Source of the DNA: Vibrio quintilis
GTDB taxonomy: Bacteria; Pseudomonadota; Gammaproteobacteria; Enterobacterales; Vibrionaceae
Assembly (NCBI RefSeq): GCF_024529975.1
Contig: NZ_AP024897.1
Span: 3,534,001 to 3,598,000 of the forward strand
Reading direction: 5' to 3'
Length of the DNA stretch: 64,000 nucleotides
How positions within the stretch are numbered: the first letter of the stretch is position 1; each line of letters begins with the position of its first letter. The notes below the pieces were generated by a model, which was not told the origin of the DNA, made no database searches, and was given only the letters and a program-made list of their open reading frames with translations. Both the position numbers and the translations under genes were made by a program. This document shows, piece after piece, positions 1-64,000 of the stretch.

Positions 1-78
1 ATCTGATGTCTGTGCTTTTCTGAGTGTGATGTCCATACCAGCTCCTGCAAATCCCTTAAGTGTAGACAACTGATTTTT

Positions 79-101
79 ACCCGGCAAAAACCTTTGCCGG
101 G
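79..101. terminator. Hairpin after the protease-like gene
   Basis: An 8-bp perfect stem (ACCCGGCA/TGCCGGGT) lies about 20 bases past the stop of the minus-strand gene ending at 120. No clear T-run follows on the minus strand, so it may be a weak terminator or an mRNA 3'-end stabiliser. Confidence 0.45.
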
Positions 102-119
102 TCTTCAGGATAACAGGGT

Positions 120-1754
120 TTAGTCAAGCCCGTTTTCTAAATCTTCCGGAGTGCCGGGAAATTCAGATGGACTCATCCCCGGATCATACGTATCGTCTGA
201 TTGATAACTACCGGAAAAGTGGATAATAGCGGGCAAGACAGAATCCCCTGACTGACTCATCCGGATATACAGGCTCAGATTCACCTCAGTATCATAATCT
301 TCAGGATTCATGCCGGCTTTTTCTCTGTCGACACGAACAATTACAGAACAGGTATCATTTTCTGCCAGAACATCAGGACAACGGTTATCATAGATAGTAA
401 CACCATCGGCCAATTCAAAATCACTGATACTGAATGCTTCTCCGGTATGATTAGGAACCTGCACTTTTACCAGAGTTATCTTATTTGCGGAAACAGAAGT
501 TTTCTTCAGTAAATACATTCCCGGTTCAAACGTATCCTCTTTATCATAGTTGTTGTTGAAATGAATCGTCACCGGCAATTCAGAAGCCTCCGGATGACTC
601 GTCTGCATCTTCAGTTTCAGTTCTGTATCGTAATCTTCCGGATTCAGACCCGCTTTTTCTCTGTCTACCCGGGCAACAACGGAACATGATTTGAACTGCG
701 CCACTTCATCTGCACATTGGTTATCAAAGATAGTGACACCTTCGGGTAACTCAAAACCTGTGATAGCAAATGCTTTATCACTGTAGTTTTTCACGGGTAT
801 AGTCACCAGCGCTTTCTTATTCACTGTGACAGAAACATTCTGCTGAACATAACTCACGCCACTGGTTCTGGCTTTTATCCAGTCACTGTACTTCGCAATG
901 CTGGTATAAACACCATAAGGGTCAGCCTGAGAACACTCATTCCCCCAACTGGCAATACCAACCTGTTTGAAAGTTCCGTCATGATTGATCATCAGCGGAC
1001 TGCCGGAATCTCCGGTACATGCGCCCTTAACATCAGCGATATCACCGGCACAAACAGCGTCATCACCTACATAAATGTAATTTCCACCCAGATTCTGACA
1101 TGTACTGCGATCAACGTAAGGTAACTCAGACTGATTTAATGACTTACTGTATGTAAATCCCTGATCAGAGGCATTTTTCCACCCCATCACTGTCATCACA
1201 TCACCAGAAATCAGAGCATCAGCCAGTGTTTCCGGGGCCAGTTTCACCGGCGTTCCTGAGGCTTCATATTCCAGTTCGATGATTGCAATATCATGAAGTG
1301 ATGGTTTGGCAAAACTATCCGATAAAGGCGTAACTGCCTGATAGTTATCCGGAAGGTAAACATGGCGAATGGCCACTTTCTGGCCTTCAGATCCCACATG
1401 ATTCAAATCATTAATTCCGACAATCGCATAATCTTCTAAACCGTCACTTAATGTGGCACCACACCGGCCTGAAGTCATTAAATAGCGGCCACCAAGAAAA
1501 GTCGCACTACACGCCCGGCTTGCATCAGTATCATCATACCGTCTGTATTTGTGGTAAACCGCCGCCATAAATGGCCACTTCAGTTCGTTTTGCGCTGTAT
1601 CTGTTGTTTGCACACCTGCATCAGACACCTGCGAGACAGTATAAGGAGCCAGAGGAGTTGTATTTATCAAGGAAGTTAAATCCGTTTGAGCAACAGATAT
1701 AAGACTGACCGGTAATGTTAAACCAGCCAATGCAGCCGAAATACACTTTTTCAT
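120..1754 (-). CDS. Secreted trypsin-like (S1) protein, probable inactive protease, with two C-terminal Ig-like repeats
   Basis: 544 residues. An N-terminal signal peptide (about residues 1-23) points to export. Residues about 55-300 form an S1 chymotrypsin-like fold: the Asp motif HDIAIIEL and the Ser motif CTGDSGSPL are intact. The His motif, normally TAAHC, reads MTSGRC, and the codon is CGG, so the catalytic histidine is Arg. Two tandem repeats of about 105 residues follow (about 305-410 and 415-520). Each carries a FELxxGVTIxDNxC segment and a DREKAGxNPEDYDTE segment. The layout resembles the Vibrio Ves-type secreted proteases, but I see no GlyGly-CTERM sorting tail. Proteolysis is therefore doubtful; binding or decoy roles are possible. 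It is monocistronic, with an AT-rich upstream region. Confidence 0.85.
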   Translation of the reverse strand: MKKCISAALAGLTLPVSLISVAQTDLTSLINTTPLAPYTVSQVSDAGVQTTDTAQNELKWPFMAAVYHKYRRYDDTDASRACSATFLGGRYLMTSGRCGATLSDGLEDYAIVGINDLNHVGSEGQKVAIRHVYLPDNYQAVTPLSDSFAKPSLHDIAIIELEYEASGTPVKLAPETLADALISGDVMTVMGWKNASDQGFTYSKSLNQSELPYVDRSTCQNLGGNYIYVGDDAVCAGDIADVKGACTGDSGSPLMINHDGTFKQVGIASWGNECSQADPYGVYTSIAKYSDWIKARTSGVSYVQQNVSVTVNKKALVTIPVKNYSDKAFAITGFELPEGVTIFDNQCADEVAQFKSCSVVARVDREKAGLNPEDYDTELKLKMQTSHPEASELPVTIHFNNNYDKEDTFEPGMYLLKKTSVSANKITLVKVQVPNHTGEAFSISDFELADGVTIYDNRCPDVLAENDTCSVIVRVDREKAGMNPEDYDTEVNLSLYIRMSQSGDSVLPAIIHFSGSYQSDDTYDPGMSPSEFPGTPEDLENGLD

Positions 1755-2203
1755 ATTTATTCACCAATAAATTAAAATATTAATCATTTAAAAACCGAAG
1801 TAAATTATAAAAATACAACGATCAAACCCTTGGGATATCTCTAAAGAGTGAAAAATAAAATACAGTGTTTTAATTTGATAATCAACCAGTTTTATTACAC
1901 CGATTGATATGAAACCGCAAATAATTATAACCTAATGATTTTTATTATAAAATTTATGTAAACTTGGTTTAACCAAATGCGATACCAAATAAAATCACTT
2001 ATTATAAAAATAATCAAATAGCAATAAAATACATTAACAAAAAGTGAAATATAATGTTCATCAGTGATGAACTTTAATATTGATCAAAAATCAACCAGCC
2101 AGATAAGTTATATAAAAAGAAGAATGATTCACTACAGATAAGAATATTTATATTTTGAATAACCGGTTCAGGATCAAAGCCAGAGAAATTTCATACCCTG
2201 CGC
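1755..2203. other. AT-rich intergenic region
   Basis: About 450 bases of very AT-rich DNA between the protease-like gene and the 185-bp tandem repeats. I see no gene, RNA gene or convincing terminator; it probably carries the promoter of the minus-strand gene starting at 1754. Confidence 0.6.
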
Positions 2204-2759
2204 TTAGCTGATTTATTTTTATTCGCAAGATTGAGGCTGTCGTGGAATATTTGGTGCGCTGATTCGTCTTGCTGCTCCAGGCAGCTTTCGGTGCACGCGC
2301 CCCAGATACCCTTTCCCGGCGGAAAGCGTATCCGGAAACGCCTTTTGGCGCGCGCTGGCCGGGTCGGTTTTGTAAGCGCATCCATGCGGTTAGCTGATTT
2401 GTTTTGTCCGGAAGATTCTGGCTTCTGTGGTAAGTGTGGTGCGCCATTAATTTTTGTGGGTTCAAGCAACCTCTGTCGCACGCGCCCCAGATACCCTTTC
2501 CCGGCGGAAAGCGTATCCGGAAACGCCTTTTGGCGCGCGCTGGCCGGATCGGTTTTGTAAGCGCATCCATGCGGTTAGCTGATTTGTTTTGTCCGGAAGA
2601 TTCTGGCTTCTGTGGTAAGTGTGGTGCGCCATTAATTTTTGTGGGTTCAAGCGACCTCTGTCGCACGCGCCCCAGATACCCTTTCCCGGCGGAAAGCGTA
2701 TCCGGAAACGCCTTTTGGCGCGCGCTGGCCGGGTCGGTTTTGTAAGCGCATCCATGCGC
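2204..2759. repeat. Three tandem copies of a 185-bp repeat
   Basis: Three head-to-tail units start near 2204, 2390 and 2575, each beginning TTAGCTGATTT and ending GCGCATCCATGCG. Units 2 and 3 are nearly identical with an exact 185-base period; unit 1 is diverged in its first half. Open frames through the unit exist on both strands, but they are products of the repetition and lack start signals. Related single copies occur near 4090 and 9801 and an inverted, diverged one near 10205. The last unit runs directly into the CRISPR array through a 35-base linker. Confidence 0.9.
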
Positions 2760-2794
2760 ACAAAACCTCAAATTCATCCTGAATTTGCCTGTTA

Positions 2795-3250
2795 TAGGGT
2801 TTCCCCGTATGTACGGGGAACACTGGACCGGGCAAATTTGATTTTGGATAAAGCTCGGTTCATCCCCGTATGTACGGGGAACACGATGTCCTGTTCATTC
2901 GAAACATAGCTAATTCCGGTTCATCCCCGTATGTACGGGGAACACTTTTGTCTATTTTCAGATAATGCTGAAGATAGCGGTTCATCCCCGTATGTACGGG
3001 GAACACTTCCCATAATCTTTGCTCGTAGATCCTGTTTACGGTTCATCCCCGTATGTACGGGGAACACGAACTTTTGGATATGCTGAAAGAAGAGCTAGAC
3101 GGTTCATCCCCGTATGTACGGGGAACACGTGATACGGTTGTTGTGCTGATCCAGTATCCGCGGTTCATCCCCGTATGTACGGGGAACACCTTTCTTAATG
3201 TAACTACAACACGCCCCATCACGGTTCATCCCCGTATGTACGGGGAACAC
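2795..3250 (-). CRISPR. Type I-E CRISPR array, 8 repeats and 7 spacers
   Basis: The 29-base repeats start at 2795 (degenerate), 2856, 2917, 2978, 3039, 3100, 3161 and 3222, with an exact 61-base period and 32-base spacers. On the plus strand each begins CGGTTCATCCCC and ends GGGGAACAC, the reverse complement of the E. coli-type I-E repeat. The array is therefore transcribed leftward from a leader to the right. The leftmost repeat has mutated 5' bases, as expected at the leader-distal end. Spacers are all different. No cas gene lies in the window. Confidence 0.97.
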
Positions 3251-3345
3251 CTAATTGTAGATCATTGATTTAAATAAACAAAATCAGCACTTCAAAATCT
3301 ACCAGCTTTCCGGCACGAAAACAGCCTCATTTGAACACGGGATTG
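3251..3345 (-). promoter_or_regulatory. CRISPR leader of array 1
   Basis: An AT-rich sequence directly right of the last repeat, starting CTAATTGTAGATCA, is almost the same as the sequence right of the second array (9697 on). Shared sequence on one side of both arrays marks it as the leader, holding the pre-crRNA promoter and integration signal. Confidence 0.8.
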
Positions 3346-3361
3346 CGCGCACTATTCGACA

Positions 3362-3619
3362 ATGTCACGACCAGAACAAGATATCGCAGAAATGATATCC
3401 GGACCTTTACTGATGACCTTATTTCCAGTCATTGACTCTCTACCCGGCCAAGACTATTCTAGCCGCTCACCGGCAAAATCCGGTGACGGGTTTAGGACCC
3501 CGGATTTCAACCGTACGACATATAAAATGTCAGCTTCATGCTGATTTATTTATATGCAGTTATTTACACCTGAATTTTATGGTTTTGTCACTTTTTCAGA
3601 CAAAAGCATTTCAAATCAT
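3362..3619 (+). pseudogene. Possible remnant of a phage-satellite Ash/Icd-like gene
   Basis: Two overlapping frames carry fragments that resemble small Ash/Icd-like proteins of P4-type phage satellites: SPAKSGDGFRTPDFNRTT in one frame, and a tail ending TKAFQIMVS in another. The pieces are not in one frame, so a frameshifted remnant is my reading. The similarity is recalled, not searched, and is weak. It lies between the CRISPR leader and the folded RNA. Confidence 0.3.
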
Positions 3620-3621
3620 GG

Positions 3622-3730
3622 TGAGCTGAACGAGGCTGACTTCGGTCAGGCCGTTTCCGTACGGGCGGTTGTCCTAACCTTGTTCAGTTCACCACCCATT
3701 CTTAGGACCTCTGAGTGGTGAGTTTTTTTC
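3622..3730 (+). ncRNA. Highly structured RNA leader ending in an intrinsic terminator
   Basis: Four nested elements fit one fold. A closing stem CTGAACGAGG (3626-3635) pairs with CCTTGTTCAG (3678-3687). A UUCG-capped hairpin CTGAC/GTCAG (3636-3649) stacks on it. A CCGT/ACGG hairpin lies at 3651-3664. A terminator stem TCACCAC/GTGGTGA (3689-3721) is followed by seven Ts. In addition GTCCTAA (3671-3677) is exactly complementary to TTAGGAC (3702-3708) in the terminator loop, so a 7-bp pseudoknot could form. The element ends about 22 bases before a 65-codon gene and could be an attenuator or riboswitch-like leader, or a free small RNA. I know no matching family. Confidence 0.6.
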
Positions 3731-3752
3731 ATCTATTCGTACGGAGGCACTT

Positions 3753-3950
3753 ATGCCTGTAACAATCACTTTCGACCCTCACCTTTCACAGAAATCCCGT
3801 GAATATCTGATTCAGCTTGAAGATCATCTCGATGAGACCGGGCAAAACAATCAGAAAGCACGTGATGCGTTACTTTACCTGAACAAGCTGCTGACCATTC
3901 ATGCTTCAATCCAGGAAGTCACGACAATGAAGGTGGAAGTACCTGAATAA
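3753..3950 (+). CDS. 65-residue protein of unknown function
   Basis: A small, charged, predicted mostly helical protein (SREYLIQLEDHLDETGQ, then ARDALLYLNKLL). The start is supported by GGAGG about 8 bases before ATG. It sits right after the structured RNA and terminator at 3622-3730, and has its own intrinsic terminator at 3979-4006, so it forms a self-contained unit. I do not recognise the family. It is too short for a ToxN-type toxin. It may be part of a degraded phage-satellite module. Confidence 0.7.
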   Translation: MPVTITFDPHLSQKSREYLIQLEDHLDETGQNNQKARDALLYLNKLLTIHASIQEVTTMKVEVPE

Positions 3951-3978
3951 GACTATTGTTCGAAACTAAGCGAGCTCA

Positions 3979-4006
3979 GAGTCACTTCGATGAAGTGGCT
4001 CTTTTT
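3979..4006 (+). terminator. Intrinsic terminator of the 65-codon gene
   Basis: A 10-bp stem GAGTCACTTC/GAAGTGGCTC with a GAT loop and one G-T pair, followed by five Ts. Confidence 0.85.
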
Positions 4007-4089
4007 GATGTTCGAACTGAAGAATGAGACTTTCGTGGATTATTTGGTGCGCGGAATTGGTTTTTAAGCGCATCCATGCGATGCATTGG

Positions 4090-4310
4090 TTAGATTTTGT
4101 CAGCAAGATTCTGGCTTCTGTGGTGGGTGTGGTGCGCCATTGAGTTTTGTGGGTTCAAGCAGCTTTCGGTGCACGCGCCCCAGATACCCTTTCCCGGCGG
4201 AAAGCGTATCCGGAAACGCCTTTCGGCGCGCGCTGCCCGGGGCGGTTTTCCCGTATGTCATCAGAAACGCATTCGATTTCGACGGTTCATCCCCGGAAAC
4301 AGGGGATCTT
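4090..4310. repeat. Solitary 185-bp repeat copy fused to CRISPR repeat relics
   Basis: Bases 4090-4242 match the 185-bp tandem units at 2204-2759. They run straight into CGGTTTTCCCGTATGT (4243-4258), the first half of a CRISPR repeat. A second degenerate repeat, beginning CGGTTCATCCCC, follows at 4283-4310. Nothing here looks coding. It appears to be a decayed CRISPR end. Confidence 0.75.
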
Positions 4311-4374
4311 AGAAAGTGTGATACGAATATTGAGCCGCTCATTCTTTTCAGGTCAACACTATTCAGTCATTTTA

Positions 4375-4893
4375 TTAATCTTCTGAAGCGTACTGCTCAA
4401 TTAATTCTTTTATCTTCGGATCAACCCCCGCAATAATTGCCACTCCCTCACGAACAGAGCGGCCACCTTCCCGTTTTGCATCCGGATCAGCTCCAAAATC
4501 AAGCAACAGCTTCACCACGTCATACAAATAAGGTTTTCCCTTCAGTGCCATTTTTAGCGCATTCATACCGTCGCCGTTCCAATGCCCTATCATCCGATCT
4601 GCCCCGCTCTCTAGTAACAGACGCATACCTTCAGTATTACGTTGCCGGACAGCATAAATCAACGGCGTATTGCCATAGCTGTCAATGGCATTGACATCTA
4701 AACCCTGATCAATCAGATATTGTATAGATTCAGATGGAGTCTGTTCCGTTAAAGACATAAATACATGGTGTAAATAAGTCCACTGTTCTGATTCCGTCAC
4801 TTCGTGGATATCTGCACCTTTATCAACAAGTATCCTGACTTCACTCATATCTCCATCAAGTACTGCATCAAATAACTCATATTCGTAACTCAT
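4375..4893 (-). CDS. Ankyrin-repeat protein, probable immunity protein to the adjacent GH-E toxin
   Basis: 172 residues, with about four ankyrin repeats across residues 5-160 (for example GLDVNAIDSYGNTPLIYAVR and LLLDFGADPDAKREGG). No signal peptide, so cytoplasmic. Its start codon overlaps the stop of the upstream toxin gene by four bases (ATGA type), so the two are translationally coupled. Ankyrin proteins directly downstream of polymorphic nuclease toxins commonly serve as immunity proteins. That role is inferred from position and fold. Confidence 0.85.
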   Translation of the reverse strand: MSYEYELFDAVLDGDMSEVRILVDKGADIHEVTESEQWTYLHHVFMSLTEQTPSESIQYLIDQGLDVNAIDSYGNTPLIYAVRQRNTEGMRLLLESGADRMIGHWNGDGMNALKMALKGKPYLYDVVKLLLDFGADPDAKREGGRSVREGVAIIAGVDPKIKELIEQYASED

Positions 4894-6152
4894 TGTGCAT
4901 TCCTGCTTTTCAAAAATTTTTTCATATCTCTGATAATTTGTCTCAAATCATCTGAACCCGGCTTTTCATCTTTGTGGCTAAGATTCCGTTTTGCATCTTC
5001 AATCTGAAAATAATCCGGATGCGCATTCACAAAATCATTTAGATCAGCCTGACTCATTCCCAGCTCATCGGCAGCTTTCAATATGCGGCGGTTTTCATTG
5101 CCGGGTTTATGGCCGTAGTGCCAATCAGTAATCACAGACTGGTCGTCATCAATAAACTGCCCCTGTTCATTCTTATCTGCGGCTTCCTGAATATCTCGCT
5201 TGGTTTTCGCCCGGAGACTGGGACGATCCAATGAAGGCTTAGGGTCCGAACCAGGCCCAAACTGACCATTTGGCCGCCTGATCTGCTGATAAACCACATA
5301 TAGCGGTCTCAGCCCCGTCTCTGCCGGGAAAACCAGAATATAATCTCTTAGATCAGCCTCAGCAACCGGGGTGATATAAGTATTCTCAAATTCTTTTCCC
5401 TGTTCGGCCTGTGGATGAATCCAGATGTCATGGGTTTCAAGATCCGGGATTGGGTTCACCAGTATCGGCTTACCGCCAAAATCGCCCGTGATAGGGATCC
5501 ACTCAATGGTTATGCCATCTTCAAGGGTAACTTCAAATTTATCGCCGTTTTGCGTGACCGTGCGTTTAGGGATGGCATCACCGGCCACATGATAGCCGTA
5601 GATATGGCCCGATTCATCAACCCGCAAACGGATATTAGTTTCAACACGGTTACGCTGACGAATGTCATCCTCTGTATAAAGAGTGCCGTCGCCCATTTTA
5701 GTTGGTGCAAACGCGGCCAGTATTCCGGCCCGGCCAATGATTTTCATCGTCATACCGGGAAGCTCTGCCAGTGCCTGACCGGCGACTCTGGATAACATCA
5801 GGTCATCACTTCCCTGTGCAATGGCTGCCGCGTAAGCGCCATACTGGCCCAGAGAAGATAAAGATTCACACTGTGTTCCAATCTCACAGGTGCCAGCCGG
5901 AACCTGAGCGGATTTGGCAAAAATTTGCGGGACGGTTTCTTCTTCCGTTTGTTTATCTTCTGCCGCTTGTTGGGAGTCTGCTGTTTTCCGGGCTTTGTCT
6001 GCGGCTTCGCGGCTCAGTACCGTTGCCAGTGCCTGATCAGATTCAAGCAGGTTCTGGTTTCGGGGAAGCTTCCGGTTGTGACGCTGCGGCAGGTGATGAC
6101 CCGCCTCCACCTGAGCCACCGCCGCCACGGCGCTGACTATTTTGTCGCTCAT
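4890..6152 (-). CDS. Polymorphic toxin: S-type pyocin domain plus C-terminal GH-E nuclease
   Basis: About 420 residues from the chosen ATG (MSDKIVSA); the frame stays open to 6209. Residues about 1-90 are polar and charged. About 100-310 match the S-type pyocin domain (VETNIRLRVDESGHIYGYHV, then VNPIPDLETHDIWIHPQ, then YILVFPAETGLRPLYVVYQ). The C-terminal 100 residues have the GH-E endonuclease signature: DWHYGHKPGNENRR, then NDFVNAHPDYFQIEDAKRNLSH. It is likely delivered to competitors by T6SS or as a bacteriocin and cuts nucleic acid. Its N-terminal coding region overlaps another frame (6043-6621) that ends in a Gly/Pro-rich linker, so a frameshift splitting one longer protein is possible. 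Confidence 0.85.
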   Translation of the reverse strand: MSDKIVSAVAAVAQVEAGHHLPQRHNRKLPRNQNLLESDQALATVLSREAADKARKTADSQQAAEDKQTEEETVPQIFAKSAQVPAGTCEIGTQCESLSSLGQYGAYAAAIAQGSDDLMLSRVAGQALAELPGMTMKIIGRAGILAAFAPTKMGDGTLYTEDDIRQRNRVETNIRLRVDESGHIYGYHVAGDAIPKRTVTQNGDKFEVTLEDGITIEWIPITGDFGGKPILVNPIPDLETHDIWIHPQAEQGKEFENTYITPVAEADLRDYILVFPAETGLRPLYVVYQQIRRPNGQFGPGSDPKPSLDRPSLRAKTKRDIQEAADKNEQGQFIDDDQSVITDWHYGHKPGNENRRILKAADELGMSQADLNDFVNAHPDYFQIEDAKRNLSHKDEKPGSDDLRQIIRDMKKFLKSRNAQ

Positions 6153-6621
6153 CGAAATAACTTTCTGCCACATGTCTGAGTAACAGATTTTTCCGGGCGT
6201 GTGGAGCATGTCGCCAGCGTGTCATTTCTGCCCGGTGGCTGAGTTGCATTTGTTCACTTTGAGCGTAACGGTACACTGAAGCTGTATTCAGACTGCTGCT
6301 GCCATGATGATGCTGCATCATCAGAGTAATCGTTTCAGGGCCAAAGCGGGTGACTAAATCTGCCTGTTGTCTCAGTTCCCATTCAAAGCGGGATAAAGCG
6401 TTGATGATTGCTTCTGCGCTGGCGTGCCCCTGCTGATATTGACGATAGATTTTTCCGGAAATTTCAGAGATTTCTCTGGAAAACTGTATAGCGGCAGTCC
6501 CTGAAAACAGACAGCCGGAAGAAAAACACCGGGAAGCCATGATTGATACTGAAGTAGAAAAGCGCCGCATCGCGTTATCTACTTCCCAGCTTTGATAAAG
6601 AGCGGGACGTTTTTTGTTCAT
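6043..6621 (-). CDS. Hypothetical protein upstream of and overlapping the GH-E toxin
   Basis: 192 residues of unknown family, mostly helical, with a conserved-looking core (QFSREISEISGKIYRQYQQG; FEWELRQQADLVTRFGPETI). The tail turns into GGGGSGGGGSSPAAA and a Pro-rich stretch while overlapping the start of the toxin gene by about 110 bases in another frame. Such a linker is typical between effector domains, so this may be the true N-terminus of the toxin, separated by a one-base frameshift. No strong ribosome-binding site is seen at its ATG. Confidence 0.5.
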   Translation of the reverse strand: MNKKRPALYQSWEVDNAMRRFSTSVSIMASRCFSSGCLFSGTAAIQFSREISEISGKIYRQYQQGHASAEAIINALSRFEWELRQQADLVTRFGPETITLMMQHHHGSSSLNTASVYRYAQSEQMQLSHRAEMTRWRHAPHARKNLLLRHVAESYFDERQNSQRRGGGGSGGGGSSPAAASQPEASPKPEPA

Positions 6622-6698
6622 GATGACGTTGTTTTTATAATAAAATTAAAGGGCTTAACCAGTCAGTTTTCATATTTATAAAAAAATATAATAATTGT

Positions 6699-6884
6699 TT
6701 ATAAATTGACTACATCAATGTATTCAATAGTCGCCATGTATAAAGCCATAATAGCCCGGTGTTTTGCATCTTCTGCCTGCTCAATACTAATTTCATCATC
6801 AATGGATGTATTAAGTGAAGTAACAACACCACACCACATGATGATTTCATCAATATAATCATTGCTCGTTTTAATATTTGCCAT
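6699..6884 (-). CDS. Small acidic hypothetical protein, 61 residues
   Basis: An AT-rich short gene encoding an acidic, helical protein (IEQAEDAKHRAIMALYMATI). AGG lies about 8 bases before the ATG. It is followed at some distance by the toxin pair on the same strand. No family recognised; it could be an accessory of the toxin locus. Confidence 0.45.
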   Translation of the reverse strand: MANIKTSNDYIDEIIMWCGVVTSLNTSIDDEISIEQAEDAKHRAIMALYMATIEYIDVVNL

Positions 6885-7076
6885 TATTTAACCTGAACTT
6901 GTTATTATATAAATGTCAATAAAAAACCTCTTGAATCATTTATATCATTACTTTATCGTTTCTATTCACACTGTTCGATTTTGCTGTCAAATATATTACG
7001 ATAGATAATTATCTATAGAAAACCCTCAAAAGTAGGTAACTTTTAAAATATACTTCAATCATAAGTGATATTAATT

Positions 7077-7805
7077 ATGACAAATAAATCAATAAATTCA
7101 GTTTCGATAAAGAAAGACAATGAAATTCAAAGAGATTGCTTTTTTTTAAAACAACTGGGTATCGATTACATTTCTTTGTATCTTGAAACACCACTGAACC
7201 TGTCCGTTATATCTAACTTGCCTTGTGAAATGAAAATGGCTTACAGAGATAAAGAGCTTTTTCACGAAGATCCTATGATTCGTAATAAAAAGCATGGATT
7301 ATTCATGATGAAAAGAGATATAAAAGAAGAAAGTTTCTCTAATAAAATTAAATCGATATTTTCTATTCATAACATTTATGCCAGATCCAGCTCCATTGGA
7401 GCGACTAAAATTTCCTATGTATTAGGATGTCGAACCTCTGATTACCCACAATATTGCAACCTTTCTGATCGTAGTATCATTAATTTTTCAAAATTTTTAG
7501 TTAAAAAATACAGACATGACATTTCTCAGGACTTATGTGAGATAAAAATGTCACCAATAAATTTAGTTGGTGATCATTTTATTAATCGTTTATTTTCTGA
7601 TGAACAAATAGAAAAACCCAATTATGGTGAACTGGCTTGCTTATCTCTTGCGAAAGAAGGACTGGATATGATTGAAATATCAATTTTGACAGAATATAAG
7701 ATAAATACAGTCAAAAGTAATTTAAAAAATGCCAGAATTAAACTTCATGCAAGAAAAACAATCGATGCAGTCATGACCGCTTTGAGTATGGGATGGATAT
7801 CATGA
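7077..7805 (+). CDS. LuxR-family transcriptional regulator with divergent autoinducer-binding domain
   Basis: 242 residues from the ATG at 7077 (a GTG at 7065 is in frame; AAGTG precedes the ATG). The N-terminal 160 residues resemble a LuxR autoinducer-binding domain, with HEDPMIRNKKHG in place of the usual yxxxDPV segment. The C-terminal 60 residues form the LuxR helix-turn-helix (LAKEGLDMIEISILTEYKIN, then TVKSNLKNARIKL). No luxI is nearby. The gene overlaps the downstream EamA transporter gene by 13 bases. The AT-rich composition contrasts with the nif region and suggests transfer. Confidence 0.8.
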   Translation: MTNKSINSVSIKKDNEIQRDCFFLKQLGIDYISLYLETPLNLSVISNLPCEMKMAYRDKELFHEDPMIRNKKHGLFMMKRDIKEESFSNKIKSIFSIHNIYARSSSIGATKISYVLGCRTSDYPQYCNLSDRSIINFSKFLVKKYRHDISQDLCEIKMSPINLVGDHFINRLFSDEQIEKPNYGELACLSLAKEGLDMIEISILTEYKINTVKSNLKNARIKLHARKTIDAVMTALSMGWIS

Positions 7806-8665
7806 TCTTATTAATTATGACTACTTTTATTTGGGCTTTTTCATTTTCTCTCATTGGAGATAAGTTAACTCATGTAGACCCTTATCTATCCGTTGTTATA
7901 AGAACAGGTTTATCTCTCGTATTTTTCTCTCCATTTATTATGAAAAATTTTTCCATTAAAAATTTAAAATATATATTTATTGGAGCTATCCAGTTAGGAG
8001 TAATGTACTGTTTCTACTTTAATTCATTCAGATTTATCAGTGTAAATAACATTCTGTTATTTACTATATTTACTCCAATTTACATTGTTGCCATTAATCA
8101 AATAGTCTATGAGAAATTTTCTATCACGAGCACATTGTTAGTTATTCTGTCAGTTTTTGGTGCTTATATTATTAGAAAAACAAATATTGATGATGCTACT
8201 CTTACAGGTTTTTTTCTTGTTCAAGGAGCTAATTTTTGTTTTGGACTAGGACAAGTATTATATAAGAAGAATATTCCTGAAGGGACTAAGCAAGCTACTG
8301 TATTTCCATATTTTTATCTGGGAGCATTCCTGATCTCCTTGTTAGCTTTCCTTGTGCTTGGTGATAAAAATAAGATACCAACAACCACCAGTGAATTTAT
8401 CACATTATTCTACTTAGGTATTATTGCATCTGGTCTTGGTTACTACCTGTGGAACAGAGGTTCAACCCAAGTATCAGTAACCCAACTGGCGATCATGAAC
8501 AATTTACTGATCCCTGCCGGAATTATTGTTAATATTCTTTTGTGGCACGGAAACTTTGATATAACTAAGCTCATTATTGGGTCACTGTTTATCATTCTGA
8601 CATCAATGGCAGATATCTGGAATAACAGAAAAATCGAAATCAGAAGTAGTGGAGATCTCACTTAA
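7793..8665 (+). CDS. EamA/DMT-family membrane transporter
   Basis: 290 residues with about ten hydrophobic segments in two homologous halves, typical of drug/metabolite transporters that export amino acids or small metabolites. Features include an ALRxxSL-like segment (VVIRTGLSLVFFSPF) and, in the second half, SGLGYYLWNRGSTQVSVTQL. It is co-transcribed and overlapping with the LuxR-family gene, so its expression is probably set by that regulator. Its 3' end overlaps the converging gene 8603-9073 by about 60 bases. The substrate cannot be told. Confidence 0.85.
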   Translation: MDIMILLIMTTFIWAFSFSLIGDKLTHVDPYLSVVIRTGLSLVFFSPFIMKNFSIKNLKYIFIGAIQLGVMYCFYFNSFRFISVNNILLFTIFTPIYIVAINQIVYEKFSITSTLLVILSVFGAYIIRKTNIDDATLTGFFLVQGANFCFGLGQVLYKKNIPEGTKQATVFPYFYLGAFLISLLAFLVLGDKNKIPTTTSEFITLFYLGIIASGLGYYLWNRGSTQVSVTQLAIMNNLLIPAGIIVNILLWHGNFDITKLIIGSLFIILTSMADIWNNRKIEIRSSGDLT

Positions 8666-9073
8666 AGATGTCACAATAGCCTTTATATCTTCTACTAAAT
8701 CAAAGTGTAGTAAATCACGAACATGATGCTGTGCGCGCGGTTTTCCGGGAAGAGTCACAATACAGGATAAGGTTTTCTTATCCTTAATTGTAAATGAAAC
8801 CAGATTGTAGTAGCCGTGCGATTCCATAGTTTTGATGTACTCAGAAGTATAATTACCTTGTGAATTTGGGTAACACATATTTTCCGTACATGATTCAGTA
8901 AAATCAAATGTATCATCAATAGAATCATAATGATTAGAATAATATATTTTTTTATAACCATCAGGCATATTAGAAATGATTTCTGATTTGTTATTCTTTT
9001 CATTAGTGATTCGAAGCGAAATAAAAACATCATTCTTGTGAATTAGGGTATTAATCTTCTCGCTAATACTCAT
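8603..9073 (-). CDS. LuxR-type sensor-domain-like protein lacking a DNA-binding domain
   Basis: 156 residues. ISNMPDGYKKIYYSNHYDSI and DDTFDFTES resemble the NYPxxWxxxYxxxxYxxIDPV segment of LuxR autoinducer-binding domains. The protein ends where the helix-turn-helix would begin, so it looks like a free-standing ligand-binding or dimerisation domain. It converges on the EamA gene and is as AT-rich as its neighbours. It could heterodimerise with the LuxR protein at 7077. Similarity is modest. Confidence 0.6.
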   Translation of the reverse strand: MSISEKINTLIHKNDVFISLRITNEKNNKSEIISNMPDGYKKIYYSNHYDSIDDTFDFTESCTENMCYPNSQGNYTSEYIKTMESHGYYNLVSFTIKDKKTLSCIVTLPGKPRAQHHVRDLLHFDLVEDIKAIVTSLSEISTTSDFDFSVIPDICH

Positions 9074-9198
9074 ATTTATTTCTCCTTATGTAAAATATTT
9101 ACAATAAATATTCTCATTGATCTCATGATAATGCTTTTTTACTGCATCAACAAACATATAGTAAATTAATTAACCCTAAAATATGATATTCATCGTTA

Positions 9199-9345
9199 TA
9201 TACCCAAGCAACCTGAAGATGCAGGATTCAGCGTGCAGCCGAAAGGTACAGTTCAAGGAAAGGGAATGCAGGAATGTACCCACCTTTCAAATTCTCTTGA
9301 CGCAGAAATGTGCCTTTCAGCTCACGCCCTTCGGGTGAGTTTGGT
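9199..9345. repeat. Left part of the dispersed TATACCCAAG inverted-repeat element
   Basis: Begins TATACCCAAGCAACCTGAAG and follows the long element at 45797-46062 closely for about 145 bases, up to CGGGTGAGTTTG. The right terminal repeat is missing, so this copy is truncated. Confidence 0.8.
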
Positions 9346-9378
9346 CATTCTCAGGTGACTCCCTTTTAACTCAGCTTT

Positions 9379-9537
9379 TTATTCTGTATTCCCATACGAT
9401 AAAACATATTCCTGATATTGTTTATCACTGGCAGATAAAACGAGATCTGTTTCTTCCTCATCCGGGGTCATCGGGTACGCCTGCGCTAACTGGCTTTTCC
9501 AGTTGTCCCTCTTGCATAAAAATCGCTGATACTCCGG
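9379..9537 (-). pseudogene. C-terminal fragment of an unidentified protein
   Basis: An open frame without a start reads on the minus strand from PEYQRFLCKRDNWKSQL through AYPMTPDEEETDLVLS to a stop after SYGNTE. An in-frame TAG sits three codons upstream, and the fragment begins eight bases from the last CRISPR repeat. It looks like a real coding tail (balanced acidic composition) cut off by the array. Family not recognised. Confidence 0.5.
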
Positions 9538-9545
9538 CTACAGAG

Positions 9546-9696
9546 CGGTTCATCCCCGTATGCACGGGGAACACTCAGCACATTGTAATTTTCTTGAGTT
9601 AACCTACGGTTCATCCCCGTATGCACGGGGAACACTTTTTCAACAAAATAATTAGAGCCGTTATATCCGGTTCATCCCCGTATGCACGGGGAACAC
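9546..9696 (-). CRISPR. Short type I-E CRISPR array, 3 repeats and 2 spacers
   Basis: Repeats at 9546, 9607 and 9668, 29 bases each, 32-base spacers. They match array 1 except for one base (GTATGCACGGGG in place of GTATGTACGGGG). As in array 1 the leader lies on the right, so transcription is leftward. No degenerate terminal repeat is seen at the left end. Confidence 0.95.
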
Positions 9697-9775
9697 TCTA
9701 ATTGTAGATCACTGATTTCAATAAATAAAATCAGCACTTCAAAATCTACCAACTTTTCAGCACCAAAAACTGCCT
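9697..9775 (-). promoter_or_regulatory. CRISPR leader of array 2
   Basis: Starts TCTAATTGTAGATCACTGAT and stays near-identical to the leader of array 1 for about 75 bases, differing at scattered positions. Confidence 0.8.
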
Positions 9776-9800
9776 GTTCTTATCACAGATATTCACCCGG

Positions 9801-10047
9801 AAAAGTTTGTTTTTATTCGCAAGATTCAGGCTGTTGTGGAATGGTGTGGTGCGCCATTGAGTTTTGTGGGTTCAAGTAGCTTCAGGTGCACGCGCCCCAG
9901 ATACTTTTCCCGGCGGAAAGCGTATCCGGAAACGCCTTTCGGCGCGCGCTGCCCGGGGCGGTTTTGTAAGCGCATCCATGCGCACAAAACCTCAAATTCA
10001 TCCTGAATTTGCCTGCTATACGGTTTCTCTGTATGTACGGAGAATAC
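9801..10047. repeat. 185-bp repeat copy ending in a lone degenerate CRISPR repeat
   Basis: Matches the 185-bp units, then the same linker found at 2759-2794 (CACAAAACCTCAAATTCATC), then a degenerate repeat at 10019-10047 (CGGTTTCTCTGTATGTACGG). It therefore repeats the leader-distal end of array 1 without any array attached. Confidence 0.8.
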
Positions 10048-10204
10048 TCAAACATGACCAAGCCAGAAAAACCCAATATCCTGCGGATAAAAAACCCGGA
10101 CGGTTTTTTAAGGATTGCTGAGCAGGATGCGAATCAATCCGCTCCGCATCTCACCTGAAAAAGCCAAATAAAAAAGGAGTTTTGGGTACTTTTCCTCCGT
10201 GAAA

Positions 10205-10300
10205 AGTATCTGGGGCGCGTGCAACAAAAGCCGCTTGGGTCAAACCTAACAAATCAGCGCACCAAAACGGCCACCAAAGCCAGAATCTTCAATATCAAAC
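10205..10300. repeat. Inverted, diverged copy of the 185-bp repeat
   Basis: Read on the minus strand, AAGATTCTGGCTT through GCACGCGCCCCAGATACTT follows the middle of the 185-bp unit with many substitutions. It lies just downstream of the HPP gene. Confidence 0.55.
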
Positions 10301-10313
10301 AGCCAAAACCTTG

Positions 10314-10778
10314 CTAAAACGACGACGTATACATTTTCATATACAAATAACGCATGCCGCGCCCGAGCACGACAATCACAACGGTGCCGGATAACACCGG
10401 GGTGATTAGAAAATCCCAGCTTTGTCCGGTGAGCATAATCAGCAACGGGTTCGCCCCTGCCGGCGGGTGTATGATCCGGGTCAGCAGCATGGCGCTGACT
10501 GCCACACCGGTTGCCAGAGCTAAACAGAATGAAGTCACACCGACAAATTCAACAAATAACAGGCCGATGACGGCCGTCATCATATGACCGAGAATTACAT
10601 TTTTAGGTCTTGAAAACGGGCTGGCGGAAACACCAAACACCAGGGCTGCCGTTGCACCGAACGGTGCCATCAGGAACGCGGATTCACCCATAGCGGCTTC
10701 AGATAAAGAGAGAATACCAATCGCAACAGCAGCGCCAAAACCGGCAAATAACGCAAACATAAAAAAACGCATCACCAT
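10314..10778 (-). CDS. HPP-family integral membrane protein
   Basis: 154 residues with four to five hydrophobic segments and the family signature HPPAGANPLL at about residue 105. HPP proteins are small inner-membrane proteins; some plant and cyanobacterial members transport nitrite, but the bacterial role is mostly unknown. It is a single gene with no obvious operon partner. Confidence 0.85.
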   Translation of the reverse strand: MVMRFFMFALFAGFGAAVAIGILSLSEAAMGESAFLMAPFGATAALVFGVSASPFSRPKNVILGHMMTAVIGLLFVEFVGVTSFCLALATGVAVSAMLLTRIIHPPAGANPLLIMLTGQSWDFLITPVLSGTVVIVVLGRGMRYLYMKMYTSSF

Positions 10779-10876
10779 CTCCCGCCATTGTAATTGTTAT
10801 TTATATGATGGTTGATAACAGGCCGGATTGCGAAGCAATCTCCCTGAACAAACCGGGGTTAGTGAGCTGTATCAAA

Positions 10877-10898
10877 AAGAGGCGGAATCCCGCCTCTT
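10877..10898 (-). terminator. Intrinsic terminator of the serine protease gene
   Basis: A 9-bp perfect stem AAGAGGCGG/CCGCCTCTT with a 4-base loop, followed on the minus strand by a T-run, 26 bases after the stop at 10925. Confidence 0.9.
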
Positions 10899-10924
10899 GA
10901 AAGGTAAACCTGAACAGAGAGATC

Positions 10925-11911
10925 TTAGTAAGAAGACATCCACTGTTTCAGTGTCGAATACACCGAACTGGTCAGCCGGGTACCACAGTTGCGGCTTGTT
11001 GAACCTGTGGTGTGAATGCCGCGGATCACGTTTCCTGAATCCCGGATAGCACTGCCACTCTCACCACCCGCTGTATCAAATGTGTAGCAGATACGATAGT
11101 CCGAAACTGCCGTCGTGCTGCCGGAATCGGTCCACATGGTGCCAAACGGCTTATCACCCGGATATCCGGTCACTTCATGGCTGCCGCCTGAATAAACGCC
11201 CCAGGATGCATAGCCGCCATTGGGCGCTTCATCCAACACAATGAGTGCATAATCATTATTGGAATCACCACTGTTCAGCCATGCTGAAGTAGTCACTGCG
11301 GTTTTCCAGCTGGTTGTTCCCCATGGCTTGGATGAGCCATTCTGACCGGCAGAAAAGTCGAGTTCTTTGTACCAGCTGCCCGAACCGTTTGATACACAAT
11401 GCCCGGCCGTCAGGACGTATTTCTCTCCAATCAGCGTTCCGGTACAGCCAATCGCAATCCGGCCAATATATTTATAAGGAGCTGATGTGGTATTGTTCAC
11501 CCGTGTCCGGCTGTCTTCCGAACCGATCACCACATTCTGAATGTCACGTTTTCGCCCATTGAGCGGTGCTTTCGTAGCCGCTTTTTCCGGTGTGTAGAAA
11601 AGACTGTCATCCAGTCCTTGCTGATGAAGTATTTGCGCAGCCTGTTCAAATGCCGCCAGTGTCTCTTCTGAAATCCGGGCCTGATATTGTGTTCCATCCC
11701 GGTTAACCGCCACAGCAGACATCGCCTGTGCACGTTGTGCAACAGAATCAGCACCACTTACACTGTTGTCCGATTCCGGCCCATGGATGAGATTCACCCC
11801 TTCAATAAAGTTCGCTTTTTGGTCCATCTCAGTAAATTGAACGACTTCATTTGCATAAACACCAAAAGAGAAAAGACTGACGATTGACAGACAAATCATA
11901 TTTTTTTTCAT
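10925..11911 (-). CDS. Secreted V8/trypsin-like serine protease
   Basis: 328 residues. A signal peptide (MKKNMICLSIVSLFSFGVYA) is followed by a pro-region of about 115 residues and a serine protease domain. The catalytic triad is visible: His in VLTAGHC, Asp in NNDYALIVL, Ser in GGESGSAI. GESGSA rather than GDSGGP favours the glutamyl-endopeptidase/V8-like branch. Cys pairs are placed to form disulfides (CTGTLIG to AGHC; ICYTF to RNCG). It is monocistronic with its own terminator. Confidence 0.9.
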   Translation of the reverse strand: MKKNMICLSIVSLFSFGVYANEVVQFTEMDQKANFIEGVNLIHGPESDNSVSGADSVAQRAQAMSAVAVNRDGTQYQARISEETLAAFEQAAQILHQQGLDDSLFYTPEKAATKAPLNGRKRDIQNVVIGSEDSRTRVNNTTSAPYKYIGRIAIGCTGTLIGEKYVLTAGHCVSNGSGSWYKELDFSAGQNGSSKPWGTTSWKTAVTTSAWLNSGDSNNDYALIVLDEAPNGGYASWGVYSGGSHEVTGYPGDKPFGTMWTDSGSTTAVSDYRICYTFDTAGGESGSAIRDSGNVIRGIHTTGSTSRNCGTRLTSSVYSTLKQWMSSY

Positions 11912-12152
11912 TTCTTATTCCTTTAATTTCTGATTTTCATGGAACAGCTTTTTATCCTGCAGCTGTTCTGATGGGCTTACGCCGCCTCACCGGCAATAAG
12001 CACTAAATTGTATATACAGAAAAAAACAGGGATTGAATTGTGTCTTTCCATTAATGGAATAAAACTCATAAACAAAATGAATAACAATTGAAAATATGAA
12101 ACAGTGAACATAAAATGATCGATCGACTGAAATATAACCGTTCTCAGGTCAT
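11912..12152. other. Intergenic region between the protease gene and the hrp operon end
   Basis: AT-rich; presumably the promoter region of the protease gene. A TGTTTTTATCC...GCAGCTGTTC-type imperfect inverted repeat lies near 11942-11970. No gene seen. Confidence 0.5.
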
Positions 12153-12177
12153 AAAAAAAGCCGGGATGAACCGGCTT
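12153..12177 (-). terminator. Intrinsic terminator of the hrp operon
   Basis: Stem AAGCCGG/CCGGCTT with a six-base loop followed by seven Ts on the minus strand, about 65 bases after the sctL stop. It closes the operon after sctL, so no further secretion gene is co-transcribed. Confidence 0.9.
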
Positions 12178-12240
12178 GAAATAAGGAGAACAAATTCAAA
12201 ATGAAAATAAAAAATAACAAGTTAAAGAATACTCAAAGAA

Positions 12241-12864
12241 TTAGAGAGCGGCATCACATAAAAGTTCATCAGAAATATGACGCCATGAACAGAAAAACCG
12301 GCCGGAATCTGTTTCCAGTATCATCTCATCCCCTTGTAAAACGGGGTCTGGCGCTGTTTTCCAGTGCAGGTTCCCCAGCTCTGTCAATTTATTGTCAATT
12401 ACCGCCTGACAGGATGGCGCACAATGCAAAACTCCTTGTACCGGCTGCTTCTGTGCCTGAATCACCTGCTTTATCACCACTCTGAGGCGTTCATCTTCAT
12501 CATATGTGTCCAGTAATGAGCGGGTTGTATGGCGTAAAGCCATCTCAGCACTTTGTCCGATATCTTCCCACATTCTTTCCTGTTCAAGCCGCAGAGCCTC
12601 CAGCAATTCATTTGCTGCCTGCCATATCTGCTGCTCTGTATCCTTTCTTGCCAGCAGAGCAATATCTTCAGCCTGCTGTCTGGCTTGCTCCTGTATTTTT
12701 TCTGCCTGCGCATGTGCCTGTTCAATCATTGCTGCGGCCTCTTCGCGTGCATTCTCTTTCAGCTGCGCTGCATCAAAACTGAGCCGAAGCACTTTTGCTT
12801 TTAACAGCGGCCCGGCAATCACACCGTCCGGCACAGATAAGTTCAGTTGCCGTTTCACAAACAC
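12241..12864 (-). CDS. sctL: Type III secretion stator protein SctL (HrpE/YscL family)
   Basis: 207 residues from a GTG chosen because AAGGAG lies 7 bases upstream (GTG TTT GTG AAA). Residues about 40-110 form a long Ala/Glu/Gln-rich coiled coil (KIQEQARQQAEDIALLARKD) typical of the peripheral stalk that binds the SctN ATPase. The C-terminal half (VLHCAPSCQAVIDNKL; LETDSGRFFCSW) matches the FliH/YscL globular domain. It is the last gene of the operon, 11 bases after sctK. No sctN is in the window. Confidence 0.85.
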   Translation of the reverse strand: MFVKRQLNLSVPDGVIAGPLLKAKVLRLSFDAAQLKENAREEAAAMIEQAHAQAEKIQEQARQQAEDIALLARKDTEQQIWQAANELLEALRLEQERMWEDIGQSAEMALRHTTRSLLDTYDEDERLRVVIKQVIQAQKQPVQGVLHCAPSCQAVIDNKLTELGNLHWKTAPDPVLQGDEMILETDSGRFFCSWRHISDELLCDAAL

Positions 12865-12875
12865 ATCGATTCTCC

Positions 12876-13508
12876 TTACTCTTTTGCTGCCATGAGCTGG
12901 CTTTCTTCGACAGTGGATAACCGCCAGATCACCCCATGCCATAACTGATTCAAACGCTGGCCGGGAATCTCCCCCGGTGACAGGTTTTCAATCGCGACGG
13001 AGAGTTCATCCGGATAATAAAGCCGGGCACGTAACCACGCGGACGGCGACAGCCACTCCCGCAATAACAGAATCCCAATCTGCCCGGCATTCAGATCATG
13101 GTATCCGGCAAGCGGCCACTTTCCCGGCATTAAAGCTCTGGCCAGATGACGTGCCCATGCCATATGTGAGTCATCAATTAAATCCCGGGCAATATCCCGG
13201 ATGACAATTTCAGCAGCCAGATAAAGGGCAGATAATTTGAGTGCCGGAGATAAAGCAACCCATTGCAAAAGCACCTCACCCGGTTCCGGGGGAAGTCCGC
13301 TATCTAAGTGCAACAGGGAATGAAGAATAGCGGGATCAATGTGCTTCCAGCTGTCATTGTTCTGCATGTTCTGCAGCGCCCCGGGTAAAGATCCGGGCAG
13401 AAGCGCCTGCCAGCCGGGCATCATCTCATGCCATGGCTGCTGCCAGAATTGCAGCCAGTTCAGGTATCGCTTATCCGACAAATGAATCTGATCATCCATG
13501 TTGCTCAT
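12876..13508 (-). CDS. sctK: Type III secretion sorting-platform protein SctK (HrpD-like)
   Basis: 210 residues, Trp/Leu-rich, with no membrane segment. The position between sctJ and sctL equals that of hrpD in the Hrp1-type operon hrpA-hrpB-hrcJ-hrpD-hrpE of Pseudomonas and Erwinia. SctK proteins link the ATPase stalk to the cytoplasmic pods. The sequence is poorly conserved across the family, so assignment leans on gene order. Confidence 0.7.
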   Translation of the reverse strand: MSNMDDQIHLSDKRYLNWLQFWQQPWHEMMPGWQALLPGSLPGALQNMQNNDSWKHIDPAILHSLLHLDSGLPPEPGEVLLQWVALSPALKLSALYLAAEIVIRDIARDLIDDSHMAWARHLARALMPGKWPLAGYHDLNAGQIGILLLREWLSPSAWLRARLYYPDELSVAIENLSPGEIPGQRLNQLWHGVIWRLSTVEESQLMAAKE

Positions 13509-13538
13509 CCCCTGTGAATGTCCATGTAACTGGCCGTA

Positions 13539-14315
13539 TTACTGTCCGGACTGCTTCTGACGGCGTCCCGGCCATGACGGTCTTAATCCGGGCCGGAGCC
13601 AGAGTGCCATGACAACAGACAGAATCAGCACAATCAATCCGCTGCAAATCACCACAGACTGCCAGAATCCCGCATCACTCTCTTTCATCAGAAATGGTCC
13701 GAAGCTGACATATTTAATCTGTTCCCTGTAAGCCTGTGCCGGAATAAACACCACACTGAGTTTATCTTTTTTTCCTGACAGCCCCGGAATACTGGTTTGT
13801 ACCAGCCGGGTAATTCTGGGACGCATCACATCCGGGTCCAGCGCCGGACGATGTTTAATAAAGACGGCAGCGGATGCCGGCTGAACCGGTTCTCCCGGCG
13901 CCACCCGCTCCGGAAGCACGACATGAACGCGGGCAACCAGCACGCCGTCAATCTGAGAAATCGTCGATTCAAGTTCCTGAGAAAGCGCATAAATATAACG
14001 GGCACGCTCTTCCAGCGGAGATGAAATCACCCCTTCCTTACGGAATATATCGCCCAGATTCGCTCTGGACTTTCTTGGCAGACCAGCGGCTTCAAGAATC
14101 CGGACCGCTCTGGCCATATCTGACATATCCACGGAGATAATGACCCCGTCTTTTGCCAGTGACTTTTCTGCTTCAATATGTTTATACGCCAGCTCTGCAA
14201 TCACCTCATTGGCATCTTGTTCAGATAAATTGCGGTGCAGTTCGACATACTGCTGGCATCCGCCCAGAAAAATCAGCATTCCTGACAGCAGGATCCGGAA
14301 CAATATTTTCATCAA
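13539..14315 (-). CDS. sctJ: Type III secretion inner-ring lipoprotein SctJ (HrcJ/YscJ)
   Basis: 258 residues. Lipoprotein signal with lipobox LGGC at about residues 17-20, two ring-building domains (LSEQDANEVIAELAYKHIEA; ISQIDGVLVARVHVVLPE), then one C-terminal membrane segment (SVVICSGLIVLILSVVMALWL) and a basic tail. This is the usual YscJ/PrgK layout and length. It forms the inner-membrane ring of the injectisome. It lies between sctI and sctK with very short gaps. Confidence 0.95.
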   Translation of the reverse strand: MMKILFRILLSGMLIFLGGCQQYVELHRNLSEQDANEVIAELAYKHIEAEKSLAKDGVIISVDMSDMARAVRILEAAGLPRKSRANLGDIFRKEGVISSPLEERARYIYALSQELESTISQIDGVLVARVHVVLPERVAPGEPVQPASAAVFIKHRPALDPDVMRPRITRLVQTSIPGLSGKKDKLSVVFIPAQAYREQIKYVSFGPFLMKESDAGFWQSVVICSGLIVLILSVVMALWLRPGLRPSWPGRRQKQSGQ

Positions 14316-14325
14316 CCGCTTCCCC

Positions 14326-14703
14326 TTATTGCAGGCTGGTCAGCTTTTCTACGGCCTGCGTCCCTTTACTAATCAGTTTGGTGGTCAGCAGGCTTTCCAG
14401 ATAAAAAGAAGACAGAGAACGGTTCGCCTGCATTACATCCTGCGGGTCACTGGAACGTGAAGCTTTGCGGACTGCCCGGTCTGCTTTATCAGACAACTTC
14501 TGCAAATGTTCTGACGAACCGGCAAGCTGGCTGACGATTCTCTCGGCGACATTATTGTCATTATCTTTTTGCTGCACGGGATTCAGTGCCGCACTGAACC
14601 AGCTGACATCAGACTGATCCGGCGCTGAAGGTTCGGCTGTCGCCGGTGAAATGTTCCCGGACTGAGGGATTTGATGATTGAGCTGAACAGAGTGAACGGA
14701 CAT
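14326..14703 (-). CDS. sctI: Type III secretion inner-rod protein SctI (HrpB-like)
   Basis: 125 residues from the ATG preceded by AAAGGAGGAAGTG. Polar N-terminus; the C-terminal helix (QANRSLSSFYLESLLTTKLI followed by SKGTQAVEKL) has the features of inner-rod/needle-adaptor proteins. Position ahead of sctJ is as in hrpB-hrcJ. Assignment rests on order, size and C-terminal pattern. Confidence 0.75.
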   Translation of the reverse strand: MSVHSVQLNHQIPQSGNISPATAEPSAPDQSDVSWFSAALNPVQQKDNDNNVAERIVSQLAGSSEHLQKLSDKADRAVRKASRSSDPQDVMQANRSLSSFYLESLLTTKLISKGTQAVEKLTSLQ

Positions 14704-14865
14704 CACTTCCTCCTTTAAGCCAAGGAAAAACAGGCAACAGTGAGGCCATTGCCTGCATCCTTGCATCGAATAGTTACCCTGTGAGTCACAGATACAGCGA
14801 TCATCAGAAACGGAAAACCGCTGAGGCCGCCATATAATGTGATCACATCACGGACGTTCTGTTGA

Positions 14866-15969
14866 TCAGGCAGCAACTTTGTTCATGGCTTCAAACACAA
14901 TGGCGTTAGACAGCATCATGACATCCGTATCCAGCTGATGATCACCCGTACTCTGGCCGTTCATCACACCTTTTACATCGCTCATCGCCTGTTTGAAACG
15001 GTTGATTTCTTCAAAGTTGAAATCTTTTCCTTTTTCAATCCGGTTCGCCCATCCGCCTCTTGGCTGTTCACCGTAACGATCGGTATGGTGATCCATATAT
15101 TTACCAATCGCTTCAGCAATATCTTTATCACCATCATTAAACGAATAACGGGCAAAATGGTCCATTTTACTGTCACTCAGTCCCAGACCAAGCGGGCCTT
15201 TACCGATATCAATGCTGTCAACCGCTGTCTTTCCGACATGTGCCGCAAAGCTGTTGCCCAGATCAAAACCTGCCTGTCCCATCGGGCTCAGGTCTGCCGG
15301 ACTCATGCCACCGCCAAAACCGCCGGCTCCGGCGCTACCGAAACCACAGCTGCCAAAGCCCTGAGATCCGATTCCCTGAAAATCAAAGCCCCGGTGACCA
15401 AAGCCTGAACTTCCGCCGATCTGATTTCCCAGTCCGGAGAGGACATTCCCGGCGATATGTCCGGCTGCATCACCAACCGCGCCGCCAACCATACTGCCGA
15501 CCGGGCCACCAAAAGCAGAACCAGCCAGACTACCGGCAAGGCCACCCAGGCTGCTGACCAGAGAGCCGACACCATTGAGTAAATTGGATAAAAAGCCTTT
15601 CAGCCCTTTGGAAAACTCTGATAACTCTTCTTTATTCAGGTAGTTATCTTCTTTCAGTTCATCATTCCAGTTACGGACATGACCCGTTGCATCATTCGGG
15701 CTGGCAATTTCAGGATGATGCTGGTCCATAAAACTGGCCACCATTTTCATCAGCGGGTTGCTGGCATCAAAGGTGCCGCCATCCCACTTTTTCTGAAATA
15801 AGCCTTTCATCAACGCATCAGCCAGCGCATCGACCTTTTCCTCAGTCGTTTGCCTGCCGGGGCCGGAATACTGAGAGAGTTGCCGCGAGCCTTCAGACAA
15901 ACTTCCGGCCTGCTGCAATCCATCAGACTGACCGAGCGGAATACTAATGGTCAGGGTTGCATTAATCAT
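14866..15969 (-). CDS. Harpin (HrpN/HrpZ-like), secreted type III helper protein
   Basis: 367 residues, very Gly-rich (about residues 135-240 GxGGxxG segments), acidic and heat-stable in character, with a harpin-like N-terminus (TISIPLGQSDGLQQAG) and C-terminal HrpN-like region (DGDKDIAEAIGKYMDHH, then FNFEEINRFKQAMSDVKGVM). Harpins are exported through the Hrp system and act in the extracellular space or on host membranes. One Cys is present (GFGSCGFGS), unusual for this group. The start has AGGAGA 6 bases upstream. Second gene of the hrpA operon. Confidence 0.85.
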   Translation of the reverse strand: MINATLTISIPLGQSDGLQQAGSLSEGSRQLSQYSGPGRQTTEEKVDALADALMKGLFQKKWDGGTFDASNPLMKMVASFMDQHHPEIASPNDATGHVRNWNDELKEDNYLNKEELSEFSKGLKGFLSNLLNGVGSLVSSLGGLAGSLAGSAFGGPVGSMVGGAVGDAAGHIAGNVLSGLGNQIGGSSGFGHRGFDFQGIGSQGFGSCGFGSAGAGGFGGGMSPADLSPMGQAGFDLGNSFAAHVGKTAVDSIDIGKGPLGLGLSDSKMDHFARYSFNDGDKDIAEAIGKYMDHHTDRYGEQPRGGWANRIEKGKDFNFEEINRFKQAMSDVKGVMNGQSTGDHQLDTDVMMLSNAIVFEAMNKVAA

Positions 15970-16100
15970 TGTTGTTCTCCTGTTTACCGAAAAAAATCAC
16001 CGCAGATACACGCTGCCTGTTTCCGGAGTTGCACAGTCAATGGCGGAATGAGCCAGAAACCACGACGATTCCGCCATGCCAAAACCACAATCCATCACGA

Positions 16101-16352
16101 TCAATAGTTAATCGCTTTACCACTTTGCGTTGCCGCGTTGTTTGCCTTATTCGCAGAATCAGTGTAACCACTCATGATACTGTTGATGGTGTCTGTATTC
16201 ATTTTGTCAGCCTGCGCAGTTGCATTCATCATTGTTGTCTGCGCTGAGGTTTCATCCAGAATTCTCAATGCAGATTCAGATGCTGCCAAACCAGCGCCGC
16301 CCAGTCCGCTCATACCGCCGACACCACCCATAAGACCACTTAATCCATTCAT
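16101..16352 (-). CDS. hrpA: Hrp pilus subunit, HrpA-like
   Basis: 83 residues, small, Gly/Ala/Ser/Asn-rich. An N-terminal glycine stretch (GLMGGVGGMSGLGGAG) is followed by a helical C-terminus (ADKMNTDTINSIMSGYTDSA). Cys-free. It is the first gene of the operon, 60 bases below a hrp box. Size, composition and position match the HrpA pilin of Hrp1-type systems, which forms the long extracellular pilus. Confidence 0.8.
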   Translation of the reverse strand: MNGLSGLMGGVGGMSGLGGAGLAASESALRILDETSAQTTMMNATAQADKMNTDTINSIMSGYTDSANKANNAATQSGKAINY

Positions 16353-16414
16353 AAAATCACCTATATATCAGAAGGTTAATATTAATAAACATGCATCATG
16401 CATGCTTCGGTTAT

Positions 16415-16442
16415 TAAGTGGCAGATTCTTTTTTACAGTTCC
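16415..16442 (-). promoter_or_regulatory. hrp box (HrpL-type ECF sigma promoter) for hrpA
   Basis: Minus strand reads GGAACT, 15 bases, CCACTTA. This fits the hrp-box consensus GGAACC-N15/16-CCACNNA with one mismatch. It ends 63 bases before the hrpA start. An HrpL-family sigma factor is expected elsewhere in the genome. Confidence 0.85.
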
Positions 16443-16498
16443 GGGGAAAATGAATATTTTTTTAATCAGGCAGGCAGACATCAATCTTTCAGACAAAG

Positions 16499-16531
16499 AA
16501 AGACCGGTCAGGTCAAGCCTTTCCGGTCTTT
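16499..16531. terminator. Hairpin between the methyltransferase gene and hrpA
   Basis: A 9-bp stem AAAGACCGG/CCGGTCTTT, T-rich afterwards on both strands. It probably terminates the methyltransferase gene (minus strand, ending at 16565). Confidence 0.7.
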
Positions 16532-16564
16532 CCTTTAGTCAGTGATCTGTCTGGTACAGATGGT

Positions 16565-17182
16565 TCAGATCTTCTCGGCGACAAAGAAAAATAAAGGATA
16601 AGACACCATTTCTCCGGCTTTATTTTCTTTTTCTACCGCATAGTACTGCTGTGCATTGCGAACCTGAAAACCGCATCCTTCAGCGATTGCTGTTAATACA
16701 GGAATATCAAAGCCATGATGGCCGTCAAAACCCGGATGGTGGTCGTGAAACGAACCATCTTCTTTATATAAATCCGCAATCATTAACATGCCTTTTTCTT
16801 CCAGTACCTGGCAGGCATCGGTAAAAAACTGTTTCAGATCGGCCAGATGATGCAACGTCATTAAAGTCGTGATTGCAGAATATTTTGCCGGTAAATCAGT
16901 CAAACGGCTGATCCGGTGCGTATGAATATCAGTCAGGCCGGCAACCGATACATTTTCCTGTGCCACTTTCAGCATTTCAGCGGAGGAGTCAGCCAGATGA
17001 ATCTGCTGAAAGTCCCCCCTTAACTGAACGCCCAGCAGCCCGGTCCCGCAACCAAAATCCACCAGACTTTTTCTGGCCGAAAAATTCACTTGCCTGATCT
17101 GGTCTGCTGTTGCCTGCGCCCGTTCCAGTCTCATCGGATTATGCTCCCATTGCCTGGCAACAACATCAAAGTAATTATCCAA
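16565..17182 (-). CDS. Class I SAM-dependent methyltransferase
   Basis: 205 residues. Rossmann-fold motif I (LVDFGCGTGLLGVQL), motif II acidic residue (IHLADSSAEML) and a later ITTLMTLHHLADLKQF motif are all present. The substrate is unknown; such stand-alone enzymes methylate small molecules. It lies just upstream of the hrp operon on the same strand but behind its own terminator, so it is probably not part of the secretion system. Confidence 0.85.
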   Translation of the reverse strand: MDNYFDVVARQWEHNPMRLERAQATADQIRQVNFSARKSLVDFGCGTGLLGVQLRGDFQQIHLADSSAEMLKVAQENVSVAGLTDIHTHRISRLTDLPAKYSAITTLMTLHHLADLKQFFTDACQVLEEKGMLMIADLYKEDGSFHDHHPGFDGHHGFDIPVLTAIAEGCGFQVRNAQQYYAVEKENKAGEMVSYPLFFFVAEKI

Positions 17183-17476
17183 GTGCTTCTCCTTTTCATT
17201 CAGGGTTTCAGGTTAAGGTTTAGTCCGGAACATACGTGATGAATACAGCAGTAAACTGATGAAGATGACGTTGAAACATCACTTATTCGCCTGAGTATTT
17301 TATCCCTGTTTCAATCATGATCAACTAAACTCAATGAGGTGGCGTCTGAAATCAACGCAGCAACATTATCAATCATGGGAACACCAGGTGTGTTTTCAGT
17401 CCGGAAAGTGATTCAGGAAAACAACAAACAGCGACTCCGGCACAATAATAATCCGCTCACGATTGAGGAGAGCAGT
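17183..17476. other. Intergenic region between divergent genes
   Basis: Holds the promoters of the minus-strand methyltransferase gene and the plus-strand small gene at 17477. A longer in-frame reading back to 17339 lacks a good ribosome-binding site. I see no hrp box here. Confidence 0.5.
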
Positions 17477-17773
17477 ATGCATATATCCATCGATAACATT
17501 ATTACGCAGGTTCAGGCACAATTTGATTCGCCACTGCCGGGCTCAATGCTGAGTGTTTTACAAACAAGTCTGGCTAATGAACAGGGCGCACTGGAATCAC
17601 TCGGAACTGCATTCGCATCCGGAAATATTTCCCGTGAGGAATTTGAAACCGGACTGGAAAGAGAAAAAAATGTAGTCACGACGGAGATGGAAACCTGGCA
17701 GATAAACGCAGACTCTGAAGTGCGACAAGTGGTCAACCTGACTTTTGATATTCTGAATAAAACCCTGATCTGA
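17477..17773 (+). CDS. Small hypothetical protein next to the hrp locus
   Basis: 98 residues from an ATG with GAGGAGAG 6-8 bases upstream (the frame is open back to 17339). Acidic and helical (ALESLGTAFASGNISREEFE; GLEREKNVVTTEMETWQINA), resembling in size and composition a small type III chaperone or needle-associated protein, but I do not recognise it. It lies between the hrp operon and the AAA/AraC regulator. Confidence 0.65.
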   Translation: MHISIDNIITQVQAQFDSPLPGSMLSVLQTSLANEQGALESLGTAFASGNISREEFETGLEREKNVVTTEMETWQINADSEVRQVVNLTFDILNKTLI

Positions 17774-17811
17774 CCCTGAATAAACCACAGACAAAACAGA
17801 TGAATCCGGTA

Positions 17812-17872
17812 GCTATACCCAAACAACCGGATTCATTCACTTAGTGGTTCATACCCAGGCAACCTGAAGGTG
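17812..17872. repeat. Partial copies of the TATACCCAAR repeat
   Basis: Two abutting half-copies (CTATACCCAAACAACCGG and ATACCCAGGCAACCTGAAGG) lie between the small gene and the regulator gene. Confidence 0.6.
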
Positions 17873-17897
17873 CCTTTTGGCTCACAACAGATCAAAT

Positions 17898-19085
17898 TCA
17901 GGCAACACACTGCTCTAATGGCTGACAGTGTTTTTCTGCGCGCTGATGATTTCGGTACTGGCGCGGTGTACATCCGATGTAACGCTTAAACATCTTTTCA
18001 AAATGGCTGAGATCACCAAAGCCACAACTCATACAGACATCAGTAATTTTTATATGAGGATTCTCTGTGATTAATTGTTGGGCATAGCGGACCCGCACCT
18101 GACAGAGTATCGTTTTAAAAGAGACATTGAGATGCTTGCGGAACAGATATGATAAATGAGAAGCGCTGGTATAGCTGACTTCAGACATCCGGGTCAATGA
18201 TATATCTTCCTGGAAATTATGACTGAGAAAATTCAGCGCTTTCATCAGAGCCGGGTGATAATGCTGAAAAGCTTCAAGGTGCTGATGTAACAGGCAATCA
18301 ATCATATCCACTTGCCGGGATGTTCTGATCCGGACCCCGCAATTCATCACATCACTGACTGTCACCACCGGCTCAGGGAGCGAAGCCAGAGAGAGTAAAA
18401 CATGTTGCAGCTGTTCAATATTCCCCGGCCATTCATACTGCTTCATCAGATCCATCGCTTCAGGTGTCAGATTAATTTTTTTATTCAGTGAACGACTGAT
18501 ATATTCGATATGTTGTTCAATATCTCCGGCCCTTTCCCGCAAAGGCGGTAAATGAAAATTCAGCTGCAAAACAGACGGCCCCAGTATTTTTGCCAGATAC
18601 TGAGGTTGCAGCACAAAAGATTCCAGCGATTCAGTGCAGGAAACCATGAGCCGGACCTGATTTTTCCTGAGTTTGTTCTGAATGACATCCATTGAGAACA
18701 AAAAGGTCAGTTCATCTTTCAATACCGATTTCAGACTGTCTATTTCTTCAAAATAAACCGCGCCGCCTTTTGCCAGCTCAATACACCGCAACACATTTTC
18801 CCGGTAAGTTCCCGGATTATGAACATTGGCAGGTATACAAACAAAAGGTTGTAAATGACGACTGCTGTTTTGATGGATTAAATAAGCTATATCCCGTTTT
18901 TCACACCCGGCCTCCCCGGAAATAAACACTGGAAAATTAACTTCAGATGCAAAAGAAATTTTTTGCCTGATACGCTGAGCAATATCAGAATTCCCAATCA
19001 TTGGATAAAATAACTGATTGGACGAAAAAACATCATGTTTATCCGAATCTGAAATATTTTCGTTCTGCTGTGTTTTATTTATCAT
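17898..19085 (-). CDS. Fusion regulator: degenerate sigma-54-type AAA+ domain plus AraC helix-turn-helix
   Basis: 395 residues. Residues about 25-255 align with enhancer-binding-protein AAA+ domains: a Walker A-like FISGEAGCEKRDIA, a Walker B-like GGAVYFEEI, and an arginine-finger/sensor region LPPLRERAGDIEQH and YEWPGNIEQLQH. The GAFTGA loop that contacts sigma-54 is absent, and the normal GESGTGKE is GEAGCEKR. Residues about 285-385 are an AraC/XylS DNA-binding domain (TRMSEVSYTSASHLSYLFRK; ITDVCMSCGFGDLSHFEKMF). It therefore probably acts through the AraC part with sigma-70. Next to a Hrp operon it is a candidate replacement for HrpR/S or ExsA-type control. Confidence 0.85.
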   Translation of the reverse strand: MINKTQQNENISDSDKHDVFSSNQLFYPMIGNSDIAQRIRQKISFASEVNFPVFISGEAGCEKRDIAYLIHQNSSRHLQPFVCIPANVHNPGTYRENVLRCIELAKGGAVYFEEIDSLKSVLKDELTFLFSMDVIQNKLRKNQVRLMVSCTESLESFVLQPQYLAKILGPSVLQLNFHLPPLRERAGDIEQHIEYISRSLNKKINLTPEAMDLMKQYEWPGNIEQLQHVLLSLASLPEPVVTVSDVMNCGVRIRTSRQVDMIDCLLHQHLEAFQHYHPALMKALNFLSHNFQEDISLTRMSEVSYTSASHLSYLFRKHLNVSFKTILCQVRVRYAQQLITENPHIKITDVCMSCGFGDLSHFEKMFKRYIGCTPRQYRNHQRAEKHCQPLEQCVA

Positions 19086-19806
19086 TATCTAATTCCTTTT
19101 ATCACTTATTGACGTTGAATTTCATGCTAAACGGGTCAACAAGACTGAAGATTGGAATATATAATGATGTTTACGGCCTAATTAACGACCATGACATTTC
19201 CCTGACTGTATTAATAGAAATCAAATAATATACCAATTAATTAGTCAGTTGAAATAAAAACAATTATTATCCATCTCATCAACAACTTACAAACTCAACA
19301 TTATCAACAGTAAATATTTGTAAGTTTTGATTAATATTAATATCAACAATATAGCGGGCTAAATTTTAAACCATTCAAAATTCAAAAAATAATCACGACA
19401 AAAACTTGATAATTATTAAATATAATCTACGCGCAATCGAAATATATGAAACAGCCAGGATGACAGGTGTCAGCAAAAAGTAAAATATTCCCAAAAAATG
19501 AATATATATCCAGGCAATCTGAATACTCAGGTTATATACCCAAGTGACCTCAAGATGCATGTTCAGCGAGAGTGGATTGGTTTCTGAGCAAGGCACTGAT
19601 TTGATGACATAGCCATTCTACGTTGAAAATCAGTCACGCAGGACAGGCGCCAGTCAATCCCGCCCTTCGGGAGCGTATCAACAGGTTCATTTGGGTATAT
19701 GCTTCAGCATTTCCGGGCATCAAAGTAATTAAGATAAACGACATCACATCATGGTGTATACCCAAACAACCTGAAGATCCGGGAGTTCAGTGGACCGGTT
19801 CAGGCA
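19086..19806. other. Gene-poor AT-rich region with repeat elements
   Basis: About 720 bases with no convincing gene. The first 450 bases are very AT-rich. From 19533 a copy of the TATACCCAAR element runs to about 19700 with an internal segment inverted relative to 45797-46062, and another half-copy starts at 19757. Confidence 0.7.
19533..19700. repeat. TATACCCAAR element with both terminal repeats
   Basis: Begins TATACCCAAGTGACCTCAAG and ends TTCATTTGGGTATA. The interior (AGGCACTGATTTG through CGTTGAAAATCAGT) is the reverse complement of the interior of the copy at 45797-46062. A further end follows at 19757 (TATACCCAAACAACCTGAAG). Confidence 0.75.
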
Positions 19807-20385
19807 TCAGAACTGATTTGCCATAGAATCTGTAAGTTGCCCTAATCCCTCAGACAAGGCACTTACCAATGCTGCATATCCCGACTCCTGCAGAGGAATA
19901 TGCAGATTGAAATAATGATTTTTGATTCGCTGACCATCCGGATTCAACAGGGTCCATTCTCCGGAAATTTCAGCTTCGCCGGTGTACACGCCATTAAATT
20001 TCTGAATCCGCACAATCAGGCGCAAAGGCTGCGTGGTTAACGGGGCAGCATTCATCGCTTCCGGCCAGTAGCGTGCCTGTTTCGTCCGTACATCCTGAAC
20101 GATCCGGGCGGTAATCTGATCAGAAATCCGTTGTGCCCACTGATTATGGCGGGCCTGAATCACCTGAGTTTGTGACGTCCGGTAAACCAGCCCGGGCTGA
20201 TTGAGGTAATCAGCCAGTTCAGTTTTGACCATCATCAACGGCGCTGTCTGCTCCGCTACTGGTGGCAACGGATTAACCGGCAGAAGAAACAGTTGGGTTG
20301 AGACATCTTCCTGACTGCTGCAACCCGTGATAAAAATCACTAAACCACAGAGCAGCAAGCACTTACTCATCCAGTATCTGATCAT
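19807..20385 (-). CDS. pqiC: PqiC lipoprotein (YmbA family)
   Basis: 192 residues with a lipoprotein signal (lipobox FITGC at about residues 18-22). The ABC-transporter auxiliary/YmbA domain follows (VKTELADYLNQPGLVYRTS; QARHNQWAQRISDQI). PqiC sits in the outer membrane and docks the PqiB needle, completing a lipid bridge across the periplasm. The gene overlaps pqiB by one base as the last gene of pqiABC. Confidence 0.9.
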   Translation of the reverse strand: MIRYWMSKCLLLCGLVIFITGCSSQEDVSTQLFLLPVNPLPPVAEQTAPLMMVKTELADYLNQPGLVYRTSQTQVIQARHNQWAQRISDQITARIVQDVRTKQARYWPEAMNAAPLTTQPLRLIVRIQKFNGVYTGEAEISGEWTLLNPDGQRIKNHYFNLHIPLQESGYAALVSALSEGLGQLTDSMANQF

Positions 20386-22034
20386 TATTTTGCTCCTTTT
20401 GCCGGCACAGGATCCTGTGTTTTCTCATCGCCAAAGACCAATGAGTTCGGTTTATCCTTAATCTGCCGTAATACCGGCTGTAACTCAATCATCGCCTGTT
20501 CAAACTGCTTCAGTGCACCGTCGAGATCCTGATAGACCGTTGAGTCGGGACTAAAACTATCCAGTGTCTGCTGAATCTTTTGTAAGCTTGCCTGAACTTC
20601 AGCAGGCAGCGACTGGGTCTCTTTTTTATCAATCAGTTTTTGCACACTCAGCGTCGCCTGATTAAAGGAAGTCAGAGACTGTTCCAGCGTTTTTAATGAC
20701 CGGTTCAGCGAATCAGCAGTTTCATTGAGTGGCAGACCATTCAGCTTCTTCAGTAAATCAGTAAACTGCTTTTGAACTTCGGTAAAACCACCCGGTTTGG
20801 TCGGAAATATTTCATAATCATCAAAGAATGACTTCTTATATGCTTTATCCGGCTCGTTGTAATCAATATCAATATACAGTGCCCCGGTCAGCAGGCTGCC
20901 GGTTTTCAGCTCCCCTTTCAGCCCGAAAGCAAATTCTTTACGAATCATTTGCTTAAACCGTTCAACTGAAACATCCTGCCGGGAATCATAGATCCGTTCC
21001 AGCTCAATCCGGACCAGTACCGGAATTTTCGTGGAGTGAAAGTCATAATCTTTTTTCGCCCGGCTGAACGGCACTTTTTTCACCGTTCCGATGCGTAATC
21101 CGCGGTATTCAACCGGCGCGCCGGCATTGAGGCCACGAATCGACTCATTAAAAAACATCAGGTATTCAACATACTGATTGTATCTTTCTTCATTCATCTG
21201 TTTGAGATTATCAAACAAACGAAAACGGGCGTGCTGCTCTGCCACGACTTCCCCGGCCTCTTCTCCTTCAGGCACGCTAAAGCTGACACCGCCGGAAATC
21301 AGACTTTCCAGAGAACCAAAGTGAAGCTTCACCCCTTCCGCTCCCATATCAAGGCTCAGGCCGGAATTAATCCAGAAACGGGTATTTTTACGGATCAAAT
21401 CGTCGTAAGGCTGAAAAACAAATATCTGATAAAAAGCTTTCTGCCGGGTCACATCAAAGCTCACCTTTTCCACCCTGCCGGCAGTAAAGCCTTTATAAAT
21501 GACCGGATCACCGACCGCGAGCTTACCCGCCAGTTCATGAGTCAGCACAATCCGCAACCCTTTGGCATCTGCCGGTGCAACCGGAGGCTGCTCCAGAACG
21601 GTGAACTCCCTTTTTTCAGTTGCACTTCGGCCTGGCTGAAGCTGAATATAAGCACCGGATAACAAGGTATCCAGCCCGGAAATACCTTCACTACCGATCC
21701 GCGGTTTGACTACCCAGAACAACGTGTCATCCCTGAGCATTCTCCGGGCATCTTTATTCATCCGTGCCGTGACCAGAATCGAATCATAATCTTCGTTCAG
21801 TTTTACCCCCGTCACAACGCCCACTTTCACATTCAGTGACCGGATTTCAGTTTTGCCGACTTTAATTCCTTCAGCCGTTGGCATCTTCAGGGTAATTTCC
21901 GGCCCGGTACTGTAGACAAACTGAAACAACATCCAGGTCCCGATAAACATCGCAAGCACCGGAATAATCCAGATTGCAGATATCTGAGTTTGGTTTTTTA
22001 CTGTGGCCTGTAACTGTTTATCGCTCATTATCAA
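20385..22034 (-). CDS. pqiB: PqiB, MCE-domain lipid-transport protein
   Basis: 549 residues. One N-terminal membrane segment (IWIIPVLAMFIGTWMLFQFV), three MCE domains (starting near residues 45, 160 and 285; GPEITLKMPTAEGIKVGKTE marks the first), and a C-terminal coiled-coil region (about 435-530) that forms the needle. Standard PqiB size and layout. It overlaps pqiA by 17 bases. Confidence 0.95.
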   Translation of the reverse strand: MIMSDKQLQATVKNQTQISAIWIIPVLAMFIGTWMLFQFVYSTGPEITLKMPTAEGIKVGKTEIRSLNVKVGVVTGVKLNEDYDSILVTARMNKDARRMLRDDTLFWVVKPRIGSEGISGLDTLLSGAYIQLQPGRSATEKREFTVLEQPPVAPADAKGLRIVLTHELAGKLAVGDPVIYKGFTAGRVEKVSFDVTRQKAFYQIFVFQPYDDLIRKNTRFWINSGLSLDMGAEGVKLHFGSLESLISGGVSFSVPEGEEAGEVVAEQHARFRLFDNLKQMNEERYNQYVEYLMFFNESIRGLNAGAPVEYRGLRIGTVKKVPFSRAKKDYDFHSTKIPVLVRIELERIYDSRQDVSVERFKQMIRKEFAFGLKGELKTGSLLTGALYIDIDYNEPDKAYKKSFFDDYEIFPTKPGGFTEVQKQFTDLLKKLNGLPLNETADSLNRSLKTLEQSLTSFNQATLSVQKLIDKKETQSLPAEVQASLQKIQQTLDSFSPDSTVYQDLDGALKQFEQAMIELQPVLRQIKDKPNSLVFGDEKTQDPVPAKGAK

Positions 22035-23382
22035 TCACCCCGTTAAGATGCCCTGAGTCAGGCGTAACGCTTTGTTCTTCTTTTTTCACCGGATGGTGGT
22101 TCTGCCATAAATCCCTGGGATCAAACACCATCGCGGACAACATGGTGAAAATCACCACAATTGAAAATGATACGGCTGCCGGTCCCGGATACACGGCCAT
22201 CAGATTCTGCAACTGGACCAGTGCCGCCATCAATGACACGACAAAAATATCGACCATCGACCAGCGGCCGATAAATTCTGTCATCCGGTAAATACGCATC
22301 CGTTGCATGACTTCTTTTTCCGGTAGCACCTGTGCCTTTTTTGCCGACAGAAATAACCACGCCAAAATAAACATTTTCGCCAGCGGAATAAACATACTGG
22401 CAATAAAGATCACCACGGCAACCGGATAAGATCCCATCTTCCACAATAACAAAATGCCTTCCATAATCGTTGTCGGCGTGTTGGAACCAAAACTGACGGT
22501 GTTCATCATCGGATACAAATTGGCCGGGATATAAAAGATAACCGAAGTGACCAGCAAGGCCCAGGAACGCTGAAGGTTCAGGTCCGGATGATAGGGATGC
22601 AACAGGCTGCCACAGCGGATACAACGGGCATGCTTAACTCCGGATTCAGGATTGATCTGATGGCAGACAGCACAAGACGTATGATTGCCGTCCAGATGTG
22701 TATCTCCGGCTTTCACCTGTTCAACAGTTTCAGGCGGTATGAACTGATTCCACAGCCAGAAGCGATCGATCAGAGACACGCATTTCACCACCAGCACGCT
22801 GTAAACACAAAATGCCCAGAAAGAGCTGCCTAAACCGATATCAGCCAGTGAGGATATTTTGACCAGACTGACTAACACACCAATCAGGAATACATCCACC
22901 ATCAGCCAGGGTTCAACCCGGAAAAGAATCCGGCAAATCAGGCGAATTCTCCTGCGCTGGCAGTCGGAATAAGCATGAGTGGAGGAGCGGCCGGCTTTCA
23001 GATACAGATACAAAATCAGGCCGACATAGATCGCCGGTAAAACAATGACCGTCGCCAGAAGTACAAACGCAATCAGAAAATATTTGAATTGATCCAGCAT
23101 TTCCACAGCATGAAACAGGGTGATTTCCTGCGACAACCCTCTGACGCTAAACGACATAAACGGAAAAGAAATGCTCAGAATTAACATGATCAGGCAGGAG
23201 ATCGAATAGGCAACCACCCGCTGGGAGGGCTGGATCACTTTATAAGTCAGCCGGTGATGACACCGCGGGCAAATCAGTTTTTGTCCTTCCTGAATCTCAG
23301 TAGCTTCAACAACAATGCCACACTCCTGGCAGGCAATTAATGGCGGGCTGATCCTTTCAGCAGTCATATTCCTAACCGACAA
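22018..23382 (-). CDS. pqiA: PqiA inner-membrane protein
   Basis: 454 residues with two PqiA modules. Each has a zinc-ribbon (CQECGIVVEATEIQEGQKLI with CPRC; CAVCHQINPESGVKHARCIR with C) followed by four membrane segments. PqiA is the inner-membrane partner of PqiB in lipid trafficking; in E. coli the operon is SoxRS/paraquat-inducible. First gene of the operon. Confidence 0.95.
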   Translation of the reverse strand: MSVRNMTAERISPPLIACQECGIVVEATEIQEGQKLICPRCHHRLTYKVIQPSQRVVAYSISCLIMLILSISFPFMSFSVRGLSQEITLFHAVEMLDQFKYFLIAFVLLATVIVLPAIYVGLILYLYLKAGRSSTHAYSDCQRRRIRLICRILFRVEPWLMVDVFLIGVLVSLVKISSLADIGLGSSFWAFCVYSVLVVKCVSLIDRFWLWNQFIPPETVEQVKAGDTHLDGNHTSCAVCHQINPESGVKHARCIRCGSLLHPYHPDLNLQRSWALLVTSVIFYIPANLYPMMNTVSFGSNTPTTIMEGILLLWKMGSYPVAVVIFIASMFIPLAKMFILAWLFLSAKKAQVLPEKEVMQRMRIYRMTEFIGRWSMVDIFVVSLMAALVQLQNLMAVYPGPAAVSFSIVVIFTMLSAMVFDPRDLWQNHHPVKKEEQSVTPDSGHLNGVIDNER

Positions 23383-23490
23383 TCAATGTAATCGTTACAA
23401 TCTAACATAACAGACTAACAGCCGGAAACTTTGCTTTTATTTCAGAATTCGACATATTCGGACAAAATGATTAATTTTCGCGACGCATAC

Positions 23491-23519
23491 TGAAAAAGCG
23501 GCATCATGCCGCTTTTTCA
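23491..23519. terminator. Bidirectional intrinsic terminator
   Basis: A 12-bp perfect stem TGAAAAAGCGGC/GCCGCTTTTTCA with a 5-base loop; A-run and T-run flank both sides. It ends nifF transcription on the minus strand. Confidence 0.9.
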
Positions 23520-23598
23520 GTGTTTTCCTCTATCTGCTGACCGCTGCCAGATACGCTAAGTAATTGTTTATATTAATCATTGATGATATTAACAATCG

Positions 23599-24132
23599 CT
23601 ATAACGCCATTTCAGCTTTAATTTGTTCAACCCACCCGGTAACGCGTTGATCCGTCATACCGGACTGGTTGTCTTTATCGATGACTAAACCCACAAACTC
23701 ATCTTCATCCACAGCATTAGACGCATTAAATTCATAGCCGTCTGTTGGCCAGAAACCATAGATTTCAGCACCACAGTTAGCGACATAATCGTAAAGCTCT
23801 CCCAGTCCGTCGACAAATTCATCCGGATAACCGACCTGATCACCCAGGCCAAACAACGCGACTTTTTTACCGGATAAATCCAGCCCTTCAAAATTGGGGA
23901 GAAATTCTTCCCAGCTCTTTTCCTGACAATCCACAGATAACCCCGGTAACTGGCCGTCTCCCAATGTCGGTGTTCCCAGTATCAGATAGTCATAAGCTTC
24001 TAAATCTGAAGCTTCAGAACGGTTAATATTTTTGGGTTTATCGGCAACATCCCCCAATAATTTGGCGATCTGTTTTGCGATTTTACGGGTACTGCCTGTG
24101 TCTGTTCCAAAAAATATCCCAACCTTTGCCAT
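23599..24132 (-). CDS. nifF: NifF flavodoxin
   Basis: 177 residues, long-chain flavodoxin. FMN phosphate loop GTDTGSTRKIAKQI, isoalloxazine loops TPTLGDGQLPG and FGLGDQVGYPDEF. NifF carries electrons to the NifH iron protein. Its NifA-type promoter and site upstream (24182-24197 and 24248-24263), and location at the rnf end of the nif cluster, support nitrogenase-specific duty rather than housekeeping FldA. Confidence 0.93.
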   Translation of the reverse strand: MAKVGIFFGTDTGSTRKIAKQIAKLLGDVADKPKNINRSEASDLEAYDYLILGTPTLGDGQLPGLSVDCQEKSWEEFLPNFEGLDLSGKKVALFGLGDQVGYPDEFVDGLGELYDYVANCGAEIYGFWPTDGYEFNASNAVDEDEFVGLVIDKDNQSGMTDQRVTGWVEQIKAEMAL

Positions 24133-24181
24133 AACGCTTCACTCCTTGAAATTCAATCATCACTTACTCAACCAACTGTGT

Positions 24182-24197
24182 TGCAAGCATTATACCT
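24182..24197 (-). promoter_or_regulatory. Sigma-54 promoter of nifF
   Basis: Minus strand AGGTATAATGCTTGCA: GG and GC are 10 bases apart, with TTGCA at -12. The -24 half lacks the full TGGCAC. It ends 50 bases before the nifF ATG. Confidence 0.7.
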
Positions 24198-24247
24198 GAC
24201 GTAACCCCATGAAAAATAAGAACATCAATTCATAACAACCAACAAAT

Positions 24248-24263
24248 TGTCACAAACCTGACA
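24248..24263. promoter_or_regulatory. NifA upstream activator site for nifF
   Basis: TGT-CACAAACCTG-ACA, exact TGT-N10-ACA, about 50 bases upstream of the -24 element and just past the rnfH stop. Confidence 0.75.
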
Positions 24264-24265
24264 AT

Positions 24266-24529
24266 TTATTCGTCATCATCGTCGTCATCATCATCGGGTT
24301 TCCATGTGATTGGCCGGTAAATTTCAACCCGGTCTCCGGGGGCCAACGGATTATCCAGCGGCTTAATTCTGCCAAACACGCCGACCTTCTGGGTATCCAG
24401 CTGAATATCCGGAAACATATTGAGAATGTCAGACTGATGAATTGCCGTCAGTAACGTGGCTTCATCATCCACTTCAACCGGAATCCAGACCTGCTCTGAG
24501 GGCATTGCATATACAACACTGACTTTCAT
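24266..24529 (-). CDS. rnfH: RnfH, ubiquitin-like Rnf accessory protein
   Basis: 87 residues with the RnfH/ubiquitin-like fold (VSVVYAMPSEQVWIPVEVDD; GDRVEIYRPITWKPD). The tail is eight consecutive Asp codons and a Glu. It overlaps rnfE by four bases and is the last gene of rnfABCDGEH, the order seen in the nif-linked Rhodobacter operon. Role unknown; needed for nitrogenase in Rhodobacter. Confidence 0.9.
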   Translation of the reverse strand: MKVSVVYAMPSEQVWIPVEVDDEATLLTAIHQSDILNMFPDIQLDTQKVGVFGRIKPLDNPLAPGDRVEIYRPITWKPDDDDDDDDE

Positions 24530-25248
24530 AGCCGATCTCCTTCTGCCGGAAGCGAGGTTGATACTTTCGCCTGATTAACCCAGACTTCCGCTTTTTGTTT
24601 CACTGCTAACAGTATTCCCAGCATCAGGAATCCACCCGGTGGCAGGATGACTAACAGTAATCCCCGGTAATCCGGTATAACCGTCACCTCCAGAAAAGCA
24701 AAATGCTGACCGAGTAACAGGCTGGCATTAGAAAATAAAGTGCCACTTCCCAACACTTCCCGCACACCACCGAGCACCGTCAGCACCCAGGTAAAGCCGA
24801 TCCCCATAAACAAACCATCGGTCACAGAAGGGAGCGGCGCATTTTTACTGGCAAATGACTCCACCCGGCCCAAAATCGCGCAGTTTGTGACGATCAGCGG
24901 AATAAACAGACCCAGCACTTTGTGTAACGGATGCAGCCAGGCATTTAAAATCGCATCAATCAGCGTCACCAGGGTTGCAATAATAATCACATTGACCGGA
25001 ATCCGGACGGCTTTACTGATCAGCCCGCTGGCCAGCGAATTAAGCAGGTTAGCCATGATCATCACCGCGGTGGTCGCCAGCCCCAGTCCCAGCCCGTTGG
25101 TTGCACTACTGGTTACTGCCAGCAGCGGACATAAGGCCAGTGACTGTTTGAGCACAATATTATTGTGCCACAGTCCATCCTGAATAATCGGCGCATAAAT
25201 ACTTTGCTTATCCTGATTGTTTTTTTCCTGATTCATTTCTTTGTTCAT
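24526..25248 (-). CDS. rnfE: RnfE membrane subunit
   Basis: 240 residues, six membrane segments, RnfA/RnfE family ([40 protein letters not shown], containing the conserved VTNC Cys pattern). Part of the Na+/H+-coupled ferredoxin:NAD+ oxidoreductase that can run uphill to make reduced ferredoxin/flavodoxin. Overlaps rnfG and rnfH by four bases each. Confidence 0.95.
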
Positions 25249-25850
25249 TGGTCCGCTCCCTGATATTGCCTGAGGGCTGACATTGCCTTGTGAATGCCTC
25301 TGACCACACTTCTTGGCGTGATAGTTGCCCCGCTGAACTGATCAAAATCGCCGCCGTCTTTTTTTACCGCCCACACCGGCGTGTTTTGCAGCGAACGCTG
25401 GTTAAAACTTAACACCCAGTCGCTTTTTGCCAGTTCAATTTTGTCACCCAGTCCCGGAGTTTCACTATGGCTGATAATCCTGACGCCCTGAATCACGCCT
25501 TGCAGATCAACGCCAATCAGATATTTGATCGGACCGCTGTAACCTTCTTCATCTCCTTTAATCACATGGAAAATCACCTGGCCCTGCGCATTTTTCACAT
25601 CATAAATATGAAAGTCCTGCCCCTGATACGTCACCAGATGTTCATCCCGGAACACATCATTGGCATAGGCTTTTCCGCCCAGAACCTGATCAAGCAAGGC
25701 ATTCTGATCTTCAGAGATTCTCATTGCGATCACCGGCCGGGTCACAATCTCGGTCCCGACCAGCAGCAATGCGGCCAGCCCGCAGGCTACAGCAAGTAAA
25801 CCACTCTGATAGCCAATCTTATCTTTCCACTTTTCAACGGATGCCATCAT
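25245..25850 (-). CDS. rnfG: RnfG, covalent-FMN subunit
   Basis: 201 residues with one N-terminal membrane anchor, a periplasmic FMN-binding domain and the flavinylation motif SGAT ([20 protein letters not shown]) whose Thr carries FMN. Also [14 protein letters not shown]. Standard length. Overlaps rnfD by four bases. Confidence 0.95.
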
Positions 25851-26848
25851 GATTTATTCCCCGCAGTTGAGTGACTGCCAAAAATACTCGGACGCAGATA
25901 GTGATCAATCAGCGGACTGGCCGAGTTCATAATTAACACGGCAAATGCCACCCCTTCGGGATAGCTGCCAAACGCCCGGATCAGCCAGATCAGAAAGCCA
26001 CACCCAAGGCCATATAACATTTGCCCTTTGACACTGGTTGGTGACGTCACCAAATCTGTCGCGATATAAAAAGCACCCAACATGGCACCACCACTGAAAA
26101 GATGAACCAGCACCGGCAGGGAGTTCTGCGGGTCAACCATATGGGCAATGGCTGCAGGAATTAATAAGCCCAGCAAAAATGTCACCGGAATCGCCCAGTG
26201 AATAATGCCTTTATAAATGAGATAGATGCCGCCCAACAAAATCAGTAAACCACAGGTTTCACCAAGACTTCCGGCCTGCTGGCCGAGGAAAACATGAGAC
26301 AGCAGAATCGGATCGGTTCTTTCTGAACTCAGCGCCGTCGCAGAGGTCATTCCGTCAAAATGGAGCCATCCTGCAGAAACTCTGACCAGATTGTCACTGA
26401 AGTCGATCGGTGCAGGCGTTGCCCATTTCGTCATTTCAACCGGAAAACAGATGATCAGCATTACCCGGGCAAGCATGGCCGGATTAAACAGGTTTTGCCC
26501 CAGCCCGCCATAAATCTGCTTGCCAATCACAATCGCAAATGCACTGCCGAAGACACACATCCACGGCGGCACCGATGCCGGTAAACTCATTGCCAGCAAT
26601 AATCCGGTTAATGCCGAAGAACCATCCATGCAGGCACTGCTTTTTTTCTTCATCACAACCAGGCAGGCCCACTCGGTCACAATCGCGGCTGCCACACATG
26701 AAGACACCACCATCAGACTGTTTAATCCGAACTGATAGAAACCAAACAAAGTTGCCGGAATCAGTGTGGCGATAACCGTATACATAATACGGATGCTGCT
26801 GTTCTTGTTATGGGCAAAAGGCCCGATTGCTGATTCATAATTAATCAT
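25847..26848 (-). CDS. rnfD: RnfD membrane subunit
   Basis: 333 residues, about nine membrane segments, NqrB/RnfD family. The flavinylation-type segment [12 protein letters not shown] near residue 165 and the [18 protein letters not shown] segment are characteristic. Binds covalent FMN and forms the membrane electron path with RnfG. Overlaps rnfC by eight bases. Confidence 0.95.
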
Positions 26849-28748
26849 TGTCGCCCTCCATGGCTGTCATTGCTTCCTGCTCAGTCACGACTTCTTTCTC
26901 CGCTGGCTTCACCCTGACTTTACGCGGTGGACGCGGCGGCCTTGCCGGACGCTGTGGTGCAGCTGCAACTTCCGTTTCCGGTGTCTCCGTAGTCTGCTGT
27001 ATATCACTGGTTTCCGCGGTCTCCGCTTTCACTCTGGGTTTGCGTGAGGGACGAGGTGGCCTCGCAGGCCGCTGTGGCGCAGCTGTTTCCGTGGCCCCGG
27101 TTTCGCTCGCCGGGTTTTCCGTCACCAGTGTATCAGCCTGCTGAGCTTCAGCAGCTTCCGGTACACCTCTGGGTTTCCTTGCCGGACGGGCAGGCCGGGC
27201 CGGACGCTGCGCCGCCGGGGCATCAGCTTTTGTTGTCTCAGGCGCTGTGGTTTCAGCCACTGCGGCCTCAGATAAGGCAGGTTTGCGGGCAGCACGTCCG
27301 GGGCGGGCTGCTTTCTTTTTCTTCGCGGCCTGTTTCCCGGCTTCTTCTTTTTCCAACCGCAGTTTTCTTGCCTCGGTCAGTTCTTTGGCCCGGGCTGACT
27401 TTTTATCCTGTTGATTGTTCGACCAAATCACACCTTTCGCGTGCATGAAATACTGCACCAACGGAATGTGGGACGGGCAAACATAACTGCATGCGCCACA
27501 GGATAAACAGCTCAACACGCCGAGCTCCTGCGCCATACTGAAGTTTGAGACCCGGGTATATGCTGCCAGCTGGAAAGGCATCAGTCCCATAGGGCAGGCC
27601 CGCACGCACTGACCACAGCGAATACATTCCTGATGCTTATTGCTGTTGACGACTTCTTCTTCTGTCAGCGCCAGCAATCCGCCAACGGTTTTATCCACCG
27701 GTACATGAGGCGATGAAATTACCTGTCCCATCATCGGTCCGCCAAAAATTAACCGCTCGGTCTCCTGAGAAATACCACCACAATATGCAATGACTTCATT
27801 AACCGGCGTTCCGACAGGCACTTCAACATTACGCGGCTCACCGATACCTTTACCGGACACGGTTATCACACGGGTCACCAGCGGCCGTCGAAAACGGACC
27901 GCATGATAAACAGAGCGGGCCGTGGCGATATTATTGACTAACACACCAATCTGGTTGGAACTGCCGCCTTTCGGGACTTCTTTACCCGTCAGGGTTTTGA
28001 TCATCTGTTTCGCGGACCCCATCGGATATATACTCGGCACTTTCTGTACATGAATATCTTTATCTTCGGATGCGGCATACAGCATCTCCTGAAAAGCGAC
28101 CGGCTTATTATCTTCAATCCCTATCAGTACCCGCTTTGCCCCGGAGGCTTTTAAGATCAACCGGGCCCCCACAATGATTTCAGCCGCATATTCCTGCATC
28201 GTCAGGTCATCGCTGGTCAGATAAGGCTCACATTCGCCGCCATTCAGAATCACAGTATCAACCTGATTGCGTTTCGCCGATTTAAGTTTCAGTCCGGTCG
28301 GAAAGCCAGCCCCACCCAGCCCGACAATCCCGGCTTCACTCACCCGCTCAATAATGGTTTCATCATCAACCGCAGCCAGATTCGATCCGGAAATCAGTTC
28401 GCCCCAGGAGCGATCTTCATTCGCCCGGATCACAATGGTGTCACTTTTTACCCGGGCCGGATGCGCTGTGATATGCTCGGTAATGGCAGTCACAATGCCA
28501 TTGACCGAACTGTGAACCGGCGCAACCCGTTCAGACCGGGACACCGCAACCAGCTGACCTCTTTTAACCTTATCGCCCACCTCAACCAGCGGCGTGAGTT
28601 TAGCCCCATTTCTCTGCTGCAAAGAGAGATAAATATTTCGGGGCCAGAAGCCACGGTCAATGTGTTTATCACTGGTCAGTGATTTAAAAGACTCTGGATG
28701 AACGCCACCGGAAAAAGGACGGCGGAGGTGAAAAAAATTCATCATCAA
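26841..28748 (-). CDS. rnfC: RnfC, NADH-binding subunit with long Ala/Pro/Arg tail
   Basis: 635 residues. N-terminal barrel-sandwich and NADH/FMN domain (GLGGAGFPTGLKLKSAKRNQ; GECEPYLTSDD), then two [4Fe-4S] sites (CIRCGQCVRACPMGL; CLSCGACSYVCPS) near residues 380-430. The last about 190 residues are low-complexity, with three repeats of an AAPQRPARPPRPSRKPR-like block separated by acidic Glu/Thr-rich linkers. Such extensions occur in gamma-proteobacterial RnfC and vary in length. It couples NADH oxidation to the complex. Confidence 0.95.
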   Translation of the reverse strand: MMMNFFHLRRPFSGGVHPESFKSLTSDKHIDRGFWPRNIYLSLQQRNGAKLTPLVEVGDKVKRGQLVAVSRSERVAPVHSSVNGIVTAITEHITAHPARVKSDTIVIRANEDRSWGELISGSNLAAVDDETIIERVSEAGIVGLGGAGFPTGLKLKSAKRNQVDTVILNGGECEPYLTSDDLTMQEYAAEIIVGARLILKASGAKRVLIGIEDNKPVAFQEMLYAASEDKDIHVQKVPSIYPMGSAKQMIKTLTGKEVPKGGSSNQIGVLVNNIATARSVYHAVRFRRPLVTRVITVSGKGIGEPRNVEVPVGTPVNEVIAYCGGISQETERLIFGGPMMGQVISSPHVPVDKTVGGLLALTEEEVVNSNKHQECIRCGQCVRACPMGLMPFQLAAYTRVSNFSMAQELGVLSCLSCGACSYVCPSHIPLVQYFMHAKGVIWSNNQQDKKSARAKELTEARKLRLEKEEAGKQAAKKKKAARPGRAARKPALSEAAVAETTAPETTKADAPAAQRPARPARPARKPRGVPEAAEAQQADTLVTENPASETGATETAAPQRPARPPRPSRKPRVKAETAETSDIQQTTETPETEVAAAPQRPARPPRPPRKVRVKPAEKEVVTEQEAMTAMEGDND

Positions 28749-28760
28749 TTCTCCCGCAGA

Positions 28761-29294
28761 CTACGCCATTGCCACATGTTTTGGTTTCGGCCAGTACCAG
28801 GTTGCAGAGTCCGGTTCGATCTCCTGCATGGTTAAGCATTCCTGAGTACATGACTGACTACACAGCTTGCAACCGGTACAGATGTCTTTCATCACGGTAT
28901 GCATCTGCTTTGGCGCACCGACGATGGCATCAAAAGGACAGGCTTTAAAACAGCGACCGCAACCGGAACAACCGGATTCATCAATGACCGCGACCCATTG
29001 TTTATCTTCCTCACTCATTTCAACAGAAACGCCAAGAATATCTGCCACATTCAAAGCCAGAGAAGAGCCGCCTGGCGGACAGCAGGTCGGGCTCAGTTCC
29101 CCGGAGACCATTTTTTCAGCGGCCTGACGGCATCCGGCTTCACCACATTGCCCGCACTGGCCGCCGGGAAGCAGGCTCTCGATTTGATCCACCAGCGGAT
29201 CACTCTCGACTTTAAAAAAGACCGCGGCAAATCCCAGCGCTGTTCCCAGCATGCCGCCCATAATTACAAAAAATATGAATGACGATAAAATCAT
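28761..29294 (-). CDS. rnfB: RnfB iron-sulfur subunit
   Basis: 177 residues from an ATG preceded by GGGAGGTGGGT (frame opens further upstream without signals). One N-terminal membrane helix (SSFIFFVIMGGMLGTALGFA), a CGQCGEAGC...C four-Cys site, and two ferredoxin-type clusters (CSGCGRCFKACPFDAI; CTGCKLCSQSCTQECL). Likely delivers electrons to ferredoxin or NifF. Sits between rnfA and rnfC. Confidence 0.95.
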   Translation of the reverse strand: MILSSFIFFVIMGGMLGTALGFAAVFFKVESDPLVDQIESLLPGGQCGQCGEAGCRQAAEKMVSGELSPTCCPPGGSSLALNVADILGVSVEMSEEDKQWVAVIDESGCSGCGRCFKACPFDAIVGAPKQMHTVMKDICTGCKLCSQSCTQECLTMQEIEPDSATWYWPKPKHVAMA

Positions 29295-29307
29295 ACCCAC
29301 CTCCCTG

Positions 29308-29883
29308 TCAGGCCATCCCTGAAAAGCCCATAAAAGCCATCGATAAAATGCCCGCGGTAATAAACGCGATTGGCGTCCCTTTGAAAGCTGCCGGCACATG
29401 ACTGAGGGATAGCTGGCTGCGTAACCCTGCAAACAGCGTAATCACCACCAGAAAGCCAAATGCTGAACCGGCACTGAACATCACCGACGAGACAAAAGAA
29501 TAATCCTGCTGAACTGCCAGCAAAGCCACACCCAAAACCGCACAGTTCGTCGTAATCAAAGGCAGATAAACCCCCAGCGCCTGATATAAGGCCGGAAAAG
29601 CTTTTTTGACATAGAGTTCAGTAAACTGCACCACGGCGGCGATGACTAAGATGAAAGTAATAATGCGCATAAATCCCAGCCCGAGCGGCCGTAAAATGGC
29701 AAATTCCAGAATCCAGGTTGTTGCGGCAGCAAAAGTCAGGACAAACGCGGTTGCGATGCCCATCCCGAGGGCGCTGTCTATTTTTCCTGAAACCCCCATA
29801 AAGGGGCATAAACCTAAAAACTTGGCCAGAACCACATTATTTACAAATGCTGCACTGAGCAAAATGATCAATCCATCTGTCAT
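29308..29883 (-). CDS. rnfA: RnfA membrane subunit
   Basis: 191 residues starting MTDGLIILLSAAFVNNVVLA, with six membrane segments and the PLITTNCAVLGVALLAVQQD motif holding the conserved Cys. Pairs with RnfE around an intramembrane Fe-S site. First gene of the operon, 40 bases below a strong sigma-54 promoter. Upstream in-frame codons to 30015 cover the promoter and are not coding. Confidence 0.95.
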   Translation of the reverse strand: MTDGLIILLSAAFVNNVVLAKFLGLCPFMGVSGKIDSALGMGIATAFVLTFAAATTWILEFAILRPLGLGFMRIITFILVIAAVVQFTELYVKKAFPALYQALGVYLPLITTNCAVLGVALLAVQQDYSFVSSVMFSAGSAFGFLVVITLFAGLRSQLSLSHVPAAFKGTPIAFITAGILSMAFMGFSGMA

Positions 29884-29922
29884 GCTGAAAGTCCCTGTTA
29901 TGTTCCTTCTCAGGGTCATTTC

Positions 29923-29938
29923 TGCACGAGCTGTGCCA
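29923..29938 (-). promoter_or_regulatory. Sigma-54 promoter of the rnf operon
   Basis: Minus strand TGGCAC-AGCTC-GTGCA: near-perfect -24/-12 promoter with GG-N10-GC spacing, 40 bases before the rnfA ATG. It places rnf in the NifA regulon. Confidence 0.88.
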
Positions 29939-30029
29939 TTGTGCACAGATGCACCATCAAGTCGCTTCATCGCCTGAATTGACGTCGGGTTGCATAAAAA
30001 TTCTGCTGCCTGCACAGGATATTTAAAAT

Positions 30030-30084
30030 TGTCGGAAAGCAGACAAAAGCGAATTTGTTATCCGGATTTGTCCTGAATCAAACA
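30030..30084. promoter_or_regulatory. Two NifA sites upstream of rnfA
   Basis: TGT-CGGAAAGCAG-ACA at 30030-30045 and TGT-CCTGAATCAA-ACA at 30069-30084, both exact TGT-N10-ACA, about 90 and 130 bases upstream of the rnf -24 element. Confidence 0.75.
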
Positions 30085-30147
30085 AACCTGCACTTTCGCC
30101 CTTGTCACCTGCGCTGGCCGGGCAGAAAGGCGCAGAAATGCATTGAG

Positions 30148-30163
30148 TGGAATAAGATATGCA
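30148..30163 (+). promoter_or_regulatory. Possible sigma-54 promoter of nifLA
   Basis: TGGAATAAGATATGCA has GG-N10-GC spacing and TGCA at -12 but a poor -24 half. It lies 125 bases before nifL. In Klebsiella nifLA is NtrC/sigma-54 dependent; I do not see a clear NtrC site. Confidence 0.45.
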
Positions 30164-30287
30164 TAGAGCAATAAATAACCACTTTTCTGAGAAAACAATT
30201 TTTCCCGGAAAATAATTCTGAAGAAACGAACAAGGGAGAATCGGGACCATCTGTTTTGACGTATCATAACTGCTAAGGAAAGCTTAT

Positions 30288-31817
30288 ATGGGACAACCAG
30301 ACACTCTAATGTTGCAGGCCACTTCTCCGGTATTCGGCGAAGAAGTCTTTGAACAGATCGTTTCCAATGCACCCGTTGCTATCAGCATCACGGATGAGTC
30401 AGGAAATATCCTTTTTATTAACCAAACTTTCTGCACAATCACGGGATACAGCAGTGAAGAACTGCTCGGAAAGCATTCTTCAATGCTTTCTTATCAAGCC
30501 ACACCCCGTTCAGTTTATGAAAAACTCTGGTCAGCCATTACACAGGGACACCACTGGCAGGGACAATTGCTTAACCGCAGGAAAAACGGCGACCCTTATA
30601 TCGCCGATATGTCCGTTTCCCGGGTCAATAATGTTCAGGGCGATGTCCGTTATTATGCCATCCACAAAGACATCACCGAAGAACACCACCTGCAACTGCA
30701 TCAGAAAAATCAGTCACTGATGTTTGAGGCCGTACTGAATGCCGCGCCGATGGCTATTGCATTAGTTGACAAACAACACAATGCCATCTTTAAAAATGAA
30801 CGTTTTGAGAAAATGAAGCAAAACATCAGCATATCTCCGGTGCAGCTTTTGCTCGACACACTCAATAGTGATTACGGCTATGACACGCTGGAAGACTACA
30901 TGGGCAGTGAAACTCAGAAGTATAAAGGGATTCATATCGGCAGCCATGGTCCGGCTCACGAACGCTGGTTCGATTTCGTGCTGGTTAAAATTCCGGTTTC
31001 GGATACCACAGCTGAAACCTATTTCAATCGTGAACAGGGCTACTATATTGTCGTCGCCATCAATGAACGGACCCGGGAAAAACTTCTGGTTGAAGAAAGA
31101 CGCATCAATTCTATTAAACTGATGACCCGGGATAATAAATACGTCCATGCGATGCAGGAAGCGCTGATGGCAACCCTGCACCAGCTTCAGGGGCCATTTA
31201 ATATGATTGAATCGGCGATCAATATTCTCAAAAGAACCAACGCTGCCTGCCCCGGACTGGTCGCCATGGATGAAGCAATGAATACCGCGGTTCATGCGAT
31301 GGATGACATCAAACAGGCGATTCCGGAGCGCACATCCGAAGCATTTCAGCCGGTCAATCTCAACCTGATAGTGAAAGATGCGACCTCCATCAGCACCGAT
31401 GAGCTGCTGATGTCTTCCACCAATCTGAACCTGGACCTCGATCCGACACTGCCGGCCATTCACGGCATGCCTCACCGTCTGGTGCTGGCACTGAAGCAGC
31501 TGATCGACAATGCGATTGATTCCATTCAGGCGGCTAATCCGCAGGAGCGGATTCTGCAAATTACAACATACGTTGAAGATCATGATGTCCATCTGATTGT
31601 GGAAGACTCAGGCACCGGCGTTGCCAAAGCCATTCAGATGAAAATCTTTCATCCGTTTTTCAGCACCAAACCCAAACATCTGTCGGGTTGCCGGGGAATC
31701 GGGCTTTCTATCGTTCAGCAGGTCCTGAACGAGCATTCAGCGACGATCACCATGACGCACAGTACACAACTTACCGGCGCCAAAGTTCTCATTACATTTC
31801 CGGTTAACGGGTGGTAA
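30288..31817 (+). CDS. nifL: NifL, redox- and nitrogen-sensing anti-activator of NifA
   Basis: 509 residues. PAS1 (about 20-130; FEQIVSNAPVAISITDESGN, FAD-binding in the family), PAS2 (about 140-260), a linker, and a C-terminal GHKL ATPase-like domain (LIDNAIDSI; VEDSGTGVAK; GIGLSIVQQVL). No phospho-accepting His is evident: the H-box region reads MATLHQLQGPFNMIE. NifL binds NifA and blocks it under oxygen or fixed nitrogen. AAGGAA precedes the ATG; it is followed by nifA after six bases. Confidence 0.95.
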   Translation: MGQPDTLMLQATSPVFGEEVFEQIVSNAPVAISITDESGNILFINQTFCTITGYSSEELLGKHSSMLSYQATPRSVYEKLWSAITQGHHWQGQLLNRRKNGDPYIADMSVSRVNNVQGDVRYYAIHKDITEEHHLQLHQKNQSLMFEAVLNAAPMAIALVDKQHNAIFKNERFEKMKQNISISPVQLLLDTLNSDYGYDTLEDYMGSETQKYKGIHIGSHGPAHERWFDFVLVKIPVSDTTAETYFNREQGYYIVVAINERTREKLLVEERRINSIKLMTRDNKYVHAMQEALMATLHQLQGPFNMIESAINILKRTNAACPGLVAMDEAMNTAVHAMDDIKQAIPERTSEAFQPVNLNLIVKDATSISTDELLMSSTNLNLDLDPTLPAIHGMPHRLVLALKQLIDNAIDSIQAANPQERILQITTYVEDHDVHLIVEDSGTGVAKAIQMKIFHPFFSTKPKHLSGCRGIGLSIVQQVLNEHSATITMTHSTQLTGAKVLITFPVNGW

Positions 31818-31823
31818 ACAGTT

Positions 31824-33422
31824 ATGACAGTCTCTTATTCATCTTTAGATTTAGAGCGTCAACTGCTAGCGGCCATGTACAATATCAGTTGCGTTCTGAA
31901 CAGCAGTCTCAATTACTGCGACACGACAGATAACGTGTTAAAAATCCTCCATGAGGAGTGTCAGCTCAAATGCGGCATGCTGACAATTCTCGACCAGTCG
32001 AGAGATATTCTGCTGGTTAAATCCGTTCACTCTCCGGCTTCAGCGGTGAACATTAATCAAAAACCGGTGCACTATAAAGTCGGAGAAGGCATCGTTGGCG
32101 AAGTGTTCCGTCAGGGCAGTTCAATGGTGATCAGGAATCTGGGGCAGGATATGCGTTTTGCAGACAAACTTGCCCTTTATGATTATGACAAGCCCTTCGT
32201 CTGTGTTCCGCTGAAAGATGCGAACAATAAAGTGATTGGTGCTCTTTCGGCTCAGCCACCCAATCTCGATGATCAGGCGATTACCATGCTGACCCGCTTT
32301 CTTGATATGACGGCCAACCTGATTGCCCGGAATGTCCAGCTGGCTCATCAGATTGAAACTCAGCAACAACAGCTGGTGGATGAGCGCGACGGATTACGGC
32401 GTAAAGTCAGAAATAATTACAGCTTTAAAAATCTGGTCGGCCACACCAAATCCATGCGGCAGATTTTCGAACAAATCCGGCTGGTATCACGCTGGGATTC
32501 CACCGTACTTGTCCGGGGAGAATCCGGTACAGGGAAAGAGCTGGTGGCCAATGCGATTCATTACAACTCGCCACGGGCAGCAAACCCTTTCATCAAACTC
32601 AATTGTGCTGCACTGCCGGACAACCTGCTGGAATCTGAACTCTTCGGCCATGAAAAAGGGGCATTTACCGGCGCGGTTAAACAGCGCAAAGGTCGTTTTG
32701 AAATGTCTGATCACGGCACGATTTTTCTGGATGAGATCGGCGAAACCAGCCCGGCCTTTCAGGCCAAATTGCTGCGCGTTCTGCAGGAGAAGGAATTTGA
32801 GCGCGTCGGTGGTTCTTCCACCATCTGTGTCGATGTAAGGATCATTGCAGCGACAAACCGGAATTTAGAGCAGGAAGTCGCAAACGGTAATTTCCGGGAA
32901 GATCTCTACTACCGGCTCAATGTGATGCCAATGCATTTACCGGCATTACGGGAAAGGATTCAGGACATTCCGGAGCTGACCGAGTTCATGCTGCAAAAAA
33001 TCGGTAAAGCTCAGCGGCGCAAACTCACCATCACAGACAGCGCGATCCGGAGCATGATGACTTATGGCTGGCCCGGTAATGTCAGGGAGCTGGAAAATAC
33101 GCTGGAACGGGCTTCAGTCTTAAGTGAATCGGGAGAAATTAGTCCGGATCTGATCATCTTTAATCAGGTTGAATCGATGCTTTCAGCACAAACCAGACCG
33201 GCAGCAATGCCACCACAACCCTTCACTTCCTCACCTGAACCGCTGAACGAACTGCCCAGTGCCAACAAGGAAAAACAGTTCAACGATGAACGGGAGATGG
33301 TGATTGATGCGCTGGAACGTTCCGGCTGGGTCAAAGCCAAAGCGGCCCGGTTGTTGAATATGACCCCCAGACAAATTGCCTACCGCATTCAAATCATGAA
33401 TATTGAGATGAAACAAATCTGA
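31824..33422 (+). CDS. nifA: NifA, sigma-54 enhancer-binding activator of nif genes
   Basis: 532 residues: GAF domain (about 15-175), AAA+ domain with intact Walker A GESGTGKELVANAI, GAFTGA (HEKGAFTGAVK), Walker B GTIFLDEIGE, and a Fis-type helix-turn-helix at the end (KAKAARLLNMTPRQIAYRI). No Cys-rich interdomain linker of the rhizobial type, so oxygen control is via NifL. Binds TGT-N10-ACA sites, found here ahead of six nif/rnf units. Confidence 0.96.
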   Translation: MTVSYSSLDLERQLLAAMYNISCVLNSSLNYCDTTDNVLKILHEECQLKCGMLTILDQSRDILLVKSVHSPASAVNINQKPVHYKVGEGIVGEVFRQGSSMVIRNLGQDMRFADKLALYDYDKPFVCVPLKDANNKVIGALSAQPPNLDDQAITMLTRFLDMTANLIARNVQLAHQIETQQQQLVDERDGLRRKVRNNYSFKNLVGHTKSMRQIFEQIRLVSRWDSTVLVRGESGTGKELVANAIHYNSPRAANPFIKLNCAALPDNLLESELFGHEKGAFTGAVKQRKGRFEMSDHGTIFLDEIGETSPAFQAKLLRVLQEKEFERVGGSSTICVDVRIIAATNRNLEQEVANGNFREDLYYRLNVMPMHLPALRERIQDIPELTEFMLQKIGKAQRRKLTITDSAIRSMMTYGWPGNVRELENTLERASVLSESGEISPDLIIFNQVESMLSAQTRPAAMPPQPFTSSPEPLNELPSANKEKQFNDEREMVIDALERSGWVKAKAARLLNMTPRQIAYRIQIMNIEMKQI

Positions 33423-33433
33423 CAACAACCTGC

Positions 33434-33469
33434 TGTCAATCATTGTCTGTTTTAGGACAATGATTGACA
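33434..33469. terminator. Perfect hairpin between nifA and nifB, containing the NifA site
   Basis: A 14-bp perfect stem TGTCAATCATTGTC/GACAATGATTGACA with an 8-base loop, 12 bases after the nifA stop. No long T-run follows. The NifA site at 33444-33459 spans the loop, so one sequence may serve as transcript end and activator site. Confidence 0.7.
33444..33459. promoter_or_regulatory. NifA site for nifB
   Basis: TGT-CTGTTTTAGG-ACA, exact match, about 65 bases upstream of the -24 element of nifB. Confidence 0.75.
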
Positions 33470-33521
33470 AACCCACCAGACAAAACAATCATTAACACAT
33501 TAAAAACAACAAGTTAAACCA

Positions 33522-33537
33522 AGGCACAAGCTTTGCA
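33522..33537 (+). promoter_or_regulatory. Sigma-54 promoter of nifB-fdxN-nifQ
   Basis: AGGCAC-AAGCT-TTGCA: all key -24/-12 bases except the first T; GG-N10-GC spacing exact. It ends 48 bases before the nifB ATG. Confidence 0.88.
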
Positions 33538-33585
33538 ACAGTGCGTAAATAACTCTTTAAATATGGATTAATTGTTGAGGTGTTT

Positions 33586-34950
33586 ATGGAAGCAAACACA
33601 CTGGATCAGGCAAAGGAAACGCATTCTTCTGAAATCCACCACTTTCTGTCAAAGCAGGTGCAGGAAAAAATCGCACAGCACCCATGCTATTCAAAAACCG
33701 CACACCAGTATGCCCGCATGCATCTTCCGGTCGCGCCGGCATGTAATATTCAGTGTCATTACTGTAACCGGAAGTACGATTGCAGCAATGAATCCCGTCC
33801 GGGTGTTGTCTCTCGTGTTGCGTCACCTGATGTGGCACTCAAACAATTTACGACCATTAAAAAGCGGGCACCGAACTTAACCGTGGTTGGTATTGCCGGC
33901 CCCGGCGACGCGCTGGCAAATCCGGATGCGACCTTCAGAACGCTCCGGGCTATCCGCAAAGAAGATCCGTCCGTGCAGCTATGTATTTCAACCAACGGCC
34001 TGATGCTGGAACCCTATGTGAATGATCTGGTTGCTGTTGGTGTCAACCATCTCACCATCACCATTAACTGCACCGACCCGGAAGTTGGCAGCAAAATCTA
34101 CCCGTGGATTTATTTCAATCATCAACGACTCCGGGGAAAAGAAGCAGCGCAAATCCTGATCGAACGACAGTTCGCCGGTTTAAAGGCTGCGGCAGCCACC
34201 GGAATGCTGGTCAAAGTCAATACCGTGCTGATTCCGGGCGTCAATGATCATCATATCAAGGCTGTATCAGAGGCTGTTAAGGCACATGGCGCTCTGCTGC
34301 ATAACATCATGCCGCTGATTTCAGATCCGGCACATGGCACCTACTTCGGATTAACCCATCAAAAAGGACCAACAGACGAAGCGCTGGAAAAAGCCCGCAG
34401 GGAATCGGGGGATTACATGCCTCAGATGACTCACTGCCAGCAATGCCGGGCTGATGCCGTCGGCGTTCTCGGTGGTTGCTCATCTCAGGAGGATACGCTG
34501 GAAAATCCGGAGACACCAGACAGCACCACGTCTTCGCCCGGATTCCGGGTCGCAGTGGCAGCCAATGATGACACCGGGATAATCAATACCCATTTTGGTC
34601 ATGCCAAATGGTTTGAGATTTATGAATACGTGGCGCAAAACGACAGTTTCAGCTTTATCGAAAACCGCTCCACCGCACAATACTGTACCGATCAGCAATG
34701 TGATGACGATTTCGATGAAAAAGAACGCATCATTCAGTCAGTCGCTGACTGCGATATGGTGCTGTGTGCCCGGATGGGAATCTCGCCGTGGCGTCAGCTT
34801 GAAAAACTGGGCGTAAAGCCAAACGTTGATTTTGCGTATCAGGCGACTCACGAAGTACTGCCGCAAATTGCTGCCACACAAACCAATCCATCACAGGAAA
34901 CTGCAGATTTATCCGCAGAGCGGGGTGAACATGAAGTATGCAATTACTGA
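33586..34950 (+). CDS. nifB: NifB, radical SAM FeMo-cofactor precursor synthase
   Basis: About 454 residues (GTG at 33580 is an alternative; GAGGTG precedes the ATG). Radical SAM motif CNIQCHYC near residue 50, NRKYDCSNESRPGV after it, a second conserved CRADAVG segment, and a C-terminal NifX/NafY-like domain (FRVAVAANDDTGIINTHFGH). NifB fuses two 4Fe clusters with a carbide to make NifB-co. The N-terminal IAQHPCYSK is also typical. Overlaps fdxN by 20 bases. Confidence 0.96.
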   Translation: MEANTLDQAKETHSSEIHHFLSKQVQEKIAQHPCYSKTAHQYARMHLPVAPACNIQCHYCNRKYDCSNESRPGVVSRVASPDVALKQFTTIKKRAPNLTVVGIAGPGDALANPDATFRTLRAIRKEDPSVQLCISTNGLMLEPYVNDLVAVGVNHLTITINCTDPEVGSKIYPWIYFNHQRLRGKEAAQILIERQFAGLKAAAATGMLVKVNTVLIPGVNDHHIKAVSEAVKAHGALLHNIMPLISDPAHGTYFGLTHQKGPTDEALEKARRESGDYMPQMTHCQQCRADAVGVLGGCSSQEDTLENPETPDSTTSSPGFRVAVAANDDTGIINTHFGHAKWFEIYEYVAQNDSFSFIENRSTAQYCTDQQCDDDFDEKERIIQSVADCDMVLCARMGISPWRQLEKLGVKPNVDFAYQATHEVLPQIAATQTNPSQETADLSAERGEHEVCNY

Positions 34951-35191
34951 TAAATGCGTCGGATGCCATGCCTGCTCTCTGGTTTGCCCGAGTCAGGCCG
35001 TCTATCAGGACTGTGACAATGACAATCAGTTCCATATTCACAGTAAACGCTGTACCGGCTGTCTCGGACAATTCGATACCCCACAATGTGCAACCATCTG
35101 TCCGGTTGAAGAAGCGATTATCGACAGCGATGCCCACCCGGTGAATCCGGCGGGCAGCTTAACCGGAATTGTCAGGGAGGCCTGCGTATGA
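34931..35191 (+). CDS. fdxN: FdxN-type 2[4Fe-4S] ferredoxin
   Basis: 86 residues. Cluster motifs CVGCHACSLVCP and CTGCLGQFDTPQCATICP, the latter with the six-residue insert typical of nif ferredoxins of the FdxN group. The ATG lies inside the nifB end; TGA overlaps the nifQ start (ATGA). It probably donates electrons to NifB. Confidence 0.9.
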   Translation: MKYAITDKCVGCHACSLVCPSQAVYQDCDNDNQFHIHSKRCTGCLGQFDTPQCATICPVEEAIIDSDAHPVNPAGSLTGIVREACV

Positions 35192-35763
35192 ACACAGAAT
35201 TCAGTGCCGGAAAATTCTGGACACCGATCATTCAGGCTTATCTGGATGGTCATACGGCACTGCCGTCGTATATGGGGCTGGAACCTGAAGGGTTTTCACT
35301 GGTTTGTCACTATTTTCAAATCACACCGCCTGCCGCGTTCAGCCATCAGCATCCACAACGCCTGCTGCTGTCAGATCTGGCCGGACTCCGGCAGTCTGAA
35401 CGACAGGATTTGATTACTTTGCTGAATCAATACCGCAACCCTGAGGATTCTTTTTCATCTCAAATGACCACGGTGCTCAGCTTCGCCTGTCTTGGAACGC
35501 AACACCTGTGGCATGATATCGGCATGCCGGAACGTCCGCTGCTGACACAGTTATTCGGTTTTTACTATCCGGAGCTACGGGCGATGAACAACAGAAACAT
35601 GCGCTGGAAGCGTTTCCTGTACCGCCAGCTCTGCACCACCGGAGGAGATTACGTCTGCCGGTCACCCAGCTGCGAAACCTGCTCCAGCTTTGCCGAATGT
35701 TTTGAAGTGGAAGAGAGCGCCTCTCAGCATACTTCCGCTTCTCAACATCAGGGAATGATGTAA
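35188..35763 (+). CDS. nifQ: NifQ, molybdenum donor for FeMo-co synthesis
   Basis: 191 residues. The C-terminal CRSPSCETCSSFAEC gives Cx4Cx2Cx5C, the NifQ Mo-Fe-S cluster site; the middle (RWKRFLYRQLC) is also family-typical. NifQ passes Mo to NifEN/NifH. Last gene of nifB-fdxN-nifQ, overlapping fdxN by four bases. Confidence 0.92.
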   Translation: MNTEFSAGKFWTPIIQAYLDGHTALPSYMGLEPEGFSLVCHYFQITPPAAFSHQHPQRLLLSDLAGLRQSERQDLITLLNQYRNPEDSFSSQMTTVLSFACLGTQHLWHDIGMPERPLLTQLFGFYYPELRAMNNRNMRWKRFLYRQLCTTGGDYVCRSPSCETCSSFAECFEVEESASQHTSASQHQGMM

Positions 35764-35825
35764 TTGAACTTATTCCCGCTTGCAGGCATCAGCCTTCTCA
35801 GCTGATACCAAAAACCAGCATGAAA

Positions 35826-36125
35826 TCAAACCATATTTAAATTGGGTTCGGCAAACTTACCTGATAAAGGAATACGGTTTTTTTTTGATTTCACTTTTTT
35901 ACTTTTCTGATACCCGGGGCAAACCGAGCAACACTGCTTATTCGCTTCAGACTGAATGGCTGCAATGTAAGCCTCTCCACCAACAAGATGCATTCCTTTC
36001 ATCATGCTATCGGAATAGGACTGAACCAGAGATGCGGCAAATTCACTGGAATAAAGACCTTGTTTGACCTCTTTTTTCCGTAATTGAGCAAACCGGCGCA
36101 AAGAACCTAATAATTGATTGAGCAT
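35826..36125 (-). CDS. Hypothetical protein, about 99 residues
   Basis: Start chosen at the ATG with AGGAGG about 9 bases upstream (MLNQLLGSLRRFAQL); the frame extends much further upstream without signals. Contains a central acidic-to-neutral helix (YSSEFAASLVQSYSDSM) and a CCSVC Cys group, then a Lys-rich tail (KSKKVKSKK). Family not recognised. It converges on nifQ and starts the non-nif insert. Confidence 0.5.
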   Translation of the reverse strand: MLNQLLGSLRRFAQLRKKEVKQGLYSSEFAASLVQSYSDSMMKGMHLVGGEAYIAAIQSEANKQCCSVCPGYQKSKKVKSKKNRIPLSGKFAEPNLNMV

Positions 36126-36485
36126 TGTCATACCTCCTGCATCACTTCCGGGAATGTATGTTGAATCAGTAAACCGGTATCTGACATCAGTCAGCCCGGC
36201 AGTTGAGCAAAAAATAACCTGCAAGTAGCATTCCAATAAGACAGTGTTTTTTATTTTTAGTTTCCGATTTATGACAAGTTCATGATCAATAAGATGATCT
36301 TTTTCGCGTATATTGAGGTTAAATCGAAGATGATAGAGAGAATTGACGGCTAACTTGGCCAGAAGTGGCAAAAAATGACGTTTTTTTGCCACATGATACC
36401 AGCCGGGTGGCAATCCGTGCCTGCCGCTCAGGCAACAAGCGTCAGGTAACTGTCACCGGAGTCGGGGGATGCAAATTCCCCCGGA

Positions 36486-36896
36486 TTAAATCAGTGAGTT
36501 CAGCTCAGGTGTGTGACAGACAGCTTCAACATTATTCCCGTCCGGGTCGATAACAAAGGCACCATAGTAATTTTCATGATACATCGGCCTCAGTCCCGGC
36601 TTACCGTTATCTTCACCACCGTGTGCCATCGCCTGTTCATAGAAATGATCCACTTCAGTACGGGATTTTGCTGCAAATGCGATATGCCTTGGGGTAAATT
36701 CTTCCTTCGTTTCAATGATCCAGAAGGCGGGTTTCTCTTCCGGCCCGAATGCACACATTCTCTGGGTTGGAAAGCTTTGGTTCCATTCCGCAACAAACTC
36801 CATCTGTATGGTATAACCCAGCGGTGCAAACGCAGCTTGATAGAATGATTTCGTTGCATCAAAATTAGTCGCATAGGTACTGAGGTGATCAATCAC
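36486..36896 (-). CDS. VOC-family (glyoxalase/dioxygenase fold) protein
   Basis: 136 residues with the beta-alpha-beta-beta-beta repeat of the vicinal-oxygen-chelate fold. Metal-ligand-like residues are His3 in MIDHLSTY, His in PRHIAFAA and Glu in GNNVEAVCH. Substrate unknown. Stand-alone gene with GGAG before the start. Confidence 0.85.
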   Translation of the reverse strand: MIDHLSTYATNFDATKSFYQAAFAPLGYTIQMEFVAEWNQSFPTQRMCAFGPEEKPAFWIIETKEEFTPRHIAFAAKSRTEVDHFYEQAMAHGGEDNGKPGLRPMYHENYYGAFVIDPDGNNVEAVCHTPELNSLI

Positions 36897-37080
36897 AATT
36901 CATTCTCCTTCTGTCATCCGGTCAATCATCAATGTTTTTCAGCTGAATCAAGCTGATATACCCAAGCATAGTATGAAAAGAAGCCATCAGCCGTATGACC
37001 GCTGGTTTTTTGTTATCATCGTATCTGTTTATTTGAATGATCTGCGATACCAGCATAGTGAAGGCGGATTCGCAGGCGGG

Positions 37081-37263
37081 CTATCTTTGCTCTGTGACCT
37101 TGTCAGCGACATACTGAGCCGTTTGAGCTAACACCCGGCAGCTTTGTGCCAGTGCGGCTTTTTCTTCTGCTGTGAGTATTTTTCCATCTGCCGGAACAGC
37201 GCTGCGAAGCACTACTTCAAACCAGAATTTGAGTTCTTCAAAATCCATATTTTCCATGCCCAT
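37081..37263 (-). CDS. Small hypothetical protein
   Basis: 60 residues, acidic and helical (MDFEELKFWFEVVLRSAVPA; TAEEKAALAQSCRVLAQTAQ). Composition looks real, and a start at MENMD is also possible. No family recognised and no clear partner. Confidence 0.5.
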   Translation of the reverse strand: MGMENMDFEELKFWFEVVLRSAVPADGKILTAEEKAALAQSCRVLAQTAQYVADKVTEQR

Positions 37264-37454
37264 CAGATGACTGATTCAATATCAGAAGTAACCCCAAATG
37301 GCGGAAAGACAAATCAGATTGTCTGTGGTTCGGGCATCGCTCAAATCAGTCATGCGAAAAAATGATTACTTAAGTTATCACGATTATATTTTTCATCAAA
37401 TTTAATATCAACTGGATTCATATGTTATTATTGAACACCTGATTCACCGTTGCA

Positions 37455-37494
37455 TATACCCAAGCAACCTGAAGATGCAGGTTGTTTGGGTATA
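37455..37494. repeat. 40-base palindromic TATACCCAAG repeat
   Basis: TATACCCAAGCAACCTGAAG followed by its near-complete inverted partner ending GGTTGTTTGGGTATA: the terminal repeats of the larger element joined back to back. Confidence 0.85.
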
Positions 37495-37550
37495 TCAGGT
37501 ATCATTTCCTGTGGATTTGATTGATTACATGTGTATTTTGGAGATTTTCG

Positions 37551-38486
37551 ATGGAACGTACTGCATGTCAAACCATGGCTGAACGCTTTTTGTGGGCACT
37601 TGAGCAGAAAGGAATCTCTCAGCGGGAGCTGGCCAGAAGGCTCGACACAAACCCGGTTTTCCTGAGTAAGCTGGGAACCGGAAAATCGAAGAAAACCAGA
37701 ATGGTCGTCGATATCGCACTGGCACTCGATGTCACGCCGGAATGGCTGGAATACGGCATTGAAAATAACCGGGTACAAATAGAACTGACTGCGGAAGAAC
37801 GTCAGGCGGCCAGCCAGACTTTTATGGCTAAAGTCGCTGGTAAAATCTCCGCAGCTTCGCTTTCAACAGATGAAATACACAAAAAAACCGGACTCTCTGC
37901 ATCCGTCATCAACCGGATGATGACGGGGCAACACGAGTTATCACTGGTTGAAGCGCTGCAGCTGTGTGATTTCTTCAAGACATCACTCTATGAGATGATC
38001 AAAAAAGATGCCTGTATCAGGCATATACCTTTAATTGGCGGACAGGATATTATCCATCACGTGATTGCACCCGGGTTCGTCATGGAAGTTGACTTTATTG
38101 CGGATAGTCAGCATCTGATTGGCATCCGCAATGATGGTTCCTTTACCGGTCAATATCTGAATCAGGGAAATGTGGTGATTGTCGACCCGGATGTCAAATC
38201 GTTTAATATGAAAAACGGGGATACCTGCCTGTTTGTCGTGGATAACAACATTGATATCGGCCTGAAAGATCCAACCGGGGTCCGAAGCCTGAACTTTTTC
38301 TCCAATGTGTACGATCTGTCCCGGATTGAAATGATCGGCAAGGTCGCTTTTTTAGAACTGAATCCGGCGACCTCTGATACAAGCAAGATGTTAAAAGGAG
38401 AAATAGATCAATTAATCCAAACCATCCAAAAGATTATTCCGGCCGGTACTTTAACCCCTCAGTACACGTCTCCCCAAACCACCTGA
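37551..38486 (+). CDS. Two-HTH XRE-family regulator with repressor-like C-terminus
   Basis: 311 residues from the ATG with GGAG upstream. First XRE helix-turn-helix at about 12-70 (GISQRELARRLDTNPVFLSK), second at about 95-150 (TDEIHKKTGLSASVINRMMT). The C-terminal 150 residues (VMEVDFIADSQHLIGIRNDG; NQGNVVIVDPDVK) resemble a LexA/CI-type beta-rich domain, but I cannot identify the catalytic Ser/Lys. Targets unknown. Lies in the non-nif insert. Confidence 0.75.
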   Translation: MERTACQTMAERFLWALEQKGISQRELARRLDTNPVFLSKLGTGKSKKTRMVVDIALALDVTPEWLEYGIENNRVQIELTAEERQAASQTFMAKVAGKISAASLSTDEIHKKTGLSASVINRMMTGQHELSLVEALQLCDFFKTSLYEMIKKDACIRHIPLIGGQDIIHHVIAPGFVMEVDFIADSQHLIGIRNDGSFTGQYLNQGNVVIVDPDVKSFNMKNGDTCLFVVDNNIDIGLKDPTGVRSLNFFSNVYDLSRIEMIGKVAFLELNPATSDTSKMLKGEIDQLIQTIQKIIPAGTLTPQYTSPQTT

Positions 38487-38512
38487 AGCTCCATCTTCTG
38501 GTGGTTTGAGTA
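38477..38512 (+). terminator. Hairpin after the XRE gene
   Basis: Imperfect stem CAAACCACCTGAAG/CTTCTGGTGGTTTG around a short loop, overlapping the stop codon region; it resembles a mutated TATACCCAAR palindrome. It lies between convergent genes and could stop both. Confidence 0.5.
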
Positions 38513-38515
38513 TCG

Positions 38516-39382
38516 TCAGGCTTTGAACAGGTTATTCTCTTCGTTGTAATCAATCTCCCAGCGGAATGGTGAAAAATTGGTCTGACTGTCGAGCATGTCA
38601 CTTTGCTCGGCACGTTTAAACCAGTTGATCACTCTTTTGGTCACGATGGGATACATGATGATTTCGTACAAAACTTTGGTGCAGAATGAGAACACCAGAA
38701 AATGAAGCATATTTTCCACCGGCCATACACCATAAAAGGCAATCAAACAAAACAAACCTGTATCCACCATTTCAGAGATCAATAATGAGCGAAAGATACG
38801 CTGAAATAAGAATCCACGCATTTTCACTTTGATCTTCTGAAATACATAGCTTGAAATCATAAATGAAAACAAAAATGTAATCGCAGAGGCAATATAAGTT
38901 CTGATCATATTACCGAAGACGATTTCATACGATTCCTGAAGATGCCAGAATTGAGAAGGCGGTAAAATAAGCACCAGCCAGATACAGAAAGTGAAAAATA
39001 CCATGGAAAAGAATGCACTCCACACCACTCTTCGTGCATATTGAAAGCCATAAACATCGGTAATGACATAATCAAAAATATAAGAGAATGGATAAAGAAA
39101 CATACCACCGGTAATTGTAAAACCATTCAATGAGACTAATTTACTGGATAATATATTACTGACAATCATGACCATCACTAACATAATAGAGAGCGGCAAT
39201 ATATATTTATATTCCTGCTTCCTGACCGTGTAATTAATTTTTTCAAGGTCATAACAACCTCTGGCCCGACCGGCAAAATAGGCTGACTTACCATCAATTT
39301 CATTAAGAATATCCGGATTTTCATCAATTAACTCTTGTGTAAGAAGAATTTTCTGTCCGTTTACATCAATATATTGTTCCAT
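38516..39382 (-). CDS. VUT-family (YhhQ/queuosine-precursor-type) membrane transporter
   Basis: 288 residues. About 62 soluble N-terminal residues precede six membrane segments. GMFLYPFSYIFDYVITDVYG and LISEMVDTGLFCLIAF are the family-typical segments. E. coli YhhQ imports 7-deazaguanine precursors of queuosine; the substrate here is inferred only by family. The N-terminal extension is unusual. It is followed upstream by a methyltransferase gene three bases away, forming a two-gene unit. Confidence 0.8.
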   Translation of the reverse strand: MEQYIDVNGQKILLTQELIDENPDILNEIDGKSAYFAGRARGCYDLEKINYTVRKQEYKYILPLSIMLVMVMIVSNILSSKLVSLNGFTITGGMFLYPFSYIFDYVITDVYGFQYARRVVWSAFFSMVFFTFCIWLVLILPPSQFWHLQESYEIVFGNMIRTYIASAITFLFSFMISSYVFQKIKVKMRGFLFQRIFRSLLISEMVDTGLFCLIAFYGVWPVENMLHFLVFSFCTKVLYEIIMYPIVTKRVINWFKRAEQSDMLDSQTNFSPFRWEIDYNEENNLFKA

Positions 39383-39385
39383 TAT

Positions 39386-40084
39386 TTATCTCTGCTTCTT
39401 CATCACCAAATAAGAGTATGGCGGGTTTTCATATTCATCAATATAAGGTTGATTATCTGATTTTTTCCCTAGCGGAAGGTGGTGTTTGATCAGTTGAAAG
39501 CCAACGTTTTTACATTCCTGAATAATCGTCTCTGCCGTCCAGTAAACATCCTCGACGATCAGGTCAATATTTTTCAGCCGGACCTGATGGTGGACACCTT
39601 CTTTTTCCGGTAGCGGACCTATGCCTTCAACACTGGCATAATTCGCAGTCGCCAGGCTGAGGTTGCCGTGAACAACCAAAAGAAATCCACCCTCATTTAA
39701 GGATTCATAGCATCGGGATAATTCCTTGCGCATGGAGTCAATTGATTCAACATGAAAAAACATAAACACGGAAAAAATAGAATCAAATTTATCACCCGGA
39801 TATTTTCCGGCTGATAAATCATTCCGGAATAATTCGATATCCGGATAAGCCTGATGAGTTTTTTCAAGTGCCTCAGGGTTGATATCACATCCGGTCACAG
39901 AATCACAGAATGCTTTAATTACCCCGATTGAACGGCCGCACCCACAGCCCAGATCCAGTGCCCGGCCGGGATTTAAATGCAGCTCATCAATCAGTTGACT
40001 GATATCCCGGTATGCCAGATATCCGGTTCCGGAAACAGTACTGTGGGAATATTTATTCACATCGGCTTCTAAGAATTCAATCAT
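39386..40084 (-). CDS. Class I SAM-dependent methyltransferase
   Basis: 232 residues. Motif I LDLGCGCGRSIGVI, acidic motif II TGCDINPEAL, motif III region FFHVESIDSM. Substrate unknown. Paired with the VUT transporter 3 bases downstream, so the two may handle the same modified compound. Confidence 0.85.
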   Translation of the reverse strand: MIEFLEADVNKYSHSTVSGTGYLAYRDISQLIDELHLNPGRALDLGCGCGRSIGVIKAFCDSVTGCDINPEALEKTHQAYPDIELFRNDLSAGKYPGDKFDSIFSVFMFFHVESIDSMRKELSRCYESLNEGGFLLVVHGNLSLATANYASVEGIGPLPEKEGVHHQVRLKNIDLIVEDVYWTAETIIQECKNVGFQLIKHHLPLGKKSDNQPYIDEYENPPYSYLVMKKQR

Positions 40085-40192
40085 ATTATTATTTCATCCT
40101 AATTAATAAAACTGACGTATATGTGAAGACATATTATATCTCAGAATAAAGATGAGCGATGCGCTTAATTATTCATAATGTTTATTTACAAT

Positions 40193-40215
40193 ATACCCAA
40201 ACAACCTGAAGATGT
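40193..40215. repeat. Half-copy of the TATACCCAAR repeat
   Basis: TATACCCAAACAACCTGAAG between the methyltransferase gene and the nifM terminator. Confidence 0.6.
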
Positions 40216-40232
40216 TCCGCAGAGAGAATAAA

Positions 40233-40261
40233 ACAGAGCCAGTCAGACACTGACTGGCTCT
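40233..40261 (-). terminator. Intrinsic terminator of the nifUSVWZM operon
   Basis: A 12-13 bp perfect stem ACAGAGCCAGTCA/TGACTGGCTCTGT followed by TTTT on the minus strand, about 35 bases after the nifM stop. Confidence 0.9.
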
Positions 40262-40297
40262 GTCCGGAAATACAATCAAAGAAATACTGCGCGGAGA

Positions 40298-41164
40298 TCA
40301 GGCAACTTCCTGACACATTTGCTTTGCATGACTTTGCAGGTGCTGAATCCACTGCCGTTGCAGGAAAGCTTTTGCCCTGGCTTGATGCTTTTCCTGTAAA
40401 AACGGCCAGACTTCTTCAAATGTTGCCTGGCTCGCATCCCTTTGCTGATGGAAAGTGATCAGATGAAAGCCCATTTCCGTTTCTATTGGCTGGCTGATTT
40501 CCTGCGGCTTCAACTGGTACAGAGCATCTGAGATCGGGCGATAGAGATCTCCTTCTTTACACCAGCCCAGATACCCCTGGTTCATCGCACTCGGGCATTC
40601 CGAATGGCGCTGAGCAAGCTTGGCGAATGATTTTGACCGGGCCTTTGAGTAAATATCATGAATGCGCTTCAACGCATTTTCACGGGTATTCTCCGCATAT
40701 TCATCATTGACCGTAATTAAAATCTGGCTCATTTCCCAGGTTGTCGGTCTTGAGAATTCCTGTTGATGCTGATGGTAATAGTGTTTGGCTTTGGCCACAT
40801 CCAGCGGGGGAATATCGGACGACACATCATCCAGGATTTTGTCACACATCAGTTGATCTCTTAGCGCTTCGCGCAAGCCTTCTGTACTCAGTAACTGAGA
40901 CGTCATTGACTGATGAAATTCCTCTTCTGAAGTGAAATTATCAACGCACTCTTTATAAGCCTTTTCTAATTCCCCGGACTGAACCGGCACAACCCGATCC
41001 GCTTCCGGAGAGGTCAGAATCAAATGCTGTATTTCAAACATCCGGCTGACTCTTTCTTCAACTTCACCCCGCTGCACTGATGAAAGATACTCAGGGTTCA
41101 GCTGGTACATTTCAGTTGCCACTTTCGCCAGTAAATAACGTTTTTTCTGTTCGTTCCCGTTCAT
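40298..41164 (-). CDS. nifM: NifM, PpiC-type prolyl isomerase for NifH maturation
   Basis: 288 residues. N-terminal helical SurA-like domain and C-terminal parvulin domain (WEMSQILITVNDEYAENT; GYLGWCKEGDLYRPISDALY; PIETEMGFHLITFHQ). NifM is needed for active NifH. Overlaps nifZ by four bases and ends the operon. Confidence 0.93.
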   Translation of the reverse strand: MNGNEQKKRYLLAKVATEMYQLNPEYLSSVQRGEVEERVSRMFEIQHLILTSPEADRVVPVQSGELEKAYKECVDNFTSEEEFHQSMTSQLLSTEGLREALRDQLMCDKILDDVSSDIPPLDVAKAKHYYHQHQQEFSRPTTWEMSQILITVNDEYAENTRENALKRIHDIYSKARSKSFAKLAQRHSECPSAMNQGYLGWCKEGDLYRPISDALYQLKPQEISQPIETEMGFHLITFHQQRDASQATFEEVWPFLQEKHQARAKAFLQRQWIQHLQSHAKQMCQEVA

Positions 41165-41652
41165 ACCTGTTGCTCCTGTAAAACTGTCTGCTCCTGAGCC
41201 TGAGAAACATGCGTGAAAACACTCGCATCAAGCTGAAAACGTAAAGCACACAGCTCAATCTCATATTTTAATGAACCGTCTTCCAGATCCCGGTAAGATC
41301 GCTGGATCTCGACAATCTGGCCTTTTTCTGCCAGTACTTCCCCATTCATTGCCAGTGTTCTGGTCAGCCTGGCTTTATCCAGCGAATGGAAATGTCGTGG
41401 TACCCAGTCAAGACGGGCCGAAATCAGTTCTTCATCCCGAATCCCAATCACCTGATTTACATCCGGAAAAAACACCTGATAAATGATCTGCGTTTGCAGA
41501 AAAAAACCGTAAGTTCTGACAATGCCGATACAGCCGGCCTCAATCAGAATTTCTCCTTTATCCACACCGGGAAAACTACCGTCGTTACGGACAGTCCGGA
41601 TAACCCGGACTTCTTCTCCGGCATCAAACCTTGCCGTGACTACACTTTCCAT
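41161..41652 (-). CDS. nifZ: NifZ, MoFe-protein maturation factor
   Basis: 163 residues. The NifZ domain is seen twice as related halves: ARFDAGEEVRVIRTVRNDGS and KARLTRTLAMNGEVLAEKGQ. GEILIEAGCIGIVRTYGFFL is family-typical. NifZ helps form the second P-cluster in NifDK. Coupled to nifM by ATGA overlap. Confidence 0.9.
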   Translation of the reverse strand: MESVVTARFDAGEEVRVIRTVRNDGSFPGVDKGEILIEAGCIGIVRTYGFFLQTQIIYQVFFPDVNQVIGIRDEELISARLDWVPRHFHSLDKARLTRTLAMNGEVLAEKGQIVEIQRSYRDLEDGSLKYEIELCALRFQLDASVFTHVSQAQEQTVLQEQQV

Positions 41653-41758
41653 TGAATGTCTCCTTCCGTGGAGGGGGCTTCCCTGTCCGGATTTCTTCCC
41701 TGAAATGATTTTCCATTGGCTGTTGAATCACTGAACACAGCGCTTTTATGCCCTGTTT

Positions 41759-42127
41759 TTAATCTCCGCAGTCACTGCTGCAGGTTTGGCAGCCACTGGC
41801 TTCGAAAGCCAGTTCCCGTCCCCGGGCCAGTTGGTTGTAAGCTACACACAAAGCACGTTTATGTTGATCGAAACCAGGCTCACCCGACGGCAGCAGCTTC
41901 TGATACATTCTGAGCAGCTGGATGTGTTTAATCTGAACCAGCCGGACATCATACTCAATCTCAAAGAAGTTCAGAAAATCTTCGGCAGTCTCCAGCCCAT
42001 CCATCGCAGCCAGAATTTCGCTGTCCACTGCAGGATTCTGATGGCTGTCATCGTGATGAGAACTGTCATGTTTATGAAGACTGTCATGTTTATGAGAACT
42101 GCCATGTTTATGAAAACTGATAGTCAT
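41759..42127 (-). CDS. nifW: NifW with a His/Asp-rich N-terminal repeat
   Basis: 122 residues. Core from about residue 40 matches NifW (GLETAEDFLNFFEIEYDVRL; HIQLLRMYQKLLPS), which binds and protects the MoFe protein. The first 30 residues are a repeat of HKHDS-like units (HKHDSSHHDD), absent from ordinary NifW and likely metal-binding; the DNA repeats with a 15-18 base period. The Cys-rich end (CQTCSSDCGD) is also notable. GGAGG precedes the ATG; overlaps nifV by 20 bases. Confidence 0.88.
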   Translation of the reverse strand: MTISFHKHGSSHKHDSLHKHDSSHHDDSHQNPAVDSEILAAMDGLETAEDFLNFFEIEYDVRLVQIKHIQLLRMYQKLLPSGEPGFDQHKRALCVAYNQLARGRELAFEASGCQTCSSDCGD

Positions 42128-43280
42128 GACTTCCTCCGGCCATATTCAAATCAATCAACGACATCAGATCGTCATTTCCCGGTACGCGTTTGCAGGTTTC
42201 TGACCAGTCGCGGAGCGCCTCACGCACCACTTCACACTGAGCTCGCGTCAGGGTGATACCCAGTTGCCGGTAAACAACGTTGATAGCATGAATCCCGGAA
42301 TGTTTTCCCAGTACAAAATGGTGTTCCCGGCCAATCAGAGACGGCGAAAAGCCCTGATAGTTATTAATATCTTTCAGCAAACCATCAATGTGAACTCCGG
42401 ATTCATGGGTAAATGCATAATCACCGACAATCGCTTTCTGTGGTGACAAAGCACGCCCGGAAACAATGTGCAAATAACGGCACAGTGCCGGTAGTTTGGC
42501 TAAATCAACATAACTCTGCGGTTTGTTTAACACTTTCAAAGCCACCGCGACTTCTTCCAGCGCTGCATTGCCGGCCCGTTCTCCCAGCCCGGTCACCGTG
42601 GTATTGACACTATATGCACCGGCATCGACCGCTGCCAGTGTGTTGGCCGTTGCCAGCCCCAGATCGTTGTGAGCGTGCATTTCAATCTGCAGATCAGACC
42701 GGCATTTCAGGTCCGCTATTTTGTCGTAAGCCGAAACAGGTTCCAAAACCCCCAGCGTATCCGCAAACCGGACCCGCAACGCACCAGCCTCACCGGCAAT
42801 ATCCACCACCCGGTGCAATATTTCAGCCTCAGCCCGGGAGGCATCTTCCATTCCAACACACACTGACAGACCGGCATCCACTGCCCGCCGGATATTTTCC
42901 TGACAGACTTCCTGCAGCTTTTTCATCGACATATTGAGCTTACTTTTGATCTGCTGTGCTGAAACCGGCACAGACAAGTCAACCCAGTCGAGTCCCAGAC
43001 CACAGGCAGACTGAATATCTGCCCGGGTCATCCGGCACCACGCCATCGTGCTGGTGTGCCTGAGCGAACCGGTGATCTCCCTGATCGTAGCCCGCTCTTT
43101 TTCTCCCATTGCCGGAATGCCGACTTCGAGTTCCGGCACACCGGCCGACTCCAGCATTAAAGCAATGTGGACCTTTTCTCCGGTTGAAAAACCAACCCCC
43201 GGACTTTGCTCTCCGTCACGCAGGGTCGTGTCATTAATCACGACACCGGGCGTGAGCATATCTGCTGTCACAAAAGCCAT
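42108..43280 (-). CDS. nifV: NifV homocitrate synthase
   Basis: 390 residues from the ATG with AAGGAG 5 bases upstream. DmpG/HMGL-type TIM barrel: INDTTLRDGEQSPGVGFSTG, metal-binding HAHNDLGLATAN, and GLGERAGNAALEEV. Makes the homocitrate ligand of FeMo-co from acetyl-CoA and 2-oxoglutarate. Confidence 0.95.
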   Translation of the reverse strand: MAFVTADMLTPGVVINDTTLRDGEQSPGVGFSTGEKVHIALMLESAGVPELEVGIPAMGEKERATIREITGSLRHTSTMAWCRMTRADIQSACGLGLDWVDLSVPVSAQQIKSKLNMSMKKLQEVCQENIRRAVDAGLSVCVGMEDASRAEAEILHRVVDIAGEAGALRVRFADTLGVLEPVSAYDKIADLKCRSDLQIEMHAHNDLGLATANTLAAVDAGAYSVNTTVTGLGERAGNAALEEVAVALKVLNKPQSYVDLAKLPALCRYLHIVSGRALSPQKAIVGDYAFTHESGVHIDGLLKDINNYQGFSPSLIGREHHFVLGKHSGIHAINVVYRQLGITLTRAQCEVVREALRDWSETCKRVPGNDDLMSLIDLNMAGGSHDYQFS

Positions 43281-43342
43281 ACGCACTCCTTTTGCCCTGG
43301 CTGTCTTTTCACTGTCAATAAGCTGTCCCTGTTCATCACAAA

Positions 43343-44581
43343 TCAGGCATAACTTGGAGAGAAGATCTCCGCCGATCCGGTATTCTTCTCGTTATCCCAG
43401 TAGGGCGAGAGGGTTCTTAAACGCGCGACAATATCCGGCAGCACTTCAAGCACATAATCAATCTCTTCATCTTTGGTAAAACGGGACAAAGAGAACCGCA
43501 GGGTGCCATGTGCAGCAGTAAACGGAATCTGCATGGCTTTCATCACATGTGATGGTTCAAGCGAACCGGATGTACAGGCAGACCCGGAAGAAGCGGCGAT
43601 GCCTGCCTGATTCATCAGCAGCAACAGGGCTTCGCCTTCAACATATTCCACTGCAATATTGGTGGTGTTCGGCACTCGTTTGGCCGGATTACCGGTAATG
43701 AAAGTATTCGGGATTCGTGCCAATAGTCCCTGTTCAAGCCGGTCCCGCATCAGTTGAATCCGGTGGGTGTCTTTCTCCAGTGAGTCATAAGCCAGCTCAG
43801 CCGCCTTACCCAGCGCAACCACTGATGCCGAATTTTCAGTTCCGGCCCGGCGGCCGCGTTCCTGATGGCCGCCTCTGAGCAGCGGACGGAAACGTGTGCC
43901 ACGTTTGACATATAAAGCACCCACGCCTTTGGGCGCATGAAACTTATGCCCGGAGATCGATAACATATCAATATCGGTGGATTTCACATCAATCTCATAT
44001 TTACCCGCAACCTGAACCGCATCGACATGGAATTGCGCCCCGGCTTTTTTTGCCATCCGCGCCAGCCTGCGAATCGGGAATAACGTCCCGGTTTCATTGT
44101 TGGCCCACATCACAGACACAATCGCAGTATTGTCACTCAGCGCTGCCCGGTACTCATCCATATTCAGCCGTCCCTTTTTATCGACGCTGATCCAGTGGAT
44201 TTTGTAGCCTTTACGCTCCAGATGCTGACAGAGCTGAAGTGTCGCCGGATGTTCAACCCGAGAGGTAATAATCTCTTTTTTATCGGGAAAGGCTTCTGTT
44301 GCAGACAGGATAGCAGTGGTATTCGCTTCCGTTGCACAGGACGTAAAGATCACTTCACTGGAATATTGTGCACCAATCAGCATCTGCACCTGTTCCCGGG
44401 CAATTTCCATCGCCTGACCAACTCTGGCACCCAGTTTGTGAATCGAAGACGGATTTCCGTAAAACTCAGACAGAAACGGCATCATGCATTCCAGCACACG
44501 GGGATCAATCCGGGTCGTGGCGTTATTATCAAGGTACACCATTTTATTTACACCTTTTGGAGCCGTTGAATCAAACATCAT
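43343..44581 (-). CDS. nifS: NifS cysteine desulfurase
   Basis: About 412 residues. PLP lysine motif [18 protein letters not shown]-terminal [15 protein letters not shown], and catalytic Cys loop [16 protein letters not shown]. Supplies sulfur to NifU. The start at 44581 has AAGGAGG six bases upstream and overlaps the nifU end; a second ATG at 44542, with AAGGTG upstream, would give the usual N-terminus MVYLDNN. Confidence 0.95.
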
Positions 44582-45473
44582 AAGTTGCCTCCTTTTTGTA
44601 TGCAGTCTGTGTATCCTGAACCGGGAATACGGTGACAGATTCACCCAATGCCGCAGACACCTTATGTTCGACATTCGCCAGGGTCAGTCCGGCCAGACCA
44701 CAACCGGTACAGGCACCGGTCAGTGAAACAAACACAACATTCTCTTCAATATCCACCAGATGAATGTCTCCGCCGTCAGCAACAACCGCCGGGCGCACTT
44801 CATCGATGATTCTTTCAACAATTTGCCAGACACCTTCATCAGCAGCCTGATCGGTTTCCGGTTTAATTGCGACAGCCGCCACGGGTTGTGATTTTTCTGC
44901 TTCAGCTTCTGCAAAGTAATCTTCCAGTACCCATTCAATTTTTTCATGACAGGAAGCACAGGCACCACCAGCTTTGGTATAGTTGATCACCTCTTCCAGC
45001 GTGGTTAACCCATTCGCTTTGACAACCCGTTTAATCATCAGATCATCAATCGCAAAACATTTGCAAATCAATTCACCTTCTTCATGATCATCTTCAATGG
45101 TTTCTCCGCGATAATCTGCGACTGCAGCCTGAAGTGCTTCCATGCCCATCACTGAGCAGTGCATTTTTTCCGGCGGCAGGCCATCAAGAAACTCAGCAAT
45201 ATCCTGATTGGTGACAGATAGTGCATCATCAACGGTTTTACCAATGATCATTTCCGTCAGGGCTGATGAAGAGGCAATGGCACTGCCACAGCCAAACGTT
45301 TGAAATCCGGCATCTTCGATAACTTCTGAATCCGGGTTAATTTTCAGGGTCAGACTTAACGCATCACCACAACTGATTGAACCAACATCACCCTTAGCGT
45401 TTGCATTATCGACAAGCTTCGCGTTTCTCGGATGAAAAAAATGTTCTTTAACCTTCTCTGAATAATCCCACAT
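44571..45473 (-). CDS. nifU: NifU Fe-S scaffold
   Basis: 300 residues in three parts: IscU-like ([43 protein letters not shown]), a central BFD-like [2Fe-2S] domain ([28 protein letters not shown]), and a C-terminal Nfu domain ([17 protein letters not shown]). Assembles clusters for nitrogenase with NifS. First gene of nifUSVWZM. Confidence 0.96.
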
Positions 45474-45665
45474 AAGTGCTCCTTACCATGTGCTGACCAA
45501 CGCTTCTGAAATGAATGCTTCCGTGTCGGTTGTTCCGGATTTTCAGCCGAATGACATTCCGGCATATAACCATTACATCTCTGGTATCACAACGCCTTAC
45601 CGGGGGGTGAAAACGTTGTGATGTATAAAAACGTGCAAATGTGTAACGACGTTGTTAAATTCCGT

Positions 45666-45681
45666 TGCAATTGTTAAACCA
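45666..45681 (-). promoter_or_regulatory. Sigma-54 promoter of nifU operon
   Basis: Minus strand TGGTTTAACAATTGCA: TGG and TTGCA with GG-N10-GC spacing. It is 190 bases before the nifU ATG, so the leader is long. Confidence 0.75.
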
Positions 45682-45763
45682 GAAATAAGTGTGAGCTAAG
45701 CCATTGATTTGAATGAAAGAGAGATTTGTGTTTACCGGCTGCTATGCACAAAAGCTTACATTT

Positions 45764-45779
45764 TGTCGGTTTTACTACA
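45764..45779. promoter_or_regulatory. NifA site for nifU
   Basis: TGT-CGGTTTTACT-ACA, exact TGT-N10-ACA, about 85 bases upstream of the -24 element. Confidence 0.75.
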
Positions 45780-45796
45780 ATAAACATTGTTGCATA

Positions 45797-46062
45797 TATA
45801 CCCAAGCAACCTGAAAATGCATGATTCAGCGTGCAGCCGAAAGGTGCAGTTCAAGGAAAGGGAATGCAGGAATGTACCCACCTTCCAAATTCTCTTGACG
45901 CAGAAATGTGCCTTTCAGCTCACGCCCTTCGGGTGAGTTTGTCTGGCTTTGATACAGCGTTACTGATTTTCAACGTAGAATGACTATGTTTTCAAATCAG
46001 TGCCTTGTCTCAAAGCCAGACAAATCTCACTGAACCCTGCATCTTCAGGTTGTTTGGGTATA
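45797..46062. repeat. Complete 266-bp MITE-like element with TATACCCAAR terminal inverted repeats
   Basis: Left end TATACCCAAGCAACCTGAAA, right end CTTCAGGTTGTTTGGGTATA, about 25-bp imperfect inverted repeats. No coding capacity. It fills the gap between fdxB and the nifU control region; a 180-bp left part recurs at 9199. TA/TATA at both edges could be target duplication. Confidence 0.85.
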
Positions 46063-46125
46063 TATCAAAACGGATGACTTATACAACCAAACAGGCAAAA
46101 AACCGGACAGGGGAAATAAACAGGA

Positions 46126-46146
46126 AAGGATGGCATTACACCATCC
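46126..46146 (-). terminator. Probable terminator of nifENX-fdxB
   Basis: Stem AGGATGG/CCATCCT with a 7-base loop, about 30 bases after the fdxB stop; followed by TTTCC on the minus strand, so modest. Confidence 0.6.
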
Positions 46147-46173
46147 TGAATAAAACCAAGCCCTGAATAAAGG

Positions 46174-46464
46174 CTAAGCCGCGGCGGGTGCAAACGACTG
46201 ACAGTTTTTAGGACAGACCTTATTACACGCCATACAACCGATGCAATCTCCGGCATTTTCGACCATCATGACCATCATGACTTCGTCTTCATCATAATAA
46301 TCATCGTCTTCATCAATATCCTCTTTTTCAATCAGATTAAACACATCCCGGGCACAGACTTTGTAACATCGTCCGCAACCAATACAATCTGCCTGACTGA
46401 TTTCCTGTATAAATTGTGGTTCCCATTCTGCACCGCTCCGGGTCAGACCTTTAATATTACCCAT
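46174..46464 (-). CDS. fdxB: Nif-specific ferredoxin III (FdxB) with acidic insert
   Basis: 96 residues. Two [4Fe-4S] motifs, CIGCGRCYKVCARDVF and CIGCMACNKVCPKNC, are separated by an acidic stretch (EKEDIDEDDDYYDEDE) and a Met/Val run. It resembles the ferredoxin III family downstream of nifENX. Likely an electron donor in cofactor assembly. Confidence 0.9.
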   Translation of the reverse strand: MGNIKGLTRSGAEWEPQFIQEISQADCIGCGRCYKVCARDVFNLIEKEDIDEDDDYYDEDEVMMVMMVENAGDCIGCMACNKVCPKNCQSFAPAAA

Positions 46465-46473
46465 ATTGCTTCC

Positions 46474-46962
46474 TTACCATTCTTCATCAATGAGTTGAGA
46501 AAGTCTTTGTGCTTTCTTCCCCTCGGGTTCATCTTCCTGCTCTTTCCGTTTAATCGCCCGTGCTAACCACCCGCCCGGCTCCCCAGCGAGCTCATCCTGA
46601 ATTGTCACCAGCAGTTCATGAATCTCACGACCTTCCGTGACTTTGACCGGGTGGATATTTTTCTCCAGTAACTGACGGATCGCCGAAGCACCACAGGCAT
46701 TACAGAAAACGGCGGCACAGCCGGTCAAATCAGAAATCCGGGCAGGTAATTTGTTGTGTGTGTCTGCGGGCAACTCTGCATATTCAATTGCTTCAAGCAG
46801 GTGCCACTCCTGCACATTAACGCCATAGACCAGCATGCTCTTACAACTGCCGAAATGCTGATCAACATTTTTACGATCATGGGTCGCAAAAGCGACTTTC
46901 AGTGTAAACGCTTCCTCTTCCGGACGGGGTTCAACATGGAGCTTCCGTTCGCTGATTTTCAT
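46474..46962 (-). CDS. nifX: NifX, NifB-co/FeMo-co precursor carrier
   Basis: 162 residues. NifX/NafY domain (LKVAFATHDRKNVDQHFGSC; LPARISDLTGCAAVFCNACG). Shuttles NifB-co and VK-cluster to NifEN. Overlaps nifN by four bases. Confidence 0.92.
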   Translation of the reverse strand: MKISERKLHVEPRPEEEAFTLKVAFATHDRKNVDQHFGSCKSMLVYGVNVQEWHLLEAIEYAELPADTHNKLPARISDLTGCAAVFCNACGASAIRQLLEKNIHPVKVTEGREIHELLVTIQDELAGEPGGWLARAIKRKEQEDEPEGKKAQRLSQLIDEEW

Positions 46963-48326
46963 GCAGCCCCCTTATGCACCACATCCTCAGCACTAAAGCG
47001 ATAACGGCTGATATGTGGTTGTACTTCATCGACGTGATGATGCAGCAGCAGGTTTGCCAGCGCGAACAACCGCTCCCGGCAACCTTCGTAACCCAGTTGC
47101 CTGATGTCCATATTGCCGAACTGATCAAAACAGGGGTAACCCGCCCGGAGTACCGGATAATCCGGCTCGGTAATTTGTGCTGCATGGGTGTTACTGATCA
47201 ATAATTTCGCTTCGTTGCCCTGCATATCAATCCGGGATAAATCCCCGACTTCAATTTCCAATGCTTTCAGGGAGCGCAGCACCGGCGCATCGATCGATGT
47301 CACCACCTGAACCACCTGACCGCCCACACTATCCAGCAGCTCACAGTAGCCGGATGCCAGATCAGGCTCCAGCCCAATCACAAAGCGCTCATTACTCAAC
47401 AAGAAGTGGCTGTCGATCATCGCATCCTGCAGCCGTGTTCTCGCCCGGTTAATCCATGCCGGTACCGCTACACCACTCAATTCGGAGAGTGCCATAATCA
47501 GTTGATCCGTCTGATCGATTGTCATCCCCATTCCCAGATGAAGATAAGGAATATTAAACCGGGCCTGCAGCCATTTCGCGGTTGGTTCAAACGACGGGCC
47601 GATAACCAGTGTCAGCTCACTTTCCGACATCATTTCTACTTCCAGAACCGATGTGCCGCCAGTGCTGGTCGGTGCGTAGTCTTCATCGGCCAGATGCCCG
47701 TCCAGCGACCGGGATAAATCCGGAATAAACACCGCATCGATTTCAAACGCTTCGATATAACGACGCAGCGTCTCCACATCAGCAGCTGTACATCCGACTG
47801 AGCAGAGCACATTCACCTGTTTTCTCTGTCTGTCACGTTTTACAGGCGCCATCACCAGCTGGCGGATAATCGCATCAGCCGCCTGTACATAACCGGTTTG
47901 CATTGAGCCGGTAAAATCAGGTGTGTGCATGGACACAATCCGGGTCGCTTCAAATTGCGGATATTGTTTTTTGAACGAAGCAATGACCCGGTAAATGTCC
48001 GACCCCTGCATTTCTGTCAGGCCGGTTGTCATCACCGCAATCATGTCCGGTGACTGTTTTTCACACAGTAACTTCAGGGCATCATGCAGGTTTTCATCAC
48101 CGCCCATAACCGCAGAAACCTGATCAATGGCGGTATTCTGCAGCGGAATCGGCTCCCGCAGATGTTGAATCAGATAGATTTTGGTAAATGCGCCACATCC
48201 CTGAGAGCCATGCATCAACGGAATGGTGCGCTGAAAGCCAAGGCTGGCTAAGGTCGCTCCCGTAGCAGGGCTGGTTTTCAGCGGCTGGGTAATCAACGGC
48301 GAATGCTGTTTTTTGATGGTTACCAT
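46959..48326 (-). CDS. nifN: NifN, FeMo-co scaffold beta subunit
   Basis: 455 residues, NifK/NifN family: PLMHGSQGCGAFTKIYLIQH, MTTGLTEMQGSD, PTSTGGTSVLE. With NifE forms the scaffold where NifB-co becomes FeMo-co. Lies 13 bases after nifE. Confidence 0.95.
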   Translation of the reverse strand: MVTIKKQHSPLITQPLKTSPATGATLASLGFQRTIPLMHGSQGCGAFTKIYLIQHLREPIPLQNTAIDQVSAVMGGDENLHDALKLLCEKQSPDMIAVMTTGLTEMQGSDIYRVIASFKKQYPQFEATRIVSMHTPDFTGSMQTGYVQAADAIIRQLVMAPVKRDRQRKQVNVLCSVGCTAADVETLRRYIEAFEIDAVFIPDLSRSLDGHLADEDYAPTSTGGTSVLEVEMMSESELTLVIGPSFEPTAKWLQARFNIPYLHLGMGMTIDQTDQLIMALSELSGVAVPAWINRARTRLQDAMIDSHFLLSNERFVIGLEPDLASGYCELLDSVGGQVVQVVTSIDAPVLRSLKALEIEVGDLSRIDMQGNEAKLLISNTHAAQITEPDYPVLRAGYPCFDQFGNMDIRQLGYEGCRERLFALANLLLHHHVDEVQPHISRYRFSAEDVVHKGAA

Positions 48327-48339
48327 GAGCTGCTCCCCT

Positions 48340-49794
48340 TTATTGATGATCCGGATGAATACGGTTTTGATGATTCAGTGACATCAGTTCGACGGTCTGA
48401 CTCACCGGAGATGTTACATTCCCGCTCCAGGGAGCCGGGCTTCTTGCAGCCTGCCAAACCGGGCTGTTGATGGTGCGGCACAACTCTTCAGCAAGCGTAA
48501 CCATGCCGCGATAACCTGCATAAGCGTGTTCCCGTTCCTGGTTAATATCCAGAAACGGCAAACGCGCTTTCAGTGCCGTGTACATATTCCGTCCACCGGC
48601 AATCATGACATCCGCATTGTGCTGATAGTAAGTGTCCAGCAGCAGCCTTGCGCCGCCTTCATCCAGCATCAACGCATCTTCACCCATGATTTCAATGATA
48701 CGTTTCTTGTCCGACTGAGTAGATTTGCGCGTGCCTGTCGCCACCACTTCAATCCCCAGCTCTTTCAGGGCGGTAATCACCGACCAGGATTTCACCCCAC
48801 CGGTATACAGCAGTGCTTTCTTTCCGCTCAGTTGCTGCCTGAAAGGTGCGAGCAACTGGCGGGTTCGGGTTTCTTCCCGCTCGATCAGGGCTTCCGTTTC
48901 TTCGGTGAGTTTCGGATCATTCAACAACCGGGCAAAAGAGCGCAGCGCCAGTGAGGTGTCATCAATACCGTAGAAGCTGCCTTCAAACCACGGCACATCC
49001 CATTTTTCTTCCAGTTTACGCGCAACGTTAATTTGAGCCCGAGAACAGACTACCATCGCCGCATCCGCCCGGTGAATGGTCTGAATCTGATGGAATTGTG
49101 TATCACCGGCCATACAGCACAACACCCGCAGCCCGAGTTCTTCAAACAGCGGGGAGACATGCCAGAATTCACCGGCGATATTGTATTCACCAATCAACAC
49201 TATATCGTGTACCTGCCGGGAAGGATCATGCGACATCACCGGCTTCTGTGGCGGCTCTGCCGTACCGGCGACTTTTTCCACCATCACATTCCCGGCAATC
49301 CGGTTACCGAGATTTTTATTGCCATAAAAACCCGCGGCATCCACTGCAATCACCGGAATTTCCCATTTCTCCTGCGCCAGAGCACAGATGGCTTCAATGT
49401 CGTTGCCTTCAAGCGCAGGAACGCAGGTCATATAGACAAAGACTGCAGGTGGCTGGTATTCAGTAATCAGCTGTTTGATCGCATGTAACAGGCGTTTCTC
49501 CGCCCGTCCCATAATCACGTCCTGTTCGTTCAGATCGGTGGTAAAACCGTAGCGGAATAAGTTTCTGCCGGTCGCCCGCGTCCCGCGGTTATTCCAGCTG
49601 TTTCCTGCGCAGGCGATCGGGCCGTGAACAATATGGCCGACATCAGCAATTGGCAGCAGGCTGATTTGTGCGCCATCAAAACAGCACCCTCCCGCTGTTG
49701 CGCCGGGTGTGGCTTTACTACAACCAGATTTACTGCCGCTGTTATGTTCGCAGGCAGGTTCGTCCTGCAATAGTTTGATTTCTGACTGTTTCAT
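48340..49794 (-). CDS. nifE: NifE, FeMo-co scaffold alpha subunit
   Basis: 484 residues, NifD/NifE family: the Cys-rich N-terminus ([29 protein letters not shown]) then [20 protein letters not shown] and [12 protein letters not shown]. First gene of nifENX-fdxB, with sigma-54 promoter and NifA site upstream. Confidence 0.95.
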
Positions 49795-49887
49795 CGCGAT
49801 AACGCCTCCGGCGGTTGGTTTGTTCAGTCCGTTTGAACATGTGTTGCAAAAGCTTTCTGTCTTTAAGCGACAGGTTGCTGAAAATGC

Positions 49888-49903
49888 TGCAAGGAATAAG
49901 CCA
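49888..49903 (-). promoter_or_regulatory. Sigma-54 promoter of nifENX-fdxB
   Basis: Minus strand TGGCTTATTCCTTGCA: TGGC and TTGCA with GG-N10-GC spacing, 94 bases before the nifE ATG. Confidence 0.85.
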
Positions 49904-49963
49904 TCAGTAATCCATTGATTTTTAAATATTTATTTTTAAGCGCGACGAGATTGTCAGGAGAAT

Positions 49964-49979
49964 TGTCGGAAAGGTGACA
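49964..49979. promoter_or_regulatory. NifA site for nifE
   Basis: TGT-CGGAAAGGTG-ACA, exact, about 60 bases upstream of the -24 element. Confidence 0.75.
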
Positions 49980-50108
49980 ATTTATTTTTCGGATGTATGG
50001 TCTGGGTGGTAAGCCACGAAACAAGGTGATTTTATTTGAACCGGCCAGGAGCGCTGTCTACCCAAAACCCTGAACATGCAGGTTGCCCGGGGATCTCAGA
50101 CATAAAAA

Positions 50109-50130
50109 ATGCCAGCCTTGTGGCTGGCAT
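50109..50130 (-). terminator. Intrinsic terminator of the TonB-dependent receptor gene
   Basis: Stem ATGCCAGCC/GGCTGGCAT, 4-base loop, followed by TTTTT on the minus strand, about 40 bases after the stop. Confidence 0.9.
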
Positions 50131-50169
50131 GTTCATCATAAGCAAGCTCAGGAATCAACTATCAATAAA

Positions 50170-52179
50170 TTAAAACTCATAAGTTGCTGAAATATTCATG
50201 TTGATGCCATCACCCGGAGCACGGATGATTGTACCGGATGCATCGCTGGTGAAATCAAAGACATACTCATAGTATTTGTCCAGCAGGTTATTCACCTGCA
50301 GATTGACAGATCCCCAGCTGGTCTTATATTCCACATTAGTGTTCAGCAGTGCGTAACCACCGGATTTACCGCCGACATTCGCTTCATTGATTTGGTAATC
50401 ACCCTGAAGGTCGTAGTGCAGGCGCCATGTCAAATCAGAAGTGATTGCATAAGTACTTCCCACTGACGCGGTATAATCAGGAATACTGCGCAGCTCATTC
50501 CCTTTATTCTCACCTTCGGTCAGAATTTCAGTATCCGTGATTGAGTAATTCCCCCACAGTGTCAGCGAGTCAGTCGCCATCCAGTCAACACCGGCATCAA
50601 CTCCGCGGCGCAAAGTCTTACCAACGTTTCTTTCCACACCGTTCACAAGCACGAACTCGTCTTTGGCATACTGTTCCCAGTAAGACAAACGGGTTTGCAA
50701 CGCGTCAGAAACCTGCCATTTTGCACCAACTTCCCAACCATCATTGATGGAAATATCCCGGGCATCACGATCACCCGAAGTGTAAGCACTCTGGCTGAAT
50801 ACCGGCTGGAACGTCCGGCCATAGTTGGCAAACAACACGACATCCTCTGTCGGATAAACAAAGACATTCAGTTTCGGCTGCAGAATCGTGCCAAAGTTGT
50901 ACATCTCTTTTTCAGTGCTGACACCATCGTTATCTTTCGACGTGAAATCTCCGCTGAGGCGGTCGGCTCTCAGGGCTGCATTCCACGATAGCCATTGCAC
51001 CGGTGAGTTATCAACCTGAACATAGGTGCCGTAATTATTGTAGTTATAGTGGAAGTTCCATATTGCATTACCTTCATCACGAATACGCTGGTTATTAATG
51101 GTTCTCCAGCGTTGCTCGATGACATCCTGCTTCTCGTAATTCGCTCCCCACTGAATCTGCCAGTTATCTGCAACATCCCAGGTCAGGGTTGAAATCATGC
51201 CATAGTGCTTTTCATCATAAATCCGTTCCTGAAGCGACCAGATATCCCGGAACCGGACCCAACGCTGGCGATCAAAGTGATTGAAGTAAGATTTCAGCGA
51301 CCAGGAAACATTTTCAGAGAAGTGATGATCGACATGAACGCTGAATGAATCGGTATCTTTCTGCCCCCCATCTTCACTGGAGAAGCTGGCTGACTGTTGC
51401 GGGTTGTCATGCGCTTCTTTTTCGGACAGTAAAAAGCCGGGAGCATCGGTATCCATCCGCATAATACGGGCGATAAAACCGAGCGTCGTTGCCTCATTGA
51501 TGTCATAGAACCAACGGCCGGAAGCACCGTATTTTTCAACATTATCGTGGTCACGATAACCTTCTGATTTCCGGTAACCAAAAGAATAGCTGTGTTGCAG
51601 GTTTCCGGTTTGAAGCCCCCAGTATCCCTGAAGTTCACGGGCATCAAAGCTACCGGCAGTTGCCTGTATACTGCGTCCGGTATCCGAACGGGTTTCAACA
51701 TTATAGCTACCGGCGAGGTTGTACAGACCATAGCGGGGATCGCTGGTCCCTTTATACACATTGATCGATTGAATATTACCGGAGAACAGCTGTGACATAT
51801 CGTTGTAGCCAGCATTTAAGTTCGACGGAATCCCATCAATTAACAATTTAGCATGCGGCGTCGACCCATCAGCAGCAAAGCCCCGGATACCAATTTCTGA
51901 TTCAAAAACGCCCTGCCCCCACGGCGCCATATGAACACCCGGCAGTTTGGTAAACAGCTCAAGCGCATTATCAACATGCGCTCCTTCAATTTCATCGCGG
52001 GTAACACTATCCAGTGCACCGGCCAGATATTGTTGGGTATAACTGGTTTTTTCCTGCCCGACAACAACCAGCGGACTGATGGTTTCTGACTCACTGTCAG
52101 GAGCATCAGCATAGGTCAGCGGTGAAATAACCGCAAAAGAAGCAAACACCAAAGTTGATCTTTTTTTCATAGATTTCAA
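50170..52179 (-). CDS. TonB-dependent outer-membrane receptor inside the nif cluster
   Basis: 669 residues. Signal peptide (about 1-24), TonB-box-like ISPLVVVGQ, plug domain (ELFTKLPGVHMAPWGQG; IGIRGFAADGSTPHAKLLID), a 22-strand barrel and terminal aromatic YEF. FecA/siderophore-receptor branch by general layout; the ligand is not evident. It sits between nifE and the nifY-linked gene, has its own terminator, and a near-consensus Fur box lies upstream, so it likely imports iron (or a metal chelate) to feed nitrogenase. Confidence 0.88.
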   Translation of the reverse strand: MKSMKKRSTLVFASFAVISPLTYADAPDSESETISPLVVVGQEKTSYTQQYLAGALDSVTRDEIEGAHVDNALELFTKLPGVHMAPWGQGVFESEIGIRGFAADGSTPHAKLLIDGIPSNLNAGYNDMSQLFSGNIQSINVYKGTSDPRYGLYNLAGSYNVETRSDTGRSIQATAGSFDARELQGYWGLQTGNLQHSYSFGYRKSEGYRDHDNVEKYGASGRWFYDINEATTLGFIARIMRMDTDAPGFLLSEKEAHDNPQQSASFSSEDGGQKDTDSFSVHVDHHFSENVSWSLKSYFNHFDRQRWVRFRDIWSLQERIYDEKHYGMISTLTWDVADNWQIQWGANYEKQDVIEQRWRTINNQRIRDEGNAIWNFHYNYNNYGTYVQVDNSPVQWLSWNAALRADRLSGDFTSKDNDGVSTEKEMYNFGTILQPKLNVFVYPTEDVVLFANYGRTFQPVFSQSAYTSGDRDARDISINDGWEVGAKWQVSDALQTRLSYWEQYAKDEFVLVNGVERNVGKTLRRGVDAGVDWMATDSLTLWGNYSITDTEILTEGENKGNELRSIPDYTASVGSTYAITSDLTWRLHYDLQGDYQINEANVGGKSGGYALLNTNVEYKTSWGSVNLQVNNLLDKYYEYVFDFTSDASGTIIRAPGDGINMNISATYEF

Positions 52180-52567
52180 TGCCTTTTGAAGATTTATGAT
52201 TGAATTAAAATATTAATAAAGCGGGTCTGACGTTCCCCTGAAAGGATATTGTTTTTATAAATTTCGCACGGAAGTGTTGATGAGGTGATTGATGACTACA
52301 AAACATAACCGGATAAAATAGGTATCAGCGATTTAATTTGTTCGCACAATAAATGATTTTAATTATCATTAACAGTATTATTTACAAACTCATTATTATT
52401 TGTACAAAAAACACACAAAAACAGTCACTCAGGCTGGAAAAGGAACATAGCGGGAAGGTGAACATAGCGGGAAGGCGAACACAAAGCCAGAAATCAGGAA
52501 TCTGGTATATACCCAAACAACCTGACAGAAAAAGTCCGGGATAAAAATTCAGGAATAAAAAGGCGCT
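52180..52567. other. Intergenic region between the receptor gene and the nif-linked small gene
   Basis: Contains the receptor promoter and Fur box, a near-duplicate of GGGAAGGTGAACATAGC/GGGAAGGCGAACACA (52450-52485), and a half TATACCCAAR repeat at 52508. No gene seen. Confidence 0.6.
52354..52368. promoter_or_regulatory. Fur box upstream of the TonB-dependent receptor
   Basis: TGATTTTAATTATCA matches 12 of the 14 fixed positions of the TGATAATNATTATCA core. It is about 175 bases upstream of the receptor ATG, in AT-rich DNA with promoter-like elements. Confidence 0.6.
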
Positions 52568-52861
52568 TCACTCTTCGTGAAGCGCAATCACAAGACCTGA
52601 ACACATCTCCGGACTGGGAGTCAAAGAGCTACAACCACTGAGGTTATGCGCCACGAGATGAAGGTCAAAATAGGAGAAAGAGTGCCAGGGTTCGTGAAAA
52701 CCCATGTCATCTTCAGAGCACAATGTAAACACCAGTTCCGGATATTGCGCTTTTAAAGGTTTCAGCCCGGCTTCTGACTGACATGAGTGAGACTCAAGCC
52801 AGCTGCCGATTTGTGTGATGATCTCCGGACTCACGCCGGCAGATTGTAATCTGTCATGCAT
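52568..52861 (-). CDS. Small nif-linked protein after nifY
   Basis: 97 residues, begins one base after the nifY stop, so part of the nifHDKTY transcript. Rich in His, Ser and Cys (FHEPWHSFSYFDLHLVAHNL; SGCSSLTPSPEMCSG). It resembles an uncharacterised family found in nif clusters, possibly DUF6129; that is from memory. Function unknown. Confidence 0.7.
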   Translation of the reverse strand: MHDRLQSAGVSPEIITQIGSWLESHSCQSEAGLKPLKAQYPELVFTLCSEDDMGFHEPWHSFSYFDLHLVAHNLSGCSSLTPSPEMCSGLVIALHEE

Positions 52862-52862
52862 T

Positions 52863-53555
52863 TCAGCCCTCCATCATCAGTTCGGTTGATGATTCCATTC
52901 CCATGATTTTTTTCAGCCATGGGGGTGGGTGATTACCAAGGACACCTGACAACTCGGCGAGCACCTGAGCCGCCGGAACGGGCGTCGCTTTCTTGATAGG
53001 ATGAATATTCGCCCGGGTCACTCTGGCAGCAGCCGGACCACCAATAGACAGCGTAAACAGCATCTGACAATCACGGATCAGATCAACCATATAACCGGAA
53101 CGGGCTTCACCGGTCAGATCAGCACGAATGCTCCGGACATCAATCAGTTGATGACTCTCGGTACCGACTTCATAAATCAACACCCGCATACATGAGCCGT
53201 AATGCCCGTTGATCATTTCTCCCTGATTAGAAGTCACTGCGACTTTGATTGTCGGACCATCCAATGGTGTGGTGGCCGTCACCACCGGCGCTTCAACATC
53301 ACTGGTTTCCGGATTAGTTAATGCAGCCAGTGCGTTAGTTACATCCTTACGGCTTGGTCCTTCCCCCAGAGAATTCACCATCACACGAAATGCTTTGGGA
53401 GAAATTCCGGCCAGTTTGTCTTCAGACAAAGGCTCTCCGAGATGCTGAATCAGCAGCCCCAGCAGAGAACTCATCCCCACATTGGGGAGCAGGCGGGTCG
53501 CAATAGCGACGCGTAAAGCCGCTTGTTCGGAAATATAAGATTGTTGCATCTTCAT
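52863..53555 (-). CDS. nifY: NifY, apo-MoFe/FeMo-co binding factor
   Basis: 230 residues (ATG 6 bases further in has the better AGGAGG spacing). N-terminal helical domain (RVAIATRLLPNVGMSSLLGL) of the NifY/NafY type and C-terminal cofactor-binding NifX-like domain (KVAVTSNQGEMINGHYGSC; RANIHPIKK). Binds apo-NifDK and aids FeMo-co insertion. Confidence 0.9.
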   Translation of the reverse strand: MKMQQSYISEQAALRVAIATRLLPNVGMSSLLGLLIQHLGEPLSEDKLAGISPKAFRVMVNSLGEGPSRKDVTNALAALTNPETSDVEAPVVTATTPLDGPTIKVAVTSNQGEMINGHYGSCMRVLIYEVGTESHQLIDVRSIRADLTGEARSGYMVDLIRDCQMLFTLSIGGPAAARVTRANIHPIKKATPVPAAQVLAELSGVLGNHPPPWLKKIMGMESSTELMMEG

Positions 53556-53626
53556 TGCCTCCTGACGATGTGAGCGTCTGTAAAATTGAGCTTCACAGAC
53601 TTCGGTTCTGTTTGAGACGAAAGCGG

Positions 53627-53848
53627 TCAGGCTGCCTGCAACCTTTTAGCCCTGACAGTAATCGGCAGATTCGGTTTGCTGTCCCTCGGGTCGATGTAGT
53701 AAATCGCACCACCGCTTAAATGCACTTCTCCGCCCCACTTATCTTCTTCATCAAATTCAAAGTGGATGATCTCTTCTTCTAAATCTTTCTTTGCTAAATA
53801 GAGCGAGAGCTTCCCATGCTCGTTATATTGAATCATCACATTCGCCAT
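53627..53848 (-). CDS. nifT: NifT
   Basis: 73 residues: MANVMIQYNEHGKLSLYLAK and GGAIYYIDPRDSKPNLPITV fit NifT/FixU. Role unclear and non-essential in other diazotrophs. Lies between nifK and nifY. Confidence 0.93.
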   Translation of the reverse strand: MANVMIQYNEHGKLSLYLAKKDLEEEIIHFEFDEEDKWGGEVHLSGGAIYYIDPRDSKPNLPITVRAKRLQAA

Positions 53849-53891
53849 CTCTGTTCCATCCCTGTTATCTGGTTAAGGTTATCTGGTTAAG

Positions 53892-53927
53892 GAGGTCAGG
53901 CTGACGCGGCCGCGCCAGCCTGACCTG
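53892..53927 (-). promoter_or_regulatory. Strong hairpin in the nifK-nifT gap
   Basis: An 11-12 bp arm AGGTCAGGCTG/CAGCCTGACCT with an inner GCGC/GCGGCCGC core, 10 bases after the nifK stop. No T-run follows, so it probably stabilises the nifHDK message or attenuates read-through into nifTY. Confidence 0.75.
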
Positions 53928-53936
53928 ATTTGACAC

Positions 53937-55508
53937 TTAACGGACCAGATCAAATCCAAGATCTGTTTTACCCATTTCAATCGTGTCACGATCCAGTTTC
54001 TCTAACACTTCATTGACCAGTGTTGTCAAAACATACATTGCCCCTTCATAACCCAGTGTTGACTGGCGATGGAGGTGGTGGCGGTCAAAAATCGGGAAGC
54101 CGATACGCACCAGCGGAACTTCAAACTCAGGACCTTTCGCCAGCGTATCGCGCTGAATGAACTTACCGTATGAGTTACCGATCAGCAGATCCGGTTTCTC
54201 GGTAAACATCAGAGAACGCAGATGCCATAAGTCTTTATTGAAGAAGACCTGCGCATTTTCACTATAAGGTGATTCTGCCAGCTGAGCTTCCATCTGTTTC
54301 TTCCAGCGTTTATTGGCGTTGTGGCAAAGCACATGTTTGATTTCACAACCCAGTTCGGTCAGGAACTTACACATCCCCATCAGATAGTCAGGGTCGCCGT
54401 ACAGCGAAACAGTGACACCGTGCAGCCAGGTGTGTGAGTCAGTCATCATATCCACTAACCGGCCACGCTCTTTGGTGATCGATTCCGGGATTGTCTTTCC
54501 GGTTAACTCAGAGACTTTCATGACAAAGTCATCCGTCCATTCAAGGCCCATCGGAATGTTGAATTTAGGTACATCCTGTTTCCACATGGTTTCAATGAAC
54601 TTTTTGGTTTTGACCAATTGTGACGGCTGTAAAAGCAGCGTTGCTTTTGCATTCGGTGCATCTTTCACTTCAGCAATCGGCGTACCACCTGAATACATCC
54701 GGTATTCACCATCAGCCGGTGTATCCAGCACTTCAGATGGATCAGACAGGAATGAATAATCCACATCCATTTCATCCAGCATCCGGCGGATCACGCGATA
54801 GTTACCCAGATAAGTTTCGAATCCGGGAACAATGTTAATCTTGCCGTTACTGCCAGGTGTTTTGTCTTCCATCGACTGCGCCGTAAAGTACTTGAGCACC
54901 CCTTCGAACATATTATCCCAGCCTGTGGTATGGCTACCGACAAAACTCGGTGTATGTGCAAATGGTGTCGGCACATCTTCCGGCAAATGACCTTTATCTT
55001 TCGCATTACCGATAAAGGCATTCAAATCGTCCCCGATAACCTCAGCCATACAGGTTGTGGATACGGCAATCACTTCCGGTTTGTATAACGCGTACGCATT
55101 TTCCAGACCGTTAAATATATTGTCCTGTCCACCAAATACCGCTGCATCTTCGGTCATTGAGTCAGAAACACAGGCAACCGGCTCTTTGAAATGACGGTTA
55201 AAGTAAGTTCTGAAATAGGCCACACATCCCTGAGAACCATGTACATAAGGTAAGGTCTTTTCAAATCCCAGAGAGCATAATACCGCGCCAAGAGGCTGAC
55301 AGGCTTTCGCCGGGTCAATGGTGATATGCTTACGGGCAAAGTTCAGTTCTTTGTATTCCTCTGTTGTGGTCCACTCAAAGGTTTCTTTCACTTTGGCGGT
55401 ATCCACAGCATTCTCAAACGTATCCCGCTTATTCTTGATAAGCTTTTGATACTCCGGTTGCTGGAATAATTTATACCCAGCTTTTATATCTTCAACTTTT
55501 TGAGCCAT
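53937..55508 (-). CDS. nifK: NifK, nitrogenase MoFe protein beta subunit
   Basis: 523 residues. P-cluster Cys at KACQPLGAVLCSLGF, HGSQGCVAYFRTYFNRHFKE and STTCMAEVIGDDL. The N-terminal extension (FQQPEYQKLIKNKRDTFE) is the Klebsiella/Azotobacter group-I type. Forms the alpha2beta2 MoFe protein with NifD. Confidence 0.97.
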   Translation of the reverse strand: MAQKVEDIKAGYKLFQQPEYQKLIKNKRDTFENAVDTAKVKETFEWTTTEEYKELNFARKHITIDPAKACQPLGAVLCSLGFEKTLPYVHGSQGCVAYFRTYFNRHFKEPVACVSDSMTEDAAVFGGQDNIFNGLENAYALYKPEVIAVSTTCMAEVIGDDLNAFIGNAKDKGHLPEDVPTPFAHTPSFVGSHTTGWDNMFEGVLKYFTAQSMEDKTPGSNGKINIVPGFETYLGNYRVIRRMLDEMDVDYSFLSDPSEVLDTPADGEYRMYSGGTPIAEVKDAPNAKATLLLQPSQLVKTKKFIETMWKQDVPKFNIPMGLEWTDDFVMKVSELTGKTIPESITKERGRLVDMMTDSHTWLHGVTVSLYGDPDYLMGMCKFLTELGCEIKHVLCHNANKRWKKQMEAQLAESPYSENAQVFFNKDLWHLRSLMFTEKPDLLIGNSYGKFIQRDTLAKGPEFEVPLVRIGFPIFDRHHLHRQSTLGYEGAMYVLTTLVNEVLEKLDRDTIEMGKTDLGFDLVR

Positions 55509-55597
55509 GAGTCTTCTCCTGCCGTGCCACTAATCCGTGAACGCCGGCCCGGTTAAATTAATTGGAAATCCTTTCCTGGGGGTTCAGTCAATAACCT

Positions 55598-57070
55598 TTA
55601 AGCAGATTTCGCTAATGCATCATCTTCAGACTTTTCTGCTAACCACGGTGCCTGCATGTTTTTCCAGCACGGGTTATTAATCGTCATATCCATATCGCGG
55701 GCAAAAATCGCAAAACCATCGACACCGTGGTAAGGACCGGAGTAATCCCAGCTATGCATCTGACGGAACGGATAACCCATTTTGTGGAACACATATTTTT
55801 CCTTCACCCCGGAGCCAACAATGTCCGGATTCAGGCGTTTCACAAATTCCTCAAGCTCATAAGCACTCGCATCATCAAACAGCAGCGTGGCATCTTTCAC
55901 ATCAGGCGTGGTTTTAACGTAGTCATCGTTATGCGCAAACTCATAACCGGCACCCACAACTTCCATACCCAAATCTTCGTAAGCCCCGATGATATGGCGC
56001 GGACGCAAACCACCGACATACAGCATGACTTTTTTACCTTCAAGACGCGGGCGATATTTCTCAATCACTGCATTCCACTGCTCTTTATAGCGGGCAATGA
56101 CTTCTTCCGTTTGCTTCTGGATTTTTTCGTCAAAGTAAGACGCAATCTTACGCATAGAAGATTCAATTTTCGCCGGACCAAACAGGTTATATTCAACCCA
56201 TGGAATTCCGTGTTTCTCTTCCATATAACGAACGATGTAGTTCATTGAACGGTAACAGTGAACCAGGTTCAGTTTCACTTTGGGGGTATTTTCCAGTTCA
56301 GGTAAAGTACCGTCACCCGACCATTGCGCAACCACACGCAATCCCATATCTTCCAGAATGATCCGCGAAGACCATGCGTCACCACCGATGTTATAGTCAC
56401 CGATAATTGCCACATCATAGTCTGTGGTTTCAACCTCTGACTGATTCTCTTCATCGAACACATAATCACGGAAGGTATCGTTCGCAATGTGGTGACCTAA
56501 AGACTGGGAAACCCCACGGAAACCTTCACAGCGGACCGGAATGATTTTCTTACCGATTTCTTCCCCTTTCAGACGGGCAACCGCTTCGATATCGTCTCCA
56601 ATCAAACCAACCGGACATTCTGACTGAACAGAAATCCCTTTGGTCAGCGGGAATAACTGCTCCAGCTCATCAATCGCTGAAGAAAGTTTTTTATCTCCGC
56701 CAAAAACGATATCCCGTTCCTGGAAGTCAGTCGTGACATTCAGCGTACCGAATGAATCCACACCCGTTGTACCGGTATAGTAGTTCCGGCGTCCCGCACG
56801 GGAATACTGACCACACCCAACCGGACCGTGAGAAATATGAATCATATCTTTCACCGGCCCCCAGACCACACCTTTCGAACCTGCGTAAGCACAACCACGA
56901 ACCGTCATTACACCGGGAACGGATTTACGGTTTGATACAATGCACTTTGCACTGTCTTCACTGCTGTCGTTCACGGTCATGTGCCTGGCACGATCCTGCT
57001 TCGCAGCTTCAGGATAAACTTCAAGCACTTCATCGATCAGCGCCTGGGCTTGTTCTTTACTCATCGACAT
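55598..57070 (-). CDS. nifD: NifD, nitrogenase MoFe protein alpha subunit
   Basis: 490 residues from the ATG with AGGGA 8 bases upstream (an in-frame TTG lies at 57088). P-cluster and active-site residues: [49 protein letters not shown], FeMo-co Cys in [11 protein letters not shown], His in [15 protein letters not shown]. Molybdenum-type nitrogenase. Confidence 0.97.
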
Positions 57071-57120
57071 ATAGTTTCCCTCATGCAATGATTTTTAAGG
57101 AAAGCACTGAACAAACCTGC

Positions 57121-58083
<963 letters not shown>

Positions 58084-58132
58084 TTATTAATTTAAAATCA
58101 ACAAGATATAATGATAAGAAATAAAACAGACA

Positions 58133-58161
58133 ACCAACAAAATGTCGATTGTCTGTTTTTT
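58133..58161. terminator. Hairpin overlapping the nifH NifA site
   Basis: Stem AAACAGACA/TGTCTGTTT with an 11-base loop and T-runs on the plus strand. It could end leftward transcription from the toxin-antitoxin unit, or work with the activator site it overlaps. Confidence 0.6.
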
Positions 58162-58165
58162 AACA
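58150..58165. promoter_or_regulatory. NifA site for nifH
   Basis: TGT-CTGTTTTTTA-ACA, exact TGT-N10-ACA, about 80 bases upstream of the -24 element. Same hairpin-plus-site layout as ahead of nifB. Confidence 0.75.
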
Positions 58166-58178
58166 AAGATTGTAGGTT

Positions 58179-58219
58179 TATACCCAAGCAACCTGAAGAT
58201 GCAGGGTTGCTTGGGTATA
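58179..58219. repeat. 41-base palindromic TATACCCAAG repeat
   Basis: TATACCCAAGCAACCTGAAG joined to its inverted partner ending GGTTGCTTGGGTATA. Separates the nif control region from the toxin-antitoxin unit. Confidence 0.85.
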
Positions 58220-58370
58220 GTGATGAGATTTATTTTTGATGGCTGCAGGATTCAGAGGTAATTCACGCTGTGCTTAAATTTCATCGATTCCATAAACAGG
58301 TAAGCGGATTGCTGAGCATCAGATAAATGCACTGGCGCAGCGAATATACCACCGCAGATGGAAACCTGAA

Positions 58371-58841
58371 TCACTCCGGATACGCTGGTACTGTCAGGCA
58401 CTCAATCCCCAGTCTGCTGCATGAAGACTGAACCACTTCCCGGAAATAAGGCCACAGATGTAAATACACTTCATATTCGGCAAAATCTAAACAGTCTTTC
58501 TCTGACAGTTTACGTTCAGACAAATACTGAATCACATAGTCAGCCTGAATGATCAGCATTGGACTCACAGCATTCTGATCCGGATGACCGGCGTCTTCAT
58601 CGGAAAGACTCCGTATCCCCAACGTCATATAAAACCGGTAAATATATGGTGAATTTTCGTTTCCCTGATCCGGCGCAGCTTCAGGCAGCAGTTCTCTGAC
58701 TTTATCGAAATATTTCAGGATTTGCATATGTCTCAGGTGACTGCCCTCAAAATCTTCCAGCTCGGTCTCTTCGTCAACTTCGACCACCAGACCACGCATA
58801 TTGATTTGGTCAATCTGTAATTGTGCTTGCTTGTTCATCAT
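58371..58841 (-). CDS. SecB-like chaperone of a tripartite toxin-antitoxin system
   Basis: 156 residues. INMRGLVVEVDEE at the start and LHLWPYFREVVQSSCSRLGI with ECLTVPAYPE at the end fit SecB (compare the LFPYARE...P region of SecB). Overlaps the antitoxin stop, and is the third gene of toxin-antitoxin-chaperone order. In the Mycobacterium TAC system the SecB-like protein folds the antitoxin. Assignment is by position plus these motifs. Confidence 0.75.
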   Translation of the reverse strand: MMNKQAQLQIDQINMRGLVVEVDEETELEDFEGSHLRHMQILKYFDKVRELLPEAAPDQGNENSPYIYRFYMTLGIRSLSDEDAGHPDQNAVSPMLIIQADYVIQYLSERKLSEKDCLDFAEYEVYLHLWPYFREVVQSSCSRLGIECLTVPAYPE

Positions 58842-59269
58842 CAGGCTACCTTGTTGTAGTTTGTCCAGCCGGCTTTTTCGACTTTCAGCACGTTACCGGC
58901 ACGTTTATAGCGGGTTTTGTTTTTTATGGTAAGCGGTTTGACCTGTACTGAACTCCACTTTGGCGCTTTCTGGTATGTCTCCGGTAATTCAACCGGTATT
59001 CTGACCTCGGGTTGAATACCAAGCGCAAAACAGATATCGGATAAAGAAGCCAGCGTCATATTTCTGGATCCATCCAGTAAACGGCTGACATGCGACTTTG
59101 ATTTGTTCAGCCGTTTCGCCAGCTCAACTTTACTGATCTCTTTGTCTTCCATCGCCATCAGTAATGTTTCTGTGACCATGTAAATCAAATCATCTCTGGC
59201 AAATGCACGCTCTTCTGCTTCACTGAACTCTGTTCCTTCAGGAAAGAACATCTCTCTTGCACTCATCAT
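58841..59269 (-). CDS. HigA-like antitoxin (XRE) with C-terminal chaperone-addiction-type tail
   Basis: 142 residues. XRE helix-turn-helix at about 45-95 (ISKVELAKRLNKSKSHVSRL; LASLSDICFALGIQPEV). A 45-residue polar, aromatic C-terminal extension (TYQKAPKWSSVQVKPL; AGNVLKVEKAGWTNY) is longer than in two-component HigA and is the place where a ChAD segment would bind the SecB-like chaperone. Starts on the base after the toxin stop. Confidence 0.85.
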   Translation of the reverse strand: MMSAREMFFPEGTEFSEAEERAFARDDLIYMVTETLLMAMEDKEISKVELAKRLNKSKSHVSRLLDGSRNMTLASLSDICFALGIQPEVRIPVELPETYQKAPKWSSVQVKPLTIKNKTRYKRAGNVLKVEKAGWTNYNKVA

Positions 59270-59653
59270 TTATCCCTCTGTATTCCGCCAGCTGGCTATC
59301 ACCCGGTGACGATCCTGATCACTCAGTTTGTCTCTGGATTTAAAAACATAATGACTGATATAAACCGTACGGGGATATTTTTTGGAAAACCAGCAATATC
59401 CTCTGACCGGAATTCTTTTCAACGCGTAGAAATGAGAACCATTTGGTAATTCAGCTTCTTTCGGAAAATGCAGGCCGGACAGACGCCCCAGATTCGCCAG
59501 GGTTTCAATCTGTCTGACCATATGCATCACCAGAGTCGGCTTGCGCTTGTATGGTGCGACCTTCGTCAACGCATCCCGGAAGCTTTCTATAGCTCCCTCA
59601 CAATGGACAACCCTTAACCGTTCACCGCTGTATTCCCGTTTCAGATCGTTCAC
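59270..59653 (-). CDS. HigB-like toxin of the TAC module
   Basis: 127 residues, GTG start. RelE/HigB-type basic protein (RLSGLHFPKEAELPNGSHFY; ALKRIPVRGYCWFSKK; RDKLSDQDRHRVIASW). Likely a ribosome-dependent mRNA interferase, but catalytic residues are not certain. First gene; palindromic candidate operator lies just upstream. Confidence 0.75.
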   Translation of the reverse strand: MNDLKREYSGERLRVVHCEGAIESFRDALTKVAPYKRKPTLVMHMVRQIETLANLGRLSGLHFPKEAELPNGSHFYALKRIPVRGYCWFSKKYPRTVYISHYVFKSRDKLSDQDRHRVIASWRNTEG

Positions 59654-59675
59654 CAGCTCTCTTTACCACCATAAA

Positions 59676-59693
59676 GTTTACATATATGGAAAC
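59676..59693. promoter_or_regulatory. Candidate operator of the toxin-antitoxin unit
   Basis: GTTTACATATATGGAAAC is a near-perfect 18-base palindrome with a TATATA core, 22 bases before the toxin start; suited to autoregulation by the XRE antitoxin. Confidence 0.5.
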
Positions 59694-59810
59694 TACCGAG
59701 GTGTATTTGACCATTTTTTGTTGCTGATGTCACTCGTTTCACTTAAATAATCCGGTTCCCGATCATGCTGTCGCTCACAAAAAAAGGCAGAACCGGTTAT
59801 CAGGAAACGA

Positions 59811-61076
59811 TTAATAATTTTCTGCCACGACTTTCTGCGCTGTTTTTTTATGGACAAGGTGATAAATACAGGTCAGTACAAATCCAGCCAGACTGAATCC
59901 GATACCAATTAAGAATGCACCTTTGAAACTGCCGGAGGCATCAAAGACCTGGCGCATAATCGTCGGGCCGACATAACCGGCAATGGCAAAGCCACAAAAC
60001 ATAATGCCGAAGTTGACACTGTTGTTTTTCGCCCCGAACTGATCGGCGGTTAAACCGGGAAATACGCCCATAAAAGCACCAAAACACACGCCAATCACAG
60101 AAATACCGATATAGAAGGTTTTCACATCGCCCTGTCCTGCGATATATAACAGGTATAATCCGCCAATCGAAAGAATACAGGCCAGCGCCAGTGTATTCAC
60201 CCGGCCAATTTTGTCGGAAAGCACACCGGCAGCCACCCGGCCGGAAACATTGAATAACGCCAGAGTTGAAACCGCAGCAGTTGCCGAAGCGACGGACATA
60301 CCAATCATCTGTCTGGCCAGCGGCGCAGCCAGTGCAATGCACATCAGTCCGGCCACAGCGCCACACGTCAGCAGAATCAGTAAAATATAAAAAGTGGACG
60401 TTCCCAGCATCTGTTTCCAGGTAAAATCAGCCTGCAATGCAGCAGCCGATTTTTGTGGTGGCGTCCAGCCATCGGGTTTGAATCCGTCAGGACACTTCTC
60501 AATAAAGAAACCACTGACACAAACGATCACGGTAAACGCCAGGCCAATAATCTTAAAAGAAGACAAGATACCCATATGCTGGGTAATTGCAGCAGCAACT
60601 GGCGGAATAATCACAGAACTGATACCAAATAACGCTGTACTCAATCCACCAACCAGTCCCCGTTTATCCGGGAAAAACTTAATCGATGTACTGATGGTCG
60701 CGCCGTAAACCATCCCCAGTCCCAGCCCCGTTAACAGGCCGTAGCCAATAATCAGATGCGTAACACTGGTAGCAAAACCAGACAGCACCATCCCGCCACC
60801 GAACATCAGCCCGCCGCCAAGAATCACCAGTCTCGGTCCGAACGTATCGTTAATCCGGCCACCTGAAATCATCGTCACCGGTCCGATTGAGTTCGCAACC
60901 ACAAAAACAATCGCCAAATCAGCCGCCGTAATGTGCGCGCCGTTCAGCTGACTTAAATAGTCGGCCATCGGTGCAGAGAACACACTCCAGGCATACATCG
61001 ACCCGATACACAAATTGATAAAACATCCGGCTGTCAGGATCAGCCACCTTCTCCGGGTATAGTTTGTTCGCTTCAT
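59811..61076 (-). CDS. OFA-family MFS transporter
   Basis: 421 residues from an ATG with AAGGAG 4 bases upstream. Twelve membrane segments; N-terminal CIGSMYAWSVFSAPMADYLS and GRINDTFGPRLVILGG, central loop, then GRVAAGVLSDKIGRVNTLAL are typical of the oxalate/formate antiporter-like OFA family (E. coli YhjX group). Substrate probably a small carboxylate; unproven. It lies between the NRPS and the toxin-antitoxin unit on the same strand. Confidence 0.85.
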   Translation of the reverse strand: MKRTNYTRRRWLILTAGCFINLCIGSMYAWSVFSAPMADYLSQLNGAHITAADLAIVFVVANSIGPVTMISGGRINDTFGPRLVILGGGLMFGGGMVLSGFATSVTHLIIGYGLLTGLGLGMVYGATISTSIKFFPDKRGLVGGLSTALFGISSVIIPPVAAAITQHMGILSSFKIIGLAFTVIVCVSGFFIEKCPDGFKPDGWTPPQKSAAALQADFTWKQMLGTSTFYILLILLTCGAVAGLMCIALAAPLARQMIGMSVASATAAVSTLALFNVSGRVAAGVLSDKIGRVNTLALACILSIGGLYLLYIAGQGDVKTFYIGISVIGVCFGAFMGVFPGLTADQFGAKNNSVNFGIMFCGFAIAGYVGPTIMRQVFDASGSFKGAFLIGIGFSLAGFVLTCIYHLVHKKTAQKVVAENY

Positions 61077-61252
61077 ACAACTCCTTATTTCATTGAATCT
61101 AAATGATGCGCTGTATCTGATTGAAGATGACAACGCGATACATATCTCATCCCTGAAAAGTCACTTCATCCATGTGGCAGGACGGGCCATCTGGCTGTCC
61201 GGAATTCAGCTTGGTGGACTCCGGACAGTCCCCTGTATGGTTAAAATCCCGG

Positions 61253-61320
61253 TTTTGTCAAAACCTCTGTATTGTCAAAAACCCTGTGCAGTCAAAAACA
61301 CTGTGCAGTCAAAAAACCTG
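61253..61320. repeat. Short tandem repeat at the NRPS 3' end
   Basis: About four imperfect units of 16-18 bases of the form GTCAAAAACCCTGTGCA between the NRPS stop and the MFS gene. No known function. Confidence 0.7.
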
Positions 61321-61322
61321 GG

Positions 61323-64000
61323 TTACAGAGCGCCTTCTTCGTACACCACGCCGGCGTCCGCCTGCTCAGGGATTTCCATCGCCTGCGCAATCCGGGCAAT
61401 GGTCTGGCGGTTAAAAATAGTCCGCAACGACAGGACAACACCGTGCTGTTTTTCAAGCACAGAGGTCAGCTGCATTGCTGTCAGTGAATCGCCGCCAACG
61501 GAGAAGAAGTTGTCCGTCATACTGATAGGGTTGGAAGATGACAGCACCTGCATCAGGACTTCAGCAAGTAGCACTTCTTCCGGGCTTGATGGCGCAACAA
61601 ATTCACCCTGACAATGATCTGAAACGATCGACTGAGCGACCTTAGTCAGTTGTTTGCGATCAAGTTTACCGTTCGCCGTCAGCGGAATCCTGCGGCACAG
61701 GACAATATGCTGTGGCAGCATGTAGTCCGGCAACTGGTTTCTGAGTGCCGGCGCAACAAGAGCTTTCTCCTGAGATGAAAATCCCTGCTCAGGAACCGGC
61801 ATGTAATCCTCCGTGAGCTGTGCCTGAATCGCCGGATCATCTGTTTCAACAAATAACAGAATCTGCTTTGATGGTGAGCCGGTCACCAGTGCCAGTGCTT
61901 TTTGTATGCCTTGAACAGCGCAGGCAACATGCTCGATTTCACCCAGCTCTATCCGGTGTCCGTGAACTTTCACCTGATTATCCCGCCGGCCGGAAAATTC
62001 AATCACACCATCCGGCCAGAAACGCCCGGTATCACCGGTCCGGTAATACATCTGACCTTCATGTACCACAAACTGGGCCACAGTTTTTTCCGGATCGCCA
62101 AAGTAGCCCTGCGCAACCCCTTCACCACCAATCCATAGTTCACCGGTCACCCAGTCCGGGCAATCCCGGCGCTGCTCATCCATGACCCGGTAGGATTGAT
62201 GACTCAGGGCATAACCATAAGGAATACTACGCCACTGCGGATCCACCTGAGTGACCGGAAATGCATTCGACCAGATGGCAGCTTCCGTTGCCCCGCCTAA
62301 AGCGATAAGTTCCGTTTGTGGATTCAGCTGCTGCAAGCGCGAATGTAAATCCAGCCCAACCCAGTCTCCGGAGAGCAAGACGTGCTGTAACGTTGCCGGT
62401 AATGTCAAATCCTGACTGCTTTCAGCCGCAATCAGCAACATTTCAAACAGTGCAGGCACAGAGTTCCACACCGTCACGTGGTGTTCATTGATCATCTGTA
62501 GCCAGACTCTGGCTTCTTTTCGGTTCTCTTCTGCCGGTATCACAACCGCACCACCCACAGACAGCGGGGCAAAAATATCAAATACTGATAAATCAAAATT
62601 CAGTGCTGATAAAGCAAATGAGCGGCTGGATGAGGTGAGAGAAAGCCGGGCCTGCATATCATCAATGGTATTGGCTGCCGCCTGATGGGTTGTCACTACG
62701 CCTTTAGGCACACCGGTTGAACCCGAGGTATAAATGATATACGCCACATTACCCGGCCAGAAATCCGGCCAGCGTGATTGCTCCAGATGCATCTCACCTA
62801 CTGCCGCGATATCAATCACCGGCAAGTGATAACCATCTGTTGCTGTTGCGCTGTCAGCCACAAGACAACGGGGCGAGGCCTGAGCGATGATCTGCTGAAT
62901 ACGCTGCCGGGGCTGCTCTTTATCCAGCGGAATATAGGCGGCTCCGACAAGATGAGCTGCCAGTACCGCAATGATTTGCTGCCGGCCTTTGGGCAGAATC
63001 ACCGCAACGCGCTCACCGACACAAACACCGGTCTGACGCAAACGATAAGCCAGCTCAGTCACCTGTTCAGCCAGCGCCCGGTAAGTCAGTACACCCTGTT
63101 CATCAATCAGGGCCGTGTGTTCAGGATCTGATTCGGCCCATTCAAAGAAGCGACCATGTAACGTCCGGTGATGAAGCGGAATCAGATTGGTTTGGTTACT
63201 GCTGTCGCGCTGTTGCCGCAGTTCATCTGACAGATATGTACGGACCGGTGCTGATAATTTTTCCGGCTGCTCAGCCAGCGAAGTAATTAAACGCCCCATA
63301 AAAGCGAACATTTGATCGATCATCTGATCAGGGAATAACTCATCAACGGAATCCCAGCTGATGACCAGATTACCGTCGTCCTGCCGGACCTGACAGTCGA
63401 GCCACACCTGCGGTGTCTGGGAAACGACATAATCAATTTTGCCGAATGGATTATCCGAGAGGAAATCATGACCAATGTTGCTGGTAAAGACCACTGGCAT
63501 CATCACCTGAGAGCCGGATTGCCGTGACATTTCCCGCAACACGTTGATCGCATCAAAACGGGCATGGTCCAGCCCGGCCATAAAGGTTTCATTTAAGCGC
63601 CGGGCATTTTCCAGCAGGGTATCCTGAACAGATGGACGACAGGCAAGCAACATCAGCGTGGTGAAATCAGCCACCATGTCGGTAATATCCAGTGTGTCAT
63701 GACGACGGTTAAAAATCGTCAGATTCAGACAGAATTCACGGTTCTCACTCCACCCGCGGAGCGTTTCAGCAAAGCAGGCCGCTAACAGCATCGATGGTGT
63801 TATCTGGTACTGATACCCCGCATTTTGCAATGCCGTCCAGTCAGAGGCCGGTAACTGCCACTGCCGGTGCACAAAGCGGGGTTTTCCGGTTTGTTCCGGC
63901 CGGACAGCCAGCGGCAGTGCCGGTGCACCGGGAAGCCCCGGAATCTGCGCCGCCCAGTAGGCCTGATCTTCATCACCAGTCTCCGTGGCCCGGACATAGC
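61323..64000 (-). CDS. Nonribosomal peptide synthetase, Cy-A-PCP module, 5' part beyond the window
   Basis: At least 892 residues, and the frame is still open at the right edge (YWAAQIPGLPGAPALPL), so the N-terminus is missing. The C-terminal half of a cyclization domain comes first: DMVADFTTLMLL, FTSNIGHDFLSDNPFGKI, SQTPQVWLDCQV. An adenylation domain follows (YIIYTSGSTGVPKGVV; LNFDLSVFDIFA; LIALGGATEAAIWSN; YRTGDTGRFWPDG; NGKLDRKQL). A PCP with FFSVGGDSLTAMQL ends it. Pocket residues read about D-L-F-N-L-S-L-I-W, close to cysteine-activating domains. There is no thioesterase, so the product must pass to another protein. Thiazoline siderophore (pyochelin/yersiniabactin style) chemistry is inferred. 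Confidence 0.92.
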   Translation of the reverse strand, partial: YVRATETGDEDQAYWAAQIPGLPGAPALPLAVRPEQTGKPRFVHRQWQLPASDWTALQNAGYQYQITPSMLLAACFAETLRGWSENREFCLNLTIFNRRHDTLDITDMVADFTTLMLLACRPSVQDTLLENARRLNETFMAGLDHARFDAINVLREMSRQSGSQVMMPVVFTSNIGHDFLSDNPFGKIDYVVSQTPQVWLDCQVRQDDGNLVISWDSVDELFPDQMIDQMFAFMGRLITSLAEQPEKLSAPVRTYLSDELRQQRDSSNQTNLIPLHHRTLHGRFFEWAESDPEHTALIDEQGVLTYRALAEQVTELAYRLRQTGVCVGERVAVILPKGRQQIIAVLAAHLVGAAYIPLDKEQPRQRIQQIIAQASPRCLVADSATATDGYHLPVIDIAAVGEMHLEQSRWPDFWPGNVAYIIYTSGSTGVPKGVVTTHQAAANTIDDMQARLSLTSSSRSFALSALNFDLSVFDIFAPLSVGGAVVIPAEENRKEARVWLQMINEHHVTVWNSVPALFEMLLIAAESSQDLTLPATLQHVLLSGDWVGLDLHSRLQQLNPQTELIALGGATEAAIWSNAFPVTQVDPQWRSIPYGYALSHQSYRVMDEQRRDCPDWVTGELWIGGEGVAQGYFGDPEKTVAQFVVHEGQMYYRTGDTGRFWPDGVIEFSGRRDNQVKVHGHRIELGEIEHVACAVQGIQKALALVTGSPSKQILLFVETDDPAIQAQLTEDYMPVPEQGFSSQEKALVAPALRNQLPDYMLPQHIVLCRRIPLTANGKLDRKQLTKVAQSIVSDHCQGEFVAPSSPEEVLLAEVLMQVLSSSNPISMTDNFFSVGGDSLTAMQLTSVLEKQHGVVLSLRTIFNRQTIARIAQAMEIPEQADAGVVYEEGAL

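Follow-up and report, generated by a model that had tools for sequence, protein, structure and literature searches.

The RNA C4 is known above all for its part in phage immunity. It is carried by phage P4, and the immI gene order of phages P1 and P7 is c4-icd-ant, with icd directly following c4 in P1 and Ant representing an antirepressor. The C4 RNA has been described as being cut out by RNase P, with one of its loops partly covering ribosome-binding sites (PMC5320573). In P1, C4 and Icd are reported to regulate ant (PMC8201110), and Icd, encoded in the immI region, is reported to stop cell division through FtsZ (PMC11897509). For Gifsy-1, a terminated leader RNA has been described that coexists with a read-through mRNA and switches translation on in trans (PMC4825925). 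In A. baumannii AB5075, the Group 1 sRNAs are described as expressed, apparently processed and varying in the a' loop (PMC5320573).

The locus analyzed here lies in a 64-kb stretch of Vibrio DNA (the window) and includes an isrK-like leader, a C4 RNA and a 65-codon gene (Table 1). It is very probably a self-contained C4 antisense switch that is predicted to hold translation of the adjoining gene off; silencing is predicted because the antitargets of the C4 RNA match target pairs on its flanks, one of which overlaps the ribosome-binding site. The observations behind this reading are the RNA family match, four complementary sites that change jointly, the overlap with the Shine-Dalgarno sequence and the selection acting on the open reading frame (ORF).

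The C4 module and its fold

When the whole window was scanned with Rfam, only C4, isrK and c4-a1b1 reached their cut-offs, all three at this locus and ordered as in a C4 operon. The C4 match is full length (RF01695, 71.2 bits versus a cut-off of 45), the leader scored 57.7 bits with RF01394 (cut-off 50), and neither a riboswitch family nor another leader RNA family was matched anywhere in the window. By these covariance-model scores, the folded RNA is classed as a C4 antisense RNA, located behind an isrK-like leader with c4-a1b1 targets, and not as a new riboswitch; since the C4 family is already known, the module represents no new kind of RNA. A sequence-only reading of this DNA had proposed a new riboswitch-like leader, which the family matches do not support, and had also named a P4-satellite-style immunity RNA, which was right at the level of the RNA family, C4 being a curated Rfam family.

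The long closing stem, the UUCG hairpin and the third hairpin described in that reading do fold as claimed; the free energy of positions 3610-3735 was -48.4 kcal/mol, compared with -32.2 +/- 3.5 kcal/mol for shuffled sequences (z -4.67), and none of 200 shuffles was as good. Folding and alignment both gave the three-stem C4 fold, and the compensatory changes that had been suggested as a check on the fold were found, both-sided, in 18 of 27 consensus C4 pairs in an alignment of 32 sequences. The window copy carries GGT at 3620-3622, an instance of the GGW motif of RNase P processing that was read by eye in 31 of the 32 aligned copies, and which would represent the RNase P cut site.

The exact 7-base match between GTCCTAA (3671-3677) and TTAGGAC (3702-3708), previously described as a pseudoknot, is present and real; it is, however, one of four matches, and a further copy of the same target, at 3492-3498, had gone unreported. 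In the window copy, the junction antitarget forms 7 bp with its upstream and 7 bp with its downstream target, and the hairpin-loop antitarget forms 7 and 8 bp, respectively, so that two antitargets with matching sites, one of them at the ribosome-binding site, are found here as in other C4 RNAs. Target CGTACGGA (3738-3745) and the Shine-Dalgarno sequence GGAGG (3743-3747) have GGA in common. The four matches are the bipartite antitargets and target sites that have been described for C4 (PMC5320573).

The sequence-only reading had further interpreted the 7-base match as part of a cis-acting attenuator, or riboswitch, in which a pseudoknot captures the loop of a terminator. The 3' arm of the window C4 can in fact pair with 3715-3722 ahead of a T7 run, and the reported T-tailed terminator is therefore present in the window; this hairpin is an alternative pairing of the 3' arm of C4, and a run of at least 5 Ts within 45 nt 3' of C4 was found in only 12 of 76 small-ORF modules. 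The loss of the T-run from most modules, the extra upstream copy of the loop sequence, the pairing of the second antitarget elsewhere, the in-register changes of the code among modules (see below) and the match to an antisense RNA family, with none to a riboswitch family, all argue against an attenuator, which we consider highly improbable.

Other parts of the module are shared to different extents. In the genome that contains the window (own genome), the ATTGAC block of the promoter is visible in the alignment of 11 of the 13 modules, and a TTGAn..TAnnnT pattern is present in 49 of the 76 small-ORF modules. An isrK match (E<1) was found upstream of all 13 own C4 copies, and five of these matches exceed the cut-off; at this loose limit, 10 of 14 control genomes also had a match, none of them over the cut-off. 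The leader-terminator test was passed by 53 of 76 small-ORF modules. The window copy is not one of them, and its leader hairpin is not directly followed by a run of 4 Ts; by this test the window's own leader terminator is weak. The terminator that had been reported after the gene can be read in the sequence at 3979-4006, and one is visible by eye in 8 of the 13 own-genome modules.

Table 1. Features of the C4 module in the window and of the modules that adjoin CRISPR arrays
Feature	Position	Strand	Basis
Sigma70-type promoter, TTGACT (3432-3437), 17-nt spacer, TATTCT (3455-3460)	3432..3460	+	read from sequence
isrK-like leader RNA, 3' hairpin and T-rich tail (TCAGC..GCTGA + TTTATTTAT)	3467..3550	+	Rfam RF01394
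c4-a1b1 target element (upstream C4 targets)	3454..3506	+	Rfam RF03163, 47.8 bits, cut-off 46.7
Upstream target of junction antitarget, TTAGGAC, loop of possible hairpin GGG-TTTAGGA-CCC	3492..3498	+	7 contiguous pairs with 3671-3677
Upstream target of hairpin-loop antitarget, CCGTACG	3511..3517	+	7 contiguous pairs with CGTACGG, C4 third-hairpin loop
C4 antisense RNA	3614..3699	+	Rfam RF01695, full model 1-87; compensatory stem changes
Hairpin-loop antitarget TCCGTACG	3656..3663	+	8 bp with 3738-3745; shifted two bases, 7 bp with 3511-3517
Junction antitarget GTCCTAA (previously a pseudoknot arm)	3671..3677	+	matches 3492-3498 and 3702-3708
Downstream target of junction antitarget, TTAGGAC	3702..3708	+	changes together with C4 in paralogues
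Alternative hairpin, C4 3' arm (3688-3695) with 3715-3722, then T7 (3723-3729)	3688..3729	+	fold
Downstream target of hairpin-loop antitarget, CGTACGGA	3738..3745	+	8 contiguous pairs
65-codon gene, predicted two-helix protein	3753..3950	+	own-genome relatives, dN/dS, AlphaFold2
Intrinsic terminator GAGTCACTTC..GAAGTGGCTC TTTTT	3979..4006	+	read from sequence
CRISPR-adjoining modules	window 2798-3250 and 3432-4006; G000:C1:1731900-1732791		

Pairing specificity in the own genome and across Vibrio

The own genome (5.85 Mb, 3 contigs) contains 13 C4 matches; two of the modules, c2_819 and c2_825, are identical, leaving 12 non-identical modules. Both downstream duplexes reached at least 7 contiguous bp in 12/12 of these, compared with 2 of 132 non-cognate ordered pairs, in a count that may be inflated as the antitarget windows overlap by 8 bases; both exceptions involve c1_2321 and c1_2478. 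When the antitargets were cut apart, which frees the computation for the own genome of this overlap, cognate sums were 15-17 bp versus a non-cognate mean of 9.8, and non-cognate sums reached 14 in the c1_2321/c1_2478 pairs only. The observed pairing total of 185 was reached in none of 200,000 permutations, the permutation maximum being 169. Two pairs of modules are not insulated in this genome, namely the cross-matching c1_2321/c1_2478 and the identical c2_819/c2_825.

The 7-base match itself recurs with altered letters in the paralogues. Because cognate matches are kept while the letters differ among paralogues, the partners have changed together in 12/12 modules, the opposite of the independent change that had been put forward as evidence against the pairing. 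Since the 13 units hold largely separate codes, each unit is likely to be silenced mainly by its own RNA.

Within the genus, 55 of 227 genomes have a C4 match, 38 of these having one or two, and 24 of 369 genomes sampled from the class have a match. A closer search found 27 copies in G478 (4 of which were taken for the analysis of loci), 23 in G568 (17 taken), 22 in G538 (V. ruber; 5 taken), 21 in G596 (8 taken), 18 in G427 (V. aerogenes CECT 7868; 16 taken), 16 in G553 (Vibrio sp. MEBiC08052; 5 taken), 14 in G477 (1 taken) and 13 in G535 (3 taken). These eight related Vibrio genomes and the own genome, with 13, make up nine genomes with 13-27 copies, and three more genomes have 7-8. Proteins of the remaining high-copy genomes are named from V. 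gazogenes, V. rhizosphaerae, V. spartinae and Vibrio sp. 99-8-1. A 1.5-Mb genome shows four C4 matches spaced by ~350-600 nt (G319:C9:1700-3092), arranged as tandem mini-modules.

Both downstream duplexes were found in 14/17 cognate versus 0/272 non-cognate combinations in G568. With each duplex at least 7 bp, the corresponding counts were 8/8 versus 1/56 in G596, 6/7 versus 2/42 in G584, 10/16 versus 13/240 in G427, 2/5 versus 1/20 in G538, 2/5 versus 0/20 in G553 and 2/8 versus 0/56 in G510. By these counts, which were made with the same overlapping antitarget windows and may likewise be inflated, cognate pairing and insulation are weaker in genomes other than the own genome and G568. Of 154 loci built, 148 were retained after 3 identical loci, 2 without the motif and 1 without a flank were set aside. 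Pairing of at least 7 bp was found, for the hairpin antitarget, downstream in 116/148 loci (121/3274 sampled non-cognate pairs) and upstream in 104/148 (223/3270), and for the junction antitarget downstream in 117/148 (176/3138) and upstream in 129/148 (301/3238). The cognate counts are lower bounds, since the cutting pattern truncates some antitargets (the window junction was counted as 6), and the 148-locus figures are descriptive, since the loci are related and not independent.

The clearest single case of antitargets and targets changing together is the site next to dusB, the only one for which synteny is claimed. At this site, own module c1_320 and locus L116 of G427 share one code, and L157 of G478, which has the same downstream flank as c1_320 (78% over 2.4 kb), differs from it in both antitargets and their targets. 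A Pfam Dus match in L116 supports the dusB neighbour, and dusB is presumably accompanied by fis at the site shared by c1_320, L116 and L157. No synteny is claimed for c1_1731 and L110 of G427 because their flanks are shared partly through repeated elements. In a separate group of loci (L166-L171, L175, L176 and L020, from G510, G515 and G020), the upstream C4 matches are kept and the downstream matches are mostly absent; most of these C4 RNAs are followed by a gene encoding up to 164 aa that belongs to no known Pfam family. Could control in this subset, then, operate through the leader sites alone?

The 65-codon gene and its genomic setting

The downstream ORF, picked heuristically at each of 151 loci, belongs to the 65-aa family in 56 cases (54-99 codons as called), to a family of 48-60 codons in 18 and to a third small family in 4. 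Another 25 are phage regulator-like, which we take to be of the Rha/KilA-N type, and 9 belong to the family of up to 164 aa; two loci had no ORF, and the rest fall into small groups or singletons. In the eight high-copy genomes, 56 of the 59 loci taken precede a gene of the three small families. Profile comparison found no relationship between the 65-aa family and the two other small families, and a Pfam search with ten other C4-gated proteins gave nothing convincing (best E 0.1).

The 65-codon gene had been called an orphan, and neither the RNA nor the protein was thought to match a family. Besides the RNA being C4, this does not hold for the gene, as 85 proteins of its family were found at E<=0.01, own copies counted; every one with a species or genus name is from Vibrio, and all are labelled hypothetical or uncharacterized, except for one jgi label, cation transport regulator ChaC. 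What stands is that the protein matches no Pfam and no PADLOC family. The own genome holds 12 protein matches (E<=0.001, own place included), 10 of which lie behind a C4. Across 36 pairs of nine 65-aa members, dN/dS was 0.04-0.44, by which measure the ORF is evidently under purifying selection. The relatives and these ratios therefore mark it as a real, selected gene. One PHROG match was found at E 0.15. AlphaFold2 predicted a two-helix hairpin (helices 9-29 and 34-58; mean pLDDT 77.6, pTM 0.54), and Foldseek found no significant similarity among 23 matches in the PDB (best E 4.1) or 121 matches in viral models (best E 0.54). At the settings used, no relatives of the protein were found in IMG/VR or in the phage and plasmid collections.

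These data bear on the possibility, raised in the sequence-only reading as an RNA antitoxin-type unit, that the module is a type I-like toxin-antitoxin system, in which the small protein would halt growth, C4 would be the RNA antitoxin and loss of the module would harm the cell. The immI region of P1 also holds a growth inhibitor, the 73-aa FtsZ-binding protein Icd (PMC11897509, PMC8201110), and an E. coli match to the C4 DNA lies inside a gene annotated as Icd-like (best 5 of 304 records). The purifying selection on the small proteins and the largely insulated codes in the own genome and G568 fit such a system as well, as does locus L105 of G427, which has a C4 and an ORF that diverges from the family in its second half, as would be expected if antitoxins outlive toxins. 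On the other hand, BLASTP found no similarity between the 65-aa protein and the E. coli Icd-like protein, a PADLOC family is lacking, and the predicted helical hairpin is unlike type I toxins, which are hydrophobic. Moreover, an own-genome relative at C1:467112-467288 has kept its ORF; no C4 lies ahead of it, and what isrK-like sequence is present there is weak (20.8 bits, E 0.07). A relative without C4 and with an intact ORF argues against a lethal product. Overall, a toxin-antitoxin system seems possible, though less probable than not. Around the same relative (61 aa; G000:C1:467039-467288, ~11030-11296 of L040), the leader target runs straight into sequence resembling the downstream target, as would result from loss of a C4 that lay between two target repeats.

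The genomic setting was surveyed in other genomes with 107 ORFs (130-600 codons, at most 3 per locus) near 42 small-ORF modules. These match mainly ordinary chromosomal families, such as LysR, flavodoxin, ABC transporters and Hcp. Among the best 25 families, no Pfam integrase or structural phage family matched two or more ORFs, and PHROGs gave one tail-fibre family (2 ORFs) and unnamed families, with single endolysin or transposase matches among the matches listed. Stand-alone modules thus seem, for the most part, to have ordinary genes as neighbours. Some copies in the own genome do adjoin mobile genes: an integrase, a GPA-type replication gene and a group II intron lie between c1_309 and c1_320, and c1_2478 is near an integrase. 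Region L043 of this genome (G000:C2:813500-833000) contains tandem 6.6-kb filamentous-phage-like units, each with an identical C4 module (c2_819/825); the units also encode a G2P-type replication protein, an HTH protein and an S-type pyocin DNase. For the leader-plus-C4 DNA, matches were found in 303 of 5426 E. coli genomes, in 5 records of Vibrio phages and in 16 of plasmids, with no phage or E. coli match covering 80% of it.

Two phage-related roles need to be weighed against this setting. In the first, the small protein would be an antirepressor that inactivates phage repressors, and C4 would keep resident prophages quiet. An antirepressor gene shares the operon in P1 and Gifsy-1 (PMC8201110, PMC4825925), and small proteins are reported to inactivate the repressor in Vibrio prophages (PMC10432266); the placement of stand-alone modules mostly among ordinary genes (107 ORFs, 42 modules, best 25 families) speaks against this role, which appears rather unlikely. 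In the second, the chromosomal C4 RNAs would form an immunity bank, silencing incoming phages, filamentous phages or satellites whose own C4-gated gene uses the same code. C4 is described as blocking superinfection in P1/P7 (PMC5320573), and the tandem phage-like units with c2_819/825 and their G2P replication protein, the Vibrio phage and plasmid records with similar DNA and the 25 of 151 C4 loci that precede phage regulator-like genes are all consistent with immunity; the proteins are conserved, however, whereas a bank made of RNA alone could do without conserved proteins, and we judge this role unlikely.

The module could also be the dead remnant of a prophage immunity region, given that no ant gene follows and that none of the ten nearby proteins scanned in the window matches a Pfam phage family. 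Against this, the promoter, the four matching sites, the Shine-Dalgarno sequence, the ORF and the terminator are all intact and dN/dS is low, which makes a remnant very doubtful indeed.

In two of the 13 C4 modules, one of them that of the window, the promoter lies ~110-180 nt from a CRISPR array and the module is transcribed away from it (Table 1). Judging from the repeat, we take these arrays to be of type I-E, with the leader end facing the module. The position of these two modules next to arrays prompted a test for a CRISPR link, CreTA-like systems being CRISPR-guarded toxin RNA units. The best match of 18 spacers to the 12 own modules was 21/33 identical, equal to the best of one shuffled-spacer set, and spacers thus match the modules no better than shuffled ones; a CreTA-like unit was rejected on these grounds.

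Several other features of the window were noted. The opposite strand carries, immediately beyond the C4 module (4375-6209), genes for an S-type pyocin with a GH-E nuclease domain and then an ankyrin-repeat protein, which is possibly the immunity partner of the pyocin. A dispersed GC-rich repeated element occurs at ~2190-2760, 4060-4250 and 9826-10000; it shows up in ORF translations that recur and in matches between flanks and G427 loci. The genes at 12241-15969, with a YscJ-like lipoprotein at 13539-14315, resemble a type III secretion cluster, and those at 24526-58068 resemble a large rnf/nif nitrogen-fixation cluster.

Proposed mechanism and comparison with known systems

In the proposed mechanism, a single promoter would give rise to a leader that ends partly at the isrK-like terminator and to read-through transcripts that carry C4 and the 65-codon gene. 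RNase P would excise C4, as has been shown for P1/P7, and the excised RNA would pair, in cis or in trans, with the target just ahead of the gene and so keep the ribosome off. Pairing of C4 with the leader sites would likely favour early termination or titrate C4, and conditions that raise the leader or lower C4 may release the protein. The C4 of each module is expected to silence that module's own small gene. The gene product is likely a tightly held effector, which may inhibit growth, as Icd of P1 does, or act as an antirepressor in the manner of Ant.

More broadly, an RNA of phage immunity may have been converted in this Vibrio group into as many as 27 stand-alone switches per genome, mostly insulated from one another and with a two-part code, each restraining a small effector, that is, an RNA-coded many-allele toxin-antitoxin or immunity repertoire, and the same logic may explain the Acinetobacter C4-like RNAs; this wider proposal is speculative and put forward with some reserve. 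The copies, with bipartite codes that change in step with their targets, amount to a naturally occurring collection of antisense regulators, largely insulated and useful as a source of parts and as a model of how RNA specificity diverges. Where C4-like sRNAs lack an assigned target, as with the 21 of A. baumannii, the next small gene becomes a concrete target candidate, and the small proteins, which form at least three families without detectable similarity, are new candidate growth inhibitors or antirepressors.

Compared with C4 of P1/P7, the Vibrio modules have in common the RNA fold, the two antitarget segments, a small gene in the same operon, a target over the ribosome-binding site and specificity set by upstream sequences. 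Unlike in P1/P7, they stand alone without ant, they occur in 13-27 copies per genome in nine genomes, and their protein has no BLASTP similarity to the E. coli Icd-like protein. A P1-type immI operon, with icd and ant under C4, was also considered for the window and was rejected; one 65-codon gene and a terminator are found there, and no ant.

The module also resembles IsrK/orf45/anrP of Salmonella Gifsy-1 (RF01394), for which a terminating leader RNA with read-through is described together with an ~80-nt RNA that is processed from the downstream part and shares complementary sequences with the leader (PMC4825925). In Gifsy-1, as described there, orf45-anrP is gated within a prophage that also has antQ, whereas the Vibrio module has one 65-codon gene, which is followed by a terminator of its own. 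In the TF-smORF induction modules of Vibrio prophages, a small protein is likewise made upon switching; there the switch is a transcription factor, and here it would be an antisense RNA (PMC10432266).

The closest parallel in copy number is Group 1 of A. baumannii AB5075, with 21 C4-like RNAs in one chromosome (PMC5320573). The targets of these RNAs are left open in the excerpts of PMC5320573 used here, whereas the sites of the Vibrio C4 RNAs adjoin C4 and lie before a small gene. Adjacent, co-changing targets before small genes, present in 13-27 copies and with insulation measured, were not found in the open-licence literature, to the extent that its text was available. A multi-copy C4 set is thus in itself already known from A. 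baumannii (PMC5320573), and it is the adjacent, mutually insulated small-gene targets of the Vibrio modules that appear to be new.
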